From contig JAQXIX010000027.1 of the NCBI GenBank assembly GCA_029008005.1, forward strand, positions 1 to 36,742: 36,742 nt of DNA. The letters run 5' to 3'. Both the position numbers and the translations under genes were made by a program. Source of the stretch: Bacillota bacterium. Its GTDB lineage: Bacteria; Bacillota; Clostridia; Peptostreptococcales; Anaerovoracaceae. How positions within the stretch are numbered: position 1 is the first letter of the stretch; the number at the start of each line of letters is the position of its first letter. The notes beneath the pieces are model-generated. The model was not told the origin of the DNA, did not search any database, and was given only the letters and a program-made list of their open reading frames with translations. This document shows, one piece after another, positions 1 through 36,742 of this stretch.

Positions 1-124
1 TCATGGTTACATATTTCATTTTTGTCTTCTTCCGGCTTCGCCGGAATGTTTTGACTCAAATTTCTACACTATGAAGTTTTCAATGTTCGCAGCGCCTCAG
101 CGCTCCGTCTCGCTCTCAGCGAGC
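1..124 (-). other. Structured leader (putative pre-rRNA leader), partial
   Basis: This is the region transcribed from the promoter at 131-159. It contains, on the minus strand, a CTCGCT/AGCGAG hairpin (123-109), an AGCGC/GCGCT hairpin (about 104-91) and a TTCCGGC/GCCGGAA hairpin with a GAA loop (46-30). No ribosome binding site or open frame is seen. It runs off the window edge, where a 16S gene would be expected if the rRNA interpretation is right. The remaining 160-269 region holds only the A/T-rich promoter upstream sequence. Confidence 0.5.
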
Positions 125-130
125 TTTTTT

Positions 131-159
131 ATTATATTACCGCCTGTACCCTTTGTCAA
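131..159 (-). promoter_or_regulatory. Consensus sigma-A promoter, probably of an rRNA operon off the left edge
   Basis: On the minus strand TTGACA (159-154) and TATAAT (136-131) are separated by exactly 17 nt, a perfect consensus. Directly upstream (about 160-205) the minus strand is a run of A tracts, like an UP element. Downstream towards position 1 there is no open frame but three compact hairpins and the stretch GAACATTGAAAACTTCATAG, which resembles clostridial pre-16S or spacer leaders. Perfect consensus, UP-like region and structured non-coding leader together are typical of rrn promoters. The rRNA itself is not in the window, so the assignment is inferred. Confidence 0.7.
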
Positions 160-269
160 CATCTTTTTTGTATTTTTTTATTTTTATTTTTTCTTCAAAT
201 TTATGGTGCATTACGGCGGCATCTGTACAATCCCTCAGAGTATCGTCAATACCGGTTATCATCTGCGGG

Positions 270-1157
270 TCAGCACTCTGAAACTTTTCTCACCTTCCTG
301 TCAAACACACTGTATTCATATACGTTATCGGAAAGGAAATCATCGTTCTTTACATAACCGCTCCTGTTAATGTTTCTCACAGCAATTACCAGTTTCGCCA
401 CATCGGGAGTGCTTTTTTTCGGAACAATAATCAATTCATGAATTGATGAAGGCAAAACGTAATAATCACCTTCCACATATTTACCGACCTTTTCTTTCAC
501 TTCATCAGAAATGATAACTGTTGCTCCGTTAAGATTATCTTTATTGGTCAGGATGAACATGCCGTTTATTCTTTTAAATACAAAGTTATCAGGAATATTC
601 ATATTCATCATGGCACATTCATACAGTTCATCTTCGGCGAAACACCACTTATCTGCCATGTCCTTCGTTACCATAGTTGAATAATATCCTCCATCTGAAG
701 ACGCAACCTTCAAGTAATATGAAAGGGCAAATTCACCGAGTTCCCTGAACATGCATTTTTCAAGTCTTTCTCTGTTAGCATCCCTGTTCACAAGTCTGCA
801 TTCAATCAGTTTTGATGCTTCTTCAGGATTTTCAAGCATCTCTGTCATCATTTCAAGATCTGAAACCTTCATACAGGAACAGCGATTATACGTGTCCGAT
901 ATACTGTCGACAATATTTTCAACTGTATACCCTTCAACGTACATCGCATATAAATCCCCCATTCTTATCATCGGCATGCAGTTGTTCGATTTGCTTTTGA
1001 AGTTCAATGTATCTGTTTCCGTATCGTTATTCAAAAGTCTTTTATCAATGCATACGTTCTCCAGTCTTTCATCATCAGCAAAACGCCGTCTGACTTGAGA
1101 CAGCACAACATTGGCAAATCCTTCGTAAGACAGCGTTCCTTCGCAATTGTTAATCAT
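270..1157 (-). CDS. DUF5688 family protein
   Basis: The 295-aa protein matches the pattern of DUF5688, a family of unknown function common in gut Clostridia. An N-terminal part is followed by the typical core with LVNRDANRERLE, a tyrosine-rich segment, then MFILTNKDNLNGATVI, the YYVLPSSIHELIIVP signature and a C-terminal end of the form NRSG...DDFLSDNVYEYS. I chose the ATG at 1157 and not the in-frame ATG 8 codons upstream because AAAGGAGGT lies 6 nt before it and would otherwise be inside the coding region. No signal peptide or membrane segment is visible, so it is probably cytoplasmic. It is monocistronic with its own promoter and palindromic operator. In this family the gene often occurs in many copies per genome, but no partner is known to me. 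Confidence 0.8.
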   Translation of the reverse strand: MINNCEGTLSYEGFANVVLSQVRRRFADDERLENVCIDKRLLNNDTETDTLNFKSKSNNCMPMIRMGDLYAMYVEGYTVENIVDSISDTYNRCSCMKVSDLEMMTEMLENPEEASKLIECRLVNRDANRERLEKCMFRELGEFALSYYLKVASSDGGYYSTMVTKDMADKWCFAEDELYECAMMNMNIPDNFVFKRINGMFILTNKDNLNGATVIISDEVKEKVGKYVEGDYYVLPSSIHELIIVPKKSTPDVAKLVIAVRNINRSGYVKNDDFLSDNVYEYSVFDRKVRKVSEC

Positions 1158-1179
1158 AATGTAACCTCCTTTATGTCCC

Positions 1180-1226
1180 AATAGGTAATTTTTACCTATT
1201 TTAGCATAAAGTGGCTACTCATACAA
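1180..1226 (-). promoter_or_regulatory. Promoter with palindromic operator upstream of the DUF5688 gene
   Basis: TTGTAT (1226-1221) and TAAAAT (1203-1198) are spaced by 17 nt on the minus strand. Overlapping the -10 box and the expected start point is a perfect inverted repeat, AATAGGTAA then a 3-nt spacer then TTACCTATT (1180-1200). A dyad at this place would suit a repressor operator. The cognate regulator is not evident in the window. Confidence 0.5.
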
Positions 1227-1287
1227 TACATATTTTTACATTTATTTCCATTTTATTGTATTCGGAATAAATACTTTGCTTTTACTT

Positions 1288-1395
1288 CTAACGCCATGGT
1301 CTCTCTTTACCGTGCCAGCCATTTTTCTCCCAATAATTAAAATCAGCATCGTCCTGTGGCATTATTGCATGTGCTTCCCTCATAGCTCTGCCCAT
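1288..1395 (-). CDS. Possible 35-aa small protein
   Basis: A short open frame begins 17 nt after the stop of the Crp/Fnr regulator gene and encodes a polar, Trp-rich peptide with segments HAIMPQDDADFNYW and GWHGKERPWR. The composition looks protein-like and unlike a random frame, but there is no clear ribosome binding site. It could be a true small protein co-transcribed with the regulator, or the remnant of a longer gene. I do not recognise the family. Confidence 0.3.
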   Translation of the reverse strand: MGRAMREAHAIMPQDDADFNYWEKNGWHGKERPWR

Positions 1396-1410
1396 GAATT
1401 ATCAGTGTCT

Positions 1411-2040
1411 TCATAGCAATGTAAACCTGTTTCCTTCAAATTCTATTATCCTGTCTTCTGCCATCTTTGACAGCTCTCGTGTCAGAGCCGACCTGTCTAC
1501 ACAGAGATACTCTGCCATTTTAACTCTGCCCATTGGTATGTCGAATGTTTCAGATCCTTTCTCGGCAGACTGCTGGGATAAAAAAGTGAGAATCTTTTTT
1601 CTGATCTGCATTTTAGAAATCACGTCCAGTTTTTTAAGCAATTCAAAGTTCTTTAATGCAATCATTTTCACCATATTTTCTATAAGACGATGATGAAATC
1701 CGCACCTCATATCACATGTGTGAATCACCCGGCCGAAATCCATAAACAAAATGCTGCACGATGAAGCTGCAATAAATGTCGTTATGTAGTTTTCTTCCTG
1801 CGAACATGCGAAAGTCTCTCCGATAAGATTACCGGAGTCCAGTATACACAGAAGGGATCTGTTGCCCCAGATATCCTCAGTAACCATATTTACTGTTCCT
1901 TCTATGACGATGCCGATTGTCATTGCACCTTCATCAGGCTGTAGAACAAATTCGCCCTTCTCAAATGTTTTTTCGTATGCTTTAACACATTCGAGCATTG
2001 CGTCCCTGTTTTCAGGGGAAATGTTTTCAAAAATATCCAT
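1411..2040 (-). CDS. Crp/Fnr family transcriptional regulator
   Basis: The 209-aa protein has the Crp/Fnr layout. A cyclic-nucleotide-binding-like beta barrel spans about residues 10-115 (PDEGAMTIGIVIEGTV, GNLIGE). A dimerisation helix covers about 120-150. A C-terminal winged helix has the recognition segment VDRSALTRELSKM at about 180-195. The N-terminus lacks the closely spaced Cys cluster of oxygen-sensing Fnr, so the effector is unknown. It is transcribed divergently from a Nim-like flavoprotein gene, with an 18-bp palindrome between the two start codons. This suggests autoregulation and control of the flavoprotein. A plausible minus promoter (TTGCAA, 17 nt, TATGAT at 2052-2047) would place the transcription start at or next to the ATG, so the mRNA may be nearly leaderless. 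The only SD-like run (GAGGG) is 14 nt from the ATG. Confidence 0.85.
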   Translation of the reverse strand: MDIFENISPENRDAMLECVKAYEKTFEKGEFVLQPDEGAMTIGIVIEGTVNMVTEDIWGNRSLLCILDSGNLIGETFACSQEENYITTFIAASSCSILFMDFGRVIHTCDMRCGFHHRLIENMVKMIALKNFELLKKLDVISKMQIRKKILTFLSQQSAEKGSETFDIPMGRVKMAEYLCVDRSALTRELSKMAEDRIIEFEGNRFTLL

Positions 2041-2060
2041 GTAGAAATCATATACCCTCC

Positions 2061-2078
2061 ATGTTGCAATTGCAACAT
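2061..2078. promoter_or_regulatory. 18-bp palindromic operator between crp-like and nim-like genes
   Basis: ATGTTGCAATTGCAACAT is a perfect palindrome centred at 2069.5, of the length and symmetry of Crp/Fnr sites. For the plus-strand gene, a -10 box TATCAT (2099-2104) puts the start near 2111, so the dyad centre lies at about -41.5, the class II activation position. For the minus-strand regulator gene the dyad overlaps the putative -35 (2075-2070), consistent with autorepression. The binding protein is inferred to be the adjacent regulator. Confidence 0.65.
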
Positions 2079-2141
2079 CTCCTGCCGAAGATTTGCTGTA
2101 TCATTAAAGAAACCAAAACACTTACACCGGAGGTAACAATT

Positions 2142-2618
2142 ATGACAAGAGAAATGTACAAAAAAGAAAGGCAGCTTTCACTTGAAGCCACTAAACGAAT
2201 ATTTGCGTCAGGCCATCACGGCATTCTGTCCGTAAACGGTGATGACGGATATCCTTATGCCGTTCCTGTAAACTATGTTTACCTTGACAGCTTCATCTAC
2301 ATCCATTCCGCGAAATACGGCTACAAGATCGACGCACTTAAAGAAAATGATAAAGTCTGCTTCTCGGCAATTATTGAATCTGAAATTCTCCCGTCGAAAT
2401 TCACCGCATCATTTAAAAGTGTCGTGGCTTTCGGAAATGCGGAATTTGTGCAGGATGATGAAGAAAAAAGAAAAGTTCTCGAAACATTTATTGACAGATT
2501 TTCACCTGATTTCCGCGAGGGCGGTCTTAAATTCATAAATGCTGTATTCGCAAAAACCGAAATAATTAAAATCAATGTTACGGAGATGACAGGCAAATCA
2601 TCAGAGGGCGGCGAATAA
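2142..2618 (+). CDS. Pyridoxamine 5'-phosphate oxidase-like (NimA-type) flavoprotein
   Basis: The 158-aa protein has the split-barrel flavin-binding fold of the PNPOx-like/Nim family. Near the N-terminus are RIFASGHHGILSVNGDDGYPYAVPVNYVY in outline (residues about 15-45), then IHSAKYGYKIDALKENDKVCFSAI, the FMN-contacting H and K/R pattern. The start is set by CCGGAGGT located 6 nt upstream of the ATG at 2142; the open frame extends further upstream but through the operator. Members of the family bind FMN or haem, and some reduce nitroimidazoles; the actual substrate here is unknown. It is probably activated by the divergent Crp/Fnr protein. Confidence 0.8.
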   Translation: MTREMYKKERQLSLEATKRIFASGHHGILSVNGDDGYPYAVPVNYVYLDSFIYIHSAKYGYKIDALKENDKVCFSAIIESEILPSKFTASFKSVVAFGNAEFVQDDEEKRKVLETFIDRFSPDFREGGLKFINAVFAKTEIIKINVTEMTGKSSEGGE

Positions 2619-2644
2619 TCAGTTTATATAAACAGTTTATAAAT

Positions 2645-2679
2645 AAAGAACTGCTGCACTAAAAATGCAGCAGTTCTTT
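2645..2679. terminator. Bidirectional intrinsic terminator
   Basis: A perfect 14-bp stem AAAGAACTGCTGCA / TGCAGCAGTTCTTT encloses a 7-nt loop. It lies between the 3' end of the Nim-like gene (plus) and the 3' end of tRNA-Ser (minus). T-rich tails follow on both strands, so it probably ends both transcripts. Confidence 0.85.
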
Positions 2680-2683
2680 AATT

Positions 2684-2772
2684 TGGCGGAAGCGGTGGGA
2701 TTCGAACCCACGTGCCCTTGCGGACAACCGCATTTCGAGTGCGGCTCGTTATGACCACTTCGATACGCTTCC
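2684..2772 (-). tRNA. tRNA-Ser (anticodon CGA)
   Basis: The 7-bp acceptor stem GGAAGCG/CGCTTCC, the T arm with GGTTCGAATCC, a long variable arm (TTGTCCGCAAGGGCA region) and the anticodon loop CTCGAAA identify a class II tRNA with anticodon CGA, reading UCG. The 3' CCA is encoded in the DNA (2686-2684). The length is 89 nt including CCA. Confidence 0.97.
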
Positions 2773-2801
2773 ACATTTTATGTATTACATGTCTGTCCAA
2801 C

Positions 2802-2830
2802 AGTATAAACTATTTTTACGTTCTTCTCAA
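2802..2830 (-). promoter_or_regulatory. Promoter of tRNA-Ser
   Basis: TTGAGA (2830-2825) and TATACT (2807-2802) are 17 nt apart on the minus strand, about 30 nt before the tRNA 5' end. A plus-strand extended -10 element (TG, 1 nt, TATAAT at 2841-2849) lies just beside it and probably drives the divergent epimerase gene. Confidence 0.7.
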
Positions 2831-2873
2831 GACATATTTATGATATAATTTTTGTATTAAGGAGGCAAACCCT

Positions 2874-3731
2874 ATGGGCAGAAATATTAACATCATCGTG
2901 GCAAATCCTGCCGGAAACATTACGTTAATGGTACTTACCCCTGTTGACAGAAAGGAATACCGCGAAATAACATCTCGGCTTCTTGCTATGAAATTCCGCG
3001 ATGCAGAAGGTGTTGAAGTAAGTGCCGAACAAGTCTGCTTCATCCTTTCCGACGGAAAAGACGGTCAGTACCCTTCAATGGAAATGAGCGGCCTTGAATT
3101 CTGCGGCAACGCTTCAAGAACTTTCGCATATTATATTGCCGGCTTGCATAATCCGCCTCTTGAAAGTGTCACCGTTAAAGTAAGCGGCTGCGTATTACCT
3201 CTTACTTCTGCCACAGATCTATGCGGCAACAAATCATGTATTACTATGCCTCTGCCCGATAATGTGGAAGAAATCTCTCCTGAGATGCTGTCACTTACTG
3301 CTTCAGACACAACAGACGGAAACAACCCGCAAAAAGGAATTTTCGTAGCTATGGACGGCATTTCTCATATGATTCTTCGCAATATTAAAGCTACAGAAGA
3401 AATTTTCACGCGAATCAAAGACCGCATATACAGTAACATAGATCTGCCTGCTTTCGGTATTATGTTCACTTACACAGATTCCGAAAACATGACACCTGTC
3501 GTTTATGTCAGAGACGTTGATACAACCTACTTCGAAGGCAGCTGTGCATCAGGCACTACAGCAGCTTCATGTGCTTTTGCATACGGAGCCTCCGATGGCA
3601 TACACCATTTCGTGTTCCATCAGCCGGAAGGCACCCTCGAGTCAACTGTTACAAAAGAAAACGGACAGATTGTTAAAGTGGAACTTGACGGTTCCGTTAC
3701 TCTGTCCGCCGAAATACCCGTTTCAATTTGA
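2874..3731 (+). CDS. DapF-like epimerase/racemase (CntK-related)
   Basis: The 285-aa protein has the two-domain diaminopimelate-epimerase fold with one catalytic cysteine per half: Cys77 in MSGLEFCGNASRTFAYY and Cys224 in FEGSCASGTTAASCA. Both active-site segments fit PLP-independent two-base amino-acid epimerases. The details differ from housekeeping DapF, which has MCGNGIRC and ACGTGAC, and are closer to the histidine-racemase (CntK) branch. A role in DAP synthesis is therefore uncertain and the substrate is open. The start at 2874 has AAGGAGG 7-8 nt upstream. No metallophore or lysine-pathway genes are nearby. Its last 9 nt overlap, convergently, the end of the small Cys-rich membrane protein gene. 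Confidence 0.8.
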   Translation: MGRNINIIVANPAGNITLMVLTPVDRKEYREITSRLLAMKFRDAEGVEVSAEQVCFILSDGKDGQYPSMEMSGLEFCGNASRTFAYYIAGLHNPPLESVTVKVSGCVLPLTSATDLCGNKSCITMPLPDNVEEISPEMLSLTASDTTDGNNPQKGIFVAMDGISHMILRNIKATEEIFTRIKDRIYSNIDLPAFGIMFTYTDSENMTPVVYVRDVDTTYFEGSCASGTTAASCAFAYGASDGIHHFVFHQPEGTLESTVTKENGQIVKVELDGSVTLSAEIPVSI

Positions 3732-3881
3732 ACTGCGGTCTGAATTGTGCCGGCAGCTTTTCGCGTGCCTGCACCCGTCACATCCGGTACATCCGGCGCA
3801 CCGGGTTCTGTGTACAACAATATGAACAACAGCCAGTATCACAGCTATTGCAACGATAACCAGCACTATAGCAGTCGCCAT
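3723..3881 (-). CDS. FeoB-associated-type Cys-rich membrane miniprotein
   Basis: The 52-aa protein consists of one hydrophobic N-terminal helix (residues about 2-24, all Ala/Val/Ile/Leu) followed by a cytosolic-looking Cys cluster, CAGCTGCDGCRHAKSC. This is the architecture of the FeoB-associated Cys-rich membrane protein family, thought to help ferrous iron uptake. It starts 3 nt after the stop of the lipid-kinase gene, and AAAGGGG in the end of that gene serves as its ribosome binding site, so the two are co-transcribed. No feoA or feoB is present here. The role of the clustered cysteines (metal binding) is inferred. Confidence 0.75.
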   Translation of the reverse strand: MATAIVLVIVAIAVILAVVHIVVHRTRCAGCTGCDGCRHAKSCRHNSDRSSN

Positions 3882-3884
3882 CCG

Positions 3885-4844
3885 TTAAACCCCTTTCGGT
3901 ACAATAAATCTTATCGCCTTTTCTTCGACTTCAAATTCAACTGAATCCTGTGATGAAATTTCACCGTCAACACAAAGCCTTATGCCTTCGGGAATCTTTG
4001 ATACCAGCTTGAATCTCCGTTCCTGACGATACTCTAAAATATCCTTTTCGAGTACAAGCCTGTCATTAAGATGAGTTCCCTTCTTGTACTTCGGGAAAAG
4101 CCTGACAAACTGACTTCTTGTAACGCCTGATCTCACTATGCTCACGTCCATAAGCCCATCGTCTGTAACGGCCTTCGGAACGCCCTTGATTCCGCCGCCG
4201 CAAAAGCATCCGTTGGCAACTGAAATCAAAAGGACCTTACCGTCTCTGACGTCCCCGTTATCGAATTCTATGTGAAGATCAGTCTCTCGTTTCCTTCCAA
4301 GAACTATAAAAACCGATGCGAGATATGCTGTCGATCCGCTGAATCCCGGCAAGTTCTTCACTTTATCCGTCATGTCAACCACATTGCAGTCAAAGCCTAT
4401 ATTAAACATATTCGCACAGTATCTGTCGGTAACTTCACCTCTGTACTCAGCCCTGTACTTAATCAGATCACTGGCTCTGCTCTCTCCGAGAAGCTGTTTT
4501 CGTATATTCAGAAAATCACTTGGACTGCCGAAATTCCTTAGGTAATCGTTTCCCGTTCCCATGGGTATTATACCGACTTCAACGTTGTCAAAGCCGACAG
4601 CACCGTTAGCAACTTCATTCACAGTTCCGTCTCCGCCTACTCCGTATATCCGCAGACTTTCGTCTTTCTCATTGTACTCTCGGCAGATGCGGCGAATATA
4701 TTCCTCCCCATCTCCCCGGGATTTAGTGAAATATATTTCGAAATCCATTCCCAGTTCCCCCGAAGCATCCCTTATTTCTTTAAGGATTCTGTTATCTGTT
4801 TTCTTTCTGCCTGAATATGGATTCAGTATAAAAATATTTTTCAT
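3885..4844 (-). CDS. Diacylglycerol kinase family lipid kinase (YegS/DgkB/BmrU type)
   Basis: The 319-aa protein begins with the NPYSGRKK nucleotide-binding motif (residues 8-15). It carries the kinase signature GGDGTVNEV at 70-78 and PMGTGNDYLRNFG at 94-106, then a C-terminal beta-sandwich domain with LCVDGE. It probably phosphorylates diacylglycerol or a related lipid at the cytoplasmic membrane face. I chose the ATG at 4844 because CGGAGGG lies 5 nt upstream and the protein then starts at the conserved MKNIFILNPYSG; a longer reading adds 15 unrelated residues. It is divergent from the aminopeptidase gene and is followed by the Cys-rich miniprotein. Confidence 0.9.
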   Translation of the reverse strand: MKNIFILNPYSGRKKTDNRILKEIRDASGELGMDFEIYFTKSRGDGEEYIRRICREYNEKDESLRIYGVGGDGTVNEVANGAVGFDNVEVGIIPMGTGNDYLRNFGSPSDFLNIRKQLLGESRASDLIKYRAEYRGEVTDRYCANMFNIGFDCNVVDMTDKVKNLPGFSGSTAYLASVFIVLGRKRETDLHIEFDNGDVRDGKVLLISVANGCFCGGGIKGVPKAVTDDGLMDVSIVRSGVTRSQFVRLFPKYKKGTHLNDRLVLEKDILEYRQERRFKLVSKIPEGIRLCVDGEISSQDSVEFEVEEKAIRFIVPKGV

Positions 4845-4933
4845 CCAGCCCTCCGAAGTCAATTGTACTGATACTTCTAAAAATACCATATCTGCGTTAT
4901 AATAGCTACAGTATTTTAACAGGAGGAAATCAA

Positions 4934-6043
4934 ATGGACCCTAGAATTAAAAATCTCGCGAATTTACTTACAGATTATTCATGTGACATACAACCGGGAG
5001 AAAAAGTCCTCATCAGCTACGAAGGAGAATGTTGCAGGAACCTGGCCCGCCAGTTAATAAAAAACGTTTATAAGAAAGGCGGTCTGCCGTACACAGAAAT
5101 CCGCGATTCACAGATTACACGCGAAATTCTTCTGGAATGTACAGAAGAACAGATTAAATTTAAGGACGAGTGCGATATGGCTCAGATGAAAGGCATGCAT
5201 GCCTACATTGCAATCAGAGCCGGCAGCAACACATCGGAACTTTCGGATGTACCTGCCGAAAAGCTCAACCTATACAGCAGACTTACACGCCCAACACTTG
5301 ACTACAGAGTAAATGAAACTAAATGGGTTGTCCTCAGATACCCTAACAGCTCCATGGCTCAGCTGGCAAATACAAGCCTCGAAAGCTTCGAAGACTTTTA
5401 TTTCGATGTATGCACACTCGATTACAGAAAAATGAGTGCCGCTATGGATCCTCTCGCAGAACTTATGAATAAAACCGATAAGGTGCAGATCAAAGGTCCC
5501 GGAACGGATCTTACATTTTCTATAAAAGGCATCGGTGCAGTTAAATGCGACGGACTCCGCAACATCCCTGACGGAGAAGTATATACAGCACCTGTCCGCG
5601 ATTCCATGAACGGTATCATTTCATACAACACGCCTTCTGAGGAACAGGGCTTCACATATGAAAACATCGTATTCGAAGTTAAAGACGGTAAAATCGTTAA
5701 CGCAAAGGCAAATGACACGGAGAGAATCAACGAACTTCTTGACGTTGATGAAGGTGCCAGATATTTCGGCGAGTTTGCAATCGGTGTAAACCCTTATATC
5801 CTTCATCCTATGAAAGATACACTTTTTGACGAGAAAATCGCAGGATCCTTCCATCTGACTCCGGGAATGTGCTATGAAGACGCGCCTAACGGAAACAAAA
5901 GCGCCAACCATTGGGATCTTGTAATGATACAAAGACCGGAATACGGAGGAGGCGAAATCTATTTTGATGACGTTCTCATAAGAAAAGACGGCATATTCAC
6001 ACTGCCGGAACTTCAGGCTCTCAATCCGGAAAATCTTAAATAA
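4934..6043 (+). CDS. M29 family aminopeptidase (AmpS/PepS/AmpT type)
   Basis: The 369-aa protein is a thermophilic-type leucyl aminopeptidase. The expected dinuclear metal ligands can be read in order: Glu215 (IPDGEVYTAP), Glu280 (FGEFAIG), His307 (GSFHL), Tyr314, His326 and Asp328 (SANHWD). The length is at the short end for the family. It is a cytoplasmic enzyme that removes N-terminal residues from peptides. AGGAGG lies 8 nt before the ATG, and a TATAAT (4898-4903) without a good -35 lies upstream. It is monocistronic and ends at the terminator shared with deoB. Confidence 0.93.
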   Translation: MDPRIKNLANLLTDYSCDIQPGEKVLISYEGECCRNLARQLIKNVYKKGGLPYTEIRDSQITREILLECTEEQIKFKDECDMAQMKGMHAYIAIRAGSNTSELSDVPAEKLNLYSRLTRPTLDYRVNETKWVVLRYPNSSMAQLANTSLESFEDFYFDVCTLDYRKMSAAMDPLAELMNKTDKVQIKGPGTDLTFSIKGIGAVKCDGLRNIPDGEVYTAPVRDSMNGIISYNTPSEEQGFTYENIVFEVKDGKIVNAKANDTERINELLDVDEGARYFGEFAIGVNPYILHPMKDTLFDEKIAGSFHLTPGMCYEDAPNGNKSANHWDLVMIQRPEYGGGEIYFDDVLIRKDGIFTLPELQALNPENLK

Positions 6044-6047
6044 GCAA

Positions 6048-6093
6048 AAAAAGAATCTGCCGCACTTATTACTCAGTGCAGCAGATTCTTTTT
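6048..6093. terminator. Bidirectional terminator shared by aminopeptidase and deoB genes
   Basis: The stem pairs AAAAAGAATCTGC plus GCAC with GTGC plus GCAGATTCTTTTT, with one C/A mismatch and a 10-nt loop. T tracts follow on both strands (five on plus, seven on minus). The deoB stop codon (6071-6069) sits in the loop, so the last deoB codons form part of the stem. Confidence 0.9.
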
Positions 6094-7277
6094 AAACTTT
6101 CTCCCGTTTGTGTTGTTCTTCTTCCGTCTGTAAGAATGTCACACACAGTTGCACCTATATCAGCAAATGTACTTCTTGTTCCGAGATCCACACCGCTTTT
6201 TATATGTTTGCCCGTTATAAGTCCGAAAATATATTCTCTGGTATGATCGAACCCTTCATGCAAAGGATCATTGCCGTGATCGGAACAGAGAATCAGCATA
6301 TCATCGTCCCTCATGGCATCAAGGATTTCCGGAAGCCTTTTATCAAAAGCTTCAATAGCTGCGGCATATCCCTCCGGATCTCTTCTGTGACCGTAAAGAG
6401 AATCGAAATCCACGAGATTTGTGAATATAAGACCTTTGAAATCTTTCTTCATCTCATTAAGTGTTTTGTCTATTCCGTCATTATTATTATCTGTATGTAC
6501 AGACAGAGACACGCCTCTGCCGTTAAATATATCGCTTATTTTACCTACAGAACAAACTGTAAGTCCCTCATCGCTGAGAATATCAAGCAGCGTCGCTTCC
6601 GGCGGTGATACGGCATAATCTCTCCTGTCAGATGTTCTGCGGCGCTTGCCGTCCGGATCTTTCACATACGGTCTGGCAATAACACGTCCGCAGGAATACT
6701 CTCCCTTAAGTAATTCTCTGGCCTTTTCGCAAATACTGTACAATTCATTAAGAGGAACAACTTCTGTGTTGGCAGCAATTTGAAATACACTGTCTGCCGA
6801 TGTATACACTATAACTTTACCGGTTTTTTCGTGCACATCTCCCAGTTCCTCTATTATTTCGGTTCCCGACGCCACACAGTTTCCTATCCATCCTCTTCCT
6901 GCTGCCTTTGCGAAGGAATCCATCAGTTCTTCGGGAAACCCGTCGTGATATGTCTTAAAGGGCACATCGGTTCTCAAGCCGGCAATTTCCCAGTGACCCG
7001 TTATTGTATCTTTTCCCGCCGATGCCTCCGCAAAACGTCCGAAGCATCCCGCCGGGGCTTCTATCCTAAGTCGTCCTCCTGCCGCTTCACATATGTTTCC
7101 CATTCCCAGCTTTAACAGATTCGGTATGTTCAGCCTGCAGTTTTCCGCAATGTGACCGAGAGTGTCGACCCCCTTATCTCCGTATTTTTCTGCATCCGGA
7201 AGTGCCCCCACTCCCAGACTGTCAAGCACAATAATTATTGCTCTGTTTACAGAAGTTTCTCTGCCGATATCTTTCAT
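6069..7277 (-). CDS. deoB: Phosphopentomutase
   Basis: The 402-aa protein interconverts (deoxy)ribose 1-phosphate and 5-phosphate in nucleoside salvage. It is a Mn-dependent alkaline-phosphatase superfamily member: VLDSLGVGALPDA near residue 20 gives the first metal ligand, DTITGHWE the nucleophile Thr region, and HGNDP...FDHTRE the C-terminal metal ligands. The start at 7277 is preferred because GGGGAGGAG precedes it by 5 nt; an in-frame ATG 8 codons earlier would place that site inside the gene. It is the last gene of the minus-strand run beginning upstream with rmuC and the phosphoesterase gene, with a 35-nt gap from the latter. Confidence 0.95.
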   Translation of the reverse strand: MKDIGRETSVNRAIIIVLDSLGVGALPDAEKYGDKGVDTLGHIAENCRLNIPNLLKLGMGNICEAAGGRLRIEAPAGCFGRFAEASAGKDTITGHWEIAGLRTDVPFKTYHDGFPEELMDSFAKAAGRGWIGNCVASGTEIIEELGDVHEKTGKVIVYTSADSVFQIAANTEVVPLNELYSICEKARELLKGEYSCGRVIARPYVKDPDGKRRRTSDRRDYAVSPPEATLLDILSDEGLTVCSVGKISDIFNGRGVSLSVHTDNNNDGIDKTLNEMKKDFKGLIFTNLVDFDSLYGHRRDPEGYAAAIEAFDKRLPEILDAMRDDDMLILCSDHGNDPLHEGFDHTREYIFGLITGKHIKSGVDLGTRSTFADIGATVCDILTDGRRTTQTGESLKRICCTE

Positions 7278-7312
7278 CTTTCTCTCCTCCCCTGTGAGCA
7301 TTAGACCTTCTG

Positions 7313-8011
7313 TTATCTGATCTTCAGCAGTCTGCAGTTCAGATAATCAGCTGAAATAAGCTTATATTCTCTGCCGTAGTACTCTCCCTGCAGTGCGGCG
7401 GCAAATCCTGCCTCTCCGTGAATATGTCCGTAATAGATTTCCTTTACCCCGTAGTCCTCAAAAAGCTGCTGAAATCCCGAGAAATGATTTCTGCCGGAAA
7501 CAGGCGGGAAGTGGAGAAAACCTATTATTTCCCTGCCCGGTGCCTTGACGCAAGCGGCTTTAAGAGATGTCTCAAGCCTCATACATTCTCTTCGGTATAC
7601 TTTCATATCCGCTTCAGTAAAATCCTCGTCGTCGGGCGTTATCCACCCTCTCGTACCGCATATGCAAATTCCTTCCGCCACTATGCAGTCATTCTGCAGG
7701 AAGGTCATATTATCATACATTTTGTTCAGTCTGCCTATTGAATTCCACCACAGGTCGTGATTACCCTTAAGCAGAATCTTCTTTCCCGGAAGGGCTGATA
7801 TCCAGTCCAGGTCGAATTTAGCCTCTTCCGGTTTGAGCCCCCAGGATATATCACCTGCTATAACTACAGTATCTTCATCGCGGACTGTTTCGCTCCAGTA
7901 CTCTTTTATCCTGTCAGCGTGGTTTATCCATCTGCTTCCGAAAACATCCATCGGCTTGTCGCTTCCCGGTGCCAGAGACAGATGCAGATCTCCTATAGCA
8001 TATATGCTCAT
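7313..8011 (-). CDS. Calcineurin-like metallophosphoesterase
   Basis: The 232-aa protein has the full set of metallophosphoesterase motifs in order: GDLHL (residues 7-11), GDISWG, GNHDLWW (the GNHD block), a later FLHFPP and GHIH near residue 195. These bind two metals for phosphodiester or phosphomonoester hydrolysis. It lacks a signal peptide and so acts in the cytoplasm. The substrate cannot be deduced. Its ATG overlaps the rmuC stop by 4 nt (ATGA), which indicates translational coupling. Confidence 0.88.
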   Translation of the reverse strand: MSIYAIGDLHLSLAPGSDKPMDVFGSRWINHADRIKEYWSETVRDEDTVVIAGDISWGLKPEEAKFDLDWISALPGKKILLKGNHDLWWNSIGRLNKMYDNMTFLQNDCIVAEGICICGTRGWITPDDEDFTEADMKVYRRECMRLETSLKAACVKAPGREIIGFLHFPPVSGRNHFSGFQQLFEDYGVKEIYYGHIHGEAGFAAALQGEYYGREYKLISADYLNCRLLKIR

Positions 8012-8949
8012 TGTTTTTCTCCTCTGTCTGTTTCACCGACAGCATTCAGCGCCTTCCTGATGCTGCGGGTTCTTACTCCAACGAGATTTTCAAGTTCCTT
8101 CTGTGTCTGCTCCAGCTTGCTCTGTGTCCTTGTAAGCGTTTCTTCGAACTTGTCGAATTCGGTTTTCACCTTTTCAAGAGTATCCCATATTTCATCGGTT
8201 CTTTCTTTGAGGGCTGCCGTCTTGAATCCCATCCTCAGGCTGCTTAAAAGAGCTGCCATGGTAGTGGGTCCCGCAACACTTACTCTGAATTCTCTCTGAA
8301 GCTTGTCAAGAATATTCAGCCTGAGCACTTCTCCGTAAAGTCCTTCGAAGGGCAGAAACATTATTCCGAAATCAGTAGTCAAAGGAGGATAAACGTATTT
8401 CTCGCGTATATCCCTCGCCCCTTTGATAATTGCGTTTTTCAATCCGTCGGATGCCTCCTTTACGGCCTTTCTGTCTCCGAGCTCCTGTGCATCGATCAGA
8501 TTAAGGTATGCATCTGCCGGAAATTTGGAATCTATGGGCAGATACACAAAATTCCCATCATCTGAAGGGAATTTAACGGCGAATTCAACTCTTTCGCTTC
8601 CGCCTTTTACAGCGATATTTTCACAGTACTGATCGGGTGCGAGCATGTCTTCCAGTATTGCTCCCAGCTGAAGTTCTCCCAGAATGCCTCTTGTCTTCAC
8701 ATTAGACAGTACCTTCTTGAGTTCTTCTATTCCTCCTGCCAGGCTTTGGAGCTCGCCGAGACTTTTTCCCACCTGCATCATTGCAGAACTGAACTGTACA
8801 TTAAGATTGCTCAAAGTTTCATTCTGGGACTTCGCAGCCATCTGCTGATCGTCCGCAACTTTCCTGCTCATTTTACGCGTGCTTGCGATAACAACAAAAC
8901 ATGTTACGGCACATGCGGCGATAACGACAGCAATCATGATTATTTCCAT
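8008..8949 (-). CDS. rmuC: DNA recombination protein RmuC
   Basis: The 313-aa protein has an N-terminal membrane anchor (residues about 4-24), a helical coiled-coil region (about 25-95) and the RmuC domain. Typical RmuC segments include GILGELQLGAILEDML, FAVKFP, LPIDSKFP and FLPFEGLYGEVL. RmuC proteins limit inversions at repeats and have a nuclease-like fold. This is shorter than the roughly 450-aa E. coli protein, as is usual in Bacillota. Its start codon overlaps the stop of the upstream gene and its stop overlaps the phosphoesterase gene. Confidence 0.93.
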   Translation of the reverse strand: MEIIMIAVVIAACAVTCFVVIASTRKMSRKVADDQQMAAKSQNETLSNLNVQFSSAMMQVGKSLGELQSLAGGIEELKKVLSNVKTRGILGELQLGAILEDMLAPDQYCENIAVKGGSERVEFAVKFPSDDGNFVYLPIDSKFPADAYLNLIDAQELGDRKAVKEASDGLKNAIIKGARDIREKYVYPPLTTDFGIMFLPFEGLYGEVLRLNILDKLQREFRVSVAGPTTMAALLSSLRMGFKTAALKERTDEIWDTLEKVKTEFDKFEETLTRTQSKLEQTQKELENLVGVRTRSIRKALNAVGETDRGEKQ

Positions 8950-9470
8950 TATTTCAAATCCTCATATGTCATAACCTTGACGTTTCCGAACTGAGCGATT
9001 TCCTCTTCCTCATCGTGACCCCGCGTTATGTCGGCGAAATCGGAATACAGAATATCCATATCGTGCATGTGATCGTTCAGGGCAGCCTTTGCCGCCTTAA
9101 CTCTATCGTGGATCAGTCTGTATTCTTTATACTGGAGTCCCGAACCCTCTGCCTTTTCTTTGAGGGCAAGCTGCATCTGAACATATGCGTCGCATACACT
9201 GTTAAATACTATCATGCACTTTTCAAACTGCTTCTGCAGTTTTCTTGTTTCCACATCGCTTTCCGGCACTTTAACAGATGACGGATTCAGCTTCTGGGCA
9301 TGTTTTTTCACAGCCTTGAGCTTATTGATATTTCCCTGGTAATCATGTTTTCTGAACATTTTCTTGAATCCGCAGTCATTTAGAATAAGCACTTCTGCTT
9401 CCTTAAATTCCTCAACAGACTCTACGATAAATTTATCTATAAGCTTAATCAGTTCCAGTTTGTAATCCAT
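8949..9470 (-). CDS. Conserved helical protein of unknown function
   Basis: I do not recognise this 173-aa protein. It is strongly charged and appears mostly alpha-helical with probable coiled coils (residues about 40-130). It has no signal peptide, membrane span or obvious catalytic motif, and the C-terminus is acidic (DEEEEIAQFG). Its stop shares a base with the rmuC start (TAATG), so the two are translationally coupled. That argues for a link to the membrane-anchored coiled-coil protein RmuC, though this is only an inference from context. Confidence 0.7.
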   Translation of the reverse strand: MDYKLELIKLIDKFIVESVEEFKEAEVLILNDCGFKKMFRKHDYQGNINKLKAVKKHAQKLNPSSVKVPESDVETRKLQKQFEKCMIVFNSVCDAYVQMQLALKEKAEGSGLQYKEYRLIHDRVKAAKAALNDHMHDMDILYSDFADITRGHDEEEEIAQFGNVKVMTYEDLK

Positions 9471-9497
9471 GAAATCAGCTCCTTTTCTACTGCAATA

Positions 9498-10193
9498 TTA
9501 TACATCATTTATCAGGTCCTTTACAACCTCGCCGGCAATCATCAGACCGGCTACCGAAGGGACGAAGCTTACACTCCCGCCTACTCCTTTAGGCTCTTCT
9601 TCTGAATAAATTACTTTTGTTCCTGAAATTCCCCGCCTTTTCAGTTCTTTTCTTACTGCCTTTGCGAGAGGACATACCTTCGTTTTTTCTATTGTCGTGA
9701 CTGTAAATCGCGACGGGTCAAGTTTCCCTCCCGTTCCCATTGATGAAATAACCGGAACTCCTGCTTCCGAGGCCTTTGCAATTATTTCTATTTTAGCAGA
9801 AACCGTGTCTATGGCATCGACAACATAATCATATTTTGAAAAATCAAAGTCTCCCGATGTCACGGGAATGTCACTTTTATTTTCCCCCATAAAGAAGCAC
9901 TCGACTTCCTCTATCCTGCAGTCAGGGTTAATATCACGAAGTCTGCATCCCATAACCTGAGTCTTCAATTTCCCCACGGTGCTGTGAAGCGCAGGTATCT
10001 GCCTGTTAAGGTTGCTGATATCCACCCGATCTTTATCAACTATGGTAATGCTGCCTATTCCGGCTCTCACAAGACCTTCTGCCACATAACTGCCTACTCC
10101 TCCCAAACCAAAGAGAAGCACATTTGCTTTTTCCAGCCGGCTTAAGGCTGCTGAGCCCATTACCCGTTCGCTTCTTTCAAACTGCTCCTTCAT
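9498..10193 (-). CDS. tcdA: tRNA threonylcarbamoyladenosine dehydratase (TcdA/CsdL)
   Basis: The 231-aa E1-like adenylating enzyme cyclises t6A to ct6A at position 37 of ANN-decoding tRNAs. It shows the ATP-binding GLGGVGSYVAEGLVRAG (residues about 28-44), the D...D.SNLNRQ adenylation segment, VDAIDTVSAK in the middle and GTGGKLDPSRF. Its length is typical of the family. It overlaps the recX stop by 4 nt in the same operon. Confidence 0.93.
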   Translation of the reverse strand: MKEQFERSERVMGSAALSRLEKANVLLFGLGGVGSYVAEGLVRAGIGSITIVDKDRVDISNLNRQIPALHSTVGKLKTQVMGCRLRDINPDCRIEEVECFFMGENKSDIPVTSGDFDFSKYDYVVDAIDTVSAKIEIIAKASEAGVPVISSMGTGGKLDPSRFTVTTIEKTKVCPLAKAVRKELKRRGISGTKVIYSEEEPKGVGGSVSFVPSVAGLMIAGEVVKDLINDV

Positions 10194-10672
10194 CTTATCA
10201 GCTCCTTTGCCGTTCTGTAAGCAACGTCCTGCGAAAACCCTCTTGATGCCAGTCGTCTGGCGATTTTACCTCTCAATTTCTGTTTCTCCTTGAAATCCAA
10301 TTCTTCAAGTTCGCCGTCACTATATGATGTTATAACTGCACGAGCCACTTCCAGGGCCTGGTCTGATTCATCGGGAACAAGTCCGTCTTCCCGAAGAGCA
10401 CAAAGAACCTCGTCTGCCGCGCATCTGTCTATTCCTTTCTGAGAAAGTTCCCTTCTTATCCTTGCCTCTCCCCGCTTTTTCTGAAAACCGGCAATAAAAT
10501 ATTCACGGCAATAACTGAAATCATCAATAAACCGATACTCCTTAAGATTGGTCACCGCCTCATCGATTTCCCTTTCATCGCAGCCTTTTCCTTCAAGGTA
10601 CTTTCTAACCTGACATTCTGTTTTCATTCCCCGGCTTACGTAATTAAGAGCCTTTTCTGTTGCTTTCATCAA
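10190..10672 (-). CDS. recX: Regulatory protein RecX
   Basis: The 160-aa protein is all helical with the repeated RecX pattern: RKYLEGKGCDEREIDEAVTNL, then YRFIDDFSYCREYF, then RRELSQKGI and GFSQDVAYRTA near the end. RecX binds RecA filaments and damps recombinase activity. There is no adjacent recA. It overlaps neighbouring genes by 4 nt on both sides. Confidence 0.9.
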   Translation of the reverse strand: MMKATEKALNYVSRGMKTECQVRKYLEGKGCDEREIDEAVTNLKEYRFIDDFSYCREYFIAGFQKKRGEARIRRELSQKGIDRCAADEVLCALREDGLVPDESDQALEVARAVITSYSDGELEELDFKEKQKLRGKIARRLASRGFSQDVAYRTAKELIR

Positions 10673-11475
10673 AAGTTTAATACATCCCCTGTTTTAGCGG
10701 CAGCACATCTGTTGCCAAGAATCTCTTCAAACATGCAAATACCGTCTTTTCCCGTACAGTGAACAGGAATTATTATATCAATATCTTCAGCTGAGACACT
10801 GTTCACGACTTCAATCCTTTTTTCCGGCGTTGTTGAATACAAATGCATACCTGCCATCATCACTTTTACCTTCTCACCAGGGAACAGTTTTTTACATGCA
10901 TTAAGCCCGTTTATTACTCCTCTGTGACTGCATCCCGAAAACACATAAAGCCCTGTGTCCTCTTTTATTACAAGGCACTGTTCATGACTCATATCATCTT
11001 CATAAATCCCTGTATTTCCTTCTTTAGTTATCTCCCTGTAGTAGAACTTTTCCGTTGGTTTGAAATCTTCGCCTACAGGTACGGTTCCGGTCAGGTATAT
11101 ATTCTCTGCCAGCTTCTCCGGTCCTTCCGTAAATCTTATTCTCGGCCTTATTGCTTCCAGTTCGTCCTTCGTCCAGTGAATGCCGTCCGAGGAAGTTCTG
11201 AGAGCGTTTTTGTGCAACAGTATTACTGCCTTTGAGTTGATACCGCAAAACGCCGGAATCCCTCCTGTGTGATCGAAGTGGCCGTGGCTGATTACCGCAT
11301 AATCCACATCTGACAGATTAATTCCCATTTTCTCAGCGTTTTTTAAGAATTTGTCCGACGCTCCTCCGTCAAAAAGAATCTTAACGGAATCTGTCTCTAT
11401 GAGAACAGACAGGCCGTGTTCAGCCTCCAGCTCCGTATTATCGCATCTATTGTCAATCAAGAATGTTAACTTCAA
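10669..11475 (-). CDS. MBL-fold metallo-hydrolase (MJ0301-like)
   Basis: The protein has the metallo-beta-lactamase fold with the HGHFDHTGG metal-binding motif, an N-terminal LTFLIDNRCDN...EHGLSVLIE segment, a downstream FSGCSHRGVIN and a C-terminal IIPVHCTGKDG. This subfamily includes the archaeal dihydropterin ribofuranosyl-aminobenzene phosphate synthases and many hydrolases of unknown substrate. I prefer a TTG start at 11475 because GGAG lies 6 nt upstream and the conserved KLTFLIDN follows directly. An in-frame GTG at 11499 has no ribosome binding site. Either start lies near the end of the upstream gene. Confidence 0.85.
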   Translation of the reverse strand: MKLTFLIDNRCDNTELEAEHGLSVLIETDSVKILFDGGASDKFLKNAEKMGINLSDVDYAVISHGHFDHTGGIPAFCGINSKAVILLHKNALRTSSDGIHWTKDELEAIRPRIRFTEGPEKLAENIYLTGTVPVGEDFKPTEKFYYREITKEGNTGIYEDDMSHEQCLVIKEDTGLYVFSGCSHRGVINGLNACKKLFPGEKVKVMMAGMHLYSTTPEKRIEVVNSVSAEDIDIIIPVHCTGKDGICMFEEILGNRCAAAKTGDVLNF

Positions 11476-11992
11476 TTTCTTCTCCTTTTCCTGCTTCACA
11501 GCATATGCTGCAGAACAGATTGTCTTCGAGTTTTATTTCTCTGAATTCCACGTCATTCCTTCCGATAGCTTCCGTCCTGTCGAGAATCTGTTTCATTCCC
11601 TTTCCCGTATATTTCGCAAAGGCCTCCTTCATAGTCCATAAGGTGAAAAAACCGTCTTCTCCTTTTTCACGGACAAAAGCCTTCTCACTGTCAGTAAAAT
11701 ACCTGTCGGCAATTCTGTCTCTGACAACCTTTCGCCTGTACTGAATATCAATCCCGACATTTATATCCGCCACAAGAAGTGCGAATGTATCTTCACTGTG
11801 GCTTACGGAAATAAAAATATTCTCAATGTTCACAGCCGGCTTACCGCCGGAATCTCTTGTCACCGGCAATGCATCTTTCCCCATAATATGACAAATCAGG
11901 GCATCGGTTGTTTCCCTGCCCTGAGTTGTCGGATATTTTTCTCTGTATTTTCTTACTAAAAATAATTTCAATTTATCGTTATTCTTCTTCAT
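11453..11992 (-). CDS. 4'-phosphopantetheinyl transferase superfamily protein
   Basis: The 179-aa Sfp-like enzyme transfers phosphopantetheine from CoA to carrier-protein serines. Readable motifs are SGGKPAV, FISVSHSED (CoA/Mg region), VGIDIQYRRK (Mg-binding Asp) and WTMKEAFAKYTGKG. It is shorter than classical Sfp and could be the organism's only such enzyme or serve a specific carrier. The start overlaps the yerC stop by 14 nt, with AAAGGAG just before it. No carrier protein or synthase is adjacent, so the target is unknown. Confidence 0.88.
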   Translation of the reverse strand: MKKNNDKLKLFLVRKYREKYPTTQGRETTDALICHIMGKDALPVTRDSGGKPAVNIENIFISVSHSEDTFALLVADINVGIDIQYRRKVVRDRIADRYFTDSEKAFVREKGEDGFFTLWTMKEAFAKYTGKGMKQILDRTEAIGRNDVEFREIKLEDNLFCSICCEAGKGEEIEVNILD

Positions 11993-12284
11993 TCTCCTTT
12001 ATTCTGGCGAGAATTCTCTGATATCCTTCAGCACCGTACACAAGACACTTGTTGATTCTGCTTATTGTAGCAGTCGATGCCTTCGTGGCTCCTTCGATTT
12101 CGTTATATGTCTTATTCTCCGACAAAAGCTTGGCAACCTGAAGCCTCTGAGCTATTGCGTGAATCTCGTTTATAGTGCAGATATCCTCAAAAAATCTGTA
12201 ACAATCCTCTTCGTCTTCAAGAAGCAGAACTGCCTTGAAGAGAAAATCTATATCATCTCTCTTAAATTTAGAATCATATGCCAT
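11979..12284 (-). CDS. yerC: YerC/YecD family TrpR-like regulator
   Basis: The 101-aa protein matches the TrpR-related YerC/YecD family: FFEDICTINEIHAIAQRLQVAKLL followed in outline by an HTH, YNEIEGATKASTATISRI (residues about 60-77). It is all helical and binds DNA. It starts the downstream run of minus-strand genes, with AAAGGAG 7 nt before the ATG. The 54 nt upstream of it are A/T-rich, with only a weak -10-like TATAGT. Confidence 0.92.
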   Translation of the reverse strand: MAYDSKFKRDDIDFLFKAVLLLEDEEDCYRFFEDICTINEIHAIAQRLQVAKLLSENKTYNEIEGATKASTATISRINKCLVYGAEGYQRILARIKENEEE

Positions 12285-12338
12285 ATTGCGGCTCCTTTCA
12301 CACTATAATTCTTTACCTTAGGAACAATTTTAACACTT

Positions 12339-12542
12339 TTACGGTTTAAAGTCAATCTTGTCGCTCGCCTCTCCGTCAGCCTTGGTTTTCCTGATAGCTT
12401 CATCATAACCTTTTAATGCCGAGAAGGGTGCGAACTGCGCCGCCCTGTCTTTTTTACTCATGTGAGGATGTCTGTTTGATTTTTTGTATGGCTTATTGAT
12501 TATATCTTCGTAAGTATCTTCGAAATTATTACGTCTCTTCAT
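12339..12542 (-). CDS. YolD-like small protein
   Basis: The 67-aa basic protein carries the MSKKDRAAQFAPFSALKGYDEAI segment in outline, typical of short YolD-like proteins found next to Y-family polymerases in Bacillota. It begins 7 nt after the polymerase gene and is presumably co-expressed with it. The function is unknown; a regulatory role for the polymerase is an inference from its constant association. Confidence 0.82.
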   Translation of the reverse strand: MKRRNNFEDTYEDIINKPYKKSNRHPHMSKKDRAAQFAPFSALKGYDEAIRKTKADGEASDKIDFKP

Positions 12543-12549
12543 CTTTCAA

Positions 12550-14001
12550 CTATGCCTTATGGCCTCCGATTCGGCTGTTTCTTTCCTTGGCAGTTGCTCC
12601 TTCACGGTAACTGCTCCCTCTGAGAATTGCATTTTTACCGAATTTTTTCTTTATATTTAAAAGTGTTTCCTGTACACATCTTTCTTCATTCAGCATTTCT
12701 TCCTCCTCCTGAAGCCTTTGCTCTCTCTCCTTATAATCCACGAAAAAACTGAGCTGTTCCTCCTGAGGTATCTGAACTAACGATTCTTCCTCATTTACCA
12801 CATGATTGGCCGTCAGTGAAATTCTTCTGATAAGAAGGCTGCTGTTTATTATTCTGTCATACAGATTGACTGCGGCTTCAATTATCATCCTTGAGGAAGA
12901 TGTACTTCTTTCAAGAGTTGATGTTCCGTGAGCGTGTTTCGGAACTTTCCTTCCGTAAGCATCTGTGGTAATCTCCCCCTTATATGCAGCCCTTGCAGCC
13001 GGATCGGCAAGATTCTCAATATCGTATCCTACTGTCAGCACAAGCTGATCCGTAACCAGCCCCTTGTCGAGAAGGTCAAGTGCCAGATCGTCAGCCATTT
13101 CACTGATAACCATTCTTCCTTCCTCTGACGAGTAGGGTCTCTGGAGCACCTGCCCCGAGCAAATGCTGTTCACTGACGGTCTATAGCTTTTAATATCTTC
13201 TATTGTACAGGGTTCCCAGCCCCATGCATGATCAATAAGAAGTTCTGCATTTATTCCGAAAAGGCTATAGAGCAAATCCTCATTGTAATAGTCTTTTTCG
13301 CCTCCAAGCGAACATCTGGCTATATCACCCATTGTAAACAGACCTACTGACTCCAATCTCCCGGCATATCCTCTGCCTATCCTCCAGAAATCCGTAATCG
13401 GTCTGTGATTCCACAGAAGCTTTCTGTATGACATCTCATCGAGAGCTGCGAGTCGAACTCCGTTTTCATCTGCTTCCTTATGCTTGGCAACAATATCCAT
13501 TGCAATTTTACAGAGATAAAGATTTGTGCCGATACCTACCGTAGCAGTTATTCCTGTGGTTTTCAGGACATCCTTCATAATTGCCGTCGCAAGCTCTTCA
13601 GCTGTCATACCATAGATTTCAAAGTATTTACCGGCATCTATAAACACTTCATCTATAGAATAGACGTGTACGTCTTCAGGTGATACGTACTTCATATAGA
13701 CTTTGTAGATTTCCGTACTCACCTCTATGTATCTCGCCATTCTCGGCGGCGCCGTCATGAAGTCTATTCCCAGAGCTTTTGCCTTGGATGTTACCTGAAA
13801 CAGCCTGGGCCGCCCCGGTATTCCGTAGGCTTTAAGAGCAGGGGAAACAGCAAGACAGATTGTCTTCTCTGTCCTGCTTTCATCAGCTACTACAAGTCTT
13901 GTTGTCATGGGGTCCAGTCCCCTGTCTATGCATTCCACCGACGCATAAAATGACTTCAGGTCTATTGCTATATATCTGTAATCCATGTTTTCAGTATACA
14001 T
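12550..14001 (-). CDS. Y-family DNA polymerase (UmuC/DinB-like)
   Basis: The 483-aa translesion polymerase shows AIDLKSFYASVEC with the first catalytic Asp (residue about 13), the PALKAYGIPGRPRLF finger segment, YSIDEVFID with the second catalytic acidic pair (about 115-125), and the helix-hairpin-helix region WRIGRGYAGRLESVG. The length and the YolD partner suit the UmuC-like subgroup of Bacillota. The start overlaps the amidohydrolase stop by 11 nt; GGGGAG is very close to the ATG, and a second ATG 5 codons on is possible. I saw no clear LexA box upstream. Confidence 0.93.
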   Translation of the reverse strand: MYTENMDYRYIAIDLKSFYASVECIDRGLDPMTTRLVVADESRTEKTICLAVSPALKAYGIPGRPRLFQVTSKAKALGIDFMTAPPRMARYIEVSTEIYKVYMKYVSPEDVHVYSIDEVFIDAGKYFEIYGMTAEELATAIMKDVLKTTGITATVGIGTNLYLCKIAMDIVAKHKEADENGVRLAALDEMSYRKLLWNHRPITDFWRIGRGYAGRLESVGLFTMGDIARCSLGGEKDYYNEDLLYSLFGINAELLIDHAWGWEPCTIEDIKSYRPSVNSICSGQVLQRPYSSEEGRMVISEMADDLALDLLDKGLVTDQLVLTVGYDIENLADPAARAAYKGEITTDAYGRKVPKHAHGTSTLERSTSSSRMIIEAAVNLYDRIINSSLLIRRISLTANHVVNEEESLVQIPQEEQLSFFVDYKEREQRLQEEEEMLNEERCVQETLLNIKKKFGKNAILRGSSYREGATAKERNSRIGGHKA

Positions 14002-15571
14002 GCTCCCCGTCTATATAGGTTTTTTCGACTTTAATTTTATCCAGATTTTCCGGATCCGATTCAAAAATGTCCTCCGAAAGCACAGCGAATGATGCACTGT
14101 AGCCCGGCACGAGCTTTCCTAAATTGCTGAATCCGGACACTTTGGCTGCTTCATATGTATAGAGAATAACGGCCGTTTCAATATCAAGCCTCTCCCGGCA
14201 CCCTGTATCTGTACCATCCCACGCTTTTCGCGTCACTGCAGCCTTAAGGTTAACGAAAGGATCCGACGGAACTGCCCAAGAAGTTGCCGGCGCGTCTGTT
14301 GACAGACAGAGATTCACTCCCCTGTCCAGCAAAGTCCTGTGAGGGTACATTGTCTTCAGTCTTTCGGCGCCCAGATACTTTATGTATGTTTCGATTTCAC
14401 TGTACTGAAATATAGGCTGGCTTGCGAAGGCAAATCCTCTTTCTGCTGCCTTTGCAATGGCCTGATCGGATGGTTCGGCAGCATGCTCCACGCGCAGATA
14501 CGGAATATCCGCCACCATCTTCATATCTTCCTCGTACATCCTGTCAACAACACGGTCTATTGCTTTCTTCCCCATTGCATGTACGGCAATCTGACAACCT
14601 GTTTTCCCGGCAAAAGCTATTGCCTTTTCCATACTTTCATCGGAATACACAGGCATACCCTTCTCACCGCTTAAATACGGTTCTTCCACCCAGGCCGTCC
14701 TGCCTGATACACTGCCGTCACCGATAAGCTTGATTCCGGCCTTGCGAATCCGAAGATTTCCGTCCATCAGATTGCTTTCTATTGTGAAACTGTCATCATC
14801 CATGAAATAATCCCACATGTAGTAAACCGATACTCTCTGACGAAAGCCTTTTGCTTCTGCTTCTTTAAACAGGCTGTAGTTCTCTCCTCCGTGAAGATTT
14901 CCCATATCTGTTATTGCTACAATTCCCTGTGATGTCAGAAGACTTCCCAGATCCAGCAGTCCCTGTACAGTATCTTCCCGCTGTTCCTCCGGCATAAAGG
15001 GAAGTACAAGATCTCTGGCATTCTCCCTTAATATTCCCGTAGGGTCACCGTTCTCATCTCGTTCCACTTCTCCTCCCGGAGGATCCGGTGTATTTCTGTC
15101 TATGCCTGCAATTTCAAGGGCTTTACTGTTTACACAGCGGATATGTTCGCAGCTTCTGGTAATAAAAACAGGATGCCTGCTGCTTCCTCTGTCAAGGTCA
15201 TATCTGTTGGGTGCACGCCCCTCGGCAAACTTGCCTTCATCGTATCCCCATCCTTTAATCCACTGTCCCTCGGATATGTTTTTTTCTTCTTTATTTATTT
15301 CGGAAACAAGATCGTCTATTGAGTTGATTCTCGGCGGGAGGCATGCTATCTGCCTGCTGAAATCCGCCAGCATTACAGGGTGCATATGAGCATCCGTAAA
15401 TCCGGGGATCACTGTTTTTCCCTGTAAATCCTCTATCGGATAATCACCGGCCGGAATACCCTCTTTATCGCCTGCATAGAGAATCACTCCATCTTCCGCA
15501 AGAATTGAATTCACATACAATTTATCCTTATCGGATGTGAAAATATTACCGTTAACAAATGCTTTTCTCAT
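13991..15571 (-). CDS. YtcJ-like amidohydrolase family protein
   Basis: The 526-aa amidohydrolase-3 type enzyme has the composite beta-domain at both ends and the metal-binding GFTDAHMHP (residues about 60-68). It also has IKLIGDGSVSGRTAWVEEPY, HAMGKKAID, RVEHA and LSTDAPATSW. The family hydrolyses amides or N-formyl/N-acyl compounds; the substrate is unknown and no export signal is seen. The start at 15571 is chosen because it forms an ATGA overlap with crcB and AGGAAAT precedes it. An upstream in-frame start would run 15 codons into crcB. Confidence 0.9.
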   Translation of the reverse strand: MRKAFVNGNIFTSDKDKLYVNSILAEDGVILYAGDKEGIPAGDYPIEDLQGKTVIPGFTDAHMHPVMLADFSRQIACLPPRINSIDDLVSEINKEEKNISEGQWIKGWGYDEGKFAEGRAPNRYDLDRGSSRHPVFITRSCEHIRCVNSKALEIAGIDRNTPDPPGGEVERDENGDPTGILRENARDLVLPFMPEEQREDTVQGLLDLGSLLTSQGIVAITDMGNLHGGENYSLFKEAEAKGFRQRVSVYYMWDYFMDDDSFTIESNLMDGNLRIRKAGIKLIGDGSVSGRTAWVEEPYLSGEKGMPVYSDESMEKAIAFAGKTGCQIAVHAMGKKAIDRVVDRMYEEDMKMVADIPYLRVEHAAEPSDQAIAKAAERGFAFASQPIFQYSEIETYIKYLGAERLKTMYPHRTLLDRGVNLCLSTDAPATSWAVPSDPFVNLKAAVTRKAWDGTDTGCRERLDIETAVILYTYEAAKVSGFSNLGKLVPGYSASFAVLSEDIFESDPENLDKIKVEKTYIDGEHVY

Positions 15572-15939
15572 ATCATATTTCCTATTCTGATTCCACAGTA
15601 AACGCCTGCAACACAAATTACCACTGATGCCAGAACATAGGCGACTGCCATCCAGAAATTACCTGACTGAATAAATCCCAGAGTCTCTACGGAAAAGGTT
15701 GAAAACGTCGTCAGCCCACCGCAAAGGCCTACCTTCAGAAAGAGAATTTTCTCCGGCTCCATGTCGCTGTTTTGTGCCAAAGCAATTACAACACCGATAA
15801 TCAGCGCCCCCAGAATATTGGCAATAAACGTGTTAACGGGATAATTTCCATGAGCCTGCAAAGGCACAAGCGAAAGCAGATACCTCGCAACCGATCCCAG
15901 AAATCCCCCTATACCTACAGCAATACATTTTAGAATCAT
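15568..15939 (-). CDS. crcB: Fluoride-specific channel CrcB/Fluc
   Basis: The 123-aa integral membrane protein has four hydrophobic helices and the family signatures GGFLGSVARYLL (residues about 11-22), NTFIANILGA and GLCGGLTTFSTFS (the phenylalanine/track motif). It forms dimeric channels that export fluoride. One copy is seen here, so it would be a homodimer unless another lies elsewhere. AAGGCGG precedes the ATG. The 88 nt upstream show no recognisable fluoride riboswitch, only a preceding terminator. Confidence 0.95.
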   Translation of the reverse strand: MILKCIAVGIGGFLGSVARYLLSLVPLQAHGNYPVNTFIANILGALIIGVVIALAQNSDMEPEKILFLKVGLCGGLTTFSTFSVETLGFIQSGNFWMAVAYVLASVVICVAGVYCGIRIGNMI

Positions 15940-15984
15940 TTGATAACCGCCTTATAATGTCAAAATTCTTACTAATTTTATCAT

Positions 15985-16012
15985 AAAAAAAGGTGCTGTA
16001 AAAGTCAGCACC
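15985..16012 (-). terminator. Intrinsic terminator after hcp
   Basis: On the minus strand GGTGCTG, a 7-nt loop and CAGCACC are followed by seven T. It lies 16 nt beyond the hcp stop and separates the hcp operon from crcB. Confidence 0.9.
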
Positions 16013-16027
16013 CTCTTCTCTTCAATC

Positions 16028-17608
16028 CTAAAGATAAGTCAATATTTTTCTCAGATCTTCCTCCGGCGTTGAAATCAGTCTGATATTATAGTTTTCTATC
16101 AGGAATTTCAAGATATTCGGTGATAAAAATGCCGGCAGTGACGGTCCCAGAATTATATTCTGAATTCCCAGGTACAGCAGTGACAGCAATACGCAGACAG
16201 CCTTCTGCTCATACCAGGAAAGCACCATAGTAAGAGGCAGATCGTTTATGCCGCATGAAAAGGAATTGGCCAGTACCGAAGCAATCCTTATTGCCGCATA
16301 TGCATCATTGCACTGTCCCACATCGAGGATCCTCGGCAGATTTCCGATCATACCCGCATTCAAGTCGTTGAATCTGAACTTTCCGCATGCAAGTGTAAGA
16401 ACAATTGTATCCTTCGGTGTATTCTTCACAAATTCCGTATAGTAGTTTCTTCCTGTTTTTGCTCCGTCACAGCCTCCTACAAGGAAGAAATGCTTGATAT
16501 CACCTGTTTCAACCGCTGTCACTATTTCGTCAATATGTGATAATGCAGCATTTCGTCCGAATCCTGTAGTGAGAATATCTCCCCCGTTAATTCCTCGAAA
16601 ATTCCTGTCATGAACGAATCCTCCAAGTGACAAGGCTGCATTTATAACAGGCGTAAAATCTTTTTCCTCGTTAATATGTACCATCCCCGGATATGCTACA
16701 ACATCAGTCGTGTACACTCTGTCATCATAACTGTATTTCGGCGGCATCAGACAATTTGATGTAAACAGAATCGGCGCAGGAAGATTATCGAATTCCTTTT
16801 GCTGATTTTGCCAGGCCGTCCCGAAATGACCCTTAAGATGCTTGAACTTCCTCAGTTCAGGATAACTGTGTGCCGGCAGCATTTCGCCGTGGGTATATAT
16901 ATTTATCCCTGTACCTTCTGTCTGCTCAAGTAAAATCATAAGGTCTTTCAGGTCATGTCCCGATACTACGATAAAGGGACCCTTTTCTACAGTCATGGAC
17001 ACCCGGACCGGTTCCGGATTTCCGAAGGTTTCGGTGTTTGCACTGTCAAGAAGCTCCATGCATTTAACGTTCATTTCACCTACCTTCATAACCATATCCA
17101 AAAGTTCCTGAAGTGTCGGGTCATCTTTACCTACACTGCGAAGCGCCTCATAAAAAAATCTGTTCATCGTCCGGCTTCTGTATCCCAGCGCACCTGCATG
17201 ATATGCGTATGCCGCCATTCCTCTTATGCCGAACAGTATCAGAGACTTCAGACTTCGAATATCTTCATCCTCTTCATACCAGAGTTTCTTCATATCATAG
17301 CTTACGCATCTGCCAAATGACCATTCGCACATTTCATGTATCTTCATAATCATATCGCTTATTACTTCATTACTGAAGTTGACATTGGTAACTGTTGTAA
17401 ACAGTCCTTTTATTACCATATCGTCAAATTCACTTGTAAGCTGTGATTCCTTGCCCATGCTCTTTTGGGCAAGTCCTATCATTACCCCTGTAAGTTCATC
17501 CTGAAGATGTGCAGTATCGGACTTTTTACCGCATACTCCGGTATTGCCCGTGCAGCCTTTTCCCCCTGCAGTCTGCTCACATTGAAAACAAAACATTCTC
17601 TTTCCCAT
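16028..17608 (-). CDS. hcp: Hydroxylamine reductase / hybrid cluster protein
   Basis: The 526-aa protein carries an N-terminal Fe-S cluster motif, Cys7, Cys10, Cys19 and Cys26. Hybrid-cluster ligands lie in the C-terminal half: SNCLMPP, GGCDGAK, LACGKFRFND, DVGQCNDAYAA and WYEQKAV. Hcp proteins reduce hydroxylamine and, by current evidence, NO to N2O, and mediate protein S-nitrosylation in anaerobes. GAGGAGG lies 7 nt upstream of the ATG. It is co-transcribed with the ferredoxin-type gene 21 nt upstream and lies under the probable HcpR promoter. Confidence 0.97.
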   Translation of the reverse strand: MGKRMFCFQCEQTAGGKGCTGNTGVCGKKSDTAHLQDELTGVMIGLAQKSMGKESQLTSEFDDMVIKGLFTTVTNVNFSNEVISDMIMKIHEMCEWSFGRCVSYDMKKLWYEEDEDIRSLKSLILFGIRGMAAYAYHAGALGYRSRTMNRFFYEALRSVGKDDPTLQELLDMVMKVGEMNVKCMELLDSANTETFGNPEPVRVSMTVEKGPFIVVSGHDLKDLMILLEQTEGTGINIYTHGEMLPAHSYPELRKFKHLKGHFGTAWQNQQKEFDNLPAPILFTSNCLMPPKYSYDDRVYTTDVVAYPGMVHINEEKDFTPVINAALSLGGFVHDRNFRGINGGDILTTGFGRNAALSHIDEIVTAVETGDIKHFFLVGGCDGAKTGRNYYTEFVKNTPKDTIVLTLACGKFRFNDLNAGMIGNLPRILDVGQCNDAYAAIRIASVLANSFSCGINDLPLTMVLSWYEQKAVCVLLSLLYLGIQNIILGPSLPAFLSPNILKFLIENYNIRLISTPEEDLRKILTYL

Positions 17609-17629
17609 AAAATACCTCCTCTGTTTTAA

Positions 17630-18283
17630 TTAATCCTTTATCTTCCCGTCAACAGTAATTGTCACCACATGCCACGGAATAAATTTCCCGCTGCTCCGAA
17701 TGGCCTCTTTAGCTGCCATTTCTATACCCCCGCAGCAGGGAACTTCCATTCTGAGAATCGTTACCTCTTTAATATCATTTTCTGAAATTATAGCTGTAAG
17801 CTTCTCACTGTAATCGACTGCATCAAGCTTGGGACATCCTATCACAGTAGTTTTCCCTTTCATAAATCTGCTGTGAAAGCTTCCGTATGCAAAAGCCGTG
17901 CAGTCTGCCGCAACAAGCAGTTTAGCCCCGTCAAAATACGGTGCTTTAATCGGAACAAGCTTTATCTGACACGGCCACTGTGCCAGCTGTGAAACTCCCC
18001 CTTCAGAATCATATGATTCCGAAGAATCGGCAGCATGAATCTTTTTTCTTTCTTTTGCTTTCATAACTGCCGCTTCATTGTATGCCGGCGCCTCGCGCTC
18101 TTCGAAGGTTATTGCTCCTGTCGGACAGGCGGGAAGACAGTCTCCCAGTCCGTCACAATAATCCTCTCTCGTCAGGCGGGCCTTGCCTTCTATCATTTCT
18201 ATAGCGCCCTCATGGCACGCTTCTGCGCAAATTCCGCAGCCATTGCATTTTTCCTCGTCAATTCGGATTATTTTTCTGATCAT
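17630..18283 (-). CDS. Hcp-associated 2x[4Fe-4S] ferredoxin-type protein
   Basis: The 217-aa protein has two ferredoxin cluster motifs, CNGCGICAEACHEGAI (residues about 13-28) and CDGLGDCLPACPTGAI (about 43-58). A C-terminal domain has conserved VAADCTAFAYGSFH, GCPKLD and EVPCCGG. This domain pair is regularly encoded next to hcp in Clostridia, and it presumably delivers electrons to Hcp. Its own catalytic activity is unknown. It heads the hcp operon, with AGGAGGTT before the ATG. Confidence 0.9.
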   Translation of the reverse strand: MIRKIIRIDEEKCNGCGICAEACHEGAIEMIEGKARLTREDYCDGLGDCLPACPTGAITFEEREAPAYNEAAVMKAKERKKIHAADSSESYDSEGGVSQLAQWPCQIKLVPIKAPYFDGAKLLVAADCTAFAYGSFHSRFMKGKTTVIGCPKLDAVDYSEKLTAIISENDIKEVTILRMEVPCCGGIEMAAKEAIRSSGKFIPWHVVTITVDGKIKD

Positions 18284-18325
18284 CTTAACCTCCTGTTTTC
18301 AGAATATTTCTTGTTTTTCACCATT

Positions 18326-18368
18326 ATTGTATTATAATTGTTACCAAAGGTATGTTTGAATTCAAACA
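18326..18368. promoter_or_regulatory. Divergent promoters and palindromic HcpR-type operator
   Basis: TGTTTGAATTCAAACA (18353-18368) is a perfect 16-bp palindrome. Overlapping TATAAT boxes exist on both strands (plus 18333-18338 with TTGTTT at 18311-18316; minus 18336-18331, or TACAAT at 18331-18326). With TACAAT as the hcp -10 box, the dyad centre is at about -41.5, the usual class II site; with TATAAT it is about -36.5. On the plus strand the dyad lies in the regulator's 5' leader near its ribosome binding site, suiting autorepression. The assignment to the adjacent regulator is inferred. Confidence 0.65.
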
Positions 18369-18382
18369 AAGGGGTATTAATT

Positions 18383-19042
18383 ATGAAAGAATATTATCAA
18401 GTATTAGAATCCTGTGCTCTTTTCAGGGGAATGAACGCAGGCGAAATAAGTTCTGTCTTAAACTGCATAGGATCAGAACTTATCACCGTTAAAAAGAATC
18501 GCTGTATCTATTATTCCGCAGACATTTCCGGTAAAACGGGAATCGTTCTGACCGGCTCTGTTCTTCTGACTCAGGAAGACCCTGAGGGTAACAGAAGCAT
18601 TCTTACCAAATGTCTTCCCGGTGATTTTTTCGGTGAAATGCAGCCGACCGATATCGGCAGCAATTCCGATACTGTAATCTTCGCCGACTCCGATTCTGAG
18701 ATTATGCTTCTCGATCTTAATGTAATTCTTAATGTCTGTTCGTCTTCCTGTCAATATAACCGAAACCTTATATGCAATATGGTTACTGCCTTTGCTGACA
18801 GGCTTACAGTCTTTACCGATAAAATAACCCACATGAACAAACGGACTACAAGAGATAAGCTCATGTCATATCTTCGCTCGGAATCTTCACGTCAGGGCAG
18901 CGAAAGCTTTGACATTCCCTTTGACAGACAGGAGCTTGCTGATTTCCTGGGTGTTGACCGTGCGGCAATGTCCGCAGAGCTGTCAAAACTGCAAAAAGCG
19001 GGCCTTCTGAAAACGACCCGCAATCACTTCGAATTGTTATGA
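18383..19042 (+). CDS. Crp/Fnr family regulator, HcpR-type
   Basis: The 219-aa protein has an N-terminal effector barrel (residues about 15-120; IVLTGSVLL, GDFFGEM), a dimer helix and a winged helix with ELADFLGVDRAAMSAELSKL (about 182-201). Its position, divergent from hcp, is that of HcpR, the nitrosative-stress regulator that activates hcp in many anaerobes. The start at 18383 has AAAGGGG 8 nt upstream; an earlier in-frame ATG would put the palindrome inside the gene. Cysteines are present, but I see no definite haem or Fe-S motif. Confidence 0.88.
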   Translation: MKEYYQVLESCALFRGMNAGEISSVLNCIGSELITVKKNRCIYYSADISGKTGIVLTGSVLLTQEDPEGNRSILTKCLPGDFFGEMQPTDIGSNSDTVIFADSDSEIMLLDLNVILNVCSSSCQYNRNLICNMVTAFADRLTVFTDKITHMNKRTTRDKLMSYLRSESSRQGSESFDIPFDRQELADFLGVDRAAMSAELSKLQKAGLLKTTRNHFELL

Positions 19043-19071
19043 TTCAATAACTTCATATAAGGGTATCGTAA

Positions 19072-20250
19072 CTAGAATTTCGCGAATACTTTCACAACTT
19101 TTGCAGAAACTTTATACATAGGACCTTCAAGGGATTTCCCTGCTTCTCTGATTTTATCTCTGATTCTTATGTTCTGAGGGCAATGTTTCTCGCATTTACC
19201 GCATCCTGAGCAGTTTGACGCAGCTGTTGAATTTTTACGCAGCGCCGTGCACATAAGATACTCAATAAAGGCACTGTAGCTCCCTTCTTGAAATTTCCTG
19301 TTATATGCGGCAAAAGTTCCCGGAATATCAACGTTATTGGGACACGGCATACAGTAGCCGCAGCCGGTGCATTCGACTTTCATTTTCGAATTTATGGCTT
19401 TGACAACCCTTCGGAGCATATCTTCATCATCTGATGTAAGTTCCCCCGGTGCTGTGTTCCCTGCTGTCTCAATATTGTCTCGAATCATTTCCTCGGAATT
19501 CATTCCCGAAAGAACTACCGATACCTCAGGCTGATTCCAAAGCCATTTCAAAGCCCACTGCACAGGTGTGTACTTAACATGATGCTCTTCGAAAATTTCT
19601 CTGGCTTCACGAGGAAGACGTTCAACAAGCTTGCCTCCGCGGAGAGGCTCCATTACCATAACGGGAATGCCTTTGCCTGCTGCGTACTTCAAGCCCTTTC
19701 GTCCCGCCTGAGAGTTTTCGTCCATATAATTATACTGTATCATGCAAAAATCCCAGTCCCATGCGTCAATGAGGCTGCAGAACATATCGGAATTACCATG
19801 GTATGAGAAACCCACCTGTCTTATTTCACCGCAGGCTTTTTTCTCATTTATCCAGTCTTCGATTCCAAGTTCTTTTAACCTTTCCCATGTTTCGGCATCT
19901 GTAAGCATATGCATCAGATAATAGTCAACATAATCTGTCTGCAGGCGCCTGAGCTGCTCATTAAACATTTTGTCTAAACTTTCTCTGCCCTTAATCAGAT
20001 AATGAGGAAGCTTAGTAGCAATATACACACGGTCTCGAATCCCGTTTTTGTGGAGAATTTCTCCCAGTGCCCCTTCACTTCCGGGATATATATAGGCGGT
20101 GTCAAAATAATTCACACCGCCTTCTACTGCCGCCAGAACTTGTTTTTCTGCCGATTTCATATCTATGCGTCCCGCCTTTTTAGGGAAACGCATGCATCCG
20201 TATCCTAAAACAGAGAGCTTATTTCCGCATCTGTCCTCTTTATAATTCAT
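19072..20250 (-). CDS. Aldo/keto reductase with C-terminal 2x[4Fe-4S] domain
   Basis: The 392-aa protein starts with an aldo/keto reductase barrel: LGYGCMRFP, DTAYIYPGSE with the catalytic Tyr, the Lys in IATKLP and the His in YYLMHML. It ends with two ferredoxin-type motifs, CTGCGYCMPCPNNVDIP and CSGCGKCEKHCPQNI. Such Fe-S AKRs are common in anaerobes and have unknown carbonyl substrates; the clusters suggest electron input from ferredoxin. The start at 20250 overlaps the superoxide reductase gene by 11 nt; a longer frame would run 19 codons further into that gene. It ends 29 nt from the convergent regulator gene without a clear terminator. Confidence 0.9.
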   Translation of the reverse strand: MNYKEDRCGNKLSVLGYGCMRFPKKAGRIDMKSAEKQVLAAVEGGVNYFDTAYIYPGSEGALGEILHKNGIRDRVYIATKLPHYLIKGRESLDKMFNEQLRRLQTDYVDYYLMHMLTDAETWERLKELGIEDWINEKKACGEIRQVGFSYHGNSDMFCSLIDAWDWDFCMIQYNYMDENSQAGRKGLKYAAGKGIPVMVMEPLRGGKLVERLPREAREIFEEHHVKYTPVQWALKWLWNQPEVSVVLSGMNSEEMIRDNIETAGNTAPGELTSDDEDMLRRVVKAINSKMKVECTGCGYCMPCPNNVDIPGTFAAYNRKFQEGSYSAFIEYLMCTALRKNSTAASNCSGCGKCEKHCPQNIRIRDKIREAGKSLEGPMYKVSAKVVKVFAKF

Positions 20251-20614
20251 TTTTCCAGAGTCCGTGGAGATTGCAGTATGCATATACAGCAACTGCCTTG
20301 TCGTCATCTGTTACTGCGAATTCAACAGCCGGAGCATCTCCTGCATTGAGTGCTTTTCTCTGTACTCCCTTTTCGGTTTCCAGTTCTACCCATTCGATGT
20401 AGTGTTCTTCTACCATAGGATGTTCAACTGATCCGATTTTAACAGAAACCTTATTGCCGTCAACAACAGCTTCAGGAACATGCTTTTCAACTGCAGCATC
20501 TGTTGTTCCCGCAATAACTTCTGTCATCTTCTGTCCGCAGCACATCATAGGCACGCCTGCATCTTTAATTGTTTCTACAAAATTACCACAATGTTCACAT
20601 ACAAAAAATCTCAT
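20240..20614 (-). CDS. dfx: Desulfoferrodoxin / superoxide reductase
   Basis: The 124-aa two-domain protein has a rubredoxin-like centre with Cys6, Cys9, Cys25 and Cys26, and a superoxide-reducing iron site with His45, His65, His71, Cys114 and His117 (HVPE, EHPMVEEHYIEW, YCNLHGLW). It reduces superoxide to peroxide without producing oxygen. AAGGAT precedes the ATG. It begins 20 nt after the purL stop with no terminator or promoter visible between them, so it may be expressed from the purine operon. Confidence 0.95.
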   Translation of the reverse strand: MRFFVCEHCGNFVETIKDAGVPMMCCGQKMTEVIAGTTDAAVEKHVPEAVVDGNKVSVKIGSVEHPMVEEHYIEWVELETEKGVQRKALNAGDAPAVEFAVTDDDKAVAVYAYCNLHGLWKNEL

Positions 20615-20634
20615 TTTCTTCCATCCTTTCTTAA

Positions 20635-23600
20635 TTACAGCTTGTTAAAAAAATTAACTGCTGCCTTAAACATTTCCATATCATATTTACCTGATACATT
20701 TTTATAAAGACCGTAGCCTACACGTTCGGCATGTCCCATCTTACCGAAAATACGTCCGTCAGGGGAAGTCATACCTTCTATTGCGTAGACAGATCCGTTC
20801 GGATTATATCTTATATCATCCGACGGGGTCCCGTCAAAGTCAACATACTGTGTTGCTATCTGTCCGTTCCGGGCCAGCTTCTTAAGAAGTTCCTCATCAG
20901 CAAGAATTCTGCCTTCACCGTGAGATACAGGCACAGTGTAAACATCTCCCACCAATGTGTTGGCAAGCCACGGCGACTTGTCTGAAGTAACTCTAATTCT
21001 CACTAATCTGGACTGATGTCTGCCTATTTCATTTAACGTAAGTGTAGGACATGTTTCATCAGTATCCATTATTTTGCCGTACGGAACCAGTCCGAGCTTA
21101 ATCAATGCCTGGAATCCGTTACAGATACCGCACATAAGTCCCGATCTGTTGTCCATAAGATCCGTAACCGCGTCTTTAACAGCAGGGTTTCTGAAGAACG
21201 CAGTAATGAATTTACCCGAACCGTCAGGCTCGTCTCCGCCTGAGAATCCGCCCGGAATAAATACCATCTGCGACTCTTTAAGCTTGCCTGCAAACTGCTC
21301 AACGGACTCTGAAATATCTGATGCTTTCATATTTCTTATTACTATTATTTCAGCATCTGCTCCTGCAGCTTCCATAGCACGTGCCGAGTCGTATTCACAG
21401 TTTGTTCCAGGGAATGCAGGGATAATTACTTTAGGTTTTGCAATTCCTGTTACAGCCTTTGCGAATTGTGCCTTATCCTCTTCTGTTGCTCTGTATGTAA
21501 GGTCCGGTATTTCCTGCTTAGCTGCATCGATATTACATGGATATACGGGTTCAAGCTTTTCCTCGTATACTCTCAGAAGCTCATTCAGATCAACCGATTC
21601 GGAGCCCATTGAAATCACAGGACTGTCAGTTGTCGTTCCCAAAAGCACAGCACCTTCAACATCTCCGTCGGTTTCTACAATAAATGTTCCGTATGAATAT
21701 CCGAAAAGTTCTTCAAGGGATATGCCGCTGTACTCAAATCCTATCATGTTTCCGAAGCACATCTTCATAACTGCTTCGGCAATTCCGCCGATTCCGGGAA
21801 CGTAGGCTGAATAAATTCTTCCTTCATCTCCAAGTGCTACGATTTTATCGAATATAGCCTTCAGTGAATCAGTCTCAGGAAGTCCGTATTTGTTAAGCTG
21901 CGGCTTAAGCATCCATACTTTGTGTCCCGCGCCTTTGAATTCATCTGTAATAACATCATCTACATCAGCCGTGGTAACAGCAAAAGATACAAGTGTAGGC
22001 GGCACGTTAATGTCTTCAAAGGTTCCGCTCATGGAATCCTTTCCGCCTATTGCTGCTGTTTCAAGGCCTATCTGAGCCTGAAGTGCTCCGAGAAGTGCCG
22101 AAAGAGGCTTGCCCCATCTTTCACTGTCCTTGCCAAGCTTCTCGAAATATTCCTGGAAACTCAGATATCTTGCTTCTCTGCCTCCGCCTGATGCGATAAG
22201 CTTGCATATTGAATCGCAAACAGCCAGATATGCGCCGTGATAAGGGCTCTTTTCGGCAATAAACGGATTATATCCCCATGACATTATCGAGCATGTTCTG
22301 GATGTGCTTTTCTCTACGGAAATCTTCTGCACCATTGTCTGAGCCGGTGTCATCTGGTATTTTCCGCCGAAAGGCATTGTCACTGTTCCGGCACCTATTG
22401 TTGAATCGAATTTTTCCGAAAGTCCCTTCTGCGAACATACATTAAGATCATCGGCCAGTGCCATGTATCCATCTGTAAACGATGCAGGAATATCCTTTTT
22501 CATTGGATCCTCTGCCGGTGCCTTTGCACATACTTCAATATGCTTAGGTGCTCCGTTAAGATCCAGGAAGGCTCTGGAAATATCAACGATTGTCTTGCCT
22601 CTCCAGTGCATTACGAGTCTAGGCGATTCGGTAACTGTTGCCACAACAGTTGCTTCCAGGTTTTCTGCGGCTGCCAGTGCGAAGAATTTTTCTCTGTCTT
22701 CTGCGGCAACAACTACTGCCATTCTTTCCTGTGATTCGCTTATTGCCAGCTCAGTTCCGTCAAGACCCTCGTATTTCTTAGGAACAACGTCCAGATTAAT
22801 ATCGAGTCCGTCAGCCAGCTCGCCGATTGCAACAGATACTCCGCCTGCTCCGAAATCGTTACATCTCTTTATAAGTCTCGATGCTTCACCGTTTCTGAAA
22901 AGACGCTGGAGTTTACGTTCTTCAGGAGCATTACCCTTCTGAACTTCTGCTCCGCAGCTTTCCAGTGAGCTTACATCGTGAGATTTTGACGAGCCTGTTG
23001 CTCCTCCGCAACCGTCTCTTCCTGTTTTTCCGCCGAGGAGAATTACTATATCTCCCGGTTCCGGACGCTCTCTCACAACATTCTCTGCCGGTGCTGCTCC
23101 GACAACTGCACCAAGCTCCATTCTCTTGGCTGCATATCCGTCATGGTATATTTCCTGAACCAGACCTGTCGCCACACCTATCTGATTACCATAAGATGAA
23201 TATCCGTCAGCAGCTGCCGTAACAAGTTTTCTCTGAGGCAGCTTTCCTTCTATTGTTTCATCCATCGGTCTGAGAGGATCTGCCGCTCCTGTAATTCTCA
23301 TTGCAGTGTATACGTAAGCTCTGCCCGAAAGCGGGTCTCTGATTGCTCCGCCTATACATGTTGCAGCTCCTCCGAAAGGTTCGATTTCTGTAGGATGGTT
23401 ATGAGTCTCATTCTTGAAGAACAGAAGCCAGTCTTCTTCTTTTCCGTCAATGCTTGCCTTGATTTTAACAGTACATGCGTTGATTTCTTCTGACTCGTCT
23501 AGTCCGTCCATAAGACCCTGAGCCTTTAATGCCTTCGCTGCGATAGTTCCTACATCCATTAGCGTAACCGGCTTGGTTCTTCCGAGCTTTTCTCTGATGC

Positions 23601-24351
23601 CGATATATTCATCATATGCGCTCTGAAGCATCTCGTCTTCAAACTCCACATTATCAATAATTGTATTGAATGTCGTATGTCTGCAGTGATCCGACCAGTA
23701 TGTGTCTATCATTCTGATTTCAGTTACTGTCGGCACACGCCCTTCGCTTCTGAAATACTCGCGACATTCGCGCATATCGTCAATATCCATAGCCAGACCC
23801 ATCTTTCCGATAAGTCTTCCCATGGCTTCTTCATCCATTTCGTTGAAGCCTTCAATAGATGCAACATCTTCAGGCACATCGTATTCTGTCTTAAGGGTTT
23901 CCGGCAGTTCCAGTGAAGCCTCTCTCATCTCAACGGGATTGATTACGTGCTTCTTGACTGCATTCACTTCTTCTGCTGTAATGCTGCCCTTAAGCATATA
24001 TACTTTAGCGCACTTCACAAGCGGTCTTTCCTGCTGTGAAATAATCTGAATGCACTGAGCTGCCGAATCAGCTCTCTGGTCATACTGTCCCGGCAGCGCC
24101 TCAACTGCGAATACAACTGCGCCGTCGGTTTCAGGTTCTTCCCTGTATACCACATCAACCTGAGGTTCGGAAAAGACACTTCCGATGCACTGACTGAAAA
24201 GATCCTCTTCCATGTCCTCTACATCGTATCTGTTCAGAATTCGAACTTCTTCAACACTCTCTATTCCGAGAAATGTCCTAATCTGATTGTGAAGCGCTTT
24301 TGCTTCGTTAGCAACATTCGGCTTCTTCTCCACGTAAACTCTGAATACCAT
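20635..24351 (-). CDS. purL: Phosphoribosylformylglycinamidine synthase, single-chain
   Basis: The 1238-aa enzyme converts FGAR, Gln and ATP to FGAM (step 4 of IMP synthesis). It combines an N-terminal PurS-like part (residues about 1-150), the AIRS-like synthetase halves (SDHCRHTTFNT, FFKNETHNHPTEIEPFGGAAT, GCGGATGSSKSHD, GGKDSMSGTFED), and a C-terminal glutaminase domain. That last domain has PGTNCEYDSA, FIPGGFSGGDEP, the nucleophile Cys in LMCGICNGFQAL and HGEGRI. This is the long form known from proteobacteria and many Clostridia, not the Bacillus PurS/PurQ/PurL complex. The ATG follows the purD stop by 3 nt; AAAGGAGA lies in the purD end. Confidence 0.97.
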   Translation of the reverse strand: MVFRVYVEKKPNVANEAKALHNQIRTFLGIESVEEVRILNRYDVEDMEEDLFSQCIGSVFSEPQVDVVYREEPETDGAVVFAVEALPGQYDQRADSAAQCIQIISQQERPLVKCAKVYMLKGSITAEEVNAVKKHVINPVEMREASLELPETLKTEYDVPEDVASIEGFNEMDEEAMGRLIGKMGLAMDIDDMRECREYFRSEGRVPTVTEIRMIDTYWSDHCRHTTFNTIIDNVEFEDEMLQSAYDEYIGIREKLGRTKPVTLMDVGTIAAKALKAQGLMDGLDESEEINACTVKIKASIDGKEEDWLLFFKNETHNHPTEIEPFGGAATCIGGAIRDPLSGRAYVYTAMRITGAADPLRPMDETIEGKLPQRKLVTAAADGYSSYGNQIGVATGLVQEIYHDGYAAKRMELGAVVGAAPAENVVRERPEPGDIVILLGGKTGRDGCGGATGSSKSHDVSSLESCGAEVQKGNAPEERKLQRLFRNGEASRLIKRCNDFGAGGVSVAIGELADGLDINLDVVPKKYEGLDGTELAISESQERMAVVVAAEDREKFFALAAAENLEATVVATVTESPRLVMHWRGKTIVDISRAFLDLNGAPKHIEVCAKAPAEDPMKKDIPASFTDGYMALADDLNVCSQKGLSEKFDSTIGAGTVTMPFGGKYQMTPAQTMVQKISVEKSTSRTCSIMSWGYNPFIAEKSPYHGAYLAVCDSICKLIASGGGREARYLSFQEYFEKLGKDSERWGKPLSALLGALQAQIGLETAAIGGKDSMSGTFEDINVPPTLVSFAVTTADVDDVITDEFKGAGHKVWMLKPQLNKYGLPETDSLKAIFDKIVALGDEGRIYSAYVPGIGGIAEAVMKMCFGNMIGFEYSGISLEELFGYSYGTFIVETDGDVEGAVLLGTTTDSPVISMGSESVDLNELLRVYEEKLEPVYPCNIDAAKQEIPDLTYRATEEDKAQFAKAVTGIAKPKVIIPAFPGTNCEYDSARAMEAAGADAEIIVIRNMKASDISESVEQFAGKLKESQMVFIPGGFSGGDEPDGSGKFITAFFRNPAVKDAVTDLMDNRSGLMCGICNGFQALIKLGLVPYGKIMDTDETCPTLTLNEIGRHQSRLVRIRVTSDKSPWLANTLVGDVYTVPVSHGEGRILADEELLKKLARNGQIATQYVDFDGTPSDDIRYNPNGSVYAIEGMTSPDGRIFGKMGHAERVGYGLYKNVSGKYDMEMFKAAVNFFNKL

Positions 24352-24354
24352 GCG

Positions 24355-25635
24355 CTATCTCCTTTCCTCTGCAAGTGCCTCAAGTGCTCTCTTACCAATA
24401 TCTTTTCTGTAAAACGCTTTTTCGAACTCGACTTTGCCTGCATTTTCATAGGACTTTGCAATTGCTTCCCTGAGAGAATCGGCAGTCGATGTGATTCCCA
24501 GCACTCTTCCTCCGGAGGTCTTAAGTACGCCCTCCTCCATTTTGGCTCCTGCCACGAACACATCCGTATCCTCATCCATATCACCTATGGAGAGGACTTT
24601 TCCCTTTTCGTAGCTCTGAGGATAGCCGCCTGATGCTAGAATCACGCAGCACGAGCTCCTGTCGGAAAAACGAACTTCAGTCTCCGAAAGCTTCCCGTCA
24701 GTTACCGCTTCCATTACGGTAAGCAGATCGCTTTCGAGCAAAGGCAGTACAGCCTGCGCTTCCGGATCACCGAATCTGCAGTTGTACTCTATTACTTTCG
24801 GACCATCCGCCGTAATCATGAGACCAAAGTAGAGGCATCCTTTAAATGTTCTTCCTTCTTCCTTCATTGCCCTGATTGTCGGGAGGAAAATTCTGTTCAT
24901 GCATTCTTCTGCGATTTCTTCTGTGTAATAAGGATTAGGTGCAACTACTCCCATTCCACCGGTGTTAAGTCCTCTGTCACCGTCAAGGGCTCTCTTGTGG
25001 TCCTGAGATGAAATCATAGGCACCACTGCATTTCCATCTGTAAATGAAAGTACCGAAACCTCAGGTCCTGTCAGAAATTCCTCTATTATTATTCTCTTGC
25101 CGCTGGCTCCGAATTTCTCATCTCTCATCATTGAGAGAACAGCCTCTGCGGCTTCTTCTCTTGTCTCTGCAATCACAACACCTTTGCCGAGAGCCAGACC
25201 ATCTGCCTTGATTACTGTCGGAATCGGAGCTGTTTCAAGATATTTCAGTGCATCATCCATGTCTTCGAAGACTTCGTATGCTGCCGTCGGAATACCGTAT
25301 TTCTTCATGAGATTCTTCGAAAAAATCTTGCTGGCCTCTATTATTGCCGCATCCTTAACCGGTCCGAAGCATCTTATTCCTTTTTCCTGAAGCAAATCCA
25401 CCGCTCCCATTGCCAAAGGATCATCCGGAGCAACTACTGCATAGTCTATTTTTTCTTTTTCAGCGAAATCCGCAATTCCTTCAATATCAGTCGCGCCTAT
25501 GTTAACGCATTCTGCATCTGCAGCTATTCCGCCGTTTCCCGGAAGTGCGAAAATCTTCTGTACCTTCGGACTCTTCCTGAGACTTTTAATTATTGCATGC
25601 TCGCGACCTCCGCCGCCAACTACCATTATTTTCAT
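24355..25635 (-). CDS. purD: Phosphoribosylamine-glycine ligase
   Basis: The 426-aa ATP-grasp ligase makes GAR from phosphoribosylamine and glycine (step 2). Visible motifs are MVVGGGGREHAI at the N-terminus, KADGLALGKGV, IIEEFLTGPEVSVL, SQDHKRALDGDRGLNTGGMG and VIEYNCRFGDPEAQ. The length is typical. It begins 11 nt after the AICAR transformylase gene, with AGGAG before the ATG. Confidence 0.97.
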   Translation of the reverse strand: MKIMVVGGGGREHAIIKSLRKSPKVQKIFALPGNGGIAADAECVNIGATDIEGIADFAEKEKIDYAVVAPDDPLAMGAVDLLQEKGIRCFGPVKDAAIIEASKIFSKNLMKKYGIPTAAYEVFEDMDDALKYLETAPIPTVIKADGLALGKGVVIAETREEAAEAVLSMMRDEKFGASGKRIIIEEFLTGPEVSVLSFTDGNAVVPMISSQDHKRALDGDRGLNTGGMGVVAPNPYYTEEIAEECMNRIFLPTIRAMKEEGRTFKGCLYFGLMITADGPKVIEYNCRFGDPEAQAVLPLLESDLLTVMEAVTDGKLSETEVRFSDRSSCCVILASGGYPQSYEKGKVLSIGDMDEDTDVFVAGAKMEEGVLKTSGGRVLGITSTADSLREAIAKSYENAGKVEFEKAFYRKDIGKRALEALAEERR

Positions 25636-25646
25636 TTCATACTCCT

Positions 25647-26831
25647 TTAGTGATGGAAAAGCCTTACGCCGTTAAATACCATTACCATGTTATATTTATC
25701 AGCACATGATATTACTTCATCGTCTCTAACCGAACCGCCCGGTTCAACTACGTATGAAACACCGCTCATACGAGCCCTTTCGATGCTGTCGCCGAATGGG
25801 AAGAACGCATCCGATGCGAGAATTGCTCCTGTCTGCGAATCAAGATATTCTCTCTTTTCTTCTTTTGTAAGAGGTTCCGGTCTTTCTGCAAAATACTTTT
25901 CCCAGTTACCTTCGGCACACACGTCTTCTTCGTATTCGTTAATATATCCGTCAATCGCATTATCTCTCACTGCTCTCGGCAGTTTTTCCTTAAACGGCAG
26001 ATTGAGAACTTTATCATGCATTCTCAGATACCATGTATCTGCCTTGCTTCCTGCCAGCCTTGTACAGTGAATTCTGGACTGCTGTCCCGCTCCGATACCG
26101 ATACACTGCCCGTCCTTTGCGAAGCAGACTGAATTTGACTGAGTATATTTCAGGGCAATCATTGCCAGAATCATATCATTGACTGCATCCTCAGGGAGCT
26201 CTTTATTCTCTGTTACAATGTTTTCCATAAGGCTTTTGTCAATGAGAATGTCATTGTGAGTCTGTTCGAAAGTAATTCCGAAAACATCTCTCGTTTCCTG
26301 CTTTTGCGGTTCGTATTCGGGATCTATTTCTATCACATTGTAATTTCCGTTCTTCTTCTTGCTGAGAATAGCGAGAGCCTCATCTGTGTATCCCGGTGCA
26401 ATTACGCCGTCAGAAACTTCACGCTTGATAATGCGCGCAGTTGTCTCATCGCATATATCCGAAAGTGCTATGAAATCTCCGAATGAGCATAATCTGTCTG
26501 TTCCTCTGGCTCTGGCATAGGCACATGCTATCGGTGATTCGTTAAGTCCCTTGATGTCATCTACGAAATATGCCTTCTGCATTTTCTCGTCGAGAGGCTT
26601 GCCCAAAGCTGCCGACGTAGGACTTACGTGCTTAAAGGATGCAGCTGCCGCGAATCCTGTTGCCTTCTTAAGCTCTCTTACAAGCTGCCATGAATTGAAC
26701 GCATCGAGAAAATTAATATATCCGGGACGTCCGTTTCGGATTACAATCGGAAGCTCGCTTCCGTCTCTCATGTATATGCTTGCAACGCTCTGATTTGGGT
26801 TGCAGCCGTATTTAAGTTTCAAATCTTTCAT
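25647..26831 (-). CDS. Stand-alone AICAR transformylase
   Basis: The 394-aa protein corresponds to the C-terminal transformylase domain of PurH and converts AICAR and 10-formyl-THF to FAICAR. It has LKYGCNPNQ at the start, the catalytic Lys-His pair in AASFKHVSPTSAA (residues about 65-68), AGQQSRIHCTRLAG, and SDAFFPFGDSIERA near the end. The N-terminal MGS-like IMP cyclohydrolase domain of bifunctional PurH is completely missing; the next gene upstream encodes a PurO-type cyclohydrolase that would supply it. AGGTG lies upstream of the ATG. Confidence 0.93.
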   Translation of the reverse strand: MKDLKLKYGCNPNQSVASIYMRDGSELPIVIRNGRPGYINFLDAFNSWQLVRELKKATGFAAAASFKHVSPTSAALGKPLDEKMQKAYFVDDIKGLNESPIACAYARARGTDRLCSFGDFIALSDICDETTARIIKREVSDGVIAPGYTDEALAILSKKKNGNYNVIEIDPEYEPQKQETRDVFGITFEQTHNDILIDKSLMENIVTENKELPEDAVNDMILAMIALKYTQSNSVCFAKDGQCIGIGAGQQSRIHCTRLAGSKADTWYLRMHDKVLNLPFKEKLPRAVRDNAIDGYINEYEEDVCAEGNWEKYFAERPEPLTKEEKREYLDSQTGAILASDAFFPFGDSIERARMSGVSYVVEPGGSVRDDEVISCADKYNMVMVFNGVRLFHH

Positions 26832-26843
26832 TATCTTTCACCT

Positions 26844-27584
26844 TTATTTATTTTTATTGATAAGACGATCTTCGTATTTTCCTGTTGCAGGATCCGTATA
26901 TCTCACATACAGAGAAATTTTATTATCTTCATTGAGTCCGTCCCACAGTTCTTCCGTGAAAGCGTCTATGCTGTCGGGAATCGCTACTCGTTCCGGTTCT
27001 CCCGCAAATGTCGGAAGAGGATTTCCGTCTCCCTGATATGTATGGATGAAGTGTCCCAGACCTGCCTGTGATTCATATGCGAAGCAATATCTTCCGCAGG
27101 CTGTACCTTCTGCATCCATGCTTTTGAGTATACTCATTTTATATGCAAAATCCCCATTATCTTTGTCGAAAACAATCATTCCGCTTATTCTCGGCGTAAG
27201 ATTCGGGAAGTCGGGTTCAAATTTTCTTGTGGCAAGAGCATCTTCAAATGTCTCACCCTTCTGCAGGTGTTCAATAACTGTATCTGTCTGATCACCGTTT
27301 GTTACTACCAGTTTATTTTCATGCTGTCTGATAGCTGCGTAAATTATCAGTGACGGGTCTTCCACCTTTGTCTCGTCATAAGGACGTGTGAACACCTCGC
27401 CGTCTCTAAGTTCAAATATTCTGTTTCTGCTGTTTTCACTTCTTCCCATTATGAAGTATGCGCTTACAGCCTTTCCTGTTGTTTCTGTCTTACCGATTAC
27501 AATTCCTCTCCCCACGTAGGAATTGTTTTCAATCTGTTTTCTGATGTTATTAATTTCGTACTGTTTCAATTTGAGCACCCTCAT
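26844..27584 (-). CDS. purO: IMP cyclohydrolase, PurO-type
   Basis: The 246-aa protein matches the PurO-like IMP cyclohydrolase family: NNSYVGRGIVIG, SAYFIMGRSENSRNRIF, LIIYAAIRQHENKLVVTNGDQTD in outline, TPRISGM and HTYQGDGNPLPTF. It closes the ring of FAICAR to IMP and is unrelated to the cyclohydrolase domain of PurH. The family was first described in archaea and is also present in many Clostridia. It overlaps the purN stop by 4 nt and precedes the stand-alone AICAR transformylase by 12 nt. Together the two replace purH. Confidence 0.88.
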   Translation of the reverse strand: MRVLKLKQYEINNIRKQIENNSYVGRGIVIGKTETTGKAVSAYFIMGRSENSRNRIFELRDGEVFTRPYDETKVEDPSLIIYAAIRQHENKLVVTNGDQTDTVIEHLQKGETFEDALATRKFEPDFPNLTPRISGMIVFDKDNGDFAYKMSILKSMDAEGTACGRYCFAYESQAGLGHFIHTYQGDGNPLPTFAGEPERVAIPDSIDAFTEELWDGLNEDNKISLYVRYTDPATGKYEDRLINKNK

Positions 27585-28195
27585 CTTTCATTAATTATCT
27601 TCTCAGAAACCTTCTCTACAGATTGAGGAAGGATTATCCATTCTGCCTGTTCCATAACTCTTCTCTGAAGAATTTCCGGAGTGTCTCCCTCCCGGACAGC
27701 GACTGCCTTCTGCATTATTATCTGTCCGCCGTCCGGAACTTCATTTACGAAATGAACTGTGGCTCCGGTCACCTTGACTCCGTACTCCAGAGCCATTTCG
27801 TGAACCTTGAGACCGTAACAGCCTTTACCGCAAAAGGACGGTATGAGGGATGGATGAACGTTCAACATTCTTCCCGAATACTGTCCGGTAAAATCTTCGC
27901 TCAGAATCTTCATGAATCCTGCCAGTACTATCAACTCAATACCGCGGGCTTCGAGAAGCTCTCTTATGGCCTTTTCAAATGCCTCGCGGCTGCCTGTTTC
28001 TTTTCTGCTTACAACGGCAGTCTCAATGCCTGCCTTCTCGGCTCTTTTAAGTCCATAGGCGTCAGCCGCCGATGAAATCACAAGTGTGATTTCACCGTGG
28101 CTGATTATTCCTGATTTCTGTGCGTCTATAAGCGCCTGGAGGTTTGTTCCTCCGCCCGAAATGAGCACTGCGATTTTAGCTTTTGCACCTACCAT
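27581..28195 (-). CDS. purN: Phosphoribosylglycinamide formyltransferase
   Basis: The 204-aa enzyme transfers formyl from 10-formyl-THF to GAR (step 3). Motifs: [19 protein letters not shown], the catalytic [14 protein letters not shown] (Asn and His) and [13 protein letters not shown] with the conserved Asp region. The ATG overlaps the purM end by 7 nt. Confidence 0.96.
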
Positions 28196-29199
28196 AATAC
28201 AATGCCCTCATCTCCGGTAGCAATTTCTCCCAGCACGTATGCGTCCTCGCCGTTAGCTTTAAGGATTTCTATTGTCCTGTCAGCATCTTCGGCGGAGACA
28301 ATGCAGATCATTCCAACACCCATATTAAACGTATTGAACATATCTCTTTTTGAAACGTTCCCTGCCTTTGCGATTTCGTCGAATATAGGAAGAACTCTGA
28401 CATTCTTCTCTTCTATTCTTGCCACAAGTCCTTCCGGCAGGGCTCTTGGAATGTTCTCATAGAATCCGCCTCCTGTAATGTGGGCGATTCCGTGAACATC
28501 GATTTCCTTGAGGAGTGCCATTACCGGCTTAACATATATCTTCGTTGGAGTCAGAAGCGTGTCAATGAGACTTCTGTCAGCATTCTCAATGTCGAATACT
28601 TTTCTTACCAGCGAAAAACCATTGGAGTGAACACCGCTTGAAGAAAGAGCAATTATTACGTCGCCTTCCGCAATCTTGTTCTTGTCTATGATTTTCTTGC
28701 GGTCAACCATTCCGACTGCGAATCCCGCCAGATCATATTCGTCTTCCGGATAGAATCCCGGCATTTCTGCCGTTTCTCCGCCTATCAGCGCCATTCCCGA
28801 CTGTACGCAGCCTTCTGTAACGCCTTCAACTATCTGTTCTATCTTCTCCGGAAAATTCTTGCCGCAGGCGATATAGTCCAGGAAGAACAAAGGCTGACCG
28901 CCGCAGCAGATAATATCGTTGACGCACATTGCAACACAATCGATTCCGATTGTATTATGCTTATCTGCAACAAATGCCAGCTTGAGCTTTGTTCCAACGC
29001 CGTCAGTTCCGCTTACCATCACCGGTTCTTCCATTCCGGAAATATCCGGCTTGAACAGTCCGCCGAAACCGCCTACATCGGACATTACTCCCTCTGTCTC
29101 GGTTCTGGCAATGTGTTTCTTCATAAGCTGTACTGCTTTGTATCCCGCAGTAATATCCACTCCTGATTCAGCATACGCTCCTGATTTAGAATTAATCAT
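28189..29199 (-). CDS. purM: Phosphoribosylformylglycinamidine cyclo-ligase
   Basis: The 336-aa AIR synthetase forms the imidazole ring (step 5). It shows [11 protein letters not shown] at the N-terminus, [38 protein letters not shown], and [13 protein letters not shown]. The length is standard. AAAGGAA in the purF tail serves as the ribosome binding site. Confidence 0.97.
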
Positions 29200-29205
29200 G
29201 ATGGT

Positions 29206-30630
29206 TTATTCCTTTCCAGTCCAACAATATGTACACAGCTTGCAAGGTTCTATTCCTATGGCTTCTATTAATCCTTCCATCGACTGGAATTCCAGCGTTG
29301 TAAGGTTCAGTTCCTTGCAAATCACTTCTCTCAGCTTCTTGCCTCTCTCCGTTTTCGGATCAAGGTATTCTTCAATATGCTTGATGCCTTCCTCTCCTTC
29401 AAGTTCTACGACACTTCTCTTCGCTATGAGCTCCATGTCGGTTCTTGCTCTTGAAAAGTTCAGATACTTACATCCGAACATAATAGGAGGACAGGCTGAT
29501 CTCATGTGAATTTCCTTGGCACCGTTTTCGTAAAGAAATTCGATTGTCTCTTTCATCTGAGTCCCTCTTACTATGGAATCATCCACAAATAAGAGACTCT
29601 TGTCTTTTATCAGTTCCGGTACAGGAATCTGCTTCATCTTCGCCACCTTGTTTCGTTCGTTCTGAACGGTAGGCATGAAGCTCCTTGCCCATGTCGGTGT
29701 GTATTTGATGAAAGGTCGTGCGAACGGAATATCTGTTTCATTGGCATATCCTATTGCATGCGGAGTTCCGGAATCCGGCACTCCGCCGACGAAATCAACA
29801 CCCTTGTTGGTCCCGGTTTCGTTATCGAATCTGCCCATTATCGAGCCGTTTCGATAACGCATCATTTCAACATTCACACCCTCATATGAAGATGTCGGGT
29901 AACCGTAATAGGACCAGAGGAATGAACATATTTTCATTTCCTTACCCGGAGGAGCCAGGTCATTTACGCCGTCACAGTAAACTTCCACAATTTCTCCGGG
30001 ACCCAGTTCCCTGAAGGTCTCATATCCCAGTTTCTGATTGGCGTAACTCTCAAAGGTAATACTGTAACCGTCTTCTCTTTTGCCGATAACAATAGGTACT
30101 CTTCCCATTTTATCTCTGGCTGCGATTATTCCTCCATCGTTTTTGAGAACAAGGATGGATGCAGTCCCTTCGATTCTTTCCTGTGCGTATTTTATTCCCT
30201 CCACAAATGTGCTTTTCTGACTGATGAGCGTGGCCAGAAGCTCGGTCTGATTGATTTTACCTCCTGTCATAGCGTCAAAATGACATCCTTTGAACTGGAG
30301 GCATTCATCAATCAGCTCGTCTTCATTCTTTATCACTCCAATGGTGCAAAGGGCATAAACCCCAAGATCCGACCTGATTATCAGAGGCTGCGGATCATAG
30401 TCACTTATTATGCCTATGGCCGATTGACCCTTCATTTCTTCCTGCACATCTGCAAACTTGGTTCTAAAAGGTGAGTTTTCAATATTATGAATCTGTCTCT
30501 GAATTCCGATTTCGCTGTCGTATGCAGCAAGGCCTCCTCTCCTTGTTCCGAGATGGCTGTGGTAGTCGGTGCCGTAATATACATCGGCTATCGCGTCTTC
30601 CTTGCTTGCTACTCCGAAAAATCCACCCAT
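29206..30630 (-). CDS. purF: Amidophosphoribosyltransferase, variant lacking the catalytic N-terminal Cys
   Basis: The 474-aa protein matches PurF over its length. The PRPP loop LFVDDSIVRGTQM, the flanking VGGVPDSGTPHAIGYA, and cysteines suited to a structural Fe-S cluster (FGCKYLN and PCKLCTYCW at the C-terminus) are intact. The N-terminus, however, reads MGGFFGVASKED where classical enzymes have MCG(V/I)xG, and HLGTRRGG replaces HRGQESAG. The nucleophile Cys of the Ntn glutaminase is therefore absent (codon GGT). The start is fixed by AAGGAG 6 nt upstream. The enzyme should make phosphoribosylamine from PRPP with free ammonia or ammonia from another source; this is inferred from the missing residue. 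Confidence 0.92.
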   Translation of the reverse strand: MGGFFGVASKEDAIADVYYGTDYHSHLGTRRGGLAAYDSEIGIQRQIHNIENSPFRTKFADVQEEMKGQSAIGIISDYDPQPLIIRSDLGVYALCTIGVIKNEDELIDECLQFKGCHFDAMTGGKINQTELLATLISQKSTFVEGIKYAQERIEGTASILVLKNDGGIIAARDKMGRVPIVIGKREDGYSITFESYANQKLGYETFRELGPGEIVEVYCDGVNDLAPPGKEMKICSFLWSYYGYPTSSYEGVNVEMMRYRNGSIMGRFDNETGTNKGVDFVGGVPDSGTPHAIGYANETDIPFARPFIKYTPTWARSFMPTVQNERNKVAKMKQIPVPELIKDKSLLFVDDSIVRGTQMKETIEFLYENGAKEIHMRSACPPIMFGCKYLNFSRARTDMELIAKRSVVELEGEEGIKHIEEYLDPKTERGKKLREVICKELNLTTLEFQSMEGLIEAIGIEPCKLCTYCWTGKE

Positions 30631-30639
30631 TTTATCTCC

Positions 30640-31299
30640 TTATATTGCATTTCCTGTTTCAATTACTGTATTTATCAGTGTGTTCGTAGTGTATCCGAAC
30701 ACCGAGTCGGCAAGGGCTCCGTAATATATAATTCTCTGAGTGCATTCTCCGTTTATCTTATTGGCAAGCTCCTTGTCTTTCATCATATTCGTGTTTATAT
30801 AGATGTTGAAGCTTGCTGCCTGCATAGCTGCCTTGCAAAGAACGGCACTTGAACCGGAATCGGCAATTACAACCTTATTGCCTTTAACAGCAAATTCCTG
30901 TGAAAGTTCAATGGCTCTGCCGCATTTTCTGATTATTTCCATCGGAACGAGACATGCATCGTACAACGCCTTCTGCTTAGCCTCGCTGATTTTCTTGTTT
31001 TCTTCCGGATCCTTTGATTTCATTTTGTACAGTTTGGCCAGCGGCTCGAAATTGTCAATGTCCTGCTGTACAAGTTCCATCAGTTCATTCTGGATTTTAT
31101 AAATCTCCTGAATGTTCTTTTCCATCTCTGCTTCTACTGCGATGAATTTTTTCTTTCCTACGGTAAGAGATGCAACCATAGTGCTGAGTGCTGCTCCCAG
31201 AGCTCCCACGTAAGCTGCTACGCTTCCGCCGCCCGGAATCGGTTCAACACTCCCAACGCATGATACGAAATCCTTACAACTCTTTTCTGTATAAATCAT
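30640..31299 (-). CDS. Cyclodeaminase/cyclohydrolase family protein (FchA-like)
   Basis: The 219-aa helical protein matches formimidoyl-THF cyclodeaminase-type FchA proteins: SVEPIPGGGSVAAYVGALGAAL in outline (residues about 17-37), KKKF and a long C-terminal helical part with a DSGSSAVLCKAA segment. Family members convert formimino-THF to methenyl-THF, or act as methenyl-THF cyclohydrolase and so provide 10-formyl-THF. Between purC and purF this suggests one-carbon supply to PurN and the AICAR transformylase. The start at 31299 has AAGGA 10 nt upstream; an in-frame ATG at 31317 overlaps the purC stop (TAATG) and is a possible coupled start. Confidence 0.85.
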   Translation of the reverse strand: MIYTEKSCKDFVSCVGSVEPIPGGGSVAAYVGALGAALSTMVASLTVGKKKFIAVEAEMEKNIQEIYKIQNELMELVQQDIDNFEPLAKLYKMKSKDPEENKKISEAKQKALYDACLVPMEIIRKCGRAIELSQEFAVKGNKVVIADSGSSAVLCKAAMQAASFNIYINTNMMKDKELANKINGECTQRIIYYGALADSVFGYTTNTLINTVIETGNAI

Positions 31300-31316
31300 T
31301 GCACCAATATCCTTCA

Positions 31317-32000
31317 TTAAGCAAAGAACAGCTCCGACAATGTCATCGGATCAACGTATTCTCCATCCTTGTATGCTCTCATGTTTCCTGATGCAATCTC
31401 GTCAATGAGCATAACCTTGCCGTCTTCGTCATAACCGAATTCGAACTTAATATCATAGAGAACCAGATCTTTCTTAAGCATTTCGTCAGCTACAATCTGA
31501 GTGATTTCCTGAGTCATCTTCTTGATGTCTTCATACTGCTCATCAGTCATGATTCCCAGTACAATAAGGCCGTCCTTTGTTACGAGGGGATCTTCCTTCT
31601 CGTCGTTCTTAAATGTTGTTTCAACATACGCAGGAAGCTCTGTACCCGGTTCGATATATTCACCGTATCTCTTTATGAATGAACCTACTGCTCTGTGTCT
31701 GCAAACAACTTCAAGTCCGTTTCCGAAAACCTTGGCAGGTTTAACTTCCATTGTAGTGTTTTCAAGGTCTGCATCTACGAAATGAGTTCTGATTCCGGCT
31801 TCATTTATTTTATTGAAGAAGTAAATTGACATTCTGAGGTTTACATCACCTACTCCGTCGATTGTGAGTCCTACTGAGTTTTCACCCGGGTCGAAAACTC
31901 CGTCCTTGCCTGTGCAAGTGTCCTTGAACTTCAGCATGTAATTGCCGTTTTCAAGTGCGAATACATCTTTTGTTTTTCCTGAATAAACGAGTTTTTCCAT
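31317..32000 (-). CDS. purC: SAICAR synthetase
   Basis: The 227-aa ligase joins CAIR and aspartate (step 7). Motifs: [11 protein letters not shown] near the N-terminus, [50 protein letters not shown] with catalytic acidic residues. The length is typical of the short bacterial form. AAGGAGG precedes the ATG. Confidence 0.97.
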
Positions 32001-32023
32001 AATAAAATCCTCCTTTTATATGG

Positions 32024-32509
32024 TTAATTTGAATTAAGTACTCTGTCTTTTTCCAGAATCTTCTCTGCGTTTTCCTTTCTTTCAGCTGCCAGCGTCTCAT
32101 AGAGATCACTGTCGTTTACAGCTATCATCTGAGCGGCCAGTATCGCCGCATTAGCTGCTCCGTCGATTGCAACTGTCGCAACAGGAATTCCGGAAGGCAT
32201 CTGAACCGTTGAAAGAAGTGCATCCATGCCGTCAAGGGCTGACGATTTAACAGGAACTCCGATTACAGGCAGCAGTGTATTTGCTGCAATCGCTCCTGCC
32301 AGATGAGCTGCTTTGCCTGCCAGACAAATAATCGCTCCGAAACCGTTAGCCTTTGCATTTACTGCGAAGTTTTTAGCTTCTTCAGGCGTTCTGTGAGCCG
32401 AATAAATATGAACTTCATATGGTATCTGGTATTTCTTCAGACGTTCGATTGCCTTTTCTGCAATTGGCATATCACTGTCTGATCCCATTATAATTCCTAC
32501 TTTCTGCAT
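32024..32509 (-). CDS. purE: N5-carboxyaminoimidazole ribonucleotide mutase (class I PurE)
   Basis: The 161-aa protein carries GIIMGSDSDMPIAEKA (residues 6-21) and VHIYSAHRTPEEA with the catalytic His, then GAIICLAGKAAHLAG. It carries out step 6 to CAIR. No purK follows, as in many Clostridia; either purK is elsewhere or high CO2 makes it unnecessary. It is the first gene after the ZTP riboswitch, with GAGGAG before the ATG. Confidence 0.96.
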   Translation of the reverse strand: MQKVGIIMGSDSDMPIAEKAIERLKKYQIPYEVHIYSAHRTPEEAKNFAVNAKANGFGAIICLAGKAAHLAGAIAANTLLPVIGVPVKSSALDGMDALLSTVQMPSGIPVATVAIDGAANAAILAAQMIAVNDSDLYETLAAERKENAEKILEKDRVLNSN

Positions 32510-32529
32510 GAATATCTCCTCTTCTATTT

Positions 32530-32565
32530 AAAACAAAAGACAGAAACTCCGTAAAAAAGGAGTTT
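32530..32565 (-). terminator. Riboswitch-controlled intrinsic terminator before purE
   Basis: On the minus strand AAACTCC and GGAGTTT pair around an 8-nt loop (32565-32544) and are followed by the T-rich tail CTGTCTTTTGTTTT. It directly abuts the 3' conserved segment of the aptamer, so aptamer folding and terminator formation can compete. Ligand would then permit transcription of purE and the genes that follow. Confidence 0.85.
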
Positions 32566-32637
32566 ACTGCCCAGACGAACGACATAGTCACCACTGTCAC
32601 TCCCCTGCGGTGCTCCGCATCTCGTCAGTCATGACAG
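32566..32637 (-). promoter_or_regulatory. ZTP (pfl) riboswitch aptamer controlling the purine operon
   Basis: The minus strand shows the ZTP aptamer elements in order: P1 strand CTGTCA (32637-32632), conserved TGACTGACG, P2 GCGG/CCGC (32618-32615 with 32610-32607), conserved GGGGAG (32605-32600), P1 partner TGACAG (32599-32594), and, after a linker, the diagnostic 3' block CGTCTGGGCAG (32577-32567). ZTP and AICAR accumulate when 10-formyl-THF is short. The riboswitch switches on purine and one-carbon genes, which matches the genes downstream. Confidence 0.93.
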
Positions 32638-32658
32638 TTGATATTAAGATATTTCAAT

Positions 32659-32685
32659 TTTATACCACTTCAGATTGTATGTAAA
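32659..32685 (-). promoter_or_regulatory. Purine operon promoter (extended -10)
   Basis: TGGTATAAA (-10 TATAAA at 32664-32659 with an upstream TG) lies about 20 nt before the aptamer. A TTTACA at 32685-32680 is at the short spacing of 15 nt, so the extended -10 element is likely to compensate. It sits between the terminator of the upstream non-coding RNA and the riboswitch. Confidence 0.6.
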
Positions 32686-32697
32686 GTATATAAACCC

Positions 32698-32749
32698 AAA
32701 AAACGATAATGACCACTTGCTTCCTCACCGGACTCAAGCGGTCATTATC
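32698..32749 (-). terminator. Intrinsic terminator of the non-coding RNA
   Basis: A 15-bp stem (GATAATGACCGCTTG with CAAGTGGTCATTATC, one G-U wobble, 15-nt loop) is followed on the minus strand by G and six T. It insulates the upstream RNA from the purine operon promoter. Confidence 0.92.
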
Positions 32750-32994
32750 TCTCCGAATTCAAAACTAACACTTCTGGTGGTCTCACCTCTTTCTCTGCTA
32801 TCGCTCCTCCATTCTTCTCTTTCATACTTATTGCTACTCGCTTCCGTATCTTCCTCACTTCTTGCCGGCAACTTCTTCCTCCGGCTTATTACGGACAGAC
32901 CTTTTCGCACTTTCGAAAGTCCCCATCGGAGCTTCTTGGCTATAACTTCTATTTATTTTTACCTATGGTCCGAGCTTCCTCTTTCCCATCGGCT
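32698..32994 (-). ncRNA. Unidentified ~295-nt structured non-coding RNA
   Basis: The stretch is bounded by a consensus promoter (33001-33029) and a strong intrinsic terminator (32698-32749), and no convincing frame with a ribosome binding site lies in it. The transcript is very purine-rich and has several local helices: ATGG/CCAT enclosing GAG/CTC near the 5' end; GACTTTCG/CGAAA-GTC (about 32921-32899); CCGTA/TACGG enclosing GCCGG/CCGGC (about 32895-32845); and GGTG/CACC (about 32786-32775). GA-rich single strands connect them. It is not RNase P, tmRNA or SRP RNA by their diagnostic motifs, and it is long for 6S RNA. The clostridial raiA RNA class is the candidate I would test first, but I cannot confirm it from memory of the consensus. 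Confidence 0.65.
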
Positions 32995-33000
32995 GATTAT

Positions 33001-33029
33001 AATATAGCACTGTATCGCAATAAAGTCAA
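33001..33029 (-). promoter_or_regulatory. Promoter of the non-coding RNA
   Basis: TTGACT and TATATT (33006-33001) are separated by exactly 17 nt on the minus strand, predicting a start near 32994. It lies about 33 nt after the stop of the ADP-ribosylglycohydrolase gene; no strong terminator separates them, only a weak A/T hairpin around 33045. Confidence 0.8.
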
Positions 33030-33061
33030 TAGTTTTCTGAAAAATTCGTATTTTCTTTTTT

Positions 33062-33856
33062 TTATCTCGTTATACAGTATTCCCTCTCAAACTTTTCCAG
33101 CGTTTCAATTAAATTCTCGTCAAGGAAATCATAAGCTCCGGCACGCAGGCTCTCAGGCACTCCGAAATATGCCTCCGCAATTGTTCCTGCAATCGCCGCT
33201 ATTGTATCACTGTCGCCGCCAAGAGAAACAGCATTTCTTATTGTATCTTCAAATGAATCTGCTTCCAGAAAGGCTTCTATTGCCTGGGGTACCGACCCCT
33301 GACATGAAACATCAAATTCATATGTATCTCTGATGTCGTCAAGACAGAAGTCCATATTATAATATCGATTTTCGATCATATCCGAAATTTCTTTTCGGTC
33401 ACTTCCATGCAAAGCCATAAATGCAGCCTCCGTAACAGCTCGTGCTCCCTTTATTCCTTCCGGGTGATTATGGGTCACAGCCGTTACGGCATCTGACATT
33501 TTCAGTGCTTCTTCAAGGGAATCTGCTGCATATGCGCATGGTCCTACCCTCATAGCGGCTCCATTACCGAAACTATTGTAAGGTTTCGGACAAGCAGAAT
33601 AAATCCACATACGGAACCTTCCGCCGTATCCCGCATTCGGATATCTGTTTCCGAAACTCTGCATACATTCCACTGCCTGTTCACTAAGTTTTTCTATGTT
33701 TTTCCCGCATGTGACTATTGCCTTTGCGATGGCGATACTCATTACTGTATCATCGGTGAAACGAGAGCGATTCGAAAACAGTTCAAAGTCTTTAGTTTTA
33801 ATATTACCAAATTCATATATTGATCCGACTATGTCGCCGATAACAGTTCCTATCAT
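33062..33856 (-). CDS. ADP-ribosylglycohydrolase family protein
   Basis: The 264-aa protein has the DraG/ARH fold motifs: MIGTVIGDIVGSIYEF at the start, SRFTDDTVMSIAIA (FTDDT, first Mg ligands), VTHNHPEGIKGA, and SLGGDSDTIAAIAGTI near the C-terminus (second metal ligands). It removes ADP-ribose from proteins or small molecules in the cytoplasm; the target is unknown and no ADP-ribosyltransferase is nearby. Its ATG overlaps the stop of the surface-protein gene by 4 nt, which is an unusual pairing. Confidence 0.92.
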   Translation of the reverse strand: MIGTVIGDIVGSIYEFGNIKTKDFELFSNRSRFTDDTVMSIAIAKAIVTCGKNIEKLSEQAVECMQSFGNRYPNAGYGGRFRMWIYSACPKPYNSFGNGAAMRVGPCAYAADSLEEALKMSDAVTAVTHNHPEGIKGARAVTEAAFMALHGSDRKEISDMIENRYYNMDFCLDDIRDTYEFDVSCQGSVPQAIEAFLEADSFEDTIRNAVSLGGDSDTIAAIAGTIAEAYFGVPESLRAGAYDFLDENLIETLEKFEREYCITR

Positions 33857-35340
33857 TTGCCATTTCCTTTCCTCACAAATATCGATGCAATACCTATCAG
33901 CGAAATAACTGCCGCCGCAATGTACAAGCCAATCACCTCGGTGTCTCCGGTCTGCATATTATTATTGCCGGGCGCCGATGATTCTGACTGACCGACGGAA
34001 TCCGGCGGTTCTGTAGTCGCCGTATCTCCTGTAGAATCAGAGATTGTTTCGTCATTGGAAAGAATCATATCGAAAGAGAGATTCTTCTCGAAAACAAGTG
34101 CCCCCGCCATATTCTGAAACTTCTTGCCGTTTATTATAACGTCCTCTCCCGATTCTGTTTTTTTCGGCGAGTACTGTCTCAAGTCCCTCATCCATTTCTG
34201 ATTACATGTAATTGTAATTTTCTCGTCGCCTTCCGGGGAATGATTCGAGACGAAATAAAACATCTCCCCTTCATGAACATAGTTTCCCCCGTGCTCTGTA
34301 ATAACAGTAATTCCGGAAGGCAGGTTTCTGAATACATATTCACCGTTGTAGCTGCTGTTTTCCGAAATCCGGAACTCATCACTGTACCACAGTTTGTCCT
34401 CAGGGTTATAGGTAAAAGTGTAATCGTCAGATACCGAGTGAATCTGAACTTCTTTTTCCTCAGGTTCAACCTTAAGGATTTCAGCGGTTTTTGACACTTC
34501 CAGCAGTATCTCTCCAAGCGGTGTCGAAGAAATATCGTGCATGTCATTATCAGCGACTCCGTAACTGTACATCAGTTTCCAGACCGCATTTTGTGTCGCA
34601 TTGCAGGCTTGTTCTTCCGTCACATAATATATACCTCCGTACATTGCGCCGAACACCTGCAAAGGAGTCTGTTTTTCGTCGGCACTATCCATACAAAACG
34701 CCGCTTTATAAAAAGGCATTGCAGTAATATCACCATATGAAAGACCTGACTCCGTCCTCCCGTCCGGAAAAAGTTCTCCCAGATCGACTAAGAACCGATG
34801 CAGTTTATTCAGATTGTCCGTGTTGTTGTCAGTATAGTCGGCATAAGTGAATATTGTATCACCCAGGCTTGAATCAAAATCAGCTCTCAGATTATTGGGC
34901 ACCACCAGCAGACTGTTAAAATCATCCTCTGTCAAAACGTAACCTTCCGAACGAATCTGATATAATCTTAAGGCATTATGGGGATATCCCGCATATAGTA
35001 TTGCCGACAGACGGTTCATGCACTCCCTGTACTCTTCTTCAGATGAAAAATCATCTGCTGTCAAATATCCGTCAATATAAAAAGGCACCTGCTCCTCAGT
35101 AATATTCCCCGGTATTGAATGAGGCCAGTTGCTCTTATTGTTCAAGCAATACAAAATAATCTTCCCATCGGATGCATCGGCATCCGGCAGATAATGAATT
35201 CCATCCTGAAACTTAATCTGATATTCAGTATTCGTGCCTTCGGCAAATGCTGATATTGAGCTGCCGGAAATCATCGCAACAACAAAAACCAGGCATATAG
35301 CCGGCAGCCTGGAAATCAGGCCGGTTAATCTCTTTTTCAT
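33853..35340 (-). CDS. Thioester-domain (Cys-Gln) cell-surface protein
   Basis: The 495-aa protein has a signal peptide (residues 1-33, ending SAFA). The next domain contains Cys65 (ILYCLNN) and, about 185 residues later, Gln250 in ATQNAVW. This is the Cys/TQxAxW pair that forms an internal thioester in TED adhesins, which bind host proteins covalently. A beta-rich part (about 290-410) follows, then a Ser/Thr/Pro/Asn-rich linker. The end has a sorting-signal layout, NNMQTGD, a hydrophobic helix (about 470-489) and a basic tail RKGNGK. The motif departs from LPXTG, so sortase recognition is uncertain. GGGAGGGG precedes the ATG. The leader contains a marked hairpin. Confidence 0.8.
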   Translation of the reverse strand: MKKRLTGLISRLPAICLVFVVAMISGSSISAFAEGTNTEYQIKFQDGIHYLPDADASDGKIILYCLNNKSNWPHSIPGNITEEQVPFYIDGYLTADDFSSEEEYRECMNRLSAILYAGYPHNALRLYQIRSEGYVLTEDDFNSLLVVPNNLRADFDSSLGDTIFTYADYTDNNTDNLNKLHRFLVDLGELFPDGRTESGLSYGDITAMPFYKAAFCMDSADEKQTPLQVFGAMYGGIYYVTEEQACNATQNAVWKLMYSYGVADNDMHDISSTPLGEILLEVSKTAEILKVEPEEKEVQIHSVSDDYTFTYNPEDKLWYSDEFRISENSSYNGEYVFRNLPSGITVITEHGGNYVHEGEMFYFVSNHSPEGDEKITITCNQKWMRDLRQYSPKKTESGEDVIINGKKFQNMAGALVFEKNLSFDMILSNDETISDSTGDTATTEPPDSVGQSESSAPGNNNMQTGDTEVIGLYIAAAVISLIGIASIFVRKGNGK

Positions 35341-35386
35341 ATACCCCTCCCATTAAAAAGAATTGTTCCTTTTCCCCCTGTATGTT

Positions 35387-35425
35387 CTGCCGATATGCGA
35401 AACCCCATTTTTCGCTTCCCGGCAG
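35387..35425 (-). promoter_or_regulatory. Candidate structured leader element upstream of the surface-protein gene
   Basis: On the minus strand a two-part hairpin forms: outer stem CTGCCG/CGGCAG, an internal loop of 4+4 nt (GGAA opposite ATAT), inner stem GCGAAA/TTTCGC and the loop AATGGGG. It lies 47 nt before the start codon, between an A/T-rich likely promoter region and the ribosome binding site. It has no T tail, so it is not a terminator. I do not recognise it as a known riboswitch. The rest of 35341-35565 is A/T-rich, with no gene seen. Confidence 0.45.
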
Positions 35426-35565
35426 CAGCAATATAAATATAGGAACAACATGAAAATTTTATTCAGTTTTAAGACATTTTATCACACGTTTTCGCAAAAG
35501 CATACCAAAAAATCATATAATTCGAAATAGTCAGACTGGACCACTTTATATAGCACCGGCTCATA

Positions 35566-35766
35566 CTATTCGCCCGTTATTATTGTTGTAAGCATATATG
35601 GTCCAATACACGGGAATGCGATAATGTAATCGCCTGTTTTTTCATCATATTCCTTCATTCTGAGATAATGGATTCTGTTATTCTCGGGATTCACCTGAAC
35701 AACAACGAAATCCTCCAGGTTTGATGATTTTGTTATTTCCGTTCCTTTAAATGATACTTCAATCAT
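35566..35766 (-). CDS. Small protein of unknown function
   Basis: The 66-aa protein is probably beta-rich and ends with GDYIIAFPCIGPYMLTTI. This resembles the last strands of beta-sandwich modules seen at the ends of clostridial surface proteins, though there is no signal peptide here. It may be a stand-alone domain or a remnant of a larger protein. It starts 13 nt after the CpsB-like gene, with only a weak ribosome binding site (ATAATGGA). The function is unknown. Confidence 0.5.
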   Translation of the reverse strand: MIEVSFKGTEITKSSNLEDFVVVQVNPENNRIHYLRMKEYDEKTGDYIIAFPCIGPYMLTTIITGE

Positions 35767-35779
35767 TCCATTATCCAGT

Positions 35780-36460
35780 TTAGCCTTTTCGCTTCATCCA
35801 TTTCACGGAATGTACAATGAAGTATTTTCTGAATTCAGTACCGTGGCAGTCGCTGCCCATAAAATCCACATATCCCTCTAAAAGATCTCTTTGAAAAGGA
35901 TTTCGCTTTAGCACACCGTATTCGCGCTGTACCGTATCGAAATTCATCTGAATCAGGAACATCTCGTCTTTTAGTTCCTTAAGTGCTCCTTTTTTAGTTA
36001 AGCAGTCATATCTTTCGTAATGTGCCAGCACCGGGACATAACCTTCTTCTCTGATTCTTGTCAGGTTTTCCAGCAAATCTCTGTGGCTGATCTCCTGCAA
36101 AAACTCCACCAGCACATACCTGCTTCCTGCCATGGTCAATGCACTGCCCTCATTCAGCATTTTAACAAGGTCACTGTGGTACAGGCACTCCTGACCAAGG
36201 TGAAGCCTGATATTTATTTCATTGTCTGCAGCTGCTTTATTCAGAGCTTCGAATCCTGCTTTTAATTCGGATATGTCTGTATACTTTTCAAGCCTCGCCT
36301 TATCCACATTATGTGATGTCAGGATTATTTCAGAAACACCCTGTTCTTCAGCCGACTTCAAAGCTCTCAAAGATTCTTCGATACTTTTCGAACCGTCATC
36401 CACGTTCGGAATCAGATGGCTGTGCATATCTATTATGACGTTTTCATTATTGACGATCAT
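35780..36460 (-). CDS. CpsB/YwqE-type PHP-domain tyrosine phosphatase
   Basis: The 226-aa protein has the PHP motifs of bacterial tyrosine phosphatases: DMHSHLIPNVDDGSKS (residues about 11-26), GQECLY, LVEFLQE, PVLAHYERYD and GSDCHGTE. Such enzymes dephosphorylate BY-kinases or their targets in capsule or exopolysaccharide control. It is slightly shorter than the usual 240-255 aa. The second motif reads LTSHNVDKA where the family has ATPHH, so one metal-site His is changed. The start at 36460 is chosen for GGAG 9 nt upstream. No BY-kinase or polysaccharide genes are in the window. Confidence 0.82.
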   Translation of the reverse strand: MIVNNENVIIDMHSHLIPNVDDGSKSIEESLRALKSAEEQGVSEIILTSHNVDKARLEKYTDISELKAGFEALNKAAADNEINIRLHLGQECLYHSDLVKMLNEGSALTMAGSRYVLVEFLQEISHRDLLENLTRIREEGYVPVLAHYERYDCLTKKGALKELKDEMFLIQMNFDTVQREYGVLKRNPFQRDLLEGYVDFMGSDCHGTEFRKYFIVHSVKWMKRKG

Positions 36461-36508
36461 TTTATCACACTCCAAATACATATACAGTCAATTAACCAAT
36501 TTCCGTGC

Positions 36509-36742
36509 TCAATCGAGCTCCTTCAACACTCTCTTTGTCCTGTCAGTATGCTGATTTCTCACCCAAAGAACAGCAAATACAATAAGCACACCTGCAGCTA
36601 CACCGCATATATCTATTACCATATCTCGAAGCTGACATGCTCTTCCCGGCACGAAGTACTGATGAATTTCGTCAAACACAGCATATAACGATCCGACAGT
36701 GATTGCTACTATCACACCGATTTTTAACAGGTTCCTTTTATT
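36509..36742 (-). CDS. VanZ-like family protein (5' end beyond the window)
   Basis: The visible 77 residues contain the end of a VanZ-like integral membrane protein. A hydrophobic helix leads to the family signature DEIHQYFVPGRACQLRDMVID, then a final membrane helix (GVAAGVLIVFAVLWV) and a short basic tail. The frame is open to the window edge, so the true start lies further right. VanZ-like proteins are linked to teicoplanin resistance in one case; most have unknown function. Confidence 0.85.
   Translation of the reverse strand, partial: NKRNLLKIGVIVAITVGSLYAVFDEIHQYFVPGRACQLRDMVIDICGVAAGVLIVFAVLWVRNQHTDRTKRVLKELD

Follow-up and report, generated by a model that had tools for sequence, protein, structure and literature searches.

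The window analysed here, that is, the whole stretch of 36,742 nucleotides of contig JAQXIX010000027.1 from a Bacillota bacterium of the Anaerovoracaceae, contains a transcription unit on its minus strand between a gene for an ADP-ribosylglycohydrolase (33062-33856; PF03747, E 1.4e-36) and a ZMP/ZTP riboswitch (32562-32642; 62.6 bits, Rfam) that stands in front of purE (PF00731, E 1.2e-61). All of these neighbours had been named in an earlier sequence-only reading of this DNA, and all were verified. From its upstream to its downstream end, the unit comprises the following features:

33031..33043, minus strand: A/T-rich element TTTTCAGAAAACT immediately upstream of the -35 hexamer, seen in the sequence and common to many relatives.
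33001..33029, minus strand: sigma-70-type promoter TTGACT-17-TATATT with an extended -10 (TG), from a sequence scan; the layout recurs in relatives.
32961..32993, minus strand: 5' hairpin GCC-AUGG...CCAU-GGU with inner GAG...CUC, from covariation in 5 window-type sequences.
32952..32960, minus strand: A-rich linker with AAUAAA, from alignments A3 and A4 and the list of leaders.
32794..32951, minus strand: lineage-specific purine-rich domain, aligned with four copies of the genus only (L056, L004, L007 and L008).
32772..32793, minus strand: conserved core GAAAGAGGUGAGACCACCAGAA, a near-complement of the 16S rRNA 3' end, with a hairpin GGUG-AGAC-CACC at 32787-32776.
32745..32771, minus strand: micro-ORF GUG UUA GUU UUG AAU UCG GAG AGA UAA, reading (M)LVLNSER and a stop, from a frame test over relatives.
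32705..32749, minus strand: terminator stem-loop, a 15-bp stem of 32749-32735 with 32719-32705 and a loop of 15.
32698..32703, minus strand: T-run TTTTTT of the terminator, from the sequence.

The promoter has its -35 hexamer TTGACT at 33029-33024 and its -10 hexamer TATATT at 33006-33001 on the minus strand, separated by a 17-nt spacer, with a TG preceding the -10; the promoter scan returned 2 promoter-like sites in a 601-base region vs a mean of 1.0 in shuffled sequence. As for the terminator, none of 200 shuffled arms was equally good in a longer-range arm scan, and the simple terminator scan, which permits loops of 3-8 only, does not list it, its loop being 15. With a start that would lie near 32994, the transcript would extend from about 32994 to 32698 and measure about 297 nt, in keeping with the length of about 295 nt claimed earlier. 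The claim of a stand-alone unit, with a promoter at 33029-33001, a 15-bp terminator and six T on the minus strand, was likewise verified and recurs in relatives. Because of this recurrence the unit is more than a chance arrangement, and that it is a real transcription unit is confirmed as far as comparison of sequences can do so. Automatic promoter picks in relatives were sometimes wrong, as for L026 and L001 (shifted -10), and the terminator pick was wrong for L001. With one pattern, to which the window copy does not conform, the element before the -35 was found in 34 of 56 members, and family promoters often carry TTTTCARAAAA immediately before TTGCAAT-N16/17-TATAAT. The sequence abutting the -35 (TTTTCAGAAAA; 33031-33043 in the window, and in the leaders of relatives) is nearly palindromic and widely kept, and could serve as an UP-like element or as the site of a regulator. 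A TTG-started ORF of 110 aa runs antisense to the whole unit on the plus strand (32675-33007), probably because the purine-rich sense strand leaves few antisense stops.

The unit has no Rfam 15 match in the region 32400-33300, either at gathering thresholds or at E<=10. At the latter threshold, the riboswitch is accompanied in this region by just two weak matches, neither of them within the transcript (SNORD79 over the promoter and tsr24 upstream), and no model of RNase P, tmRNA, SRP RNA, ROOL, OLE or any other Rfam 15 family matches the unit; the absence of RNase P, tmRNA and SRP RNA, first claimed from missing motifs, is thereby borne out. The size and the layout of the unit would fit a known class that had fallen below the gathering threshold (raiA, 6S, RNase P, tmRNA or SRP), but the result at E<=10 speaks against it, as do 20 relatives, which at E<=1 gave tRNA as the sole family over its cut-off and, besides tRNAs, three matches far below theirs; a match to SSRC8_2 at the terminator of L023 reached E 0.014 and 23.6 of 72 bits. 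Moreover, raiA and 6S both lie elsewhere in the same genome, at G000:C30:23849-24015 (RF03072, E 4.6e-36) and G000:C41:14962-15143 (RF00013, E 5.9e-16), respectively, and neither RF03072 nor RF00013 has a match in 32400-33300 at E<=10, for which both were rejected. Like the unit, the raiA motif RNA (ModT) is an independent structured RNA gene of Clostridia, according to the available text of PMC11706538, but the unit lacks a match to its model; 6S RNA is also a small independent RNA gene, but the predicted fold of the window transcript lacks a long helix closing the 5' and 3' ends. Hence, the suggestion of raiA made in the sequence-only reading has to be withdrawn, a known class missed in this way has next to no chance of being the answer, and the other option then offered, an RNA not yet described, fits an independent unit with no Rfam match. 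The family is also not described in the open-access literature searched; the supplementary lists of large structured-RNA surveys lie outside that scope, so an unnamed earlier listing is possible.

Searched as DNA against 49 genomes of the genus, the unit had a match in 9, which was long in G016, and the other matches, the unit's own copy aside, covered only a short block near the 3' end. A block pattern with up to 3 mismatches occurred in 9 of 49 genus genomes (0 with the reversed control), and a similar one, with 2 mismatches allowed, in 30 of 296 family genomes (2 with the reversed control). The covariance model R1 found 35 of 297 order genomes (E<=0.01) and a shorter core model, R2, found 14 of 41 genus genomes. 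At the level of the class, R2 matched 6 of 391 genomes at E<=0.1, its own among them; of the other five (L116-L120), L116 and L118 have the core by eye and L119 resembles coding sequence. At the level of the phylum, it matched 2 of 398 genomes at E<=0.01, its own and one of the same family, and a phylum-wide spread was rejected. Outside the family, core, start codon, short ORF and terminator are seen by eye in G422, G432 and G381 of the same order (E 0.002-0.004), and also in G873, from another family of the class. Named relatives with the unit are Emergencia timonensis, Anaerovorax odorimutans, Bacilliculturomica massiliensis and Clostridium aminobutyricum, all of which we take to be members of the Anaerovoracaceae. 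Thus, stand-alone units occur mainly within the window's own family, with few members in other Clostridia, and their distribution is patchy even within the genus. Some genomes carry two unlike copies (L006 and L010 in G025, L003 and L020 in G015, L052 and L069 in one Emergencia MAG), which differ in leader and micro-ORF. The comparison with relatives proposed earlier therefore finds the unit conserved as a family of stand-alone units, and the window unit apparently belongs to an undescribed clostridial RNA family.

What is conserved in this family is a core of 21-23 nt and not the long 5' domain. The leader ranges from 18 nt (L058 and L100) to about 245 nt (L054), with about 207 nt in the window, and an A-rich linker containing AAUAAA is present in several subtypes ahead of the domain that precedes the core. 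The transcript had been read as containing several nested helices. Its whole fold has z = -4.41 with the terminator and z = -1.75 without it, with 11 of 200 shuffles equally good in the latter case, so that much of the stability of the fold is that of the terminator; the nested helices are therefore weak when judged from the sequence alone, and one of them, the 5' hairpin, is supported by covariation in 5 sequences. Three of the 10 pairs of this hairpin change on both sides, and 95.9% of its cells are paired vs 12-44% in slid controls. An Emergencia-type hairpin just before the core (7 sequences) is paired in 98.4% of cells vs 31-54% in slid controls, with 4 of 9 pairs changed on both sides when counted together with the core hairpin. 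For both hairpins, none of 500 shuffles scored as high in covariation, but the counts of pairs changed on both sides were reached by 43 of 500 shuffles for the window type and by 113 of 500 for the Emergencia type. In these two places, the covariation test that had been called for gives support. One pre-core helix common to all members was considered and rejected, as it is present in some subtypes and not evident in the window copy; pre-core helices stand out from shuffles in 11 of 53 leaders at p<=0.05 and in 25 of 53 at p<=0.2.

A non-coding structured RNA acting in trans would agree with the covarying hairpins that two subtypes have ahead of the core; its core would bind a protein or an RNA other than 16S rRNA, and the ORF pattern described below would be a by-product of constraint on the sequence. 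The terminator arms of some members, which close long domains with loops of 95-207 nt, point the same way, as does an in-frame stop kept in 5 of the 6 members without AUG or GUG. However, the first stop is in frame in 47 of 55 members, at spacers of 15, 18, 21, 24 and 30 nt, and either AUG or GUG may stand as the start codon (17 and 20 of 42 distinct ORFs, respectively), for which we regard an RNA of this kind as unlikely.

The core, with the consensus AGAAAGRGGUGAKWCCRCCAGAA (also given without the first A), is close to the complement of the 16S rRNA 3' end. The perfect 13-mer AGAAAGGAGGUGA is found in none of 56 members, and many different near-misses are found instead. When 33 distinct cores were paired with the 16S tail of G324, a genome of the same order as the window, the energies ranged from -19.8 to -26.6 kcal/mol, with z from -3.0 to -8.1 vs shuffled cores, a control that partly reflects the mere resemblance of the core to a Shine-Dalgarno sequence. 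A 23-base pattern of the 16S tail, allowing up to 2 mismatches, has no match in the window's assembly or in 11 of 12 other genomes. In the predicted window transcript, AGAAAG is 91-97% unpaired and GGUG is paired; across 46 sequences, the core hairpin GGUG/CACC is paired in 98.4% of cells, with no change on both sides. AGG and the start codon are about 14 nt apart, which exceeds the usual distance, and this spacing is an awkward point for any explanation by ribosome engagement.

Directly after the core, the window copy has a micro-ORF of 8 codons, GUG with 7 further codons, followed by UAA. The sequence-only reading had seen no plausible protein here; a conventional one can indeed be rejected, as no minus-strand ORF of at least 60 aa overlaps the unit, but the 8-codon frame at 32771-32745, small and important, was missed. 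Among 55 members, AUG or GUG follows the core in 49 (one base further on in L058), and the first in-frame stop comes 12-32 nt on, with none earlier, in 47. The control frames +1 and +2, which are not fully independent controls in a set of related members, have a stop 12-32 nt on in 4 and 6 members and an earlier stop in 21 and 31, respectively. For this set, loci at the same place were merged and near-identical copies of different genomes were kept; when it was thinned to 34 representatives that share less than 70% identity downstream of the core, the stop was in frame in 30 vs 4 and 5 in the control frames. Four loci had been dropped before the count: L021 (core-like, with 3 mismatches, in coding-like sequence without promoter or stem), L056 (the contig ends at the core), and L064 and L070 (no AUG or GUG at the set place), the last two of which, if included, would give AUG or GUG in 49 of 57 and in-frame stops in 47 of 57. 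The ORFs measure 15, 18, 21, 24 or 30 nt and mostly have 5-10 codons. Three members (L058, L100 and L111) have an indel between the core and the start codon, and in these the frame follows the AUG or GUG. In six members (L005, L009, L132, L020, L103 and L071), GUU or GUA replaces the start codon, and in eight of the 55, Emergencia copies among them, the ORF runs further. Of the earlier description as a non-coding RNA, the independent RNA unit therefore stands, whereas the purely non-coding nature probably does not, given the start codon and the short in-frame ORF in the conserved part.

Start, frame and stop are thus conserved, which is also what would be called for if the micro-ORF made a functional peptide, 5-10 residues long and possibly acting as an N-formylated signal, with the RNA as only its mRNA. 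The peptides include MLVLNSER, MFNEVR, MLTEQK, MQIEQR, MQVEENG and MTSEQVI, among others; Glu is at position 4 in 26 and Arg or Lys is last in 27 of the 42 distinct ORFs, and the two copies of G025 differ (MFNEVR in L006, MFREGQR in L010). Moreover, Glu (47 observed vs 17.7 expected) and Gln (36 vs 11.5) are enriched, so that, together with the Glu at position 4, the peptide may matter. Nevertheless, single codon changes in 29 related pairs comprise 12 synonymous and 40 non-synonymous ones vs 11.3 and 40.7 expected, in a test that is small and whose pairs are not independent; synonymous changes are not in excess, and no purifying selection for a particular peptide is seen. The peptides are also too short for a signal sequence, and six of 55 members lack AUG and GUG, all of which makes a working peptide improbable. 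Also considered, and judged less likely, was a start at the GUG inside the core, from which most members would read M-x-P-P-E, with synonymous variation at the prolines, rather than at the following AUG or GUG. Sequences of the M-x-P-P-E type are ribosome-slowing motifs, and this start would explain both the invariant CC-CC and the members with GUU or GUA. However, the three indel members keep the frame of the downstream start, and no Shine-Dalgarno-like sequence is seen ahead of the GUG in the core.

The stop codon of the window copy (32747-32745) lies inside the 5' arm of the terminator (32749-32735), and a stop in or next to this arm was found in 40 of 55 members by two scans combined. In a short-range scan, the stop overlaps the 5' arm in 26 of 55 members and immediately precedes it in another 3 (29 of 55), and a longer scan of the other 26 added 11 members, the window included, with 0 of 200 shuffled arms equally good. 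In six run-on members, the arm is at the same place though the ORF continues (0-2 of 200 shuffles). A terminator arm at the stop is unsupported in 9 of 55, with none in eight and a weak one in L020 (8 of 200 shuffles equally good). In the long forms, the terminator arms close loops of 69-207 nt.

This coupling of stop and terminator arm is also what would be expected of a ribosome-controlled attenuator, in which translation of the micro-ORF would block the terminator and downstream genes, here the ZTP riboswitch and purE, would be read. The first downstream ORF is on the same strand in 23 of the 33 loci that have one among the 38 loci examined, in a count of mechanical ORFs that includes near-duplicate loci and L064 and L070, and the rli80-hflXr system of Listeria works with a short ORF and a terminator (PMC6310831, available text). 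However, that ORF is on the opposite strand in 10 of 33 loci, and the identity of the downstream gene is not conserved among the relatives at the 38 loci. Furthermore, a promoter-like TTTACA-17-TAAAAT at 32657-32685 separates the unit from the riboswitch, which suggests that purE has its own start. Leader-peptide attenuators of the rli80-hflXr, erm and trp types resemble the unit in having a short ORF near an intrinsic terminator, as far as the available text of PMC6310831 goes, but the unit has no conserved regulated gene, and no control codons were recognised by eye; we consider attenuation very improbable. The placement beside a purine operon, which had been called notable, is not a family trait: relatives adjoin other genes, which by their translations read as coaE, HIT/yqeY-like, hisZ-hisG, truA and DUF1294/parB-like. 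Because neighbours differ between lineages, a role tied to the purine operon, or as a cis element of it, was rejected. An origin from a phage or plasmid was also rejected, as one core pattern, searched for exactly, did not occur in viral_contigs and the window unit matched no plasmid.

Read from these comparisons, the architecture comprises an own promoter, a variable 5' domain and a 16S-complementary core; a start codon then opens a frame of mostly 5-10 codons, which closes in or beside the terminator arm. The peptide is unconserved, while frame, start, stop and 16S complementarity are kept; for this reason, the likeliest function would be ribosome engagement itself, and it is the best candidate because neither selection on the peptide nor a conserved neighbour is seen. 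A transcript that engages initiating ribosomes is accordingly favoured over a purine regulator or a peptide signal, and a stand-alone, micro-mRNA-like RNA gene of an undescribed family acting in this way is our tentative explanation, to which we give slightly less than an even chance. The unpaired AGAAAG of the core would pair first with the terminal CUUUCU of 16S rRNA as a toehold, and the pairing would then spread and open the small GGUG/CACC hairpin that hides part of the Shine-Dalgarno sequence. The 30S subunit could thus initiate on the nearby AUG or GUG, and the ribosome would make a short peptide and stop on the terminator arm. In this way, the transcript, its variable 5' domain being lineage-specific, might occupy, report on or be stabilised by initiating ribosomes, with protection of the RNA by ribosomes, titration and sensing of free 30S as candidate roles. 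A more specific form of this explanation is a class of RNAs that would dock 30S subunits through a deliberately imperfect complement of the 16S tail, via the toehold AGAAAG, the hairpin-hidden GGUG and then UCC/CC, and would park or cycle them on a throw-away micro-ORF with its end in the terminator arm, thereby titrating or sensing free initiating ribosomes; we hold it to be rather unlikely.

Short ORFs with a strong ribosome-binding site are of a known kind. Bacterial minigenes are exemplified by the six-codon minigene in the LEE4 leader of EHEC, in which, according to the available text of PMC8708949, ribosome binding and not the peptide matters, and by the two-codon mg2 of axe-txe. Like the unit, they have a strong Shine-Dalgarno sequence and then a very short ORF, and the window copy, with its core, GUG, 7 codons and UAA, would qualify as a minigene on these features. 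However, these minigenes lie in operon leaders or inside operons, whereas the unit is framed by its own promoter and terminator, and the gene downstream of it is not conserved. In intergenic RNA scans, a short ORF with a ribosome-binding site and a terminator in an independent context forms an sORF category (PMC6429828, available text), which the unit resembles; no matching motif appears in the available text of that paper, the supplements lying outside the comparison. As far as our searches go, what is new is a dispersed family of units that stand alone and centre on an imperfect complement of the 16S tail, described neither in Rfam 15 nor in the literature searched. If the explanation by ribosome engagement is true, independent genes of whose content only a ribosome landing site and a throw-away ORF are conserved would give bacteria a new means of gauging or buffering their capacity for translation, and the presence of the family in named strains makes the idea directly testable. 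Even if the function differs, the RNA gene is recurrent, matches nothing in Rfam 15 and is easily mistaken for an ordinary non-coding RNA.

Some members show further particularities. In L010, L033, L094, L105, L124, L127 and the Emergencia copies, a long 3' domain lies between the terminator arms (loops of about 95-207 nt), and such long 3' domains downstream of the micro-ORF often contain a GAAACUUUAA-like piece. L111 (G381:C3:1800-3900) has a second core-like sequence, GAAGGGAATGAGTCCACCAAAGAAG, just upstream of 988 and ahead of the core, as if the core had been doubled. In L070 (Candidatus Lachnoclostridium stercoravium, contig DWZA01000023.1, around 4567), an exact core lies 64 nt past a good promoter, without AUG or GUG at the usual place, and perhaps represents a different use of the core.
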